DNA of 43,797 nucleotides from positions 1 to 43,797 of the forward strand of contig CACXFV010000050.1 of the NCBI GenBank assembly GCA_902767015.1, read 5' to 3'. Position 1 is the stretch's first letter; each line of letters begins with the position of its first letter. This stretch comes from an uncultured Lachnospiraceae bacterium. Lineage in GTDB: Bacteria > Bacillota > Clostridia > Lachnospirales > Lachnospiraceae. Positions 1 through 43,797 of the stretch are shown here, piece by piece. The notes under the pieces are model-generated. The model was not told the origin of the DNA. It searched no databases and worked only from the letters and a program-made list of their open reading frames with translations. The position numbers and the translations under genes are program-made.

Positions 1-13
1 CTAAAGAAAACAG

Positions 14-84
14 CCACACACGATAGTCCGACTATTCGTGTGTGGCATAGGGGGCGTGACTCACCCGAAAGGGTGAACTGTTAC
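14..84 (+). other. Two adjacent stem-loops, unknown RNA or gene tail
   Basis: Positions 14-28 pair with 30-45 as a long hairpin (CCACACACGA against TCGTGTGTGG, with an inner TAGTC/GACTA and one bulge). A second stem follows: GTGAC (56-60) plus TCACCC (61-66), a GAAA tetraloop, GGGTGA (71-76), a 3-nt bulge and GTTAC (80-84). Two stable stems ahead of a tRNA promoter suggest the 3' part of a structured RNA that begins before the window. I do not recognise the family. No U-tract follows the second stem, so it is not a clear terminator. Confidence 0.4.
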
Positions 85-124
85 ATGATATACTTTAATA
101 GTTGTAAAAAAATAAAAAAAACAC

Positions 125-153
125 TTGCTTTTTTTGGAGAGATACAGTATACT
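125..153 (+). promoter_or_regulatory. Promoter of tRNA-Glu
   Basis: TTGCTT (125-130) and TATACT (148-153) are separated by exactly 17 bases, the ideal sigma-A spacing. The predicted start near 160 lies about 13 bases before the tRNA. Confidence 0.7.
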
Positions 154-172
154 ACCATAGTAACAGTTGTAC

Positions 173-244
173 GGCTCGTTGGTCAAGCGGTTAAGACGTC
201 GCCCTCTCACGGCGAAAACAGGGGTTCGATTCCCCTACGAGCTG
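173..244 (+). tRNA. tRNA-Glu (anticodon CTC)
   Basis: The cloverleaf is readable: acceptor GGCTCGT (173-179) pairs with ACGAGCT (237-243), with a G-T pair at position 1:72. The D arm is GTC/GAC, the anticodon stem is TCGCC/GGCGA around the loop CTCTCAC, and the T arm is AGGGG/CCCCT with loop TTCGATT. The anticodon CTC reads the glutamate codon GAG. The 3' CCA is not encoded, so it must be added after transcription. This is the minor Glu isoacceptor rather than the usual TTC one. Confidence 0.95.
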
Positions 245-341
245 TTTCTTATAAGGTGATTGTAACAGGTAGTATAGTTTAGAATTTATTATTGTGAATT
301 GTTATAGTTTTATTTGTTGTATTAATGATTGATAGTATATT

Positions 342-369
342 CGTCGCTGATTTTGAGTGACGATTTTTT
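342..369 (+). terminator. Terminator after tRNA-Glu
   Basis: CGTCGCT (342-348) pairs with AGTGACG (356-362), with one G-T pair, and is followed by ATTTTTT (363-369). This is a compact intrinsic terminator separating the tRNA from cheX. Confidence 0.7.
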
Positions 370-452
370 AATAGTATGGGATGTTTTACGCCATATTTGG
401 CATATTTTGCAGTTTGAAGGAAAATATAATTACGCGAGGTGAATAAAGTAAA

Positions 453-929
453 ATGAAGCATGTTTTGGATGTTAATCATATAAATCCTTTTTTACAGTCT
501 ACAGTTACTATATTTGAGAGTGCAGCACAGATGAAGCTGGCGATTGGAAGACCGAGCGTTTCAGGATTGGATTTTAAGGATCAGATATTTGGACTTCAGG
601 TTGGTCTGACGGGAGATTTAAAAGGACAGAATATTCTGGTCATGAGTGTAGAGAATGCGAAGATGGTTGCCAGCAAGATGATGTTTGGCATGCCTGTGAA
701 TGAACTGGATGATATGGCGTCGTCGGCACTCAGTGAGTTGAGTAACATGATTATGGGAAATACAGCCACATTATTTTCTACAAAGAATATCAGGATAGAT
801 ATAACACCGCCGTTGATTATGATGGGTTCACAGCTTAAGTTATCATCGGATATACAGGCATTGAGAGTTCCTTTTATGTATGAGCAGAATGAATGTATAA
901 GCATGTATTTGTGCGTGTCTAACCAATAG
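453..929 (+). CDS. cheX: CheX-like chemotaxis phosphatase
   Basis: This 158-residue protein belongs to the CheC/CheX/FliY family, which dephosphorylates CheY-P or related receiver proteins. The sequence shows the family signature E-x2-N at E95/N98 (SELSNMIMGN), inside a helix after the first alpha/beta repeat. Only one such motif is present, as in CheX; CheC has two. The start ATG at 453 follows GAGGTG at 436-441. No chemotaxis genes are adjacent, so it may be a lone CheX protein acting on a receiver encoded elsewhere. Assignment to the family is firm. The partner is unknown. Confidence 0.8.
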   Translation: MKHVLDVNHINPFLQSTVTIFESAAQMKLAIGRPSVSGLDFKDQIFGLQVGLTGDLKGQNILVMSVENAKMVASKMMFGMPVNELDDMASSALSELSNMIMGNTATLFSTKNIRIDITPPLIMMGSQLKLSSDIQALRVPFMYEQNECISMYLCVSNQ

Positions 930-996
930 GTGATGATAACTGTGGATGGCACGGCTGAACTGTTGCTGTAAAACAGATGTTTTGTAAAAAAAGTTC

Positions 997-1025
997 TTGC
1001 CATACATGAAGATTAGTGTTATAAT
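997..1025 (+). promoter_or_regulatory. Promoter of the rimP-nusA-infB operon
   Basis: TTGCCA (997-1002) is followed after 17 bases by TATAAT (1020-1025), with TG at 1017-1018 giving an extended -10 element. This is among the strongest promoters in the window and fits constitutive expression of translation genes. Predicted RNA start is near 1032. Confidence 0.8.
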
Positions 1026-1050
1026 AGAACGCAGACATAGGTGGTTTGAA

Positions 1051-1188
1051 AGAGAGTGGGCGCAAGTCCACTCTTTAATATTAGCTTTAAAGCAGCAATT
1101 GTATGTAAATGATAATAGAAAGAAAGAAAGGGAACATCTGCTCGTGTCTGAAATTAAAAAAGGGCAGTATCACATCAGTTGTGTGATA
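1051..1188 (+). promoter_or_regulatory. Structured leader of the rimP operon
   Basis: About 170 nt of untranslated leader separate the promoter from rimP. It holds a hairpin with arms 1051-1060 and 1067-1076 (AGAGTGG against CCACTCT) early in the transcript. A second perfect hairpin (TATCACA 1168-1174, TGTGATA 1182-1188) lies immediately before the rimP start region. The second hairpin covers the place where a ribosome binding site should be. Autogenous or antitermination control is possible, but this is inference. Confidence 0.5.
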
Positions 1189-1202
1189 GAATGGTAATAA
1201 GA

Positions 1203-1667
1203 ATGGCAAAAAGAGAAGAATATGAAAAGAAAACAGAAACACTGGTGTTGCCGCTGATTGAAAAGAATCATTTTGAATTGGTGGATGTGGAGTATGTGAA
1301 AGAGGGTTCTAACTGGTATCTGAGGGTTTATATTGACAAGGAAGGCGGGATTAATGTTGATGATTGTGAACTGATCAGCAGAGCACTCAGCGACCTGCTT
1401 GATGAGCATGATTTTATTGATGAGGCATATGTGCTTGAAGTCAGCTCGCCGGGGTTGGGAAGACCTCTTAAGAAGGATAAAGATTTTCAAAGAAGTATTG
1501 GTGAAGAAGTAGAAATTAAGCTATATAAGCCAAAGGATGGTTCTAAGGACTACAGAGGAATCCTTAAGTCCTATGACAGGAACAGCATTGTGATAGAAGA
1601 AGATGGCGTTGATGAGGTATTTTTGAGAAGTGAGATTGCGCTAATCAGACTTGCATTTGATTTTTGA
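1203..1667 (+). CDS. rimP: Ribosome maturation factor RimP
   Basis: RimP binds the 30S precursor and helps assemble the small ribosomal subunit. The 154-residue product has the typical N-terminal alpha/beta domain (FELVDVEYVKEG, LRVYIDKEGGINVDDC), the conserved SSPGLGRPL motif, and a C-terminal SH3-like barrel ending in IALIRLAFDF. The start at ATG 1203 (MAKREEYEKK) fits homologues. In-frame TTG 1179 and ATG 1191 are alternatives, and none has a good Shine-Dalgarno sequence. A hairpin at 1168-1188 sits just upstream. It is the first gene of the operon continuing with nusA. Confidence 0.93.
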   Translation: MAKREEYEKKTETLVLPLIEKNHFELVDVEYVKEGSNWYLRVYIDKEGGINVDDCELISRALSDLLDEHDFIDEAYVLEVSSPGLGRPLKKDKDFQRSIGEEVEIKLYKPKDGSKDYRGILKSYDRNSIVIEEDGVDEVFLRSEIALIRLAFDF

Positions 1668-1775
1668 GACTTTAGGAATAATATCTCTGCCGGTTATTTT
1701 TTGTTAGATTTTGAGCCGCCTACAGCGGCATATATGTAAGTTTGTTATAAAATAAGGAAAAGGAGAATTTTTAAA

Positions 1776-2906
1776 ATGAACAGGGAACTGATTGAGTCAC
1801 TGGAGGTTTTGGAGAGAGAAAAAGATATTAACAAAGAGGTTATGTTTGAAGCAATTGAGAATTCTTTACTTATGGCGTATAAGAACCACTATGGAAAAAA
1901 TGAAAATGTGGTTGCCAGAGTTGACAGGGAAACCGGTGATTTCAGCATTACTGCTGATAAACTCATTGTGGAACAGGTTGAAGATCCTGCCTGTCAGATT
2001 TCTATTGATAAAGCCAGAGATATTGATATCAATTGCGAAATAGGTCAGACAATCAAAGTAGATGTCAAATCAAAGGAATTCGGCAGAATTGCTACGCAGA
2101 ATGCCAAAAATATTATTTTGCAGAAGATACGGGAAGAAGAAAGAAAGGTTGTCTATGAACAGTATTATGCGAAGGAAAAAGATATTGTAACAGGTATTGT
2201 TCAGAGGATTAACGGTAAAAATGTAAGTATTAATCTGGGTAAGGCAGATGCGGTACTGGTTGAATCAGAGCAGGTTAAAACAGAAGTGTTTATGCCTACG
2301 GAGAGGATTAAGCTGTATGTGACAGAGGTGAAGGATACACCGAGAGGTCCGAAGATCAGTGTTTCGAGGTCGCATCCGGAACTGGTGAGGAGACTGTTTG
2401 AGGCAGAGGTTGCAGAAGTCAGGGATGGTACCGTTGAGATCATTAATGTAGCGAGGGAAGCAGGTGTCAGAAGCAAGATTACGGTTAAGTCCAATAATAA
2501 AGACGTTGATCCCCTTGGTGCCTGTGTAGGTGTGAATGGTTCAAGAGTAAATGCGATTGTCAATGAGCTGAGAGGAGAGAAGATTGATATCGTACCATAT
2601 AGTGAGAATGCAGCTGTATTTGTGGAAAATGCACTGAGTCCGGCAAAAGTGGTATCTGTTATTGCAGATGATGTGGCTAAGACGGCAAAGGTTGTGGTGC
2701 CTGATTACCAGCTTTCCCTTGCAATTGGTAAGGAGGGAATTAATGCAAGACTTGCAGCCAAGCTGACAGGTTTTAAGATTGATATCAAGAGTGAGTCACA
2801 GGCAATGTCGCAGATGTCAGATGAGGAGGAGATAGATATTGATGAAGAAATCAGCTTTGAGGAAGAAGCAGATTATGACAATGCGGAGAATAATGAAGAG
2901 GTTTAA
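1776..2906 (+). CDS. nusA: Transcription termination/antitermination factor NusA
   Basis: NusA binds RNA polymerase and nascent RNA and modulates pausing, termination and antitermination. The 376 residues comprise the polymerase-binding N-terminal domain, an S1 domain (about 135-200, GIVQRINGKNVSINLG), and two KH domains (GACVGVNGSRVNAI and AIGKEGINARLAAKL). An acidic tail rich in E and D follows. The length is that of Firmicute NusA, which lacks the extra C-terminal repeats of proteobacteria. AAGGAG precedes ATG 1776. The 108-nt gap after rimP contains a GCCGC/GCGGC hairpin (1715-1729). Confidence 0.96.
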   Translation: MNRELIESLEVLEREKDINKEVMFEAIENSLLMAYKNHYGKNENVVARVDRETGDFSITADKLIVEQVEDPACQISIDKARDIDINCEIGQTIKVDVKSKEFGRIATQNAKNIILQKIREEERKVVYEQYYAKEKDIVTGIVQRINGKNVSINLGKADAVLVESEQVKTEVFMPTERIKLYVTEVKDTPRGPKISVSRSHPELVRRLFEAEVAEVRDGTVEIINVAREAGVRSKITVKSNNKDVDPLGACVGVNGSRVNAIVNELRGEKIDIVPYSENAAVFVENALSPAKVVSVIADDVAKTAKVVVPDYQLSLAIGKEGINARLAAKLTGFKIDIKSESQAMSQMSDEEEIDIDEEISFEEEADYDNAENNEEV

Positions 2907-2945
2907 CATTAATTAAAATATATGAATTAAAGGAATGAGTGTTTG

Positions 2946-3206
2946 ATGGGTATGGTTAAGAAGATACCGATGAGGCAGTGTATAGGCTGTGGTGAAATGA
3001 AACCCAAAAAAGAATTAATAAGAATTCTTAAAACAGCAGAGAATGAGATAATAATAGATAAGACAGGCAGGAAAAACGGCAGAGGTGCATATATATGTTC
3101 TTCAGAAGAGTGCCTTTTAAAGGCTGTCAAAGGTCATGGGCTTGAACGTTCCTTCAAAATGAAAATTTCCGAAGATATATATGAACAGCTTAAGGGAGAA
3201 ATGTAG
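2946..3206 (+). CDS. rnpM: RNase P modulator RnpM (YlxR)
   Basis: This small basic RNA-binding protein of 86 residues is the YlxR family, reported in Bacillus subtilis to bind RNase P RNA and modulate its activity. The signature RQCIGCGEMKPKKELIRI lies near the N terminus, followed by GRGAYIC and a cysteine-containing stretch (SSEECL). AAAGGA at 2930-2935 fits ATG 2946; an in-frame TTG lies one codon earlier. It occupies its conserved place between nusA and the L7Ae-like gene. Confidence 0.9.
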   Translation: MGMVKKIPMRQCIGCGEMKPKKELIRILKTAENEIIIDKTGRKNGRGAYICSSEECLLKAVKGHGLERSFKMKISEDIYEQLKGEM

Positions 3207-3224
3207 AAGCAGAAAGGAAGTGTT

Positions 3225-3542
3225 GTGAGGATGCAGGACAGAGTTCTGTCAATGTTTGGTCTGGCTGCAAAGGCAGGCAAGGTAGCGAGCGGGGAATTTT
3301 CGGTAGAAAAGGCGGTAAAATCGAATAAGGCATATCTTGTGCTTGTGGCGGACGATGCGTCCGACAATACAAAGAAGATGTTTACGAATATGTGTACATT
3401 CTACAAGGTTCCTATTTTGTTTTATGCAGACAAGGAGAAGCTTGGGCGTGCAATTGGAAAGGAAATGAGGGCATCAGCGGTAGTGCTTGATAAGGGATTT
3501 GCAGATTCAATTATTGAAAAATCAGGTATGAACAGAGATTAG
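3225..3542 (+). CDS. ylxQ: L7Ae/L30e-like ribosomal protein YlxQ
   Basis: This 105-residue protein of the L7Ae/L30e/Gadd45 family binds kink-turn RNA in characterised relatives. The sequence has the typical GLAAKAGKVASGEFSVEKAVKSNKA start and LVLVADDASDNTKK motif, then a CTFYKVPI stretch and a lysine-rich segment. GTG 3225 or ATG 3231 may start translation; AAAGGAAG (3213-3220) is closer to the GTG. Its role in the rimP operon is not settled for most species; K-turn binding or ribosome assembly is likely. Confidence 0.88.
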   Translation: MRMQDRVLSMFGLAAKAGKVASGEFSVEKAVKSNKAYLVLVADDASDNTKKMFTNMCTFYKVPILFYADKEKLGRAIGKEMRASAVVLDKGFADSIIEKSGMNRD

Positions 3543-3563
3543 ACAGTGAAATGGAGGATAATA

Positions 3564-6233
3564 ATGGCAAATTTAAGAGTATATGAGCTTGCAAAGCAAT
3601 ATAATATAGACAGTAAAGTAGTTAAAAAGATATTGGCTGACAATGGAATTGAAGTAAAAAATCATATGAGTTCCATCACGGCAGAGGCAGCCGAGATTGT
3701 TAAGAATGTATTGGGCAGTCAGGGTTCTGCTGCGAAAGAGCAGGAGACAAAAAAGCAGCCTGAGAATAAGGCTGCAGAAAAAAGCAGCAAAGAGACAGTT
3801 AAGAAGACAAATAAGACTGTATCCGGTCATTCAGAACAGCAGGTGAGCAAAGATGCACCTGCGAAATCCGATAATAGTGAGAAGGTTCAAAAGAATAACA
3901 GGACTGACGGCAAAGATAAGACAGAGAAAAGTAAGCAGGAAACTTTAGGGAAGTCACATATCACACAGGTTTATAATCCACAGAACAGTGCGGCTAACAA
4001 GAAGAATATGAAATCTAAAAATAATAGAAATAATCAGAGTAAGGCTCAGAATGAGAATGTTTCTCATACTGCAGCTGCCCGTGGAGCACAGCAGACCGCT
4101 GATGGCGACAGAACTGGCAAGAAGCGTAATAATGCTCCTGCCAGTGAAGAGGTAAATGCAGCTAACCAGAATCCGGGCAGGAATAATCAGGTTAAAAATA
4201 ATCAGAATAGAAATAATGACAACAGGAACAGTGATAACAGAAGCAATGACAATGGCCGGAGCAATAACAGAAGAGATTTTGACAGACAGCAGGATATTCC
4301 ACAGGAAACAAATCAGGAATCCGGTAAAAAGAAGAAAAATAAAAATAAGAACAATGGTAATCAAAACAATGAAAGTCAGTTAAGAGACAGTATGCAGTTT
4401 GGTAAGAAAAATAAAAAGAATGCGCAGAATAATCAGAAGTCTGCAGCACCGGTATCACAACCGAAAGAGGAAGAAATTAAAGAGATTGTTATTCCGGAAT
4501 CTCTTACCATTAAAGAACTCGCTGATAAGATGAAGATGCAGCCGTCGGCATTGGTGAAGAAGCTTTTCATGCAGGGACAGATTGTAACGATTAATCAGGA
4601 GATTGATTTTGATACAGCGCAGGAGATAGCACTGGAATATGATATTATTGCCGAGATGGAAGAAAAGGTTGATATTATAGAAGAACTCTTAAGAGAAGAT
4701 GAAGAGGATGAAAAGAAATTAGTGAAGCGTCCTCCTGTTGTGTGTGTAATGGGTCATGTTGACCACGGTAAAACTTCACTTCTTGATGCGATACGGCAGA
4801 CGAATGTCATTGCAAGAGAAGCAGGTGGAATTACGCAGCATATAGGTGCATACACTGTTGAAATCAATGGAGAGCAGATTACTTTCCTTGATACACCGGG
4901 ACACGAGGCATTTACCGCTATGCGAATGAGAGGCGCCCAATCAACAGATATAGCGATTCTCGTTGTAGCTGCTGATGATGGTGTAATGCCACAGACAGTA
5001 GAGGCTATTAATCATGCAAGAGCAGCAGGAATCAGCATTATTGTTGCAGTGAATAAGATTGATAAGCCAAGTGCGAACGTGGACAGAGTGAAGCAGGAAC
5101 TGGCAGAGTATGACCTTGTTGCAGAAGACTGGGGAGGAGATACCATATTTGTACCTGTATCCGCACATACAAAGGAAGGTATTGATACACTTCTTGAAAT
5201 GATATTATTAGAGGCAGAGGTATGCGAACTCAAGGCTAATCCGAACAGAAAGGCAAGAGGTCTGGTAATAGAGGCACAGCTTGACAAGGGAAGAGGTCCT
5301 GTGGCAACGGTACTTGTGCAAAAGGGAACTTTACGAATCGGCGATGCGATTGCTGCAGGCTCTCATTATGGTAAAGTAAGAGCCATGATTAATGATAAGG
5401 GAGAGCGAGTTGCCACAGCAGGTCCGTCAATGCCGGTAGAGATTTTAGGATTGAATGGTGTACCGAATGCCGGTGAAGTGTTTGTATCCACAAAGAATGA
5501 TAAAGAAGCAAGAAATTTTGCAGAGACCTTTATCAAGGATGGCAGAGAGAAACTGCTTGAGTCTTCCAAAGCAAAAGCAAAGATGTCGCTTGATGATCTG
5601 TTTAGTCAGATTCAGGAGGGTGAGCTGAAGGAACTGGATATTATTGTCAAGGCAGATGTACAGGGTTCTGTTGAGGCAGTAAAACAGAGTCTCGTGAAGC
5701 TGTCAAATGATGAGGTGGTTGTGAAGGTTATTCATGCCGGTGTAGGTGCCATTAATGAGTCTGACGTCATTCTCGCATCAGCATCTAATGCGATTATCAT
5801 TGGTTTTAATGTAAGACCGGATAATATGGCAAAGGATATAGCAGAGAGAGAAAAGGTTGATCTGAGATTATACAGAGTTATCTATCAGGCAATTGCAGAT
5901 GTGGAAGCTGCTATGAAGGGACTTCTTGATCCTATATTTGAGGAGAAGGTTATCGGTCATGCAGAGATCAGACAGCTGTTTAAGGCATCAGGAGTAGGAA
6001 CAATCGCAGGTTCTTATGTTTTAGATGGAATATTCAGAAGAGGATGCAGTGCAAGGATAACAAGAGACGGCGAACAGATTTTTGATGGTGCGCTTGCTTC
6101 TTTGAAAAGATTTAAGGATGATGTGAAGGAAGTAAAGGCTAATTATGAATGTGGTCTTGTGTTTGAGAAGTTTAATGATATTCAGGAAGGCGATATCGTA
6201 GAAGCCTATGTTATGGAAGAAGTGCCTAGATAG
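3564..6233 (+). CDS. infB: Translation initiation factor IF-2
   Basis: IF-2 is the GTPase that brings initiator tRNA to the 30S subunit and promotes 50S joining. The 889 residues start with an IF2N domain ([14 protein letters not shown]). A very long low-complexity linker rich in N, K, Q, S and D follows (about 55-310), then a second IF2N domain and the G domain from residue 397 ([30 protein letters not shown]). Domains II, III and the fMet-tRNA-binding IV follow. ATG 3564 is preceded by GGAGG-like ATGGAGGATA; an in-frame ATG at 3546 is rejected because this site lies within it. The linker is the least conserved part. Confidence 0.97.
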
Positions 6234-6255
6234 AATATAAAGAGGAAGTTTGATT

Positions 6256-6675
6256 ATGAGAAAGAATAGTATAAAGAATACACGTATCAATTCGGAGGTT
6301 CAAAGAGAACTGAGTAATATCATACGAAGTGAAATAAAGGATCCCAGAATAAATCCGATGACCAGCGTTGTATCGGCAGAAGTAACACCGGATCTTAAGC
6401 TTTGCAGGGCATATATCAGTGTTCTTGGTGATGAGGAGTCACAGAAAAGTACGCTGGAAGGACTTAACAGTGCAGAGGGATATATCAGGAAGCAGCTGGC
6501 ATCCACAATTAATCTCAGAAATACACCGGAGATTAAGTTCATTATTGACCAGTCCATAGAATATGGCGTCAATATGTCGAGACTGATTGATGAGGTTAAT
6601 GGAACGGTGGGCACATCTGAAACGGAAGATGCAAAAGCTTTAGAAGAAACAGAAGATATGGCAGATGCAGAATAA
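6256..6675 (+). CDS. rbfA: Ribosome-binding factor A
   Basis: RbfA is a KH-fold 30S maturation factor that acts near helix 44 of 16S rRNA. The 139 residues include the family core NTRINSEVQREL, IKDPRIN and LKLCRAYISVLG. An acidic C-terminal tail (residues about 118-139) is dispensable-looking. AAGAGGAAG (6240-6248) precedes ATG 6256, only 22 nt after infB, so the genes are co-transcribed. Confidence 0.95.
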   Translation: MRKNSIKNTRINSEVQRELSNIIRSEIKDPRINPMTSVVSAEVTPDLKLCRAYISVLGDEESQKSTLEGLNSAEGYIRKQLASTINLRNTPEIKFIIDQSIEYGVNMSRLIDEVNGTVGTSETEDAKALEETEDMADAE

Positions 6676-6693
6676 TGAATTAAGCAAAGAAAG

Positions 6694-6731
6694 GGCATTT
6701 ACCGTAGCAAATGCTGCGGTATGCTAAGGTG
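6694..6731 (+). repeat. Possible divergent copy of the RBS-linked hairpin repeat
   Basis: GGCATTTACCGTAGC (6694-6708) folds back on GCTGCGGTATGC (6713-6724) around a short loop. The Shine-Dalgarno AAGGTG (6726-6731) abuts the stem, and nrnA starts at 6738. The layout (GGCA, stem, ATGC, SD, ATG) is that of the second stem of the repeats at 35071 and 43076. The first inverted repeat of those copies is absent, so kinship is only suggestive. Confidence 0.4.
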
Positions 6732-6737
6732 CAGAAT

Positions 6738-7694
6738 ATGCAAGAGTATAATATAGAGAATTATATTAAGGGAGCAAAAAGAATTGCTATGGGGGGACAT
6801 ATACGTCCTGATGGCGATTGTGTGGGTTCATGCATTGGACTTTACACATATTTAAAGAATAACTACAGTGAATTGACGATTGATTTATATTTGCAGCCAA
6901 TCCCGGAGAAACTTCATTTTCTCAGGCATACGGATGAAATAAAAAGTGAGTATGTACAGAGGGAGCCTTATGATTTGTTTATATTGCTTGATTCGAGTGA
7001 TAAAGACAGATTAGGTGAATTTTTGCCTTATTTTGAGCAGGCTGAGAGAACATTATGCATTGATCATCACAAGAGTAACACTAACTTTGCTGATGATAAT
7101 ATTGTAGTTCCGGATGCGAGCTCATGCTGCGAAGTCCTTTATACAATGTTTAATGAGGAAAAGATTGATTATGATGTGGCATGTGCGTTATATCTTGGAA
7201 TTGTTCACGATTCCGGTGTATTCAAATATTCCAACACTTCCGCATTGACTATGAGCATTGCCGGCAAGCTGATGGAAAAAGGCATTCCCTTTACTGATAT
7301 TATTGATAATACATTTTATTCAAAGACATATGTGCAGAATCAAATATTAGGGCGTGCGCTTTTAGAGAGCGTTCTGTTTTACGATGGAAAGTGTATTTTT
7401 TCTGTTGTAAAAAAGGAGGAGTTCGAGTTCTATCATATTACTTCTGCTGACCTCGATGGTATTGTCGAGCAGTTAAGAATTACCAAGGGAGTAGAGTGTG
7501 CCATCTTTTTATATGAGATAGGTGAGTTGGAATATAAAGTGAGCCTCCGGTCGTGTGAGATTGTAGATGTAAGTGAGATTGCAACGTATTTTGGCGGGGG
7601 CGGACATATGCGGGCAGCAGGCTTTAATATGAAGGGAACAGTATATGATGTTATCAATAATATTTCGGAGAGAATAGAACTTCAATTAGGGTAG
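6738..7694 (+). CDS. nrnA: DHH-family phosphoesterase NrnA
   Basis: NrnA-type enzymes degrade very short RNA oligomers and dephosphorylate 3'-phosphoadenosine 5'-phosphate, using Mn2+. The 318 residues show motif I GGHIRPDGDCVGS (H21, D25, D27), the Asp of LLDSSDKDR, the DHH motif in CIDHHKSN, motif IV HDSGVFKYSNT, and a C-terminal DHHA1 domain ending with GGGGHMRAAGF. I place the start at ATG 6738 because AAGGTG lies 6 bases upstream; an in-frame ATG at 6711 would add nine residues and has no site. The location between rbfA and truB is the conserved one. Confidence 0.92.
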   Translation: MQEYNIENYIKGAKRIAMGGHIRPDGDCVGSCIGLYTYLKNNYSELTIDLYLQPIPEKLHFLRHTDEIKSEYVQREPYDLFILLDSSDKDRLGEFLPYFEQAERTLCIDHHKSNTNFADDNIVVPDASSCCEVLYTMFNEEKIDYDVACALYLGIVHDSGVFKYSNTSALTMSIAGKLMEKGIPFTDIIDNTFYSKTYVQNQILGRALLESVLFYDGKCIFSVVKKEEFEFYHITSADLDGIVEQLRITKGVECAIFLYEIGELEYKVSLRSCEIVDVSEIATYFGGGGHMRAAGFNMKGTVYDVINNISERIELQLG

Positions 7695-7755
7695 AAGGGT
7701 TTGATATGGTTTGATAATATTCATACAGAATTACTCAAAAAGGACAGGATAATTG

Positions 7756-8688
7756 ATGAAAGATAACAGAGACAATCAGATACATATTGATGGTGTTATC
7801 AATATTAACAAAGAAAAAGGGTTTACATCACATGATGTTGTTGCAAAGCTGAGAGGAATCTTGAAGATTAAAAAGATTGGACATACAGGTACACTTGATC
7901 CGGATGCACAGGGCGTGCTTCCGGTATGTATCGGCAGCGCAACAAAATTATGTGATTTTATTATGGAAAAAGATAAGGAATACAGAGCAAAGCTTGTACT
8001 GGGACTTCAGACCGATACACAGGATACTTCTGGTAAGAGGCTGAACACCTCTGACCATTACAAAGCGCTTAGTGAAGCTCAGATCATTGACACCATACAG
8101 AGCTTTGTGGGAGAATATGAGCAATTGCCGCCTATGTATTCTGCTGTAAAAGTCAATGGAAAAAAACTCTATGAGCTCGCAAGAGAAGGGATAGAGGTGG
8201 AGAGAAAGAGACGTAAGGTAAAGATATATTCAATTGATATTGAAAGTATCCGGCTTCCGGATATCCGGCTTGTTGTGCGGTGCAGCAGAGGAACTTATAT
8301 AAGGACTTTATGTGAGGATATAGGAAACAGATTGAACACATATGGCTGTATGGGAGAACTTTTGCGGACAGCATCCGGAAAATTTTGTTTAACGGACAGT
8401 ATAAAGATTTCGGAAGCAGAGAATCTGTTCAAAACAGATATGCAGAAATTTTTGAAGAGGATAATTCCGGCTGATGAAATATTAAGCGATTTTGGCAGGG
8501 TGCAGGTCGGTGAGCCGTATACAAAGCTTCTGCTCAATGGCAATAAACTGACAACAGATATGCTTGACGGAGCAGAAAAGCCTTACGGTGAACTGGTGCG
8601 GATTTATGACAGTCAGCATCGCTTTATCGCCGTTTACCGATATATTGAGAGCGAAGGAAGTTTAAAACCTGAAAAGATGTTTGTGTAG
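7756..8688 (+). CDS. truB: tRNA pseudouridine-55 synthase TruB
   Basis: TruB makes the universal pseudouridine 55 in the tRNA T loop. The 310-residue protein has the catalytic block GHTGTLDPDAQGVLP (Asp 48), KEYRAKLVLG, YSAVKVNGKKLYELAR, and CSRGTYIRTLCEDIG. The C-terminal part resembles the short PUA-like region of Firmicute TruB. An AGGACAGGAT site precedes ATG 7756; a TTG sits directly before it. Part of the rimP-ribF operon. Confidence 0.96.
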   Translation: MKDNRDNQIHIDGVININKEKGFTSHDVVAKLRGILKIKKIGHTGTLDPDAQGVLPVCIGSATKLCDFIMEKDKEYRAKLVLGLQTDTQDTSGKRLNTSDHYKALSEAQIIDTIQSFVGEYEQLPPMYSAVKVNGKKLYELAREGIEVERKRRKVKIYSIDIESIRLPDIRLVVRCSRGTYIRTLCEDIGNRLNTYGCMGELLRTASGKFCLTDSIKISEAENLFKTDMQKFLKRIIPADEILSDFGRVQVGEPYTKLLLNGNKLTTDMLDGAEKPYGELVRIYDSQHRFIAVYRYIESEGSLKPEKMFV

Positions 8689-8763
8689 TCCTGATGATGG
8701 CGGAAGTGATGACCGTATCGCATAAAACCTGGGATATGCAGGAAAATAAACGTGGAGCAGAAA

Positions 8764-9657
8764 ATGAAGATTTTTGACGAAATAACAGATTTTAAAATAA
8801 ATAATTCAGCGGTGACACTGGGAAAATTTGATGGGCTTCATTTGGGACACCGGGTGCTGATAGAGGATATTCTGGATGGCAGTAAAAAATATGGTTACAA
8901 AACAGTCCTGTTTTCTTTTGATACCTCAGCTATCAACGGACAGAGTTCTATTACTACCAAAACAGAGAGAAATCATATATGTATGGAGCTTGGTATTGAA
9001 CATGTCATATATTATCCCGTGAACAGCGGGACAATGGCTATTGAACCGGAGGAGTTTATCAAAAATGTACTTGTTGACAGATTGGATGTAAAACGGGTAG
9101 TCACAGGAGAGGATTTCAGGTTTGGTAAAAAAAGAAGAGGCGACGTCTCAATGCTAAGAAAGTATTCTTCTATTTACGGTTATGAACTGATAGTGGAAAA
9201 AAGTGTTAGTATTGATGGAATTAGGGCGGGGAGCACTAGCATTAAAGAATATATTAAAGAGGGAAGAATTAATAAGGCAAATGAAATGTTAGGCTATCCT
9301 TATTTTATTATGGGTGAAGTCATAAAGGGAAATCAGATTGGCAGGACAATGGATGCAAGAACAGTCAATATTCATCCTCCTGATAATAAAATGCTTCCAC
9401 CCTATGGAGTATATAAAACATCTGTGACAGTGGAAGACAAAAAGTATAAGAGCATTACCAATATTGGGCTTTGTCCTACTGTCAGGTCTGGTAGTATGGT
9501 AACAGCAGAGACACATATTTTTGATTTTGAAAAGGATATCTATGGAGACAATATCAAAGTGGAATTTGAGAAGTTTATCAGATATGAAAAAAAATTTGAC
9601 AATATTGAAGAGTTAAAAAGACAGATAGCACTTGACATATCAGAAGCGAATTTATAA
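8764..9657 (+). CDS. ribF: Bifunctional riboflavin kinase/FAD synthetase
   Basis: RibF converts riboflavin to FMN and FMN to FAD. The N-terminal nucleotidyltransferase domain shows TLGKFDGLHLGHR (HxGH-type motif) and the GEDFRFGKKRRGD block. The C-terminal flavokinase domain shows GRTM, NIGLCPTV and FDFEKDIYG. Its PTAN motif, which binds Mg-ATP in the family, reads RTVN here: T and N are kept, P and A are not. ATG 8764 has GGAG six bases upstream (297 residues). GTG 8752 is an alternative start (301 residues). Confidence 0.93.
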   Translation: MKIFDEITDFKINNSAVTLGKFDGLHLGHRVLIEDILDGSKKYGYKTVLFSFDTSAINGQSSITTKTERNHICMELGIEHVIYYPVNSGTMAIEPEEFIKNVLVDRLDVKRVVTGEDFRFGKKRRGDVSMLRKYSSIYGYELIVEKSVSIDGIRAGSTSIKEYIKEGRINKANEMLGYPYFIMGEVIKGNQIGRTMDARTVNIHPPDNKMLPPYGVYKTSVTVEDKKYKSITNIGLCPTVRSGSMVTAETHIFDFEKDIYGDNIKVEFEKFIRYEKKFDNIEELKRQIALDISEANL

Positions 9658-9761
9658 AATAAACGTATAGTTTGCGAAAGTGAAAGAAAATACTTGAAAA
9701 GGAAGGGAGACTGCTTGAACATTCTTTCATTGGTAAAAAAGCAGTTTAAGAAGGTAATTTT

Positions 9762-11069
9762 ATGAAGATTAAGGTGGCAATTTTAGAACAGGATCAGAAC
9801 TACCAGAACAGATTACTTGTCGCACTCAGGGAGAAGTTTTCAGATAAGCTTGAGATTTTTCCGTGCAATACAAAGGAAGATATTGCCGGCGAGGTAGAAG
9901 CACATCAGATTAAGGTATTTGCGGTGAATCAGATGATAGATGCTGATCTGAAGGTAATTCCGGAGGAATGCGCGACGATTATTCTTACGGAGATGAGAAC
10001 AGCCGATAAGATTAAGGATTGTGATACTGTATGTAAGTATCAGAAGGTGCATGATATCGGAATGCAGTTGTATAAGATTGGTAAGAATCACGACAGACTT
10101 TTGGCGATTAAGAAAGAAAAGGAACGCAGGGAATTAAAGGAGCGGCTTGAGAGAGAACGAAAAGAGGAAGAAGAACGCTTAAGACGTGAGAAAGAGCTGG
10201 AAGAAGAACGGAAGAGACTGGAAGCAGAAAGACTCGAACGTGAGAGGAAGGAAGAAGAGGAGCGTCTGGCGGCACAGAGAGCCCGTGAAGAGGAGGAGAG
10301 AAAGAGACAGGAGGAAGAGCGCAGGGCAAGAGAAGAGAAAATCAGGGCAAGAAGAGCCAATCCGGCATTATATGTTTTTTTACCGGTTGAGTCAGGTGAA
10401 GGCAGTTCGCTGGCAAGTATAGCATGTACGATTAGCAATTTAAGTAAGGATTATAATATATTATACATAGATTTTACGCAGTATAGCAAGATGGGAAGAT
10501 TCTTCTTACAGAATGCCACCGGTAATGAGTATGCGGAGATACTTACCAAGGCATATCGTGATGAACTGACAGCGGAGGATGTGTTAAAGGGAATTTCCAT
10601 TGATGTGAGAACCGGAATTGAGTATATCAATAATAACAATTGTATGTATGAGATTGGTATACTGGGGGCAGAAGGTTTTGATAATTTTATGAAAGCCATC
10701 GGCAGTACCGAAAAGTACGATATTGTGATCATGAATATGGAGAGTATGCTTTCGCCGATGACGTATGCGGCTCTTAAGAGGGCAAGTAAGTTTACATTTG
10801 TCGGAAGCGGATTGGCGGATTCTAATAATCAATTAAAGAAGAAGGTTGATGCCATCAGAAAGTTTGACGAAGCTAATCATACCCATAAGATTAATCATGT
10901 CAATATCTTATATAATAAGTTTGACAGAAAATGTACAGAACTTAATTTGGAAAAGGTGAAAGTTGCAGGTGTCATACCGGTTATTAAGGAAAAGACGGAC
11001 ACAAGGATGTTAGATGCAATGGTAAAGCAGCCGGTATTTAAGGAAATCATTGATAAACCTGAGGATTGA
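9762..11069 (+). CDS. CpaE/MinD-like protein with pseudo-receiver and ER-rich helix
   Basis: The 435 residues fall into three parts. Residues 1-110 look like a receiver domain without its acidic phosphorylation site (FAVNQ where the Asp should be). Residues about 117-198 are an unbroken E/R/K-rich segment likely to form a rigid single helix or coiled coil. Residues 200-435 resemble the MinD/CpaE P-loop fold, but the nucleotide loop reads VESGEGSSL and lacks the usual Lys-Gly-Gly and Gly-Lys-Thr residues. This is the architecture of CpaE/TadZ-type localisation proteins, probably unable to hydrolyse ATP. AAGAAGG precedes the ATG. It is followed by an FHA protein and a small membrane protein. 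Function unknown. Confidence 0.65.
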   Translation: MKIKVAILEQDQNYQNRLLVALREKFSDKLEIFPCNTKEDIAGEVEAHQIKVFAVNQMIDADLKVIPEECATIILTEMRTADKIKDCDTVCKYQKVHDIGMQLYKIGKNHDRLLAIKKEKERRELKERLERERKEEEERLRREKELEEERKRLEAERLERERKEEEERLAAQRAREEEERKRQEEERRAREEKIRARRANPALYVFLPVESGEGSSLASIACTISNLSKDYNILYIDFTQYSKMGRFFLQNATGNEYAEILTKAYRDELTAEDVLKGISIDVRTGIEYINNNNCMYEIGILGAEGFDNFMKAIGSTEKYDIVIMNMESMLSPMTYAALKRASKFTFVGSGLADSNNQLKKKVDAIRKFDEANHTHKINHVNILYNKFDRKCTELNLEKVKVAGVIPVIKEKTDTRMLDAMVKQPVFKEIIDKPED

Positions 11070-11155
11070 CAGACACAGAAGGTTTGTAATGACAGAGACA
11101 GATTAGTGATAGTCAGGGATAATGCAGCTTAACAGAGTATGATTGGAGGAACAAT

Positions 11156-12511
11156 ATGGTTAATTTAATAGAAAGCGCAAACAGCGTACAATATATGCTT
11201 CAGGCAAATGACAGAATTGATAATTTGACGCTTGGAATGATGGTGAATAATGATATTGAAGGAATTGCCCCATTAAGACCTATTCAGGCAGGAAATGAGA
11301 GATATTTTAAATATGAACTGGATAATAAGGTATCGCTGAATGAATATTTGGGCGAATATGTGAAGAGAGACAGACTGTTGCTGTCGTTTTATCATATTGC
11401 GGTTGCCATTAAGGTATCTACGGAATATATGATTAACTGGACATCATTTGTACTGGATATGGAGCATATTTATGTAGAGCAGGAGAGTGGTAAGACATAT
11501 CTGATATGTGTACCGCTGCTCAGTGTCTTAAATGATGGAAATACATGTAATTTTTTTAAGAATATACTGTTTACGGCCCAGTTTGATGAAGAAGAGAACG
11601 GAGACTATGTGGGCAGACTGATTACTTTCTTAAATCCAAAAACATATACTATAGATAAATTTATCTATGAACTGGAGAATATGCTCGAGATAGCACACAG
11701 ACAGTTTGATGTGTATGATGATGAACCGGAGGAAGAGGAAGAAGAAATAGCAGCCGGTGATATAGAAGAAGCGATTGCTGCTGATGATGAAAAAGTGACT
11801 GATATTGGAGAAAATGCCAGTGGAGAATTATCGGATATGGCAGAGAAGGCAGGCGGAGAAGTGTCAGATATCACAGAGAGTGTGAATGAGAAACTGCCTG
11901 ATATAGCAGAGAATGTCAGCGAAGAAGTGTCAGGTATTACAGAGAGTGTGAGTGAGAAACTGCCTGATATGGCAGAGAATGTCAGCGAAGAAGTGTCAGG
12001 TATCACAGAGAATATAAGTGAAAAAGTGTCAGATATCACAGAGAATGTCAGTGGAGAAGCAGCAGGTGCCACAGAGAATGTGGGTGAAATATTGCCGGAT
12101 AGCGTGGAGAATGCAGCCGAAGCGGTAGCAGATATCACAGGGGCTATCGGTGAGGAGGCTGCAAGTGTTGGAGCAACTGTCAGTGAAAAAGTCACAGATA
12201 CAGTAGAGAATACCGCATTTTTACTGAGAACCAGAACAAATGAAAAGATAGTGATAACAAAGGATAAGTTCTGTGTGGGAAGTGACAGTCTAAACGTGGA
12301 TTATTGTGTGACCGGTAATGCAGATGTGGAGGATATTCATGCCTTTATCATCAAAAAGGGAAATGAATATTTTATTTTGGATAATAATACACGTAAGGGA
12401 ACCTTTATGAATAACGTGGCTTTAATCTATGAGGAGGGTGCAGTATTTCTGCCTCATGGGGCGCATTTAAGGTTCGGTAGTGAAGAATTTGATTTTAAGA
12501 TGCATGAGTAG
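11156..12511 (+). CDS. DUF6382-like protein with 11-residue repeats and FHA domain
   Basis: The 451-residue protein has an N-terminal domain (1-190) resembling the DUF6382 region found fused to FHA domains in clostridia. An acidic linker (EEEEEE, about 197-202) follows. Residues about 218-349 hold twelve 11-residue repeats of the type AENVSEEVSGI. The C-terminal FHA domain spans residues 355-451 (VGSD, IHAFIIKKGNEYF, RKGTFMNN). FHA domains bind phosphothreonine, but here the usual GR and S-R-x-H residues read GS and E-D-I-H, so binding may be weak or lost. The 11-mer repeats predict a long amphipathic helix. GGAGG-like sequence precedes ATG 11156. Likely a scaffold acting with the gene before it. 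Confidence 0.65.
   Translation: MVNLIESANSVQYMLQANDRIDNLTLGMMVNNDIEGIAPLRPIQAGNERYFKYELDNKVSLNEYLGEYVKRDRLLLSFYHIAVAIKVSTEYMINWTSFVLDMEHIYVEQESGKTYLICVPLLSVLNDGNTCNFFKNILFTAQFDEEENGDYVGRLITFLNPKTYTIDKFIYELENMLEIAHRQFDVYDDEPEEEEEEIAAGDIEEAIAADDEKVTDIGENASGELSDMAEKAGGEVSDITESVNEKLPDIAENVSEEVSGITESVSEKLPDMAENVSEEVSGITENISEKVSDITENVSGEAAGATENVGEILPDSVENAAEAVADITGAIGEEAASVGATVSEKVTDTVENTAFLLRTRTNEKIVITKDKFCVGSDSLNVDYCVTGNADVEDIHAFIIKKGNEYFILDNNTRKGTFMNNVALIYEEGAVFLPHGAHLRFGSEEFDFKMHE
11888..12019 (+). repeat. 66-bp tandem DNA repeat within the FHA gene
   Basis: Two near-identical 66-bp units start at 11888 and 11954 (each begins GAGAAACTGCCTGATAT). They differ at only a few positions and encode 22 residues, exactly two 11-residue protein repeats. 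This points to recent duplication by slippage or unequal recombination. Confidence 0.85.
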
Positions 12512-12525
12512 GAAACCGGTAACAG

Positions 12526-12552
12526 TTCATAAGCGGGTGCTCAGTTTATGAA
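12526..12552 (+). other. Small hairpin before the 54-residue membrane gene
   Basis: TTCATAA (12526-12532) pairs perfectly with TTATGAA (12546-12552). There is no U-tract, so it is more likely an intercistronic stem than a terminator. Confidence 0.35.
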
Positions 12553-12585
12553 AAATGAAATTGATGAATGAGAAGGTGTGTGAGA

Positions 12586-12750
12586 ATGTTTAATATGTTA
12601 TTGAGTAATGTTGTCGACACAGCGGTTAATACAGGTGACAGCGGAGGAATGACAAAATTTATCATCATTGGTGTGGTGTGTGTTGTTCTGATTGCCGGAA
12701 TAGCCGTGTTGGGAATACTTTCCAAAAAGGATAACGACAAGGATGAGTAG
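12586..12750 (+). CDS. Small single-span membrane protein (54 aa)
   Basis: The 54-residue product has a short polar N-terminal segment, one strongly hydrophobic helix (about residues 24-45: KFIIIGVVCVVLIAGIAVLG) and a charged tail KKDNDKDE. ATG 12586 follows AAGGTG with proper spacing; an in-frame ATG at 12568 lacks a site. No family is recognised. It lies 75 nt after the FHA gene in the same orientation, so it may be the membrane anchor of that system, which is inference from position only. Confidence 0.6.
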   Translation: MFNMLLSNVVDTAVNTGDSGGMTKFIIIGVVCVVLIAGIAVLGILSKKDNDKDE

Positions 12751-12857
12751 TGTATATTTTGCTTGAAAAAACAGGGTGGATGCTGTTATCATCTTTAAGA
12801 TTGATACTCTAAAAAGGGAGTAGCCGGCACAGAATGAGTGTGTACGATGTCGACATA

Positions 12858-13097
12858 ACCGATATTTTAATATCCGTATCGTAATTAAATGGCGAGACTT
12901 TGGTCATATTATGTATTAGGAACTGTATAATTAAACTTTACAGTTTTTGAGTTGAAATGCTTACACATAAGACATTTCGGCTCAAAAACGGATTAAGTTA
13001 TGGATATATAGTTCCTTAGTATAGCTTATGCTGATACATAATATTTTCAGAGTTTCGCTATTATTATGTTATCACCATCAATTTTGTGAATATCGGT
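12858..13097. repeat. 240-nt imperfect inverted repeat, MITE-like or structured RNA
   Basis: The region without genes (12751-13198) contains nested arms around one centre. They are ACCGATATT 12858-12866 with AATATCGGT 13089-13097; 12892-12916 with 13034-13058 (20 of 25 match); GGAACT 12919-12924 with AGTTCC 13010-13015; GTTTTTGAG 12943-12951 with CTCAAAAAC 12981-12989; and GAAATG 12954-12959 with CATTTC 12973-12978. The loop is about 13 nt. No ORF lies inside. It fits a miniature inverted-repeat element or a long hairpin RNA. Segments 12927-12942 and 12991-13002 recur between pyrF and pyrK. Confidence 0.75.
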
Positions 13098-13198
13098 AAT
13101 GACGGCAGTGAGTGGAAAAATGGTTGACTGTGAACAGTAAAAAATGATAACAGTAGGAATAGGAAGGCCTGACATAATAGGAAGGAGAATTTAGTGAG

Positions 13199-14254
13199 AT
13201 GAAAAAAAGAACAGGTTCTGCATTATTTATGGGATACGTTTTATTGGTGGGGGCAGGATTTTTGGCGAATAGAAGGGGGGGCGATTCCACCATTATCAAT
13301 ATGCTGTTACTGATATTGGGTTTTGTGATGCTGATTAAGGGAGCTGATTATTTTGTCGACGGAGCATCAGGTATCGCCGATAAATTTGGTGTCCCACAGA
13401 TTATTATCGGTTTGACCATCGTGGCATTTGGTACATCGGCACCGGAGGCAGCAATCAGTATCAGTTCAGCGCTGAAAGGAAGTACAGGTCTTGCGATAGG
13501 AAATGTTGTGGGAAGTAATATTATGAATATTCTGGTAATATTGGGCTTTACTGCTATTATCAGAGAATTACACGTGGGTAAATCAACTGTATATATTGAG
13601 ATGCCATTTGTCATATTGATTACTGCTGTGATGGTTGCCATGGGAGCAGTAAATGGGGAGTTGGGCATTGCATCGGGTATTGTATTATGGTGCTTCTTCA
13701 TTGTGTTTTTTATCTATCTTATTGTGATGGCAAAAAAAGGAATGGAAGCAGCTTCTTCCCAGGAGGGGGGACAGAGTCATGGCGAAGAGCAGACCGGGGA
13801 GAAAAAGAATACCGGTATTCTTGTATTTTTGTTTTTTACCATTGTGGGAATGACCGGAATTGTCATAGGAAGTGATGTGACGGTAGACAGTGCCTCCTTC
13901 ATTGCAGAAAAATTCGGAATGAGTGAGAGATTAATCGGTTTAACCATCGTAGCATTCGGTACTTCACTGCCGGAGCTTGTAACCTCTGTCATTGCTGCTG
14001 TCAAGGGAAATGCAGATATTGCCATAGGCAATATTGTGGGAAGTAACATCTTTAATATTCTGTTTGTTTTGGGAACGACAGCACTGATTCAAACTGTAGC
14101 CTACGACAAGGCCTTTGTCTTTGACGGAATCATTGCTATTGCAGCGGCAGCTTTGTTGTTTGTCAGTGTGGTAAGAAAAAAAGAGCTGGGAAGAGTGGCA
14201 GGAATTATTATGCTTCTTTGTTATGCAGGATATTTTGTTCATCTGATTATGTGA
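13199..14254 (+). CDS. Calcium/sodium antiporter (CaCA family)
   Basis: This 351-residue membrane protein exchanges Ca2+ for Na+ or H+ across the cytoplasmic membrane in known relatives. It carries the two inverted alpha repeats of the family: GLTIVAFGTSAPE with GNVVGSNIMNI, and GLTIVAFGTSLPE with GNIVGSNIFNI. About ten membrane helices are visible, with a polar loop (SSQEGGQSHGEEQTGEKK) between the halves. AAGGAG (13182-13187) supports ATG 13199. The first 34 residues extend beyond the usual family start, so a later ATG at 13301 is possible but lacks a site. Confidence 0.9.
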   Translation: MKKRTGSALFMGYVLLVGAGFLANRRGGDSTIINMLLLILGFVMLIKGADYFVDGASGIADKFGVPQIIIGLTIVAFGTSAPEAAISISSALKGSTGLAIGNVVGSNIMNILVILGFTAIIRELHVGKSTVYIEMPFVILITAVMVAMGAVNGELGIASGIVLWCFFIVFFIYLIVMAKKGMEAASSQEGGQSHGEEQTGEKKNTGILVFLFFTIVGMTGIVIGSDVTVDSASFIAEKFGMSERLIGLTIVAFGTSLPELVTSVIAAVKGNADIAIGNIVGSNIFNILFVLGTTALIQTVAYDKAFVFDGIIAIAAAALLFVSVVRKKELGRVAGIIMLLCYAGYFVHLIM

Positions 14255-14313
14255 TGAAAAGTATTTCCTTTTTTGTGATTTCGGGGTATAATTATAAGAA
14301 TTATACATATGTA

Positions 14314-14347
14314 TTGAAATAAGGTGACAGTTTCGCTATACTGTTAC
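14314..14347 (+). promoter_or_regulatory. Promoter and overlapping operator of the serine acetyltransferase gene
   Basis: TTGAAA (14314-14319), 17 bases, TATACT (14337-14342) form a good sigma-A promoter. An inverted repeat GTGACAGT (14324-14331) / ACTGTTAC (14340-14347), matching at 7 of 8 positions, covers the spacer and the -10 element, as an operator for a repressor would. A weaker TATAAT lies at 14287-14292. The regulator is unknown. Confidence 0.55.
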
Positions 14348-14369
14348 AAGATGAAAATGGAGGTTTGGC

Positions 14370-15317
14370 ATGAATCCGAATTGCGAATGTGAGATGACCA
14401 ATACAGAAAAAGAAATTATAGATACCATCAGGCGGATATCGGAGAATTATAAGGAGTCCGATATTTTATGCCTTAAAAAGACAAAGCACCTGCCGAGCAG
14501 AAAAGAAATTATTGATATTATTAAGGATTTACGTGGTGTTGTTTTTCCAGGATATTTTGAAGAATATAGTGTGAGTGTGGCTTATGCAGAGTACTATGCA
14601 GGCAACAGAATGGTAGATATAAAGCAAAGGCTATACAGGCAGCTGATTGCCGCCATCAGTTATAGTGAGAACTATAATAATGAAGAGATCATGCAAAAGG
14701 CTGAAGAAATCAGCCTTAAATTTGTTAAGAAGCTTCCGGATATACAACAGATGCTTTTGTTAGATGTACAGGCGGGCTTTGATGGCGATCCGGCGGCAAA
14801 GAGTAAAGAAGAGATTATATGCTCTTATCCGGGATTTTTCGCAATATATGTGTATCGTCTGGCGCATGAACTTTATCTTGAGAATGTACCCTTTATTCCG
14901 CGCATTATGACGGAGTATGCACATAGTAAAACCGGAATCGATATCAATCCGGGAGCAACGATAGGAAAGTATTTCTTTATTGACCATGGGACAGGGGTCG
15001 TAATCGGTGAAACAACTATCATAGGAGACAATGTAAAACTTTATCAGGGTGTTACATTGGGCGCTTTGTCTACCAGAAGCGGTCAGCTGCTAAGGGATGT
15101 CAAGAGGCATCCGACAATAGGAAATCATGTCACCATTTATTCAGGGGCTTCAGTGCTGGGAGGTGAGACTGTGATAGGAGATGGCACGGTAATAGGCGGT
15201 AATGCTTTTATTACACAGTCGATTCCTGCCAATGCTAAAGTTATTGTAAAGAATCCTGAATTTAAGATAAAAGAAACAAAAAAGATGAGTCTTGATACAA
15301 CACCATGGGAGATTTAA
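14370..15317 (+). CDS. epsC: Serine O-acetyltransferase
   Basis: The enzyme acetylates L-serine with acetyl-CoA to give O-acetylserine, the precursor of cysteine. The 315 residues have a helical N-terminal domain and a C-terminal left-handed beta helix with hexapeptide repeats (INPGATIGKYFFIDHGTGVVIGET, KLYQGVTLGA, IGNHVTIYSGASVLGG). The catalytic-type His in IDHGTG is present. The long N-terminal region fits the EpsC subfamily rather than enterobacterial CysE. GGAGG precedes ATG 14370. No cysteine synthase gene is next to it, but the two ABC exporter genes follow within 5 nt. Confidence 0.9.
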   Translation: MNPNCECEMTNTEKEIIDTIRRISENYKESDILCLKKTKHLPSRKEIIDIIKDLRGVVFPGYFEEYSVSVAYAEYYAGNRMVDIKQRLYRQLIAAISYSENYNNEEIMQKAEEISLKFVKKLPDIQQMLLLDVQAGFDGDPAAKSKEEIICSYPGFFAIYVYRLAHELYLENVPFIPRIMTEYAHSKTGIDINPGATIGKYFFIDHGTGVVIGETTIIGDNVKLYQGVTLGALSTRSGQLLRDVKRHPTIGNHVTIYSGASVLGGETVIGDGTVIGGNAFITQSIPANAKVIVKNPEFKIKETKKMSLDTTPWEI

Positions 15318-15321
15318 AGTT

Positions 15322-17037
15322 ATGAAATCGCTGATGAAATATCTGAAAGGATATGAGAAAGAGTGTATATTAAGTCCTCTGTTTAAGATGCTTGAAGCGA
15401 CATTTGAACTGTTTGTGCCGTTGGTCATGGCGGCTATTATTGATCAGGGAATAGCAAACGGCGATAAAAGTTACATAATAAAGATGTGTTTTGTTCTGAT
15501 TACGCTAGGAGTGGTAGGTCTTACATGCTCGCTGACGGCACAGTACTTTGCGGCTAAGGCAGCAGTGGGATTTTCAGCAAAGCTTCGACATGCTTTGTTT
15601 CAACATATTGGTACACTGTCATTTTCAGAGATTGACAGACTGGGAACCTCTACACTTATCACGAGAATGACAAGTGATGTCAATCAGCTGCAAAATGGTG
15701 TTAACCTTGTACTGAGGCTGTTGCTCAGATCACCTTTTGTGGTGTTGGGGGCAATGATTATGGCTTTTACGATTGATATAAAGTCAGCCTTTGTATTCGT
15801 GGTGGTAATACCGGTGCTCTTTCTTGTGGTGTTTGCCATTATGTATATCACTATTCCTATGTATCGAAAAGTACAGCAAAGACTTGATCATATTTTAAAA
15901 ATAACGAGGGAGAATCTTACAGGTGTAAGGGTGATAAGAGCCTTTAATAATGAGAATAATGAGAAAAAGGAATTTGATGCCGGCAATGAGAGTCTTACAG
16001 ATATGCAGCTTCATGTGGGAAGGATTTCGGCTGTTATGAATCCACTCAGCTATTGTGTGATCAATGCAGGAGCAGTGGCACTGATTTATTCCGGTGCCCT
16101 AAGGGTAGATGCAGGATATATATCCCAGGGGCAGGTCGTTGCATTGGTAAATTATATGTCGCAGATATTGGTGGAAGTGATAAAGCTGGCTAATCTTATT
16201 ATTACGGTGACAAAGGCATTTGCATCAGCAGGCAGGGTAAGGACAGTCTTTGACACGAAATCATCTGTTACAGAAAGTAAATCACCTTGTTCCGGTGAAG
16301 AGAATAGTGAATATGTGGTAGAATTTCGGAATGTTAGCCTGAAATATCATGAAACCGGAGAAGAGGCAATCAGCCATATTGATTTTAGGGTTAAGAGAGG
16401 GCAGACGGTAGGAATTATAGGAGGTACCGGCTGTGGGAAATCATCCGTAGTGCATCTGATACCAAGATTTTATGATGCAACAGAGGGAGAAGTCATTGTT
16501 AACGGGGTTAATGTAAAGGACTGGGATACAGAAAAGCTTCGTGATGCGGTTGGAATTGTCCTGCAGAAAGCAGTACTTTTTAAGGGGAGTATCAGAGATA
16601 ACATAAGGTGGGGAAAAAAAGACGCTACTGATGAGGAAATTTACAGAGCACTGGATATTTCCCAGTCGAGGGAATTTGTTGAAAATAAAGAGAATAAGCT
16701 TGATGAGATGATTGAGCAGGAGGGAAGAAATCTGTCAGGAGGACAGAGACAGAGATTAACCATAGCGAGAGCAGTGGTTAAGGAACCCCAGATACTCATT
16801 CTTGATGATAGTGCTTCAGCACTTGATTTTGCCACGGATGCGAGACTGCGAAGGTCATTAAAGAAAATGGACAAGTCCACTACGGTGTTTATCGTATCCC
16901 AAAGAACTTCTTCTATACAACATGCTGACATGATTATCGTTCTGGATGACGGAAAGATTGCCATGATAGGAACACATGAGGAATTACTTGAACGATGTAA
17001 TGAGTATAGAGAGATACATAATTCGCAAATAAATTGA
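15322..17037 (+). CDS. ABC exporter half-transporter, subunit with degenerate ATP site
   Basis: This 571-residue protein has six membrane helices followed by a nucleotide-binding domain with Walker A GGTGCGKSS and signature LSGGQRQR. The residue after Walker B is Asp instead of the catalytic Glu (ILILDDSAS), and the switch His is replaced by Gln (VSQRTSS). This is the degenerate subunit of a heterodimeric exporter of the TM287/288, LmrCD or BmrCD type, paired with the next gene. Substrate cannot be read from the sequence; multidrug or peptide export is usual. ATG 15322 follows GGAG and lies 4 nt after the previous gene. Confidence 0.88.
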   Translation: MKSLMKYLKGYEKECILSPLFKMLEATFELFVPLVMAAIIDQGIANGDKSYIIKMCFVLITLGVVGLTCSLTAQYFAAKAAVGFSAKLRHALFQHIGTLSFSEIDRLGTSTLITRMTSDVNQLQNGVNLVLRLLLRSPFVVLGAMIMAFTIDIKSAFVFVVVIPVLFLVVFAIMYITIPMYRKVQQRLDHILKITRENLTGVRVIRAFNNENNEKKEFDAGNESLTDMQLHVGRISAVMNPLSYCVINAGAVALIYSGALRVDAGYISQGQVVALVNYMSQILVEVIKLANLIITVTKAFASAGRVRTVFDTKSSVTESKSPCSGEENSEYVVEFRNVSLKYHETGEEAISHIDFRVKRGQTVGIIGGTGCGKSSVVHLIPRFYDATEGEVIVNGVNVKDWDTEKLRDAVGIVLQKAVLFKGSIRDNIRWGKKDATDEEIYRALDISQSREFVENKENKLDEMIEQEGRNLSGGQRQRLTIARAVVKEPQILILDDSASALDFATDARLRRSLKKMDKSTTVFIVSQRTSSIQHADMIIVLDDGKIAMIGTHEELLERCNEYREIHNSQIN

Positions 17038-17055
17038 TTAGAAATGAGGATGATT

Positions 17056-18804
17056 ATGAGTCAGAACAGCAGTACTGCTACCTTAAGGACAGTACTTCAA
17101 TATACAAAAAAATATAATGTTTATATTATTTTATCTCTTGTACTGGCGGCGGTAACGGTGGCATTTACCCTTTATATTCCCATATTGACGGGAGATGCGG
17201 TGGATTACATTATTGACAAAGGACTTGTGAATTTTGATGCCATCTTTTCGATTATAAAAAAAATTATTGTGCTTGTATTTATTACGGCAGCAGCACAGTG
17301 GCTTATGAATATCTGTAATAACCGGATTACATATGGTGTTGTCAGGGATATCAGACAGAAAGCATTTGAAAAACTTGAGATTCTGCCGCTTAAATACATT
17401 GATTCTCATTCGCATGGTCAAATAGTCAGTAAAATCATAGCAGATGCGGACACATTTGCAGATGGACTGCTGATGGGCTTTACACAATTATTTACAGGTG
17501 TGCTTACCATATTTGGAACACTCATTTTTATGTTGACAGTGAATGCAAAAATTACACTGGTGGTTGTTATCATTACACCGGTTTCACTGGTTGTTGCCAG
17601 TTTCATCGCAAAAAGTACTTACAGTATGTTCAGGCTTCAGTCAGAGACCCGGGGGGAACAGACAGCGTTGATTAATGAAATGATAGGAAATCAAAAGGTG
17701 GTGAAAGCCTTTGGACATGAGGCGGAAGCACTTAAGCAGTTTGATGAGATTAATGAGAGATTGAGAAAGTGTTCATTAAAGGCGATATTTTTTTCTTCTA
17801 CTACCAATCCGTCAACAAGATTTGTGAACAGTCTTGTATATACAGGTGTGGGAATAACAGGTGCATTGATAGCTATTTCCGGAGGTATTAGTGTAGGGCA
17901 GCTTTCTTGTTTTTTGAGCTATGCAAACCAGTATACAAAGCCCTTCAATGAGATATCGGGAGTAGTCACTGAACTTCAGAATGCCCTGGCATGTGCAGCC
18001 GGATTATTTGAATTGATTGAGGAGAAGCCACAGATTCCTGATCATGAAGATGCGGTCATGCTTGATGCTGCAAAAGGAAATATAGAGCTTAAAGATGTTT
18101 ATTTTTCATATGTTCCGAAGAAAAAACTGATAGAAAATTTTAATTTAAGGGTAGGAAGCGGTAAAAGAGTGGCAATCGTCGGACCTACCGGCTGTGGAAA
18201 ATCGACAGTCATTAATCTGCTTATGAGATTTTATGATGTTGACAGCGGAAAAATCAGCGTGGATGGAATAGATATCAGGGAGGTTCTCAGAAGTTCACTT
18301 CGAAGCTCCTATGGAATGGTGCTTCAGGAGACCTGGCTTAAGGAAGGAACAATCAGAGAGAATCTGATGATGGGAAAGAAGGATGCAACGGATGAAGAAA
18401 TCATGGACGCAGCAAAGGCATCTCATGCACACAGCTTTATTATGCGTCTGAAAGACGGATATGACACATATATCACGGAGAATGGCGGAAGTCTTTCACA
18501 GGGACAAAAGCAGCTTTTATGTATTGCAAGAGTGATGCTGTGTCTGCCTCCTATGCTGATTCTGGATGAGGCAACATCTTCTATCGATACAAGAACTGAA
18601 TTAAAGATACAGAGCGCATTTGCAACAATGATGAAGGGACGTACCAGCTTTATTGTCGCACACAGATTATCCACAATCAAAGAAGCGGATATCATTCTGG
18701 TGATGAAGGATGGCAATATTGTTGAGCAGGGAAAGCATGAAGAATTACTCAGACTGAATGGATTCTATGCAAATCTTTATAACAGTCAGTTTGAGCCGGT
18801 ATGA
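17056..18804 (+). CDS. ABC exporter half-transporter, catalytic subunit
   Basis: This 582-residue partner of the preceding gene has six membrane helices and a complete ATPase site: Walker A GPTGCGKST, Walker B with catalytic Glu (LILDEATSS) and switch His (VAHRLSTI). Its signature motif is LSQGQKQL, altered from LSGGQ. That matches the known asymmetry, because this signature completes the degenerate site of the other subunit. GAGG six bases upstream supports ATG 17056 over the ATG at 17044. Co-transcribed with its partner. Confidence 0.9.
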   Translation: MSQNSSTATLRTVLQYTKKYNVYIILSLVLAAVTVAFTLYIPILTGDAVDYIIDKGLVNFDAIFSIIKKIIVLVFITAAAQWLMNICNNRITYGVVRDIRQKAFEKLEILPLKYIDSHSHGQIVSKIIADADTFADGLLMGFTQLFTGVLTIFGTLIFMLTVNAKITLVVVIITPVSLVVASFIAKSTYSMFRLQSETRGEQTALINEMIGNQKVVKAFGHEAEALKQFDEINERLRKCSLKAIFFSSTTNPSTRFVNSLVYTGVGITGALIAISGGISVGQLSCFLSYANQYTKPFNEISGVVTELQNALACAAGLFELIEEKPQIPDHEDAVMLDAAKGNIELKDVYFSYVPKKKLIENFNLRVGSGKRVAIVGPTGCGKSTVINLLMRFYDVDSGKISVDGIDIREVLRSSLRSSYGMVLQETWLKEGTIRENLMMGKKDATDEEIMDAAKASHAHSFIMRLKDGYDTYITENGGSLSQGQKQLLCIARVMLCLPPMLILDEATSSIDTRTELKIQSAFATMMKGRTSFIVAHRLSTIKEADIILVMKDGNIVEQGKHEELLRLNGFYANLYNSQFEPV

Positions 18805-18880
18805 GATATAAAATCTGGTTCGTGTGGTAAGGTTACTGTTTGAAGATAAAAAGGGAGATACGGAAGGAATCGGTAGAAAG

Positions 18881-19849
18881 ATGGACAACCTGATTTATAG
18901 CTTGAATTGTACGATGCCAATATTTCTTGTGATGGTTGCAGGATATTTTCTAAGAATTGGCGGCATGCTAAGTGAAGAATTTATTAAGGTGGCAAATAAG
19001 CTGAATTTTAATATTACATTGCCCTGTATGTTGTTGCTTAATATGATGGAATGTGATATCAGGCACACCTTTGACGGAAAATATGTGTTGTATTGTGCAG
19101 GTTCAACAATCATCTGTATATTGGTGATATGGATCGGCGCAAAAATATTTCTAAAGGATAAAAGCCTTGTGGGAGAGTTTGTACAGGGCTCTTATAGAGG
19201 AAGTGCGGCGATTCTGGGCATAGCACTTGTGACGAATATCAGTGGTAACGCAGGGATGTCCTCACTGATGATGTTAGGTTCAGTTCCGCTATATAACATT
19301 TTTGCAGTGATTGTATTGACTTTTGAGGAGGCTGGGCATTACAACGGCGATAAACAGGAGAATACACATAAATACCATAATATAAAAAAGGCATTTGTCG
19401 GTATTTGCAAAAACCCTATTATCATAAGTATTCTGGGTGGGATGCTGTTATCCTATATGAATTTCCGGTTGCCCGGGATACCTTATAAGACAGTCAGTAG
19501 TATTGGCAGCCTCACAACACCGCTTGCATTGTTGGCAATCGGCGCAGGCTTTGAAGGGAAAAAAGCAATCAGGAAAATAAAATCTACGATTATGGCAACG
19601 GTGATTAAGCTTGTCATTCAACCGGCAGTATTTCTTCCTGTGGCTGTAGCACTTGACTTTGGAACCGATAAGCTGGTAGCTGCATTGATCATGTTAGGAG
19701 CGCCCACAACGGCTACAAGCTATATCATGTCAAAAAATATGGGACATGAAGGAGTATTGTCAGCCAGTATTGTGGTGATGACAACGCTGTTATCGGCGTT
19801 TACGATAACGGCATGGGTGTTTGTGCTGAAAACATTGAATCTGATATAA
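18881..19849 (+). CDS. AEC-family (auxin efflux carrier-like) permease
   Basis: This 322-residue membrane protein with about ten helices carries the AEC features: an N-terminal half with LNFNITLPCMLL and the RGSAAILGIAL loop, a polar central loop, and a C-terminal half with TPLALLAIGAGF and LGAPTTATSYIMS. Bacterial relatives transport malate, malonate or other small organic anions; the substrate here is unknown. GGAAGGAA precedes ATG 18881. It is the last gene before the terminator at 19851. Confidence 0.82.
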   Translation: MDNLIYSLNCTMPIFLVMVAGYFLRIGGMLSEEFIKVANKLNFNITLPCMLLLNMMECDIRHTFDGKYVLYCAGSTIICILVIWIGAKIFLKDKSLVGEFVQGSYRGSAAILGIALVTNISGNAGMSSLMMLGSVPLYNIFAVIVLTFEEAGHYNGDKQENTHKYHNIKKAFVGICKNPIIISILGGMLLSYMNFRLPGIPYKTVSSIGSLTTPLALLAIGAGFEGKKAIRKIKSTIMATVIKLVIQPAVFLPVAVALDFGTDKLVAALIMLGAPTTATSYIMSKNMGHEGVLSASIVVMTTLLSAFTITAWVFVLKTLNLI

Positions 19850-19850
19850 C

Positions 19851-19896
19851 AAAAGCTGCTGTGTTAAGCCGGATTGGCTTGGCACAGCAGCTTTTT
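19851..19896. terminator. Bidirectional intrinsic terminator
   Basis: AAAAGCTGCTGTG (19851-19863) pairs with CACAGCAGCTTTTT (19883-19896), with a further AAGCC/GGCTT pair inside. The A-run on one side and T-run on the other let it end both the + strand permease transcript and the converging minus strand gene. Confidence 0.9.
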
Positions 19897-19929
19897 GCAT
19901 GAAGCTTTCAATCAGGAAGCTGTTACAGA

Positions 19930-20514
19930 TTAATATCTGTTCTTTGCAGAATTGTGAAACTCTAAAGCCAGCCAGAACAGTGTCACAAAGAACAAAAAGG
20001 AAGCACTGTTACTCATAAAAGCATAGAAAAGCTGCTCGAACACCCGGGCTGAAGTCATAGAGAAGAGTGTTCCGTTAAAAGCTGTTAATCCCTCATTAAA
20101 CAAGCCTGCTGCAAGATACATAAGACTTGTAGCTGACAGTACAAAATTATCTTTAAGGATAGAAAAAATAAACAGCCCCATTGCAGCAATTGAAATAAGT
20201 GAAAGAATAAACTGGCTGAAATAATGATATCTGTGGAATTTATAGGTATCACCTATTTCAATAAGGGCATGGATTCCTGTCAGTAAGGAAGCGATTGCAA
20301 AACCAATCAGTGGAAGTGTGTAAAATAATTTACTGATGTTGATATTAACAAGCTTTAAAATCACCAGTGTCAGTAAGCCGGCAATACCTAAGAATTTGAA
20401 TATTACATCTAAGTATGCCCATGCATCACCTTTGAGGACAATTGTAAATATGAATGCCAAAAATGAACACAAAGCTGCAACAGATGCAATAATAACTGGA
20501 ACTACATTTTTCAT
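19930..20514 (-). CDS. Six-helix membrane protein of unknown function
   Basis: This 194-residue protein is encoded opposite to its neighbours. About six hydrophobic helices are visible (IIASVAALCSFLAFIFTIVL, GLLTLVILKLV and others), with few charged residues outside the loops and a short polar tail NSAKNRY. GGAG lies well placed before its ATG (complement of 20514). No motif of a known transporter or enzyme is recognised. It converges on the bidirectional terminator. Confidence 0.7.
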   Translation of the reverse strand: MKNVVPVIIASVAALCSFLAFIFTIVLKGDAWAYLDVIFKFLGIAGLLTLVILKLVNINISKLFYTLPLIGFAIASLLTGIHALIEIGDTYKFHRYHYFSQFILSLISIAAMGLFIFSILKDNFVLSATSLMYLAAGLFNEGLTAFNGTLFSMTSARVFEQLFYAFMSNSASFLFFVTLFWLALEFHNSAKNRY

Positions 20515-20688
20515 AAAATTAATCTCCTTTTCTTTTATTCATGGTCAGTCAGATTATCAAAATATATGATACGGAGATTCAAAAGCTGAATCAGAGTATT
20601 ACAATAATTGGTAATCGTGACCGTTTGATAGAGTATAGCATTTTATGATGGAGGTGTAAAGAATAAAATTTTCAAATACAATGTGGAC

Positions 20689-20717
20689 TTCCAATTTAAA
20701 TCTATTTATGATAGAAT
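20689..20717 (+). promoter_or_regulatory. Probable promoter of the pyr genes
   Basis: An extended -10 element TG-A-TAGAAT (TAGAAT 20712-20717) has TTCCAA (20689-20694) 17 bases upstream, a poor -35. The rest of the 254-nt gap between the minus strand membrane gene and pyrC shows no PyrR-type attenuator that I can recognise and no ORF. Confidence 0.4.
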
Positions 20718-20768
20718 GTAACCATAAATCGTTCAGAAATGGAGATTAACAGGAAGGAAACTGATGTA

Positions 20769-22055
20769 ATGAAGGATATACTTATTAAAAACGGAAGATT
20801 GATTGACGCAGCGTCAAAAACAGATGGTTACTTTGATATCTTTATCAAGAGTGGGATAGTGGAGGATATTGCCGACCGTGGAACGCTGCGTGTTTCTGAG
20901 GATACACACGTCATTGATGCAGAGGGATGCTTTGTTATGCCGGGACTTATTGATTTACATGTACATTTCAGAGATCCGGGATTTACCTACAAGGAGACAT
21001 TACATACGGGAGCAATGGCGGCAGCGCGCGGTGGTGTCACGACAGTATGCATGATGCCGAATACCAAACCGGCCATTGATAATCCTGATATTGTAAGGGA
21101 AATTGTTGACAGGGCAGAGACAGAGGCATGTATTAATGCGCTGCCGGTGGGGGCTGTTACGATTGGTCAGATTGGCAGGGAAGTTACCAATATCAGGGGA
21201 ATGGCAGAAAATGGAATTTGTGCTATCAGCGAGGATGGAAAGTCAGTGATGGATTCTAATGTATACAGAGAAGCAATGAAGATTGCTAAAGAGTGTGATT
21301 TACCTGTTATGGCACATTGTGAGGATATTAATCTTGTGGCAGGAGGCGTGATGAATCTGGATGAGAATTCCCGCAAGATGGGGCTCAAAGGGATCAGTAA
21401 TGCGGTGGAGGATATCATTGTGGCAAGAGATATACTCCTTGCCAAAGAGACCAGTGTCAGACTTCATCTGTGCCATTGTTCCACAAAGGACAGTGTGAGA
21501 ATGGTGAAGGAGGCAAAGGAAGATGGGGTTAAAGTCAGTGCGGAAGTATGCCCGCATCATTTTATTCTGACAACAGATGACATTGTCGGGAATGACGGTA
21601 ACTATAAGATGAACCCGCCTCTTAGGTCAAAGGAGGATGTCAAGGCGTTAAAGGAAGGGTTAAGAGATGGCATTATGGAGGTCATATCTACTGACCATGC
21701 ACCACATAGTGAGGAAGAAAAGGGAAGAGGATTTGAAAAGTCACCATTTGGAATTGTGGGACTTGAGACTTCGGCAGCGCTTACTTACACAGAACTGGTG
21801 TTAACCGGATATCTTACGCCTATGCAGATGGTGGAGAAGATGAGTTACAATCCTGCGAAGATTTTGGGAATTGACAAAGGCAGAATACAAAAAGGATGTG
21901 TGGCCGATATTATGATTTTTAATCCTGAGGAGGAATATCGGATTGATGTTTCAGAGTTTGCTTCGATGGGAAGGAATACACCATTTGCAGGCAGACAGGT
22001 TAAGGGCAGGGTTCAATATACGATATGTGGCGGACAGATTGTATATCCGTTTTAA
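20769..22055 (+). CDS. pyrC: Dihydroorotase
   Basis: The enzyme closes carbamoyl-aspartate to dihydroorotate in pyrimidine synthesis. The 428-residue class I enzyme shows the metal motif DLHVHFRDPG, substrate residues MMPNTKPAID, metal ligands in MAHCED and HLCHCS, and the catalytic Asp region STDHAPHS. AGGAAGGA supports ATG 20769; an ATG at 20739 lacks a site. It heads pyrC-pyrF-pyrK-pyrD. pyrB, pyrE and carAB are not in the window. Confidence 0.95.
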   Translation: MKDILIKNGRLIDAASKTDGYFDIFIKSGIVEDIADRGTLRVSEDTHVIDAEGCFVMPGLIDLHVHFRDPGFTYKETLHTGAMAAARGGVTTVCMMPNTKPAIDNPDIVREIVDRAETEACINALPVGAVTIGQIGREVTNIRGMAENGICAISEDGKSVMDSNVYREAMKIAKECDLPVMAHCEDINLVAGGVMNLDENSRKMGLKGISNAVEDIIVARDILLAKETSVRLHLCHCSTKDSVRMVKEAKEDGVKVSAEVCPHHFILTTDDIVGNDGNYKMNPPLRSKEDVKALKEGLRDGIMEVISTDHAPHSEEEKGRGFEKSPFGIVGLETSAALTYTELVLTGYLTPMQMVEKMSYNPAKILGIDKGRIQKGCVADIMIFNPEEEYRIDVSEFASMGRNTPFAGRQVKGRVQYTICGGQIVYPF

Positions 22056-22085
22056 AATAGCAGAGATTAAATGGAGGAAATGATA

Positions 22086-23006
22086 ATGATTAACAAACTT
22101 GTTTCAAAGATTAAAAAACTAAATGCCCCTGTGGTTGTAGGGCTTGACCCGATGCTTGGTTATGTGCCGGAGCACATACAGAAGAAGGCATTTGAAGAAT
22201 ATGGAGAGACGCTAAAGGGAGCTGCCGAAGCAATCTGGCAGTTTAACAAAGGAATCATAGATGCGACTTACGACCTTATTCCGGCAGTGAAACCGCAGAT
22301 TGCCATGTATGAACAATTTGGTGTAGAAGGGGTGGAGGCATTTAAAAAGACAGTGGATTATGCCAAATCAAAGGATTTGGTGGTAATTGGCGATATCAAG
22401 AGAGGAGATATAGGTTCTACTTCAGCGGCATATGCAGTGGGACACGTGGGAAGTGTAAAGGTGGGAAATACAGAGCTTGTTCCGTTTGATGAGGATTTTG
22501 TGACAGTCAATCCTTATCTTGGCAGTGATGGAGTCACCCCTTTTATTGATGTGTGCAGGGAGAACAAAAAAGGTATATTTGTATTGGTGAAGACATCCAA
22601 TCCGTCCAGCGGAGAATTTCAGGACAGGCTGATTGATGAACGACCATTATATGAACTTGTGGGAGAGCAGGTTGCAAAGTGGGGCGAACTTCATATGGGA
22701 GAGGAGTATAGCTATGTAGGTGCAGTAGTTGGTGCTACCTATCCAAAGATGGGTGAGATACTTCGGAAATTGATGCCTAAGACGTATATTCTTGTGCCGG
22801 GATATGGGGCACAGGGGGGAAAGGCAAAAGATTTGGCACCATATTTTAATGAGGACGGACTTGGTGCCATTGTCAATTCATCAAGGGGAATTATTGCAGC
22901 GTATAAGCAGGAGCAGTATGCACAGTACGGGGAGGAAAATTATGCAGATGCCTCTAGGGCAGCGGTGGAGTTTATGATCAAGGATATTACGGAAAATATC
23001 CTGTAA
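22086..23006 (+). CDS. pyrF: Orotidine 5'-phosphate decarboxylase
   Basis: The last step of UMP synthesis. The 306 residues are typical of the longer type 2 enzyme. Visible are GLDPML near the N terminus, the catalytic block VVIGDIKRGDIGSTSAAYA with the K-x-x-D charge network, and the C-terminal VPGYGAQGG plus NSSRGIIAAY phosphate-binding region. GGAGG (22073-22077) is 8 bases before ATG 22086, which I prefer to the earlier ATG 22080 and 22071. Confidence 0.95.
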   Translation: MINKLVSKIKKLNAPVVVGLDPMLGYVPEHIQKKAFEEYGETLKGAAEAIWQFNKGIIDATYDLIPAVKPQIAMYEQFGVEGVEAFKKTVDYAKSKDLVVIGDIKRGDIGSTSAAYAVGHVGSVKVGNTELVPFDEDFVTVNPYLGSDGVTPFIDVCRENKKGIFVLVKTSNPSSGEFQDRLIDERPLYELVGEQVAKWGELHMGEEYSYVGAVVGATYPKMGEILRKLMPKTYILVPGYGAQGGKAKDLAPYFNEDGLGAIVNSSRGIIAAYKQEQYAQYGEENYADASRAAVEFMIKDITENIL

Positions 23007-23024
23007 TGTCATAGATAAAAGCGG

Positions 23025-23078
23025 TGTAAAGTTTAATTATGGACTGTTTCTGAGAAACTATCCATTCATAACTTAATC
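23025..23078. repeat. Hairpin sharing segments with the 240-nt inverted repeat
   Basis: The pyrF-pyrK gap folds as ATGGA-GTTTC, loop TGA, GAAAC-TCCAT (23039-23065). Its left flank TGTAAAGTTTAATTAT (23025-23040) is the exact reverse complement of 12927-12942. Its right flank CATAACTTAATC (23067-23078) is the exact reverse complement of 12991-13002. A 16-mer and a 12-mer match in one hairpin suggest a second, shortened member of the same repeat family. Confidence 0.6.
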
Positions 23079-23123
23079 AGCAGTTCCTGGAGAAAATAGA
23101 AAGAAAGGGCAGGTTTGGTATCA

Positions 23124-23918
23124 ATGATGTCAGAAAATTTAAACGGGCATGTGACAGATTATGGAACTATTTTAAAGCAAGAAAGTATTGCACAGGGTAT
23201 CTATAGCATGTGGTTGGAGACGAAGGCCGCAAAGGATGCGGGGGCAGGTCAATTTGTATCTTTGTATTCTTCAAATGGTGCAACACTTTTGCCGCGTCCT
23301 ATCAGTATCTGTGAGATTAATGATGAAAAAACAGCACTACGACTTGTTTATCGAGTGGTAGGAAAAGGCACAAGAGAATTTTCGGAAATGAACGCGGGAG
23401 AAAAAATTAAACTGATCGGTCCCCTTGGAAATGGATATACGTTAAAGAATAAGACGGCAATACTGGCGGCCGGTGGAATAGGAATACCTCCGGTTGTTGA
23501 ACTGGCCAAGCAGTTAAAGCAGGCTGATAAAGGGAAAATTAATATCGTAGCCGGTTATAGAAATAGTGACATGTTTCTGGTGGAAGAACTGAGACGATAC
23601 GGGAATGTCTTTATTGCGACAGAGGATGGTTCTGTGGGAACAAAGGGAAATGTATTAGATGCCATCAGGGAGAATCATATAGAAGCGGAGGTAATCTATG
23701 CCTGTGGACCATTGCCGATGCTTCGTGCTGTCAAACAGTATGCGGGGAATAATGAGATGGAGGCACAGCTTTCCCTTGAGGAGAGGATGGCATGTGGAAT
23801 AGGCGCCTGTCTTGGCTGTGTATGTAAGACAACGAAAAAGGATTCCCACACCAATGTGAATAATACAAGAATCTGCACAGATGGCCCTGTCTTTGATGCA
23901 AATGAGGTTGAAATATAG
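23124..23918 (+). CDS. pyrK: Dihydroorotate dehydrogenase B, electron transfer subunit
   Basis: PyrK carries FAD and a [2Fe-2S] cluster and passes electrons from dihydroorotate oxidation to NAD+. The 264 residues show the ferredoxin-reductase fold: LLPRPISICEI for FAD, AAGGIGIPPVVELAKQL for NAD, and CGPLPMLRAV. The cluster cysteines sit in the C-terminal MACGIGACLGCVC followed by a later Cys (TRICTDGP). I choose ATG 23124 after AAAGGGCAGG; TTG 23115 is in frame. It works with the next gene. Confidence 0.94.
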   Translation: MMSENLNGHVTDYGTILKQESIAQGIYSMWLETKAAKDAGAGQFVSLYSSNGATLLPRPISICEINDEKTALRLVYRVVGKGTREFSEMNAGEKIKLIGPLGNGYTLKNKTAILAAGGIGIPPVVELAKQLKQADKGKINIVAGYRNSDMFLVEELRRYGNVFIATEDGSVGTKGNVLDAIRENHIEAEVIYACGPLPMLRAVKQYAGNNEMEAQLSLEERMACGIGACLGCVCKTTKKDSHTNVNNTRICTDGPVFDANEVEI

Positions 23919-23945
23919 GATTTTTACAAATGGAGGAACATAACA

Positions 23946-24854
23946 TTGAATACGAAGATCAATATAGCAGGAGTTGAGTTGAAGAATCCTGTGATGACGG
24001 CATCGGGTACATTTGGCTCAGGAATGGAGTACAGTGAATTTGTTGATTTGAATAAATTAGGAGCAGTAGTGACAAAAGGGGTAGCCAATGTACCGTGGGA
24101 GGGCAATCCGACACCGAGAATTGCCGAGACACATGGAGGGATGCTCAATGCCATAGGACTTCAAAATCCGGGAATTGATGTATTTGTCAATCGAGACATC
24201 CCATTTTTGAAAGAATATGATACCAAGATTATTGTGAATGTATGTGGTCATACCAAAGAAGAGTATCTTGAGGTGGTAGAGCGCCTGTCCGGCGAGCCGG
24301 TGGATATGCTCGAGATTAACATTTCATGTCCTAATGTGAAGCAGGGAGGAATTGGTTTTGGACAAAATGCCGATTCTGTGTTTGATATTACCGACGCTGT
24401 CAAAAGAGTGGCAGTACAGCCGGTAATTATGAAACTGAGCCCTAATGTCACAGATATTACTGAAATGGCAAAGGCAGCAGAAGCGGCGGGGGCGGATGCA
24501 GTTTCACTGATTAATACACTGACAGGAATGAAGATTGACATAGAGAGGCAGACATTTGCATTGGCCAATAAGACAGGCGGACTTTCAGGTCCGGTCATAA
24601 AGCCGGTTGCGGTGAGGATGGTCAATCAGGTTGCCAATGCAGTGGCAATACCTATCATTGGAATGGGGGGCATTGCAAATTATGAAGATGCCATTGAATT
24701 TATACTGGCAGGTGCCACTGCAGTCTCTGTTGGAACAGCCAATTTTTATCATCCATACACTACATTGGAGATAATTGACGGAATCGAAAAATATATGGCG
24801 GCTCATGGCTGTGAGGATATTAATGAATTGATAGGAAAGGTTAACCGGGTGTAG
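23946..24854 (+). CDS. pyrD: Dihydroorotate dehydrogenase B, catalytic subunit
   Basis: This class 1B FMN enzyme oxidises dihydroorotate to orotate in complex with PyrK. The 302-residue TIM barrel shows NPVMTASGTFGSG, LNAIGLQNPG, the catalytic Cys region INISCPNVKQGG, PVIMKLSPNVTD, and the FMN phosphate site MGGIANYEDA. The start is TTG 23946, nine bases after GGAGG (23932-23936); no closer ATG exists. Confidence 0.95.
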   Translation: MNTKINIAGVELKNPVMTASGTFGSGMEYSEFVDLNKLGAVVTKGVANVPWEGNPTPRIAETHGGMLNAIGLQNPGIDVFVNRDIPFLKEYDTKIIVNVCGHTKEEYLEVVERLSGEPVDMLEINISCPNVKQGGIGFGQNADSVFDITDAVKRVAVQPVIMKLSPNVTDITEMAKAAEAAGADAVSLINTLTGMKIDIERQTFALANKTGGLSGPVIKPVAVRMVNQVANAVAIPIIGMGGIANYEDAIEFILAGATAVSVGTANFYHPYTTLEIIDGIEKYMAAHGCEDINELIGKVNRV

Positions 24855-24858
24855 TAGG

Positions 24859-24887
24859 TTACACGATTAACCTATTGCGTTTATAAT
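24859..24887 (+). promoter_or_regulatory. Possible promoter before the acetyltransferase gene
   Basis: TATAAT (24882-24887) has TTACAC (24859-24864) 17 bases upstream. The -35 overlaps a small TAGGTTA/TAACCTA hairpin after pyrD. The acetyltransferase may therefore be transcribed on its own as well as from the pyr promoter. Confidence 0.4.
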
Positions 24888-24943
24888 ATATTTCTAGTAC
24901 CATTATAGGGAGCACATTGATTAAACAGGAAAGGAAATATATT

Positions 24944-25735
24944 ATGGGTAAAACAGTGGTTATAAAAGAAGATATTCTTAAGGCACTTGGTGATGTGGGC
25001 GTATCCACGGGACAGACGATGATGGTACATACATCACTTAGCAGCATTGGCTATGTATGCGGCGGTGCACAGACCGTGATTGAGGCATTGTTAGCAGCTG
25101 TGGGGGGTACAGGAACGATAATGATGCCCACGCAGTCATGGAAGAATCTGGATCCGATGGATGGTGTACATTGGGAAATTGAAAAAGAAAACTGGCAGAA
25201 GATCAGAGATTACTGGCCTGTTTATGACAAGAAAATCACACCGACCAATACCATGGGAGCAGTTGCGGAAATGTTTCGCTTATGGGAGGGAGCTTTAAGA
25301 AGCGACCATCCGGCAAGGTCAGTATGTGCGAAGGGAAGATTTGCAAAGTATCTGACACAGGAGCATGATCTTTCTGATATTTTTGGAGAAGGTTCTCCCA
25401 TCGGAAAATTATATGAACTGGATGGATATGTTCTTTTAATCGGTGTTGGTTATGATAAAAATACATCCCTGCATCTTGCTGATGTGAGAGCACAATATCC
25501 GGGAAAGCATGAATGCACAGAATACAGTGCTGTCATTGAAAATGGTGTCCGTGTGTGGAAGAAATACAGCACTTTATATGTGGATGGGGAAGATTTTGCA
25601 GAGATAGGCAGAGCATTCGAAAGTAAAACAGCTGTGAAAAAAGCAGTGCTCGGCGAGACAGAAATAACCTTCATGAAGCAGAGAGAGCTTGTGGATTTTG
25701 CCGTCAGGTGGATTGAAAAGAATAGGGGCCGGTAA
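24944..25735 (+). CDS. AAC(3)-family N-acetyltransferase
   Basis: This 263-residue protein belongs to the aminoglycoside 3-N-acetyltransferase fold (antibiotic_NAT). Family marks are MVHTSLSSIGYVCGG, the GTIMMPTQSW segment, the HPARSVCAKG block, and NTSLHLAD near the active site. Many chromosomal members do not act on aminoglycosides, so resistance cannot be claimed; some acetylate other amines. AAGGAAA precedes ATG 24944. It follows pyrD by 89 nt and is closed by its own terminator. Confidence 0.8.
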   Translation: MGKTVVIKEDILKALGDVGVSTGQTMMVHTSLSSIGYVCGGAQTVIEALLAAVGGTGTIMMPTQSWKNLDPMDGVHWEIEKENWQKIRDYWPVYDKKITPTNTMGAVAEMFRLWEGALRSDHPARSVCAKGRFAKYLTQEHDLSDIFGEGSPIGKLYELDGYVLLIGVGYDKNTSLHLADVRAQYPGKHECTEYSAVIENGVRVWKKYSTLYVDGEDFAEIGRAFESKTAVKKAVLGETEITFMKQRELVDFAVRWIEKNRGR

Positions 25736-25778
25736 AAATTTTGATATCAGTTTAGAATGTTTTGGAAGTGTAAATGAA

Positions 25779-25803
25779 GGAAATCGGTATCCGGTTTCCT
25801 TTT
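25779..25803 (+). terminator. Terminator after the acetyltransferase gene
   Basis: GGAAATCGG (25779-25787), loop TAT, CCGGTTTCC (25791-25799) form a 9-bp stem with one T-G pair, followed by four T. It separates the pyr/acetyltransferase genes from the cobalamin genes. No B12-box-like sequence is seen between it and cbiA. Confidence 0.65.
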
Positions 25804-25860
25804 ATAATATCGTGTTACAGTTTTTCGATACGATATAGTTTTGGAATGAGGAAAGGTGTT

Positions 25861-27225
25861 ATGAACAGGATTATGATAGCCGGTACGAACAGTGGGGCCG
25901 GTAAGACAACGGTGACAATAGGTTTTATGAAAGCGTTGCTCAACAGAGGGTATAAGGTATCAGCTTTTAAGTGCGGTCCGGATTATATTGACCCTATGTT
26001 TCATTCGAGAATTGTGGGGGCATCAGCGAGAAATCTTGATAGTGTATTTTGTGATGACAATATGATAAAATATCTGATGTCAGAAGGTTCTTGTGACTTT
26101 TCTGTTATAGAGGGTGTCATGGGATATTATGATGGTGTGGGAAACACAGGTTCATCCATGGAGATAGCAAGACTTACGAAGACACCGGCTATCATTGTAA
26201 TAGATTGCAAAGGAATGAGCGACTCCATCGGAGCAGTTATGAAGGGATTTCTTACCTACAAGGATACAGAAGAACCTAATATTGCAGGATTTTTATTCAA
26301 TAGGCTGCCGGAGAGTCTGGAGGAGCATGTGAGAAAAATGTGTGATGAACTGGACACAATTTACTTTGGTCGACTTCCTTATCAAAAGGAATATAGCATT
26401 TCTTCAAGACATCTTGGACTTATGACAGCAGGGGAGATAGAGGATTTGAGAGAAAAAGTAGATGGACTGGCAGGACTTTGTGAAAAATATTTTGAGATGG
26501 AGACAATTATCAAGACGGCAGGACTGGCAGGACACCTTGATTATAAGAAACCATCTGTTGATAAAATTCAAGTGAATCAAACTGTGACAGTGGCAGTGGC
26601 AGATGACAGGGCATTTTCGTTCATCTATCAGGATAATATGGATTTTCTTGAGCGGGCAGGAGTAGAGATAGTGAGATTTTCGCCGATCAGTGATGCACAT
26701 GTTCCCTATGGCATAAATGGGTTAATCTTACCGGGAGGATATCCTGAACTGTATGCGAGAGAGTTATCAGAGAATGTGTCAATGATTGAAAGCATAAGAG
26801 CGGCTGTGAGGGAGGTTCCCACAATAGCTGAATGTGGAGGGTTTATGTATCTGCATGAATATATCTGTACAGAGATGGGGAGATATCGAATGGCAGGTGT
26901 GATAAAAGGAGAAGTAACTAACAAAAATAGGCTTGTCAGATTTGGATATGTAAGAATGGAAAGCAGGAAAGAAGGTCTGTTTGGTCAAAAAGGTTCTGTG
27001 ATCACAGCGCATGAATTTCACTACTGGGATAGTGATTGTAACGGGAATGACTACAATGTTGAGAAAATCAGCCGTCCGCTTCATTATGAGCATGGACATG
27101 CAGGGAAATATTTTTATGGGGGATTTCCGCATGTATACTTCTATGGAAATGTGGAGGCAGGGATGGAATTTGTTAGAAAATGCAGTATGGGAAAAGTATA
27201 TACGCAAAGAAGTGAAAGTCAGTAG
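25861..27225 (+). CDS. cbiA: Cobyrinic acid a,c-diamide synthase
   Basis: CbiA amidates the a and c side chains of cobyrinate, using ATP and glutamine, in cobalamin synthesis. The 454 residues begin with a dethiobiotin-synthetase-like P-loop domain (AGTNSGAGKTT, FKCGPDYIDPMFH) and end with a class I glutamine amidotransferase domain (LPGGYPELYA, catalytic Cys in AECGGFMYL, and a distal EFHYWD). AAAGGTG supports ATG 25861. First gene of the cob cluster, 14 nt before cobT. Confidence 0.94.
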   Translation: MNRIMIAGTNSGAGKTTVTIGFMKALLNRGYKVSAFKCGPDYIDPMFHSRIVGASARNLDSVFCDDNMIKYLMSEGSCDFSVIEGVMGYYDGVGNTGSSMEIARLTKTPAIIVIDCKGMSDSIGAVMKGFLTYKDTEEPNIAGFLFNRLPESLEEHVRKMCDELDTIYFGRLPYQKEYSISSRHLGLMTAGEIEDLREKVDGLAGLCEKYFEMETIIKTAGLAGHLDYKKPSVDKIQVNQTVTVAVADDRAFSFIYQDNMDFLERAGVEIVRFSPISDAHVPYGINGLILPGGYPELYARELSENVSMIESIRAAVREVPTIAECGGFMYLHEYICTEMGRYRMAGVIKGEVTNKNRLVRFGYVRMESRKEGLFGQKGSVITAHEFHYWDSDCNGNDYNVEKISRPLHYEHGHAGKYFYGGFPHVYFYGNVEAGMEFVRKCSMGKVYTQRSESQ

Positions 27226-27239
27226 AGGATAATAGGAGC

Positions 27240-28316
27240 ATGAACAGGATAAAGCATATCAGAGCACTGAATGTGAAAGCGATTGCGGAAGCAAAGAACA
27301 GATGGAACAGCATCGCAAAGCCGCTACATAGTCTTGGAAAATTTGAAGAGATTATTATAAAGATGGCGGGAATAACAGGCAGTGCAGACGTAAGACTGGA
27401 TAAAAAATGTGTAGTAGTTATGTGCGCTGATAATGGTGTGGTTAAAGAAGGGATTACACAGTCCGAATCAGATGTAACAAGGCTTGTAGCGGAGGCAATG
27501 GTAAATGGGGACGGAAATATCAATAATCTTGGCAAGTCCTTTGGGGCAGATGTAATTGTCGTTGATGCAGGCATGAATCCGGCGAAAAGTGAAGATACCC
27601 TCAACGGAGATAAGGTATCAAATAATATGATTTGTATTAAGGTGAAAAATGGTACCAATAATATTGCCGAGGGTCCAGCCATGTCATATTGTGATTGTGA
27701 AGCAATCATTTCCGCCTCAATTGATATTGTCAGACATCTAAAAATGCAAGGCTACCATATCATTGCTACCGGTGAAATGGGAATCGGAAATACAACAACC
27801 AGCGCAGCCATCGCATCAGTTATACTGGGTAAGAGTGCAGAAGAAGTGACCGGAAGAGGGGCAGGGCTTTCTAATGAGGCATTGTTAAGAAAGATATCTG
27901 TGGTAGAGCAGGCGATAAAGGTAAATCATCCTGCTCAAGATAATCCGCTTGATATTCTCAGCAAACTTGGTGGTTACGATATAGCAGGTATGACAGGACT
28001 GTTTCTTGGTGGCGCAATCTATCATGTGCCGATTGTCATTGATGGCTTTATTTCTTTAGCAGCGGCAGCAATTGCAAAAATGTTTTCAACACATACGGTA
28101 GATTATATGATACAATCACATATATCAAAAGAACCGGCTGCTAAGTGGATGATGGAATATCTTAATCTGGAGCCGGTCATTACGGCAGATATGTGTCTTG
28201 GGGAGGGAACCGGTGCTGTTATGATGTTTCCGCTGCTGGCGGGAGCACTTGATATCTATCATTCCGTGCATTCATTTGAAAAACTGGAAATTGAGCAGTA
28301 TAAAGAAATGAAATAG
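27240..28316 (+). CDS. cobT: Nicotinate-nucleotide-dimethylbenzimidazole phosphoribosyltransferase
   Basis: CobT activates the lower ligand base to alpha-ribazole phosphate. The 358-residue protein shows MCADNGVVKEGITQSESDVT, the substrate-binding region GEMGIGNTTTSAA, the ribose/phosphate block GRGAGL, and the catalytic Glu region CLGEGTGAVM. Site AGAGGA is well placed before ATG 27240. The source of dimethylbenzimidazole or another base is not in the window. Confidence 0.95.
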   Translation: MNRIKHIRALNVKAIAEAKNRWNSIAKPLHSLGKFEEIIIKMAGITGSADVRLDKKCVVVMCADNGVVKEGITQSESDVTRLVAEAMVNGDGNINNLGKSFGADVIVVDAGMNPAKSEDTLNGDKVSNNMICIKVKNGTNNIAEGPAMSYCDCEAIISASIDIVRHLKMQGYHIIATGEMGIGNTTTSAAIASVILGKSAEEVTGRGAGLSNEALLRKISVVEQAIKVNHPAQDNPLDILSKLGGYDIAGMTGLFLGGAIYHVPIVIDGFISLAAAAIAKMFSTHTVDYMIQSHISKEPAAKWMMEYLNLEPVITADMCLGEGTGAVMMFPLLAGALDIYHSVHSFEKLEIEQYKEMK

Positions 28317-28364
28317 AAATATTCATATTTATCGTTAATAAAGAATTGAGAAACAGGTGATGAA

Positions 28365-28880
28365 ATGTTCATTCTTGTCATTGGAGGAAGCAAGTCAGGA
28401 AAATCGGGTTATGCAGAAAACCTTGTCATGGCATATCCGGAAAGGAAAATATATCTGGCTACAATGGAGCCGTCTGGTGAAGAAGCACATAAAGCCATAG
28501 AACGGCATAGACAGATGCGTCAGGGAAAAGGATTTTTGACGATTGAAAAGTATACCTCTGTAGGAGAACTTGTAGAAAATGAGGACATTCATGGAGCAGT
28601 CCTTCTGCTTGAGTGCATGGGGAACCTGTGTGCCAATGAGATGTTTACGGATGGCTTTCAAGAAGATGTTACGGATAAGATTGTTCAGGATATAGAAACA
28701 TTATCACAAAAGACCAAAGCATTCATTGTTGTCTCCAACATAGTCGGCGAGGATGGAGTTGATTATGCAAAGGAGACAAAAACATATATAAAAAATATGG
28801 GAATGCTCAACGCAAGGATTGCGATGCTCGCCGATCATGTTGTGGAAATGGTGTATGGGATTCCGGTGGTAATCAAGTAG
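28365..28880 (+). CDS. cobU: Adenosylcobinamide kinase/guanylyltransferase
   Basis: CobU phosphorylates adenosylcobinamide and then attaches GMP. The 171 residues show the P-loop GGSKSGKS, the His that carries GMP in IERHRQMR, and LLLECMGNLCAN. The usual NEVG motif reads NIVG here. AGGTGATG precedes ATG 28365. A second, divergent CobU-like gene lies three genes on (29792-30256), which raises the question of divided roles. Confidence 0.9.
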   Translation: MFILVIGGSKSGKSGYAENLVMAYPERKIYLATMEPSGEEAHKAIERHRQMRQGKGFLTIEKYTSVGELVENEDIHGAVLLLECMGNLCANEMFTDGFQEDVTDKIVQDIETLSQKTKAFIVVSNIVGEDGVDYAKETKTYIKNMGMLNARIAMLADHVVEMVYGIPVVIK

Positions 28881-28927
28881 CAGTCTATGGCTGAACTGTT
28901 ATGTGATAAAAGAGGAGGTAGCAGCAC

Positions 28928-29692
28928 GTGACAATATTAAAATCATTTGCATCGGCATTTCTGATGTATTCAAGGATTCCCATGCCCGCTGTTGAGTGGA
29001 AGGAAGAAAACAGAAGATATGCATTGTGTTTTTTTCCGTGTATTGGTGCCATAATAGGCGGAGTTTTAATAGTATGGTGCTGTTTATGCAGGAGATTTTC
29101 AATACCGCCAATGGTTTTCAGTGCAGTTTCAGTATGCATTCCTGTGATTATCACGGGAGGAATCCATATCGATGGCTATATGGATGTGCATGATGCAAAA
29201 GCGTGTATGGGAGATAAAGAAAAAAAGCTGCAGGTGATGAAAGACTCAAGGGTGGGAGCCTTTGCAGTCATCCGCCTATGTCTGTATTTTATACTGCAAT
29301 TTGCCTGTTTTTATGAAATGTATCAATTGAAATATATGTTTGTAGTCGCAGGTACCTTCATTATATCAAGAGCCTTGAGTGGACTGGCGGCAGTGAATTT
29401 TAAAAGTGCAGTCGGTAAGGGAAGTCTGACTAATTTTACAAATCCTGCCCATAGAACAATTACAACTGTAGTAGAAATTGTAGATATAGCAGCAATGTCT
29501 GTTGTCATGTTAAGTTTATCTTTCTATCTCGGACTGGGGGCAATGGCAGGTGCCGTACTGACTTTTATTTATTACCGATATACTTCCTATAAAGAATTTG
29601 GCGGAATTACCGGCGACCTCGCAGGATATTTTCTTCAGATATGTGAACTCGCGCAACTGATGATGATAGTAGCTATGAAAATAGTTATTTAA
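28928..29692 (+). CDS. cobS: Adenosylcobinamide-GDP ribazoletransferase
   Basis: CobS joins adenosylcobinamide-GDP and alpha-ribazole (phosphate) at the membrane. The 254-residue protein has several membrane helices and the family marks FLMYSRIPMP near the start, GGIHIDGYMDVHDA with the acidic catalytic cluster, and VMKDSRVGAFAV. GTG 28928 is the start, after a strong GAGGAGGT site. Confidence 0.94.
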   Translation: MTILKSFASAFLMYSRIPMPAVEWKEENRRYALCFFPCIGAIIGGVLIVWCCLCRRFSIPPMVFSAVSVCIPVIITGGIHIDGYMDVHDAKACMGDKEKKLQVMKDSRVGAFAVIRLCLYFILQFACFYEMYQLKYMFVVAGTFIISRALSGLAAVNFKSAVGKGSLTNFTNPAHRTITTVVEIVDIAAMSVVMLSLSFYLGLGAMAGAVLTFIYYRYTSYKEFGGITGDLAGYFLQICELAQLMMIVAMKIVI

Positions 29693-29791
29693 ATAAAAGG
29701 TTAGTATGATATCAGGGGCGAAAGGTTTACATTGCAAAACGGTGTGAAAGGATTAGAGCTAATTGAAAAAGCTTTGAAATGGGAGCTGATT

Positions 29792-30256
29792 ATGTCTTAT
29801 ATTTTTATTACGGGCGGTGCCTATCAGGGAAAACTTGCATATGTACAGGAATATTATAACATTTCTGATGATGATATTTTGGATTTTGAGAAATCAGATA
29901 TTGACAGAGAAAATGATGTCGGGGAAAATGCTAAAAAAAATAAAGAAGATGTAGTTGAAAAATGGCTCACTGATAGTGTGAAGGATAAGAAATGTTTTTA
30001 CCATTGCCATTTGTTTGTGAAATGGGCTGTAAAAAATGGAGTGGATGTGATCAGCACATGGGAGAAAATCGTTTCCCTATTGTGTGAATCAGAGGATTGC
30101 TATGTAATCATGGACGAGATAGGAAACGGGATTATTCCACTTGACAGATTTGAGAGAAATTACAGAGAGCAGGCCGGGATATTTGGATGTTATCTGGCAA
30201 GGAGAGCAGACGAGGTTATCAGAGTCATTTGTGGAATAGGCAATAGGATAAAATGA
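29792..30256 (+). CDS. Divergent CobU-like protein
   Basis: This 154-residue protein matches the CobU outline: FITGGAYQGKL at the N terminus aligns with the P-loop, and DEIGNGIIPLDRFERNYREQAG with ADEVIRVICGI aligns with the CobU C-terminal half. The P-loop Ser/Thr is replaced by Leu and the GMP-carrying His region is missing, so both activities may be lost or changed. The better copy lacks the Glu of NEVG while this one has DEIG. GGGAG supports ATG 29792; it ends 8 nt before cbiB. Confidence 0.65.
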   Translation: MSYIFITGGAYQGKLAYVQEYYNISDDDILDFEKSDIDRENDVGENAKKNKEDVVEKWLTDSVKDKKCFYHCHLFVKWAVKNGVDVISTWEKIVSLLCESEDCYVIMDEIGNGIIPLDRFERNYREQAGIFGCYLARRADEVIRVICGIGNRIK

Positions 30257-30264
30257 GGACTTAA

Positions 30265-31221
30265 ATGGAAATATTAATGGGTTTTATCATAGATTGTTTT
30301 CTGGGAGACCCCTATCAGCTTCCTCATCCGGTCAGATGGATAGGAGATATGATAGGCAAACTTGATCAAAAGCTTTATAGAGACGGTGACAGTGACAAAC
30401 TTAAGCTTCATAAAGGAATATGGATAGTGATTGCTGTGCTTTTGATATCTGTCATATGTCCGCTTGTTATTCTGTACTTTGCATATTCCTTCAATTTTAT
30501 TTTTGGGTGTATACTTGAGGCAGTGATGTGTTATTATCTGATGGCACCGAGATGTCTCAGGGACGAGAGTATGAAAGTATATAAAGCCTTGAAACAAGAT
30601 GATGTGGAGGGGGCGAGAAAAGCGGTATCAATGATCGTAGGCAGAGACACGGAGGTTCTTGACAAAAGTGGGATCATCAGAGCTGCGGTGGAGACTGTTG
30701 CCGAGAATACTTCTGATGGCGTAACAGCACCGCTTATGTACATGGCATTGGGAGGAGCGGTTTTCGGCTTTTTTTACAAGGCAGCGAATACGATGGATTC
30801 TATGCTTGGCTATAAAAATGAAAAGTATAGCTATTTTGGAAGATGTGCTGCAAGGCTTGATGATATTCTGAATTTTATACCATCGAGAATAACGGCATTT
30901 TTCATGATTATTGCAGCCTATCTTTGCGGCTTTAATGGGAAAAACGCTTTTATGATATGGAGACGTGATAGAAGAAATCATGCAAGTCCTAATTCAGCGC
31001 AGACAGAAGCAGCATGTGCAGGAGCGCTGGAGGTACAGCTTGCAGGAGATGCTTACTATTTTGGAAAATTATATGAGAAGAAGACCATAGGTGATAATAT
31101 CAGAGAGATAGAGACAGAGGATATAAAGAGAGCAAACAGATTAATGTATGTGACAACGGTACTTGTTTTAGGAGTCAGTGTGATGTTCAGTGTGATGATA
31201 AGAGGTTTGTTATGTTGTTAG
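30265..31221 (+). CDS. cbiB: Adenosylcobinamide-phosphate synthase
   Basis: CbiB attaches aminopropanol (or its phosphate) to adenosylcobyrate. This 318-residue membrane protein shows GDPYQLPHPVRWIG at the N terminus, the conserved AVETVAENTSDGVTAPL loop, MDSMLGYKNEKY and RRNHASPNSAQTEAACAGAL. GAGGA precedes ATG 30265. It ends the cob cluster. CobC phosphatase, CbiP and the adenosyltransferase are not in the window. Confidence 0.94.
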   Translation: MEILMGFIIDCFLGDPYQLPHPVRWIGDMIGKLDQKLYRDGDSDKLKLHKGIWIVIAVLLISVICPLVILYFAYSFNFIFGCILEAVMCYYLMAPRCLRDESMKVYKALKQDDVEGARKAVSMIVGRDTEVLDKSGIIRAAVETVAENTSDGVTAPLMYMALGGAVFGFFYKAANTMDSMLGYKNEKYSYFGRCAARLDDILNFIPSRITAFFMIIAAYLCGFNGKNAFMIWRRDRRNHASPNSAQTEAACAGALEVQLAGDAYYFGKLYEKKTIGDNIREIETEDIKRANRLMYVTTVLVLGVSVMFSVMIRGLLCC

Positions 31222-31252
31222 TATATCACGCAGCATGTGAAAAAAGAAACTA

Positions 31253-31281
31253 TTGAAAATTAGTATATGCTACTGTAAAAT
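31253..31281 (+). promoter_or_regulatory. Promoter before the AAA/PD-(D/E)XK gene and thi genes
   Basis: TTGAAA (31253-31258), 17 bases, TAAAAT (31276-31281). The predicted start near 31288 leaves a leader of about 75 nt. No thiamine riboswitch core is seen in this 143-nt gap, so the downstream thi genes appear to share this plain promoter. Confidence 0.6.
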
Positions 31282-31364
31282 ATTAAACAGATGCTATATT
31301 TTTGCAGGAAAGTTATCTTTTGTCCGTAAGAACTGATATTGATATATAGAAGGAGAGATAAGAT

Positions 31365-33203
31365 ATGGCAAGAACAGTTGCAATAGGGATACAGGATTTT
31401 GAGAGTATTATAAAAAATCATTATTTTTATATTGATAAGACAAAGTTAATTAAAGAATGGTGGGAAAGTGGCGACAGCGTCACACTTATAGCACGGCCGC
31501 GCCGTTTTGGAAAAACATTGAACATAAGTATGCTTGAGGCTTTCTTTTCTAACAAGTATGCGAACAGGTCAGATTTGTTTACAGATTTGGCTATATGGAA
31601 AGACGAGAAATACAGAGAGCTTCAGGGAACTTATCCTGTCATAAGTCTTTCTTTTGCCAATGTAAAGGAAAGAACCTACGAACAGGCGACAAGGAAGATC
31701 TATCAGTTGATTACGGATGTTTTTGAACAACACAGTTATTTGACGGAAAGTGGTGTATTAGGGAAAAACAGTTTGGATTTTTTTAACAGAATCAACGTGA
31801 ATATGAGTGATGTTGATGCGACTCTCGCTATTCATCATTTGTCGGATTATCTCAGCAGATATTATGGCAAAAAAGTAATCATATTGTTGGATGAATATGA
31901 TACTCCGATGCAGGAAGCATATGTTAATGGGTATTGGAAGGAGTTCACAGCTTTTATAAGAAGTATGTTTAATGCTGCCTTTAAGACAAATCCATACTTA
32001 GAGCGTGCCATCATGACAGGCATTACAAGAGTTAGTAAGGAATCAATATTTTCAGACCTTAATAATCTTGAGGTTGTGACAACTACCTCCAATAAGTATG
32101 CTACAGCTTTTGGGTTTACGGAGGCAGAAGTTTTTGCTGCAATGGAGGAGCAGGGAATTAATGATAAGAAAGGTGTAAAGTTCTGGTATGACGGCTTTGT
32201 TTTTGGCAATGTGACAGATATCTATAATCCATGGTCTATTATCAATTATCTTGACAAGAAGAATTTTACGACCTATTGGGCAAATACCAGTTCCAACAGT
32301 CTGGTTGGAAAACTGATTCGGGAAAGCGGGGCAAAGAATAAGAAGCTGTTTGAGCAGCTGTTAGAAGGGGAGTCCATTGATGTTCCGGTAGATGAGCAGA
32401 TTGTCTATAATCATCTTGATACCAACGAAGGAGCCATATGGAGTCTTATGTTAGCCACCGGATACTTAAAAGTGTTAGCATATCAGACAGGAGAGCAGTA
32501 TACTGGGAACAGGAAACCAATCTATAAACTGACACTTACAAATGAAGAAGTCAGAACAATGTTTTACCAGATGGTGAGTGACTGGTTTGACAGTGCAGGA
32601 GACAGTTATAATGATTTTATCGAAGCACTTCTGCAGGGGGATCTGGATGCCATGAATGAATATATGGAGCGTGTTACTTCACAAATCTTCAGCAGCTTTG
32701 ATACCGCCGGAAAGTGGGAAGAAGATGGAAATGATACCGATGGGACAGACAATTTAAGAGGTACAGACGGTAACAGTAAGAGGATAAGAAAGAGCGAGCC
32801 GGAACGTTTTTATCATGGCTTTGTTCTGGGACTCATGGTGGACATGTCAGAAAAATACATTGTCAGGTCAAACAGAGAAAGTGGGTTTGGAAGATATGAT
32901 ATCATGATTTATCCGAAGGATATTGCTAAGGAAACGATTGTTCAAGAAACAATTGTTCAAAGAACAATTGCGCAAAGTGAGGTCACGAATAGCGCAATCA
33001 CTGATCGTGATGGAATCATCATAGAGTTCAAGGTCAGAAATAAAAGGAAGGAAGCGAATCTTGAGCAGACAGTCGAGGCGGCGCTTAGGCAGATAGAGGA
33101 GAAAAATTATGCAGCTGAGTTAAAGGTTCTTGGATTTAGAGAGGAAAACATAAGAAAGTATGGTTTTGCTTTTGAAGGAAAAAATGTTTTAATAGGAGAA
33201 TAA
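31365..33203 (+). CDS. AAA-ATPase-like protein with C-terminal PD-(D/E)XK nuclease fold
   Basis: This 612-residue protein matches the AAA-ATPase-like/DUF1703 family, common in clostridia and of unknown function. The N-terminal DFESIIKNHYFYIDKTKLI and Walker A RPRRFGKT (44-51) are typical, as are Walker B VIILLDEYDTP (about 170-180) and YDGF. The C-terminal ERFYHGFVLGL leads into a nuclease fold with Asp 512 in FGRYDIM and E554/K556 in IIIEFKV. Two insertions are odd: an acidic polar stretch (about 453-475) and a tandem repeat ETIVQ-ETIVQ-RTIAQ (523-537) between the catalytic Asp and E-x-K. It stands 15 nt before thiS. Confidence 0.85.
   Translation: MARTVAIGIQDFESIIKNHYFYIDKTKLIKEWWESGDSVTLIARPRRFGKTLNISMLEAFFSNKYANRSDLFTDLAIWKDEKYRELQGTYPVISLSFANVKERTYEQATRKIYQLITDVFEQHSYLTESGVLGKNSLDFFNRINVNMSDVDATLAIHHLSDYLSRYYGKKVIILLDEYDTPMQEAYVNGYWKEFTAFIRSMFNAAFKTNPYLERAIMTGITRVSKESIFSDLNNLEVVTTTSNKYATAFGFTEAEVFAAMEEQGINDKKGVKFWYDGFVFGNVTDIYNPWSIINYLDKKNFTTYWANTSSNSLVGKLIRESGAKNKKLFEQLLEGESIDVPVDEQIVYNHLDTNEGAIWSLMLATGYLKVLAYQTGEQYTGNRKPIYKLTLTNEEVRTMFYQMVSDWFDSAGDSYNDFIEALLQGDLDAMNEYMERVTSQIFSSFDTAGKWEEDGNDTDGTDNLRGTDGNSKRIRKSEPERFYHGFVLGLMVDMSEKYIVRSNRESGFGRYDIMIYPKDIAKETIVQETIVQRTIAQSEVTNSAITDRDGIIIEFKVRNKRKEANLEQTVEAALRQIEEKNYAAELKVLGFREENIRKYGFAFEGKNVLIGE
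32931..32975 (+). repeat. Three 15-bp tandem repeats inside the nuclease domain
   Basis: Units start at 32931 (GAAACGATTGTTCAA), 32946 and 32961, each close to the same 15-mer, encoding five residues per unit. They keep frame and lie between the catalytic Asp and E-x-K codons. The last two units also form a perfect CAATTGTTC/GAACAATTG inverted repeat. Confidence 0.85.
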
Positions 33204-33218
33204 GATCAGGAGGAAAAA

Positions 33219-33413
33219 ATGGTAAAAATAAATGGTAAAGAGATAGAGGCAGCAGGTTTGAAAGTGTCGGAATATCTTACAGATGCAGGTTACAATCTGC
33301 AGAATATTGCGGTAGAGTTAAATGAAAATATACTTCCCAAAAAGGAATATGAAAACACATTACTGAAAGACGGGGATACAGTAGAAGTGGTCAATTTTGT
33401 AGGAGGCGGCTGA
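33219..33413 (+). CDS. thiS: Sulfur carrier protein ThiS
   Basis: ThiS is a ubiquitin-fold carrier whose C-terminal glycine becomes a thiocarboxylate and donates sulfur to the thiazole ring. The 64-residue protein has the usual beginning MVKINGKEIE and VAVELNENILPKKEYE-like region (IAVELNENILP), DGDTVEVVNFVGGG at the end. It ends GGG rather than GG, so the mature tail has one extra Gly unless trimmed. AGGAGG precedes ATG 33219. It is separated from thiF by one base. Confidence 0.93.
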   Translation: MVKINGKEIEAAGLKVSEYLTDAGYNLQNIAVELNENILPKKEYENTLLKDGDTVEVVNFVGGG

Positions 33414-33414
33414 T

Positions 33415-34050
33415 ATGTTACCATCAAAAGAAGAAATGGAGCATGCCCTCAAAAATCGCCATGGGGGAGAACTTCAGAACAAGTTTGCGAAAGCAACAGT
33501 TGCGATATGCGGGCTTGGAGGACTTGGTTCTAATATTGCCATAGCTCTTGCCAGAGCAGGAGTCGGACACCTGATACTGATAGATTATGACAAGGTCGAT
33601 ATCACTAATCTCCACCGTCAGCAATATAAGGCTGATCAGCCAGGAAGATATAAAACAGAGGCGCTGCATGACAATTTAAAAGAAATAGCACCTTACATTA
33701 CCATTGATATCCACACGTTGAGGGTGACACAGGAAAACTGTAGGGAACTGTTAAATCGTGCAGATATCATTTGTGAAGCCTTTGATCAGGCACAGGAAAA
33801 ATCAATGCTGGTCAATACTGTGCTTGAAGAAATGCCGGAAAAATATCTTGTATGCGCTTCAGGCATGGCAGGAATGGATAGTGCCAATAGGATTCAGACA
33901 AGAAAGATTACGGAGAGGTTTTATCTGTGTGGTGACGGTGTCAGTGATGTAGCGGAAGGTAATGGATTGTTTTCATCAAGGGTTATGCTGTGTGCCGCTC
34001 ATGAGGCACATATGGTTCTGCGGATCATTGCAGAGGAGTATGAAGTGTGA
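33415..34050 (+). CDS. thiF: ThiS adenylyltransferase ThiF
   Basis: ThiF adenylates the C terminus of ThiS. The 211-residue E1-like protein shows the nucleotide motif GLGGLGSNIAIALARAGVG, the LIDYDKVDITNLHRQQY segment with the Arg-Gln pair, and CEAFDQAQEK. It is the short clostridial form. I see no CxxC pair of a zinc site. ATG 33415 overlaps the end region of thiS, implying coupled translation. Its TGA stop (34048-34050) lies in the 5' arm of a repeat element. Confidence 0.92.
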   Translation: MLPSKEEMEHALKNRHGGELQNKFAKATVAICGLGGLGSNIAIALARAGVGHLILIDYDKVDITNLHRQQYKADQPGRYKTEALHDNLKEIAPYITIDIHTLRVTQENCRELLNRADIICEAFDQAQEKSMLVNTVLEEMPEKYLVCASGMAGMDSANRIQTRKITERFYLCGDGVSDVAEGNGLFSSRVMLCAAHEAHMVLRIIAEEYEV

Positions 34051-34140
34051 AAAGTAAACTTTCACACTGTTGATTGGTGGCAGTATGGCAAGCAGTCCGA
34101 TGCAATACAATTGCATTGGCGGTATGCAGGAGGGATAAGC
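34044..34140 (+). repeat. RBS-carrying intercistronic repeat, copy A
   Basis: The element begins with AGTGTGAAA (34044-34052) paired with TTTCACACT (34060-34068). GGCAGTAT (34079-34086) follows, then an inner hairpin ATGCAAT/ATTGCAT (34100-34106, 34110-34116), GGTATGC (34121-34127) and AGGAGGG (34128-34134), 6 nt before ATG 34141. Copies at 35037 and 43044 share the same layout and most of the sequence. The thiF stop codon lies in the first arm. Confidence 0.8.
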
Positions 34141-34188
34141 ATGATAATAGCTATTACGATAAAGAAGGAAGGATTAGAATATGAATAA
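34141..34188 (+). CDS. Possible 15-residue leader peptide overlapping thiG
   Basis: The AGGAGGG of repeat copy A is perfectly spaced for ATG 34141, which opens [15 protein letters not shown] and stops at TAA 34186-34188, eight nt inside thiG (ATG 34181). Termination would bring ribosomes to the thiG start, suggesting translational coupling. thiG also has its own GGAAGGA site, inside this small ORF. Confidence 0.4.
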
Positions 34189-34951
34189 TGATAAACTTAT
34201 TATTGGCGGACATGAATTTGATTCAAGATTTATTCTTGGTTCAGGGAAGTATTCGCTTAATCTGATAGAGGCAGCCGTAAAGGATGCCGGAGCACAGATT
34301 ATCACACTTGCCGTCCGCCGTGCCAATACAAAGGAAGGGGAAAATATTCTGGATTATATTCCAAAGGATGTAACCTTACTTCCTAATACAAGTGGAGCGA
34401 GAGATGCGGGGGAAGCTGTGAGAATTGCGAGACTGGCGCGAGAGTTGGAATGTGGAGATTTTGTAAAGATAGAAATTATGCGTGATTCAAAATATTTGCT
34501 GCCTGACAACGAAGAGACGATCAGGGCGACGGAGACGTTGGCAAATGAAGGCTTTGTTGTCATGCCGTACATGTATCCAGATTTAAATGTGGCAAGAGAT
34601 CTTGTGAATGCAGGGGCAGCGGCAGTAATGCCACTGGCTTCACCAATCGGCTCCAACAAAGGTCTTGCCACGAAGGATTTTATTCAGATTTTGATTGACG
34701 AAATAGAGCTGCCAATCATAGTTGATGCGGGAATCGGTAAGCCGTCACAGGCCTGTGAGGCAATGGAGATGGGAGCAGCGGCAATTATGGCGAATACTGC
34801 CCTTGCCACAGCAGGAGACCTTCCTCTTATGGCAGCAGCATTTAGGCAGGCCATTGAAGCAGGTCGAAAAGCGTATCTTTCGGGTCTGGGAAGGGTACTG
34901 AGCCGTGGAGCGACAGCATCGGATCCGCTGACAGGTTTTTTGCATGATTAA
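34181..34951 (+). CDS. thiG: Thiazole synthase ThiG
   Basis: ThiG forms the thiazole phosphate ring from deoxyxylulose phosphate, dehydroglycine and ThiS thiocarboxylate. The 256-residue barrel shows FILGSGKYS, the TLAVRRANT block, the Schiff-base Lys region [20 protein letters not shown], and [27 protein letters not shown] for phosphate binding (given in two parts, 195-215 approx.). GGAAGGA precedes ATG 34181. It depends on ThiH for dehydroglycine. Confidence 0.95.
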
Positions 34952-35036
34952 ATAGACCTGATGTTGATAATTTCTAACGAAATTTCGAAAATGGCAGGTA
35001 TATATTACAGCATAAATGTATAGGAACGGAGATAAT

Positions 35037-35114
35037 AGTTTGAAAGTAAACTTTCAAACTACTTATTGTTGGCAGTATCACAAGCATGGCTTGCGATATG
35101 CAGGAGGTATAAAA
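35037..35114 (+). repeat. RBS-carrying intercistronic repeat, copy B
   Basis: AGTTTGAAA (35037-35045) pairs with TTTCAAACT (35052-35060). GGCAGTATCACAAGC (35071-35085) then folds back on GCTTGCGATATGC (35089-35101), and AGGAGG (35102-35107) abuts the stem, 7 nt before the thiH ATG. Compared with copy A, the first-arm bases change together on both sides (GTG/CAC to TTG/CAA), which keeps the pairing. Between thiG and the element lies 85 nt holding only an AATTTC/GAAATT hairpin. Confidence 0.85.
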
Positions 35115-36368
35115 ATGGAAAATGATTTTTTTATAGATTCAGCGCATTTATCGGAAGCTGCTCTTAAAAGAAAACATAAGCTTGAGACAGATCCCTCTTC
35201 AAGGACTAATCATATGGAATATCTGCCCGATATGGAAAAGATAGACTCTGATGTATGTGAACAGGTCATGACGCACATGAACTCCTATGATTATCATCAA
35301 TATACGGCAAAAGATGTCAGGACAGCTCTTGAACATGATCAATGCGGAATTGAGAATTTTAAAGCATTGCTTTCTCCGGCTGCAGAACCGTTTTTAGAGC
35401 AGATGGCACAGAGGGCAAGAATAGAGACAGGAAAGCATTTTGGTAATAATGTTTATATATTCACACCGCTTTACATCGCGAACTATTGTGAGAATTATTG
35501 TGTCTACTGTGGTTTTAATTGCTATAACGATATAAAGCGCATGAGGCTTAAGATGGAGCAGATTGAACAGGAAATGAAGGTAATCGCAGAAAGTGGCATG
35601 GAGGAAATTCTGATTCTGACAGGCGAGAGCAGAGGTCAGAGTAGTGTAGAGTATATTGGCGAAGCCTGTAAGCTTGCAAGAAAGTATTTTCGGATGGTTG
35701 GAATTGAAATATATCCTGTCAATACTGATGAATACAGGTATCTTCATGAATGTGGAGTGGACTATGTGACAGTATTTCAGGAGACATACGATACCGTAAA
35801 ATACGAAACCTTGCATCTTGCAGGACATAAGCGAATATGGCCGTATCGTTTTGATGCACAGGAGCGTGCATTGAGGGGAGGAATGCGGGGTGCCGGATTT
35901 TCAGCATTACTGGGACTTTCAGATTTTAGAAAGGATGCGCTTGCAAGTGCACTTCATGTCTATTATTTGCAGAGAAAATATCCACATGCAGAGATGTCCC
36001 TTTCCTGTCCGAGACTCAGACCGATTATCAATAATGAGAAGATTAATCCTCTGGATGTCCATGAAAAACAATTGTGTCAGATTCTATGTGCCTATCGTAT
36101 CTTTCTTCCTTTTGTCGGAATAACGGTATCCTCAAGAGAGAGTGCAAGGTTTAGAAATGGAATTGTAAAAATTGCAGCGACAAAGGTATCGGCAGGTGTT
36201 TCTACGGGCATCGGTGACCATGAAAGTAAATACAGTGGAAAGGAGACAGACAGTATGCAGGGTGATGAACAATTTGAAATTGATGATGGACGAAGTCTTG
36301 ATACAATGTATAAAGATATTGTCGGAGAAGGTCTGCAGCCTGTTCTGAATGACTATCTGTATGTATGA
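35115..36368 (+). CDS. thiH: 2-iminoacetate (dehydroglycine) synthase ThiH
   Basis: ThiH is a radical-SAM tyrosine lyase that supplies dehydroglycine to ThiG, an oxygen-sensitive route fitting an anaerobe. The 417-residue protein has the CX3CX2C cluster motif at C125, C129 and C132 (CENYCVYCGF), LTGESRG, FQETYD and the C-terminal SSRESARFRNG block. ATG 35115 is fixed by the AGGAGG of repeat copy B. The frame is open further upstream through the repeat, but without a site. It overlaps the next gene by 8 nt. Confidence 0.95.
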   Translation: MENDFFIDSAHLSEAALKRKHKLETDPSSRTNHMEYLPDMEKIDSDVCEQVMTHMNSYDYHQYTAKDVRTALEHDQCGIENFKALLSPAAEPFLEQMAQRARIETGKHFGNNVYIFTPLYIANYCENYCVYCGFNCYNDIKRMRLKMEQIEQEMKVIAESGMEEILILTGESRGQSSVEYIGEACKLARKYFRMVGIEIYPVNTDEYRYLHECGVDYVTVFQETYDTVKYETLHLAGHKRIWPYRFDAQERALRGGMRGAGFSALLGLSDFRKDALASALHVYYLQRKYPHAEMSLSCPRLRPIINNEKINPLDVHEKQLCQILCAYRIFLPFVGITVSSRESARFRNGIVKIAATKVSAGVSTGIGDHESKYSGKETDSMQGDEQFEIDDGRSLDTMYKDIVGEGLQPVLNDYLYV

Positions 36369-36960
36369 TAAAAAGATGGATATATCGAAAATCAGAAATT
36401 CCATGTCTCAGATTGTGTGTGTCACAAACCGGTTAATCTGTAATGGAGATTTTCTTGACAGAATTGAAGAAATTGCAAGATTAAAACCAAAAGCGATGAT
36501 TCTAAGAGAAAAAGATTTAAGCGAAGAACAGTATAAAGTTCTTGCAGAAAATGTTTTAGAGATTTGTCATCGGTACGATACTAAATGTATTTTGCACAGC
36601 TTTGTCAATGTTTCAAGAGCCCTTCACTGTAAAGCAATCCATCTTCCTACGTCAGGTCTGTTATCACTTTCAGAGGAAGAAAGAAAATATTTTACAACAC
36701 TGGGAGCTTCCTGTCATTCGATGGAGGAAGCGGTAAAGGCAGAAGAACTGGGTTGTAGTTATATCATTGCAGGTCATATTTTTGACACGGATTGTAAAAG
36801 GGGACTGCCGGGCAGAGGACTTGAATTCCTTAAGAATATCTGTAACAGCGTTATCATACCTGTGTATGCGATAGGAGGAATCACAGCGGCTCATCTGCCG
36901 GATGTTTTTACGGCAGGTGCCAAGGGAGCTTGCATTATGAGTGGTTTGATGCAATACTGA
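36361..36960 (+). CDS. tenI: Thiazole tautomerase TenI-like protein
   Basis: This 199-residue barrel belongs to the ThiE/TenI superfamily. Details favour TenI, which aromatises the ThiG product, over the thiamine-phosphate synthase ThiE. It has HSMEEAVKAEE and GHIFDTDCKRGLPGRGLE, close to Bacillus TenI (HSLEEAVQAEK and HVFETDCKKGLEGRG as I recall it), and the IHLPTSG segment where ThiE has a Gly-Gln-Asp type motif. The start is probably ATG 36361, overlapping the thiH stop; ATG 36349 and 36376 are alternatives. With this reading the operon makes only the thiazole half of thiamine. Confidence 0.75.
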   Translation: MYDKKMDISKIRNSMSQIVCVTNRLICNGDFLDRIEEIARLKPKAMILREKDLSEEQYKVLAENVLEICHRYDTKCILHSFVNVSRALHCKAIHLPTSGLLSLSEEERKYFTTLGASCHSMEEAVKAEELGCSYIIAGHIFDTDCKRGLPGRGLEFLKNICNSVIIPVYAIGGITAAHLPDVFTAGAKGACIMSGLMQY

Positions 36961-37020
36961 AAGCACGAGGGCACTTCACAGGTATGGTGCTTTGCAGGTT
37001 AATTAGAAATTGATCACTGC

Positions 37021-37082
37021 TACTTGACAATACATAGTAACAGTGATATTATTTTAATTACTACTTGATAATACAAGGTAGC
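37021..37082 (+). promoter_or_regulatory. PadR gene promoter with two operator-like repeats
   Basis: TTGACA (37024-37029), 17 bases, TATTAT (37047-37052) form a near-consensus promoter. The -35 lies in TACTTGACAATACATAGTA (37021-37039), a partly palindromic sequence. It recurs 41 bases on as TACTTGATAATACAAGGTA (37062-37080). Two such sites flanking the start are what an autoregulated PadR-type repressor would use. Confidence 0.6.
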
Positions 37083-37124
37083 TAAAGTAAAAACTAAGAA
37101 TATAATGTGATAAAGGAGATTACG

Positions 37125-37469
37125 ATGCAGGATACACAATTAATGAAAGGAATATTAGAAGGATGTGTTCTTTTAGTTATTGCAAAGGGGGAGACCTATG
37201 GATATGAGATTTTATCCGAACTTGCGTCTGACGGATTTGACAATTTATTAGAGGGAACATTATATCCAATGCTTGCAAGACTTGAAAAGAACGGATATAT
37301 TTCATGCAGAAAAGCAAAGTCGCCCCTTGGACCCCTCAGAAAGTATTATAAGGTAACTGTTGCAGGAAAACGATATTTAAATGAATTTATGGAGAATTAT
37401 ATAAAAATAACAAAGAGTGCGGACAGAGTTCTTTTTAATGGCGAAGACAGGCTTGTTACCAGTTTCTGA
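37125..37469 (+). CDS. PadR-family transcriptional regulator
   Basis: This 114-residue winged-helix repressor shows the family pattern LEGCVLLVIAKGETYGYEIL, TLYPMLARLEKNGYI for the recognition region and wing, and RKYYKVTVAGKRYL. It is the short PadR class. AAGGAG supports ATG 37125. Members usually sit with a DUF1700 or transporter gene; here the next gene is convergent and overlaps its 3' end by 14 bp. The target could be itself and the Bce-like module beyond, which is inference. Confidence 0.88.
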   Translation: MQDTQLMKGILEGCVLLVIAKGETYGYEILSELASDGFDNLLEGTLYPMLARLEKNGYISCRKAKSPLGPLRKYYKVTVAGKRYLNEFMENYIKITKSADRVLFNGEDRLVTSF

Positions 37470-37938
37470 CGCCATCGATATGAATAAACCGTGGGATGGA
37501 AAAATCATATGAATAAAGAGGTCTGTCTAACGCATCAAAAGTGTGGGCTGCCACTAATATTGCCGGTGTTACGGCAGTAATGACAGGAGAGTGATAGAAC
37601 TCATTATATTCATTTCCGAGCTGAACGATATCACCGGGCTGTACTTCTGATGCTGATACTACATGGGCATATGGGCCCACTGACCGGTTGCCTGTCAAAA
37701 ATTTATACAGGTAATTGACACTGGTCCATGAGGCGGTCCGGTCATATGAGGAGCGATAGTACCAGCCTGTAACGGCTGTGTAGTTCATGACTTTTGCACC
37801 GGCATAAATGCATTGGGATGCAAAATTGGTGCAGTCTCCGCCCACATACTCAAAATCATAATAGGCGGGATTTCTCCCCATGGCCCATTTTCTCGCATAT
37901 GCTACGGCTAAAGTTCGGTTATATGGAAGTTCTCTCAT
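37456..37938 (-). CDS. Cytosolic amidase-domain protein (Amidase_6 type)
   Basis: This 160-residue protein has the putative amidase (NlpC/P60-like papain fold) pattern YVGGDCTNFASQC with Cys 36 as likely nucleophile. GWYYRSSYDRTASWTSV follows, and the PGDIVQ and YHSPVIT segment offers the likely His. No signal peptide or cell-wall-binding domain is present, so it would stay in the cytosol unless exported otherwise. AGAGGT precedes its ATG (complement of 37938). Substrate unknown; relatives are usually secreted wall enzymes. Confidence 0.75.
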   Translation of the reverse strand: MRELPYNRTLAVAYARKWAMGRNPAYYDFEYVGGDCTNFASQCIYAGAKVMNYTAVTGWYYRSSYDRTASWTSVNYLYKFLTGNRSVGPYAHVVSASEVQPGDIVQLGNEYNEFYHSPVITAVTPAILVAAHTFDALDRPLYSYDFSIPRFIHIDGVRNW

Positions 37939-37994
37939 TTTGATACCTCTTTTTTCCCTGTTCTATTCATATATTATGCAATCATCTGTTTTTA

Positions 37995-38062
37995 TGGTAC
38001 AATAATTACAGTGTCTGCGCATTGCCTGCCACAAACTTGATATGTGCAAAAAGCAGCGCAGA
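37995..38062. promoter_or_regulatory. Divergent promoter region and leader hairpin
   Basis: On the + strand TG-G-TACAAT (TACAAT 37998-38003) is an extended -10 for the regulator gene, without a clear -35. On the minus strand TTGTAC overlaps it and faces CATAAT 18 bases on, serving the amidase gene. In the + strand leader TCTGCGC (38014-38020) can pair with GCGCAGA (38056-38062). A four-codon ORF with its own GAGGT (38076-38090) precedes the regulator gene. Confidence 0.45.
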
Positions 38063-38122
38063 AATGAGGTAAAAAATGAAAAGGGACTAAAAATATCATT
38101 ATAAACACAGGTGGTGACAAAT

Positions 38123-38785
38123 TTGAAAAAAATTTTAATAGTGGAAGACGATTTATCAATCTGCAGCGAACTTAAGGAGCTTCTTAAAAATGCAGGATAT
38201 GAGGTGGAGATTCTTAGGGATTTTAGTAATTCAAAAGAGAATATCTTACATGCCAATGCAGATTTAATACTTCTTGATATTAATATTCCGGGACTGAACG
38301 GGGAAATGCTCTTAAGAGAGATACGAAAAGAAGCAGATATACCTGTCATCATGGTTACCAGCCGAACATCCGAGGCAGATGAAGTTCTGTCAATGAGCTA
38401 TGGGGCAGATGATTACGTAACAAAGCCATACAATCCGACGATTCTGTTACTCAGAATCTCAGCAATACTTAAGAGAACGGAGCCGGCGGAGGGAAGGTTA
38501 AGATACAGAGATTTAAATGTATATCCGGCAAAAGGTGTTTTGGCAAACGAAAATGCAGAGCTGTCCCTTACAAAAAATGAGATGATTATTTTTAAACATT
38601 TATTAGAAAGACAGAATCGTATTGTGTCAAGAGATGAATTGATGACAGAGTTATGGGACAATAATGAGTTTATCAACGATAATGCCCTCACGGTCAATAT
38701 CAGCAGACTCAGGGCAAAGCTTGCAGATTTTGGCTATGAGAATGTAATAGAAACAAAAAAGAAACAGGGGTATATTTTACAATGA
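38123..38785 (+). CDS. OmpR-family response regulator (BceR-like)
   Basis: This 220-residue two-domain regulator has a receiver with the acidic pair VEDD, phospho-acceptor Asp 52 in LLDINIPG, Thr/Ser in MVTSRTSE and Lys in YVTKPYNP. A winged-helix DNA-binding domain follows (LTKNEMIIFKHLL, NALTVNISRLRAKL, TKKKQGYIL). TTG 38123 has AGGTGGTG at the right distance; GTG 38111 and 38114 lie inside that site. It overlaps the kinase gene by 4 nt. Neighbours show it belongs to a Bce-type antimicrobial peptide sensing system. Confidence 0.88.
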   Translation: MKKILIVEDDLSICSELKELLKNAGYEVEILRDFSNSKENILHANADLILLDINIPGLNGEMLLREIRKEADIPVIMVTSRTSEADEVLSMSYGADDYVTKPYNPTILLLRISAILKRTEPAEGRLRYRDLNVYPAKGVLANENAELSLTKNEMIIFKHLLERQNRIVSRDELMTELWDNNEFINDNALTVNISRLRAKLADFGYENVIETKKKQGYILQ

Positions 38786-39822
38786 AATTAAAAAAATATT
38801 TAGTGGATAAATTAATTGAAATGATTTTACTGATTGGGTTTATGATAATGACAATGTCGGTATTGCTGGCATTAAAGTTACAGACCGGAATTTTGATATT
38901 GTATTTTTTTCTTTGCATTCTGTTTTTTGTGCCGGTGATTTTATCGGACTATCTTAAAAAGCGTTCTTTTTACAGGGAATTGCTCACAAACATAGAAAGA
39001 CTGGACAAGAAATATCTTGTGCTTGATACCTTGAATGAACCCTCATTTTATGAGGGACAGCTGATCTGTCATGCTATGTATGAGATTAACAAATCAATGT
39101 GTGAGAATGTAAAAAAATATGAATTGAACGTCAACAGTTTTAAAGATTATTTGGAAATGTGGGTTCACGAGGTGAAAATTCCTATCGCGAGCCTTTTATT
39201 AATGTGCCACAACCATTCGGTGGATGTAAAAAAATATAAAGAACAGTTAAGAAGAATGGATTTCTATACCGACCAGGTCTTATATTATGTGCGCTGTGAA
39301 CATGCAGAAAATGATTATATCATTAAGGAGGTAGAGCTTGACAGGGTGATAAATGAGTCGGCGCAAAAAAACAGAGAGGATTTCCTTGCCGGTGATGTAG
39401 CATTAAAAGTTGAAAATGTTGATATGAAAGTAATGACAGACAAAAAGTGGCTTGAATTTATATTAAATCAGATTATCAATAACAGTATCAAATATAAGGC
39501 AAATAACAGGGAGAGTTATATTCATATATATGCTGAAGATTTTAAGGATAAGACAGTTTTGCATATCAGAGACAATGGGATAGGAATTGCGGCGAGTGAT
39601 TTGCCAAATGTTTTTAAGAAGTCCTTTACAGGAGAAAACGGAAGAAAACATGCAAAATCCACAGGAATGGGATTATATATTGCAAAAATGTTGTGTGACA
39701 GATTAGGACATAAAGTGGAGGTTTTATCAGAACAATCAGGCTCCGAAGCAGATGATAATTCAGAGAGCTTCACGGAATTAAGGATTACATTTGTAAAGAA
39801 TGATTTTTATAAGGTGAGATAA
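38782..39822 (+). CDS. Intramembrane-sensing histidine kinase (BceS-like)
   Basis: This 346-residue kinase has only two closely spaced N-terminal membrane helices (about 11-30 and 36-55) and no extracellular domain, the hallmark of BceS-type kinases that sense through their partner ABC transporter. The phospho-acceptor is His 129 in MWVHEVKIPI. The ATPase domain shows QIINNSIKY, DNGIGI, and STGMGLYIAKML. ATGA overlap with the regulator gene implies coupled translation. Confidence 0.9.
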   Translation: MKLKKYLVDKLIEMILLIGFMIMTMSVLLALKLQTGILILYFFLCILFFVPVILSDYLKKRSFYRELLTNIERLDKKYLVLDTLNEPSFYEGQLICHAMYEINKSMCENVKKYELNVNSFKDYLEMWVHEVKIPIASLLLMCHNHSVDVKKYKEQLRRMDFYTDQVLYYVRCEHAENDYIIKEVELDRVINESAQKNREDFLAGDVALKVENVDMKVMTDKKWLEFILNQIINNSIKYKANNRESYIHIYAEDFKDKTVLHIRDNGIGIAASDLPNVFKKSFTGENGRKHAKSTGMGLYIAKMLCDRLGHKVEVLSEQSGSEADDNSESFTELRITFVKNDFYKVR

Positions 39823-39882
39823 CAGTTGTATTTTTACAGTTTTATAATAAATGAGAATGATGAGATGTTTGGAATGTCAACC

Positions 39883-39896
39883 TTACAAAATTGTAA
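39883..39896 (+). promoter_or_regulatory. BceR-type operator
   Basis: TTACA-AAAT-TGTAA fits the TnACA-N4-TGTAA inverted repeat described for Bacillus BceR-type regulators. It is centred about 62 bases before the predicted RNA start of the transporter genes, the position expected for activation. Confidence 0.65.
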
Positions 39897-39916
39897 TGTT
39901 TCGTAATATAAAAAGT

Positions 39917-39945
39917 GCGACAATTGTGATGATACCGGCTAAAAT
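39917..39945 (+). promoter_or_regulatory. Promoter of the Bce-like transporter genes
   Basis: GCGACA (39917-39922), 17 bases, TAAAAT (39940-39945). The imperfect -35 fits a promoter that needs an activator bound at 39883-39896. The gap 39823-40133 otherwise holds the small ORF at 39988. Confidence 0.6.
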
Positions 39946-39987
39946 AACACATGTAAACAAACAATGTGTTAAGAACGGAGGATTATG

Positions 39988-40062
39988 ATGAGCAGAAAAA
40001 AATTAGGAAAAATAATTTTGATAATTGGAATTGTTGTAACAGTAGTCAATATCTTATCTTAA
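39988..40062 (+). CDS. 24-residue hydrophobic peptide in the Bce-like module
   Basis: A GGAGG site (39977-39981) is ideally spaced for ATG 39988 (an ATG also lies one codon earlier). The ORF encodes a basic start MSRKKLGK, then a hydrophobic stretch IILIIGIVVTVV, ending NILS. It would form a single membrane helix. It is the first ORF after the activator-dependent promoter, 71 nt before the ATPase gene. No homologue is known to me; a regulatory or accessory membrane peptide is plausible. Confidence 0.5.
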   Translation: MSRKKLGKIILIIGIVVTVVNILS

Positions 40063-40133
40063 GACAGTATTTCATCTGGAATGAGGTGTTACACAAAAAG
40101 AGTGAAAAATCATAAAAGAAAGAGGTTATCATC

Positions 40134-40901
40134 ATGAAGAACATTTTAAAAATTGACCGGATAGAAAAATATTACGGAAATAAATCAAGTCTTACAAAGG
40201 CAATCGATAATATTTCATTTGATGTGAATGAAGGTGAATTTGTCTCCATCATGGGTGCATCGGGAAGTGGAAAAACGACACTTTTAAACTGTATCTCTAC
40301 GATTGATAAAGTTACTTCCGGCAATATTTATGTTGATGGGCAGGATATCACAAAGCTTAGAGGGAATGCATTAAATAAATTCAGAAGGGAAAAGCTGGGA
40401 TTTATCTTTCAGGATTTTAATCTGTTAGACACACTTACCGCCTATGAAAATATCGCGTTGGCATTATCGATACAGAACTATCCTGTCAAAAAGCTTGATG
40501 AGGAAGTGAGAAAGGTCGCAAAAGAGCTTGACATAGAAGATGTATTAAATAAATATCCGTATCAGATGTCAGGAGGACAAAAGCAGAGGGTTGCCTCTGC
40601 AAGAGCGGTAATCACAAATCCGACACTTGTCCTTGCTGATGAGCCTACAGGAGCACTTGACTCCAAATCAGCTAAGATGTTGCTTGAAAAATTCCAGTTT
40701 TTAAACAGGGAAATTCTTGCCACTATCCTTATGGTTACCCACGATTCGTTTACGGCAAGCTATTCCTCCAGAGTAATCTTTATTAAAGATGGAAAGATTT
40801 TTAACGAGATTTTCAGAGGCACAGATTCGAGAAAGGTATTTTTCAATAAAATAATAGACGTTGTTACACTGCTGGGAGGTGATGGCAGCGATGTTATTTA
40901 A
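40134..40901 (+). CDS. ABC transporter ATPase (BceA-like)
   Basis: This 255-residue MacB/BceA-type ATPase has Walker A GASGSGKTT, Q-loop FIFQDFNLLD, signature MSGGQKQRV, Walker B LVLADEPTGALD and switch His VTHDS. With the following permease it forms a transporter that in Bacillus frees lipid-bound wall precursors from peptide antibiotics such as bacitracin and reports flux to the kinase. The actual ligand here is unknown. It overlaps the permease gene by 11 nt. Confidence 0.92.
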   Translation: MKNILKIDRIEKYYGNKSSLTKAIDNISFDVNEGEFVSIMGASGSGKTTLLNCISTIDKVTSGNIYVDGQDITKLRGNALNKFRREKLGFIFQDFNLLDTLTAYENIALALSIQNYPVKKLDEEVRKVAKELDIEDVLNKYPYQMSGGQKQRVASARAVITNPTLVLADEPTGALDSKSAKMLLEKFQFLNREILATILMVTHDSFTASYSSRVIFIKDGKIFNEIFRGTDSRKVFFNKIIDVVTLLGGDGSDVI

Positions 40902-42876
40902 AATATCTTTCAAAAATATCAAAAAGAGTGTTAAAGATTATGCCATATACTTTTTTACACTGATTGTAGGTGTAGCAATATTTTATGTTTTTAATTCCAT
41001 CGAAAAACAGACAGTTATGCTTAACATCACAAGCGACCAGAGAGAAATCATTAAAATAATTGTGGATATGTTGTCATATGTAAGTGTATTTGTATCTTTC
41101 ATTCTCGGATTTTTAATTATCTATGCCAGCAGATTTCTGATAAAGAGAAGAAACAAAGAATTTGGAATTTATTTACTTTTAGGCATGGGAAAAAGGAAGA
41201 TTTCTACGATTCTGTTTATTGAAACATTACTGATAGGGCTTATCTCTCTGGCAGTCGGTTTAGGGGTAGGAGTATTTGCCTCACAGTTTATGAGTATATT
41301 TATTGCCAACACGTTTGAGGCGGATATGTCAAGCTTTGCCTTTGTATTCTCATCGGATGCGTGTATCAAGACTATTATGTACTTTGGAATCATGTATTTA
41401 ATTGTTATGGTCTTTAATATATTTATTATTGGAAAGTGTAAATTGATTGATTTAATGCAGGCAGGCAGAAAGAGCGAAAGAATAAGGATGAAAAATCCGA
41501 TTGTATGTATTATCGTATTTATTATTGCTGTCTTTATGCTTTTAAGGGCCTATTATATGGTGACGGATGGCATTGGAAAAATTATCAGAAATCCTGATAA
41601 TTTGCTTGTTGCCATCATACTTGGTGCTGTTGCCACCTTTTTGATTTTCTGGTCTGTATCGGGATTGCTCTTAAAAATGGCGATGGCTGTCAAAAAAGTT
41701 TACTATAACGGGCTTAACAGCTTTATGATCAGGCAGATTAGCAGTAAAGTCAACACAACTGTTTTTTCGATGACCATTATTTGCCTGATGCTCTTTATCA
41801 CGATTTGTGTGTTGTCTGTTTCCACTTCAATCAAAAAATCATTAGAGGACAGAATTGAAAAATATTGCAAGGCAGATATAGAGATTTCGAGTGGATTTTA
41901 TGATTATGATGAGACTTTAGACGACTTGAAATTTAATGGGGAAAACAATGTATTTCATTTATATGAACAGGCAGGTTATGATGTGAAATCATATTTTGAT
42001 GAATATGTTGAATATTACACATATAATGTTTATAGTCTAAGTGATGATAACGAAGAGGATATAGCAGAAGTCATTACTCTTAGTGATTATAACAAAGCTG
42101 CCGGATTAATGGGAAATTCACCAATTGAACTGAAAGAAGATGAATATGTTATTCTTGCAACAAATGGGGTACATGTATCCCGATATAATAAATTGCTTTC
42201 AAAGAATCATGTATTAGAAATTAATCACTATTCGCTTACACCTAAATATGATAAATGTGTTGACGGAGTTATCGCTTTATCAGACGGACCAGGTGTAGGA
42301 ATTACGGCTTATATTGTGCCGGACATTATATTAAAAGGTTGTGAACCGACGCGGGATACTGTTATTGCTAACTATGCAGCGAAAACAAAAAAAGAAAAAC
42401 GTGAAATCGAAGATAAAATACGAGATATGGATGTCGAATATGGCTATATGACAAGTAAAATAGAAGCTTATGATGCAAATGTAGGAATTGGAACCATGTT
42501 TATCTTTTTAGGTTCCTATCTTGGGGTGGTATTTTTAATCTCAGGTGCGGCAATCCTTGCACTTAAGGAATTGTCTGAAAGTACGGATAACATTGAAAGA
42601 TATGCTGTTTTAAGAAAAATAGGAGCCGACGAAGCAATGATTCATCACTCACTTTTTGGACAGATAGGAATATTTTTTGCACTTCCTCTTGTGTTAGCTG
42701 TCATACATTCCATAGTTGGAATAAAATTTTCAATGATGGTTGTTTCTATGTTTGTGAGAAAAGAAGAATTAATCTCCGGAATACTGGCAACCTCAGGCAT
42801 TATCGTGGCGATTTACGGAGGGTATTTTCTTCTTACCTATCTGTGCAGCAAACAGATCATTAAAAGCAGGGTATGA
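40891..42876 (+). CDS. FtsX-like permease (BceB-like)
   Basis: This 661-residue permease begins MLFKISFKNIKKSVKDYAIYFFTL, typical of BceB proteins. It has about ten helices, with a large extracellular domain (roughly residues 315-535) between the seventh and eighth, and an FtsX domain at the C terminus (LKELSESTDNIERYAVLRKIG). GGAGGT in the end of the ATPase gene supports ATG 40891 over the upstream in-frame start at 40861. The extracellular domain would decide ligand specificity. Confidence 0.9.
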   Translation: MLFKISFKNIKKSVKDYAIYFFTLIVGVAIFYVFNSIEKQTVMLNITSDQREIIKIIVDMLSYVSVFVSFILGFLIIYASRFLIKRRNKEFGIYLLLGMGKRKISTILFIETLLIGLISLAVGLGVGVFASQFMSIFIANTFEADMSSFAFVFSSDACIKTIMYFGIMYLIVMVFNIFIIGKCKLIDLMQAGRKSERIRMKNPIVCIIVFIIAVFMLLRAYYMVTDGIGKIIRNPDNLLVAIILGAVATFLIFWSVSGLLLKMAMAVKKVYYNGLNSFMIRQISSKVNTTVFSMTIICLMLFITICVLSVSTSIKKSLEDRIEKYCKADIEISSGFYDYDETLDDLKFNGENNVFHLYEQAGYDVKSYFDEYVEYYTYNVYSLSDDNEEDIAEVITLSDYNKAAGLMGNSPIELKEDEYVILATNGVHVSRYNKLLSKNHVLEINHYSLTPKYDKCVDGVIALSDGPGVGITAYIVPDIILKGCEPTRDTVIANYAAKTKKEKREIEDKIRDMDVEYGYMTSKIEAYDANVGIGTMFIFLGSYLGVVFLISGAAILALKELSESTDNIERYAVLRKIGADEAMIHHSLFGQIGIFFALPLVLAVIHSIVGIKFSMMVVSMFVRKEELISGILATSGIIVAIYGGYFLLTYLCSKQIIKSRV

Positions 42877-42908
42877 CAAGATGCTTTTAAGATGCAGTTG
42901 TATGATAA

Positions 42909-43055
42909 AATTTATTAAAATTAATTGATGATACTGTGCTTTCTGATTGTGAATGGGAGGTCACCTTTGATGATGTGGATATGGTCTATGATGAGATAGA
43001 AGGGTTTCGGTTTCCGACAGATGAGGATTATCAGGAGATGAATAGTTTGGAGTAA
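42909..43055 (+). pseudogene. Remnant of a small acidic protein gene
   Basis: An open frame of 48 codons ends at TAA 43053-43055 and encodes an acidic tail (SDCEWEVTFDDVDMVYDEIE, then GFRFPTDEDYQEMNSLE). Upstream in frame are stops and no good start; GTG 42936 has no site. It looks like the 3' end of a lost gene. Its stop codon lies within the first hairpin of repeat copy C. Confidence 0.45.
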
Positions 43056-43138
43056 ATTTTCAAACTACTTATTGGCGGCATTATCACAAGCAAACAAATA
43101 CAATTACATTGCATTGGCAATATGCAGGAGGTATAAAA
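43044..43138 (+). repeat. RBS-carrying intercistronic repeat, copy C
   Basis: AGTTTGG (43044-43050) faces TTTCAAACT (43058-43066). ACTTATTGGCGGCATTATC and ACAAGC follow as in copy B, then a longer variable loop like copy A (GCATTGGC), ATATGC, and AGGAGG (43126-43131) with TATAAAA before ATG 43139. The ATG is followed directly by TGA, so here the ribosome site leads to no product in frame. GTG 43141 opens only a 22-codon frame. Confidence 0.85.
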
Positions 43139-43164
43139 ATGTGAAAAAAGGAGAAGTAAAATCA

Positions 43165-43377
43165 AATGGGATTGTTGAACAAAAAGAAGAAGCAGGAACA
43201 ACAGGCTAATATTACTTTATATGTACCCGGAAGCGATATCACGGATTGGAAGAATATCCTTCATGAAATATTTGAACAGAATATTACAAAGTAATCGTGC
43301 AGAGAGATGACGAAGATGAAGAGGAAGAAAGCGATATGTCCGGCGATGAATTTGATGAATGGAGATTTACATATTGA
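43165..43377 (+). pseudogene. Small gene broken by a frameshift
   Basis: From ATG 43165 (after AAGGAG at 43148) the frame gives MGLLNKKKKQEQQANITLYV and on to WKNILHEIFEQNITK, then stops. Read in another frame from about 43285, a sensible continuation appears (EYYKVIVQRDDEDEEEESD and DEFDEWRFTY) ending at TGA 43375-43377. The two parts together would make about 70 residues. One frameshift explains this best. No family recognised. Confidence 0.5.
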
Positions 43378-43409
43378 CAGATTTTGTATTGAAGTGACAA
43401 AAAAGCCTA

Positions 43410-43438
43410 TTGTCAATTAATAGAAATTTTAATATAAT
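43410..43438 (+). promoter_or_regulatory. Promoter of the terminal AAA gene
   Basis: TTGTCA (43410-43415), 17 bases, TATAAT (43433-43438). The predicted start near 43445 leaves about 35 nt before ATG 43480. Confidence 0.7.
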
Positions 43439-43479
43439 TATTTAGGAAAATTGTGATGCGATAGGATGTATGGAAGAAT

Positions 43480-43797
43480 ATGATAAAAAGTGAAATCAGT
43501 ATACAAAATTTTGGACCGGTGAAGAATGCAAAGATTGATTTGAATAAAAATTTTCATATCTATATCGGAGCGCAGGCATCGGGTAAAAGTACAATTTGCA
43601 GAGTGATATATTTTTGCTTGAAAATTAGAGATTATACATTAGATTTTTTAATGAATGAACAGCAGTTTACCGAGAATCATAAAAATGAATACCTAAATAA
43701 TTATTTTAATATTTAACCAAACAGTTCATGGGATGCTTTGGGAAAACAAAGCATATGCAGAAATTTACTATTGAATATACATTTAGTAGCAAAAAGA
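43480..43797 (+). pseudogene. AAA ATPase gene, frameshifted and cut by window end
   Basis: The first frame gives 78 residues of an SMC/RecF-like AAA protein (ISIQNFGPVKNAKIDLNKN, P-loop GAQASGKST) and stops at TAA 43714-43716. In another frame from about 43713 the sequence continues sensibly (LTKQFMGCFGKTKHMQKF, TIEYTFSSKK), matching the usual region after the P-loop in such proteins. A one-base loss or two-base gain near 43700-43713 therefore breaks the gene. The rest lies outside the window. Relatives occur in defence loci, but nothing here shows that role. Confidence 0.6.

Follow-up and report, generated by a model that had tools for sequence, protein, structure and literature searches.

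A dispersed Lachnospiraceae repeat that may insert into ribosome-binding sites and supply a replacement Shine-Dalgarno sequence

REP2 of Neisseria meningitidis is a repeat that carries a ribosome-binding site (RBS) at the ATG. The Lachnospiraceae element described here resembles it in standing directly before an ATG and including an RBS, as found in 28 of 42 copies in the source genome. We know of no two-stem fold and no insertion between Shine-Dalgarno sequence (SD) and ATG for REP2 or the related description of CREN. In N. meningitidis, nhba is described as preceded by a 150-bp CREN (PMC9031163). REP2 and CREN are thus comparable to the element as dispersed repeats just before genes, but they belong to a different phylum and are likened to it by description, not by sequence. 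In titles and abstract starts of open-licence papers matching the search terms, part of which were aimed at REP2, no description of the element was found.

In Streptococcus pneumoniae, BOX, RUP and SPRITE are described as short, structured, modular and probably parasitic non-autonomous repeats that can lie in transcribed regions (PMC3049150). Some BOX elements supply start codons, and the BOX-encoded ORFs tested lacked a good SD (PMC3049150). These repeats share with the Lachnospiraceae element their shortness, structure and probable non-autonomous nature and, in the case of BOX, the ability to supply start codons; unlike it, they are given no fixed SD-ATG position in the part of that account used here (PMC3049150). 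REP and REPIN sequences (with RAYT transposases) and IS200/IS605 ends are also similar: they are small hairpins, intergenic and numerous, and a short motif stands 5' of them, GTGG being among the tetranucleotides described there (PMC6006769). In contrast, the Lachnospiraceae genome is without a Y1 transposase match, and its repeat is one-sided, gene-oriented and ends at the ATG. In tRNA-gene attachment sites and integron cassettes, the end of the element replaces the part of the gene displaced by insertion. The Lachnospiraceae element would likewise restore a displaced part with its own end, but here the restored part would be an RBS.

The window analysed is a stretch of 43,797 nt from an uncultured Lachnospiraceae bacterium, and all features in it are given on the forward strand. 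The sequence ATGCAGGAGG occurs exactly three times when both strands of the window are scanned, and these occurrences are copies A, B and C, found where an earlier note on this DNA had placed them (34044-34140, 35037-35114 and 43044-43138). The exact motif AGGAGG lies at 34128-34133 in A, 35102-35107 in B and 43126-43131 in C, and the next ATG follows at 34141, 35115 and 43139, respectively. The spacer is therefore 7 nt in all three copies, at the upper end of the 6-7 nt previously claimed.

Copy A (34043-34143; R1 model, 69.6 bits) lies between thiF and thiG and consists of a first hairpin, a linker, a second stem, AGGAGG and ATG; the covariance model without the RBS spans 34042-34127. Its predicted first hairpin (34044-34068, with arms at 34044-34052 and 34060-34068) contains the stop codon of thiF, whose ORF runs from 33415 to 34050 and is assigned to ThiF by Pfam. 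The copy does stand before thiG, as had been noted, but its ATG is not the start of thiG, which congeners set at 34181. It opens instead a 15-codon ORF (34141-34188) that overlaps the thiG start.

Copy B (35034-35117; R1 model, 78.0 bits) lies between thiG and thiH, before thiH as described earlier, and takes in the thiH ATG. Its predicted first hairpin (35037-35060) pairs 35037-35046 with 35051-35060, and its second stem, GCAgTATC...GATATGC with the inner hairpin CAAGC/GCTTG (35072-35101), is identified by fold and covariation. Motif position and comparison with congeners suggest that the AGGAGG of copy B is a replacement SD for thiH. Left of the element, CGGAGA at 35027-35032 aligns with ATGGAGAATAG-AAAAATGGAAAATG of congener G006 and is interpreted as the native SD of thiH, pushed away from its gene.

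Copy C (43041-43141; R1 model, 66.9 bits) has an SD-like AGGAGA immediately to its left (43033-43038). Its element, AGGAGG and ATG are as first noted, but the ATG is followed at once by TGA. The small ORF downstream has a separate SD-like motif, AAAGGAG, and starts at an ATG of its own at 43166. Judged from the sequence, the element ATG thus opens only a mini-ORF in copies A and C, and thiG and the small ORF after C appear to keep their own starts. For annotation, this is a warning that the element can give rise to spurious starts and mini-ORFs, for example before thiG.

The family comprises 46 model matches in the 2.9 Mb source genome (R2 model, E<=0.01, at most 150 candidates scored). The RBS was left out of the covariance model, so the SD and ATG counts that follow are independent of it. 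This RBS-free model gives 49 matches at E<=1, 43 of them below E 0.005, including 13 model-building sequences and one antisense cross-hit; the counts (n=42) omit that cross-hit, in locus L031, and 15 rows from other genomes. An SD-like stretch lies within 10 nt past the model end in 33 of 42 copies (background 17%), and an ATG lies at +12 to +14 in 30. SD and ATG starting within 7-17 nt occur together in the 28 copies mentioned above, versus 4.8% at random positions. The 3'-end pattern is found at 26 places, against 0 for the reversed control. The test proposed earlier, a search for many further copies before genes with an AGGAGG-like sequence and then a start codon, thus gave a positive result.

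The downstream genes are functionally unrelated and encode ThiG, a ThiH-type radical SAM protein, ArgR, alanine racemase, SurE, MurD, RsmB and a flagellar rod protein. The element is dispersed, as had been proposed, and not a homologous part of thi operons. In 60 of 106 elements, a frame that begins at a TTG or GTG of stem 1 runs right through, compared with 10 and 49 for the other two frames. Relative to the downstream ATG, the stem-1 frame is in frame in 28, in the other frames in 35 and 20, and without such an ATG in 23. This scatter speaks against a conserved leader peptide or fusion, and a translated element was rejected. Short, non-coding, dispersed, present in many copies and without a conserved reading frame, the family fits, in these respects, the description of a MITE or small interspersed repeat.

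Both stems covary across 50 sequences, as the earlier note had anticipated for a genuine element, and in its strong secondary structure, too, the family resembles a MITE. The alignment contains 62 double-change cells versus 18.9 +- 3.6 in shuffles (0/500); over five measures, 0/500 shuffles did as well on four and 11/500 on the fifth. The first hairpin is predicted to fold in copies A, B and C. The complete copy B folds much more stably than shuffled versions of it (z -4.0, 0/200 as good), whereas copies A and C taken singly are not significantly more stable than theirs (z -1.5 and -0.9, respectively). The inner hairpins vary between copies, and the new SD is only half open in predicted folds, with a mean unpaired probability of 0.53 over 32 copies of the source genome, a value that has no control.

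The long form of the element has a predicted pseudoknot-like pairing, with a mean helix of 7.0 versus 3.0 with shuffled loops (37 copies). Its loop carries a GAAAGG-like motif in 36 of the 37, which presumably fits the 3' tail of 16S rRNA. In the pistol ribozyme, the P1 loop pairs with the linker before the last stem. A pistol-like architecture of the long form was considered and set aside, and there was no Rfam pistol match. No Rfam covariance-model match overlaps an element in the window, in six loci of the source genome or in 12 further loci; the matches listed for these 12 are to RNase P, TD-2, caiA, microRNA and snoRNA models, all off the elements.

At 12 loci examined, the element is absent from the congener loci fetched, so these copies look like insertions. 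A scan of 43 congener loci found it in none (best 16.5 bits, E 0.57); orthology was not checked singly for these, and paralogs may be present among the HI0933-like matches (40-52% identity). A joined query of ten genes matched congeners for eight and gave none for SurE and a contig-126 gene. Among the 12 loci with congener sequence, thiH alone shows a stranded SD clearly, the displaced native SD still lying left of the element, and the HI0933-like and argR loci are compatible with one. At the alanine racemase, penicillin-binding-protein, STAS and sulfatase-family loci, no clear native SD is seen to the left of the element. Before murD and rsmB, the element is followed by a start that looks native.

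Joined flanks were compared for 74 single copies from the source and other genomes, all non-tandem with an ATG starting 9-15 nt past the model end; L060 and L062 were omitted as likely false. An SD-like motif lies within 40 nt in 47 of the 74 joined sites, and in 32 of these 47 it is 2-12 nt from the ATG, with a peak at 5-8, so an ordinary RBS is often re-formed when the flanks are joined; 27 joined sites are without an SD-like motif. For other genomes, 74 of 92 matches were used, omitting same-place repeats in two loci and antisense cross-hits. Of their 53 single copies, 21 show an SD-like motif in the left flank (-13 to -1), compared with 3, 2, 2 and 6 in four control windows further left, and 40 of the 53 lie 12-14 nt from an ATG. 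The 38 single copies of the source genome, taken together, show no such enrichment (7 of 38 versus 5, 3, 4 and 8 in control windows); there the left-flank SD is seen only among the 16 best-scoring copies.

In genome G211, conservation on the left side begins at AA/GGTTG in 16 of 16 single copies. The AA is mostly present at the right edge as well, and TAA or ATAA is shared in some. On the right side, A, T and G occupy +13 to +15 in 18 of 21 copies each, after which information drops from 1.28 to 0.40 bits. The element ends in G211, AAGGTTGAAAG... and ...GGGTATAA, are not mutual reverse complements and thus form no terminal inverted repeats, unlike those of a MITE. In G211 and G376 the long form carries AATGGG, a weak replacement SD. 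Tandem arrangement is indicated by a loose pattern, which places an element-like 3' end directly to the left of 21 of the 74 copies from other genomes. A DNA search of G211 for long-form copies split by a gene found none among the matches listed (40 of 131 candidates scored); these comprise complete elements, short 3' pieces next to complete elements, and small opposite-strand matches.

The best explanation of these data is a mobile repeat of Lachnospiraceae, short (about 70-110 bp), non-coding and non-autonomous, which enters a gene between its SD and its start codon and brings a new SD with it (probability about 0.65). Its distribution and the empty sites in congeners suggest mobility, and movement would be carried out by a recombinase or transposase. 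Insertion would separate a gene's SD from its start codon; the G211 long form would typically enter 2-3 nt before the ATG, at an AA dinucleotide. The 3' end of the element, AGGAGG or AATGGG followed by TATAA, would mimic the SD-spacer entered. The old SD would be cut off to the left, and a new one would stand at the proper spacing before the ATG, where ribosomes would use it. Each insertion would recreate the target, which would explain head-to-tail copies. The earlier reading of a mobile or copied cassette that brings a translation start is upheld overall, with two refinements: insertion often seems to fall within an existing RBS, and the ATGs of A and C do not start a recognisable downstream gene.

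A more specific proposal, which we hold tentatively and at nearly even odds, is that the RBS itself is the integration target. The SD-spacer would be the attachment core, with the SD-like motif as its putative recognition core; insertion would split the RBS, and the element's 3' end would restore it, keeping the gene translatable and recreating the target. With its RNA pseudoknot and a loop complementary to the 16S 3' tail, the long form could be a portable ribosome-docking leader. The element may be a parasite able to enter a gene control region without silencing the gene. If this reading is right, a mobile repeat targets the translation initiation signal and repairs it on entry, a form of silence in compact bacterial genomes. 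In a single species, dozens of unrelated genes would have had their 5' leaders rewired, the ancestral leaders persisting in sister species, so the effect of leader structure on translation could be tested by natural pairs.

An untargeted cassette with SD and ATG, of which selection leaves only the copies that keep the gene readable, is an unlikely alternative explanation. It accommodates the copies that are followed by an RBS of native appearance (A, C, murD and rsmB), the missing left-flank enrichment over all single copies of the source genome, and the sulfatase-family gene, where the element ATG appears to replace a start about 4 codons further upstream in two congeners. However, an insertion that leaves the native SD downstream of it would do no harm, and such cases ought to be the majority. 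Instead, the 30 of 42 source-genome and 40 of 53 other copies counted above sit 12-14 nt from an ATG, and where joined flanks contain an SD-like motif, it has normal spacing in 32 of 47. Convergent strong RBSs or an assembly artefact can scarcely be credited. AGGAGG with an A-rich spacer is common in Bacillota, but the RBS is no part of the models, the 3'-end pattern occurs at 26 places and its reversed control at none, and the family also occurs in the one-contig genome G376 and a named strain of Parablautia intestinalis, which already contradicts this explanation.

A derivative of REP/REPIN or IS200/IS605, in which a Y1 (HUH) transposase binds the two hairpins as single-stranded DNA and the SD is the left cleavage or target motif, is distinctly improbable. 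Two subterminal hairpins, head-to-tail copies and the absence, beyond AA, of a target duplication common to all copies are in keeping with it, as is the GTGG that precedes stem 2 in many copies; GTGG is inconstant, however, with other letters in G163, G001, G332 and G205. PF01797, the sole enzyme family searched, has no match in the source genome, which is 96.7% complete, and the profile is positive in 5 of 14 well-known genomes used as a control. Highly doubtful, too, is a cis-regulatory RNA leader of a regulon, inherited with its genes, which would make the copies a regulatory network and not parasites. The conserved, covarying fold and the long form's predicted pairing and loop motif suit such a leader, but absence from the 43 congener loci, unrelated downstream functions, tandem copies, variable inner hairpins and the lack of an Rfam match over an element in the loci scanned all argue against it.

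The family is patchy in its distribution. It is present in 15 of 397 genomes of the same family, and in a draw of 391 genomes from the class the source genome alone is positive, with 12-13 candidates scored per genome in both surveys. Across 14 chosen genomes (R2 model, E<=0.01, no more than 150 candidates scored in each), the 13 besides the source genome with its 46 have 113, 86, 44, 43, 28, 21, 20, 12, 10, 6, 4, 1 and 0 matches. The congener G001 has 12 matches of its own, and the family is therefore not confined to the source species.

The three element copies of the window, all on the forward strand, share one common order of parts, as the earlier note had described: a first hairpin of the AGTTTGAAAG-TAAA-CTTTCAAACT type, the block ACTTATTGGTG, a second stem (GCAgTATC...GATATGC, with a variable inner part), AGGAGG, 7 nt, and ATG. 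The proposal that the element brings a start region to downstream genes would hold for copy B (35034..35117, between thiG and thiH), which from its sequence is probably the supplier of the thiH ribosome-binding site (RBS), but not for copies A and C, which open only mini-ORFs. The ATG of copy A (34043..34143, between thiF and thiG) starts a 15-codon ORF at 34141-34188 that finishes within the thiG start (thiG ATG at 34181; ORF stop at 34186-34188), and because of this overlap thiG may be translationally coupled to it. Copy A also provides the stop codon of thiF. In copy C (43041..43141), about 8 kb away, the element opens no more than ATG-TGA, and the small ORF that follows has its own Shine-Dalgarno (SD) sequence. 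A 78-aa reading frame at 43480-43716 ends early close to the window end and is perhaps a broken gene; its start, judged by eye, resembles an AAA-type ATPase (GAQASGKST).

Many further copies occur in the source genome. A 20-nt pattern of the 3′ end (up to 3 mismatches) matches 26 places there, against 0 for the reversed control, and the covariance-model search that the earlier note had suggested returned 49 places at E<=1 with model R1, built from 13 copies, and 46 at E<=0.01 with a second model, R2, built from 50 aligned copies. R1 stops before the RBS (its final bases are TATGC), so the sequence 3′ of its matches is an independent test of the RBS. An SD-like stretch falls within the first 10 nt after the R1 end in 33 of the 42 source-genome copies at E<=0.001 (17% of random positions in the same loci), and in 30 an ATG follows that end at 12-14 nt; the expected SD-like block just before a start codon, scored as an SD-like stretch with an ATG starting within 7-17 nt, is found in 28 (random positions, 4.8%). 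Near-identical element bodies on contigs 5, 29, and 109 continue as ACGGGG, ATGGGG, and ACGGGG before different genes, and the 3′ SD-like block thus seems to travel with the element rather than to belong to the target alone. Pfam families were assigned to 17 of the 19 downstream genes scanned, and the functions of these 17 are unrelated.

With 12 candidates scored per genome, 15/397 same-family genomes had matches at E<=0.001; in a class-wide draw of 391 genomes, the source genome was the sole match. Fourteen chosen genomes, searched more deeply with 150 candidates scored in each, gave 113 matches in G211, 86 in G139, 46 in the source genome, 44 in G376 (a one-contig genome), 43 in G295, then 28, 21, and 20, 12 in the congener G001, then 10, 6, and 4, with 1 in the congener G006 and 0 in the congener G008. 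G295 matches Parablautia intestinalis by an element copy that both carry.

Congeners also supply empty sites: the element is absent from 43 congener loci covering 12 loci of the source genome (thiG, thiH, argR, an HI0933-like gene, and eight of ten genes from a joined query). The element-free thiH of G006 reads AATGGAGAATAGAAAAATGGAAAATG; the window has AACGGAGATAATAG to the left of copy B and AAAATGGAAAATG to its right. The native SD thus appears to be stranded 82 nt before the ATG, with the AGGAGG of copy B in its place. This layout would also fit the HI0933-like and argR loci. Elsewhere the picture is different. At the sulfatase-family gene, the element ATG seems to substitute for a start that lies some four codons upstream of it. 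At the contig 7 racemase-family gene, the reading frame upstream ends on a stop codon supplied by the element, just as thiF ends within copy A. No clear native SD was seen left of the element at the alanine racemase, penicillin-binding-protein, and STAS loci.

The edges were read from 24 long-form copies extracted from G211, of which 16 are single on the left and 21 on the right. Conservation starts at AA|GGTTG on the left side; on the right side it extends across GGGTATAAATATG and ends directly after ATG. The left flank often resembles a native SD. Strong anti-SD pairing adjoins the element's left in 21/53 single copies of the other genomes, against 3, 2, 2, and 6 of 53 in control windows further left; in the source genome this signal is present in the 16 best-scoring copies, and all 38 single copies together are without enrichment (7/38 vs 5, 3, 4, and 8). 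Joining the flanks without the element yields an SD-like motif in 47/74 cases, and for 32 of these the distance to the ATG is 2-12 nt, peaking at 5-8 (binomial against uniform position, 3e-8). Copies are often arranged head to tail, and no longer duplication is shared by all of them. A terminator-like hairpin, GTGCCGC...GCGGCATG, abuts the left of three source-genome copies (L027, L034, L038) and of L180 in G376, another genus; it may be a second repeat, or the element may have an extended form there. At four G139 loci (L124, L172, L177, L179) the left flank terminates in a hairpin and then AGATGGG or a like sequence, which resembles a sister repeat, with a different stem, placed ahead of the element.

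The insertion point, a 3′ end that imitates the SD-spacer, the lack of a longer common duplication, and the tandem copies fit a proposed site-specific insertion with the SD-spacer as its core, the likeliest mechanism, in which the inserted element would restore what it displaces. The alternative, random insertion followed by a selection filter, does not readily account for the many copies that have an ATG 12-14 nt away on one side and an SD-like motif on the opposite side, but copies upstream of native-looking RBSs or starts do exist (A, C, murD, rsmB).

The covarying stems that the earlier note anticipated are apparent across 50 sequences: 89.2% of the pairs in the two stems are standard, and double-change cells number 62, against 18.9 +- 3.6 in shuffles (0/500 as high) and at most 24 with the partner slid by 1-3 columns, in an alignment fitted to the tested structure and so biased in its favour. 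The inner part of stem 2 varies by copy (GCAAGC/GCTTGC, a AACAAAGCATTGCTTTGTT palindrome, CAGG/CCTG, or ATGCAAT...ATTGCAT). The new SD has a mean unpaired probability of 0.53 in predicted folds of 32 source-genome copies, a value without a control that neither supports nor excludes easy access. In the long form (G211, G376, G032, G131, G163, G001, G006), the stem 1 loop is about 30 nt, and its TGCC-type stretch is predicted to pair with the GGCA preceding stem 2. Over 37 copies, which include many close G211 relatives and hence few independent events, the mean helix is 7.0 against 3.0 in shuffled loops, and 36 loops carry a GAAAGG-like motif (any of four variants). Two G389 loci (L133, L143) combine the usual stem 1 with an unrelated, perfectly paired second stem, and these elements, too, are flanked by two SD-like blocks ahead of an ATG; the second stem may be replaceable. 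At L026 and L051, a GGCAATTAAATTGCATT-like unit occurs in tandem runs and resembles the palindrome inside some elements.
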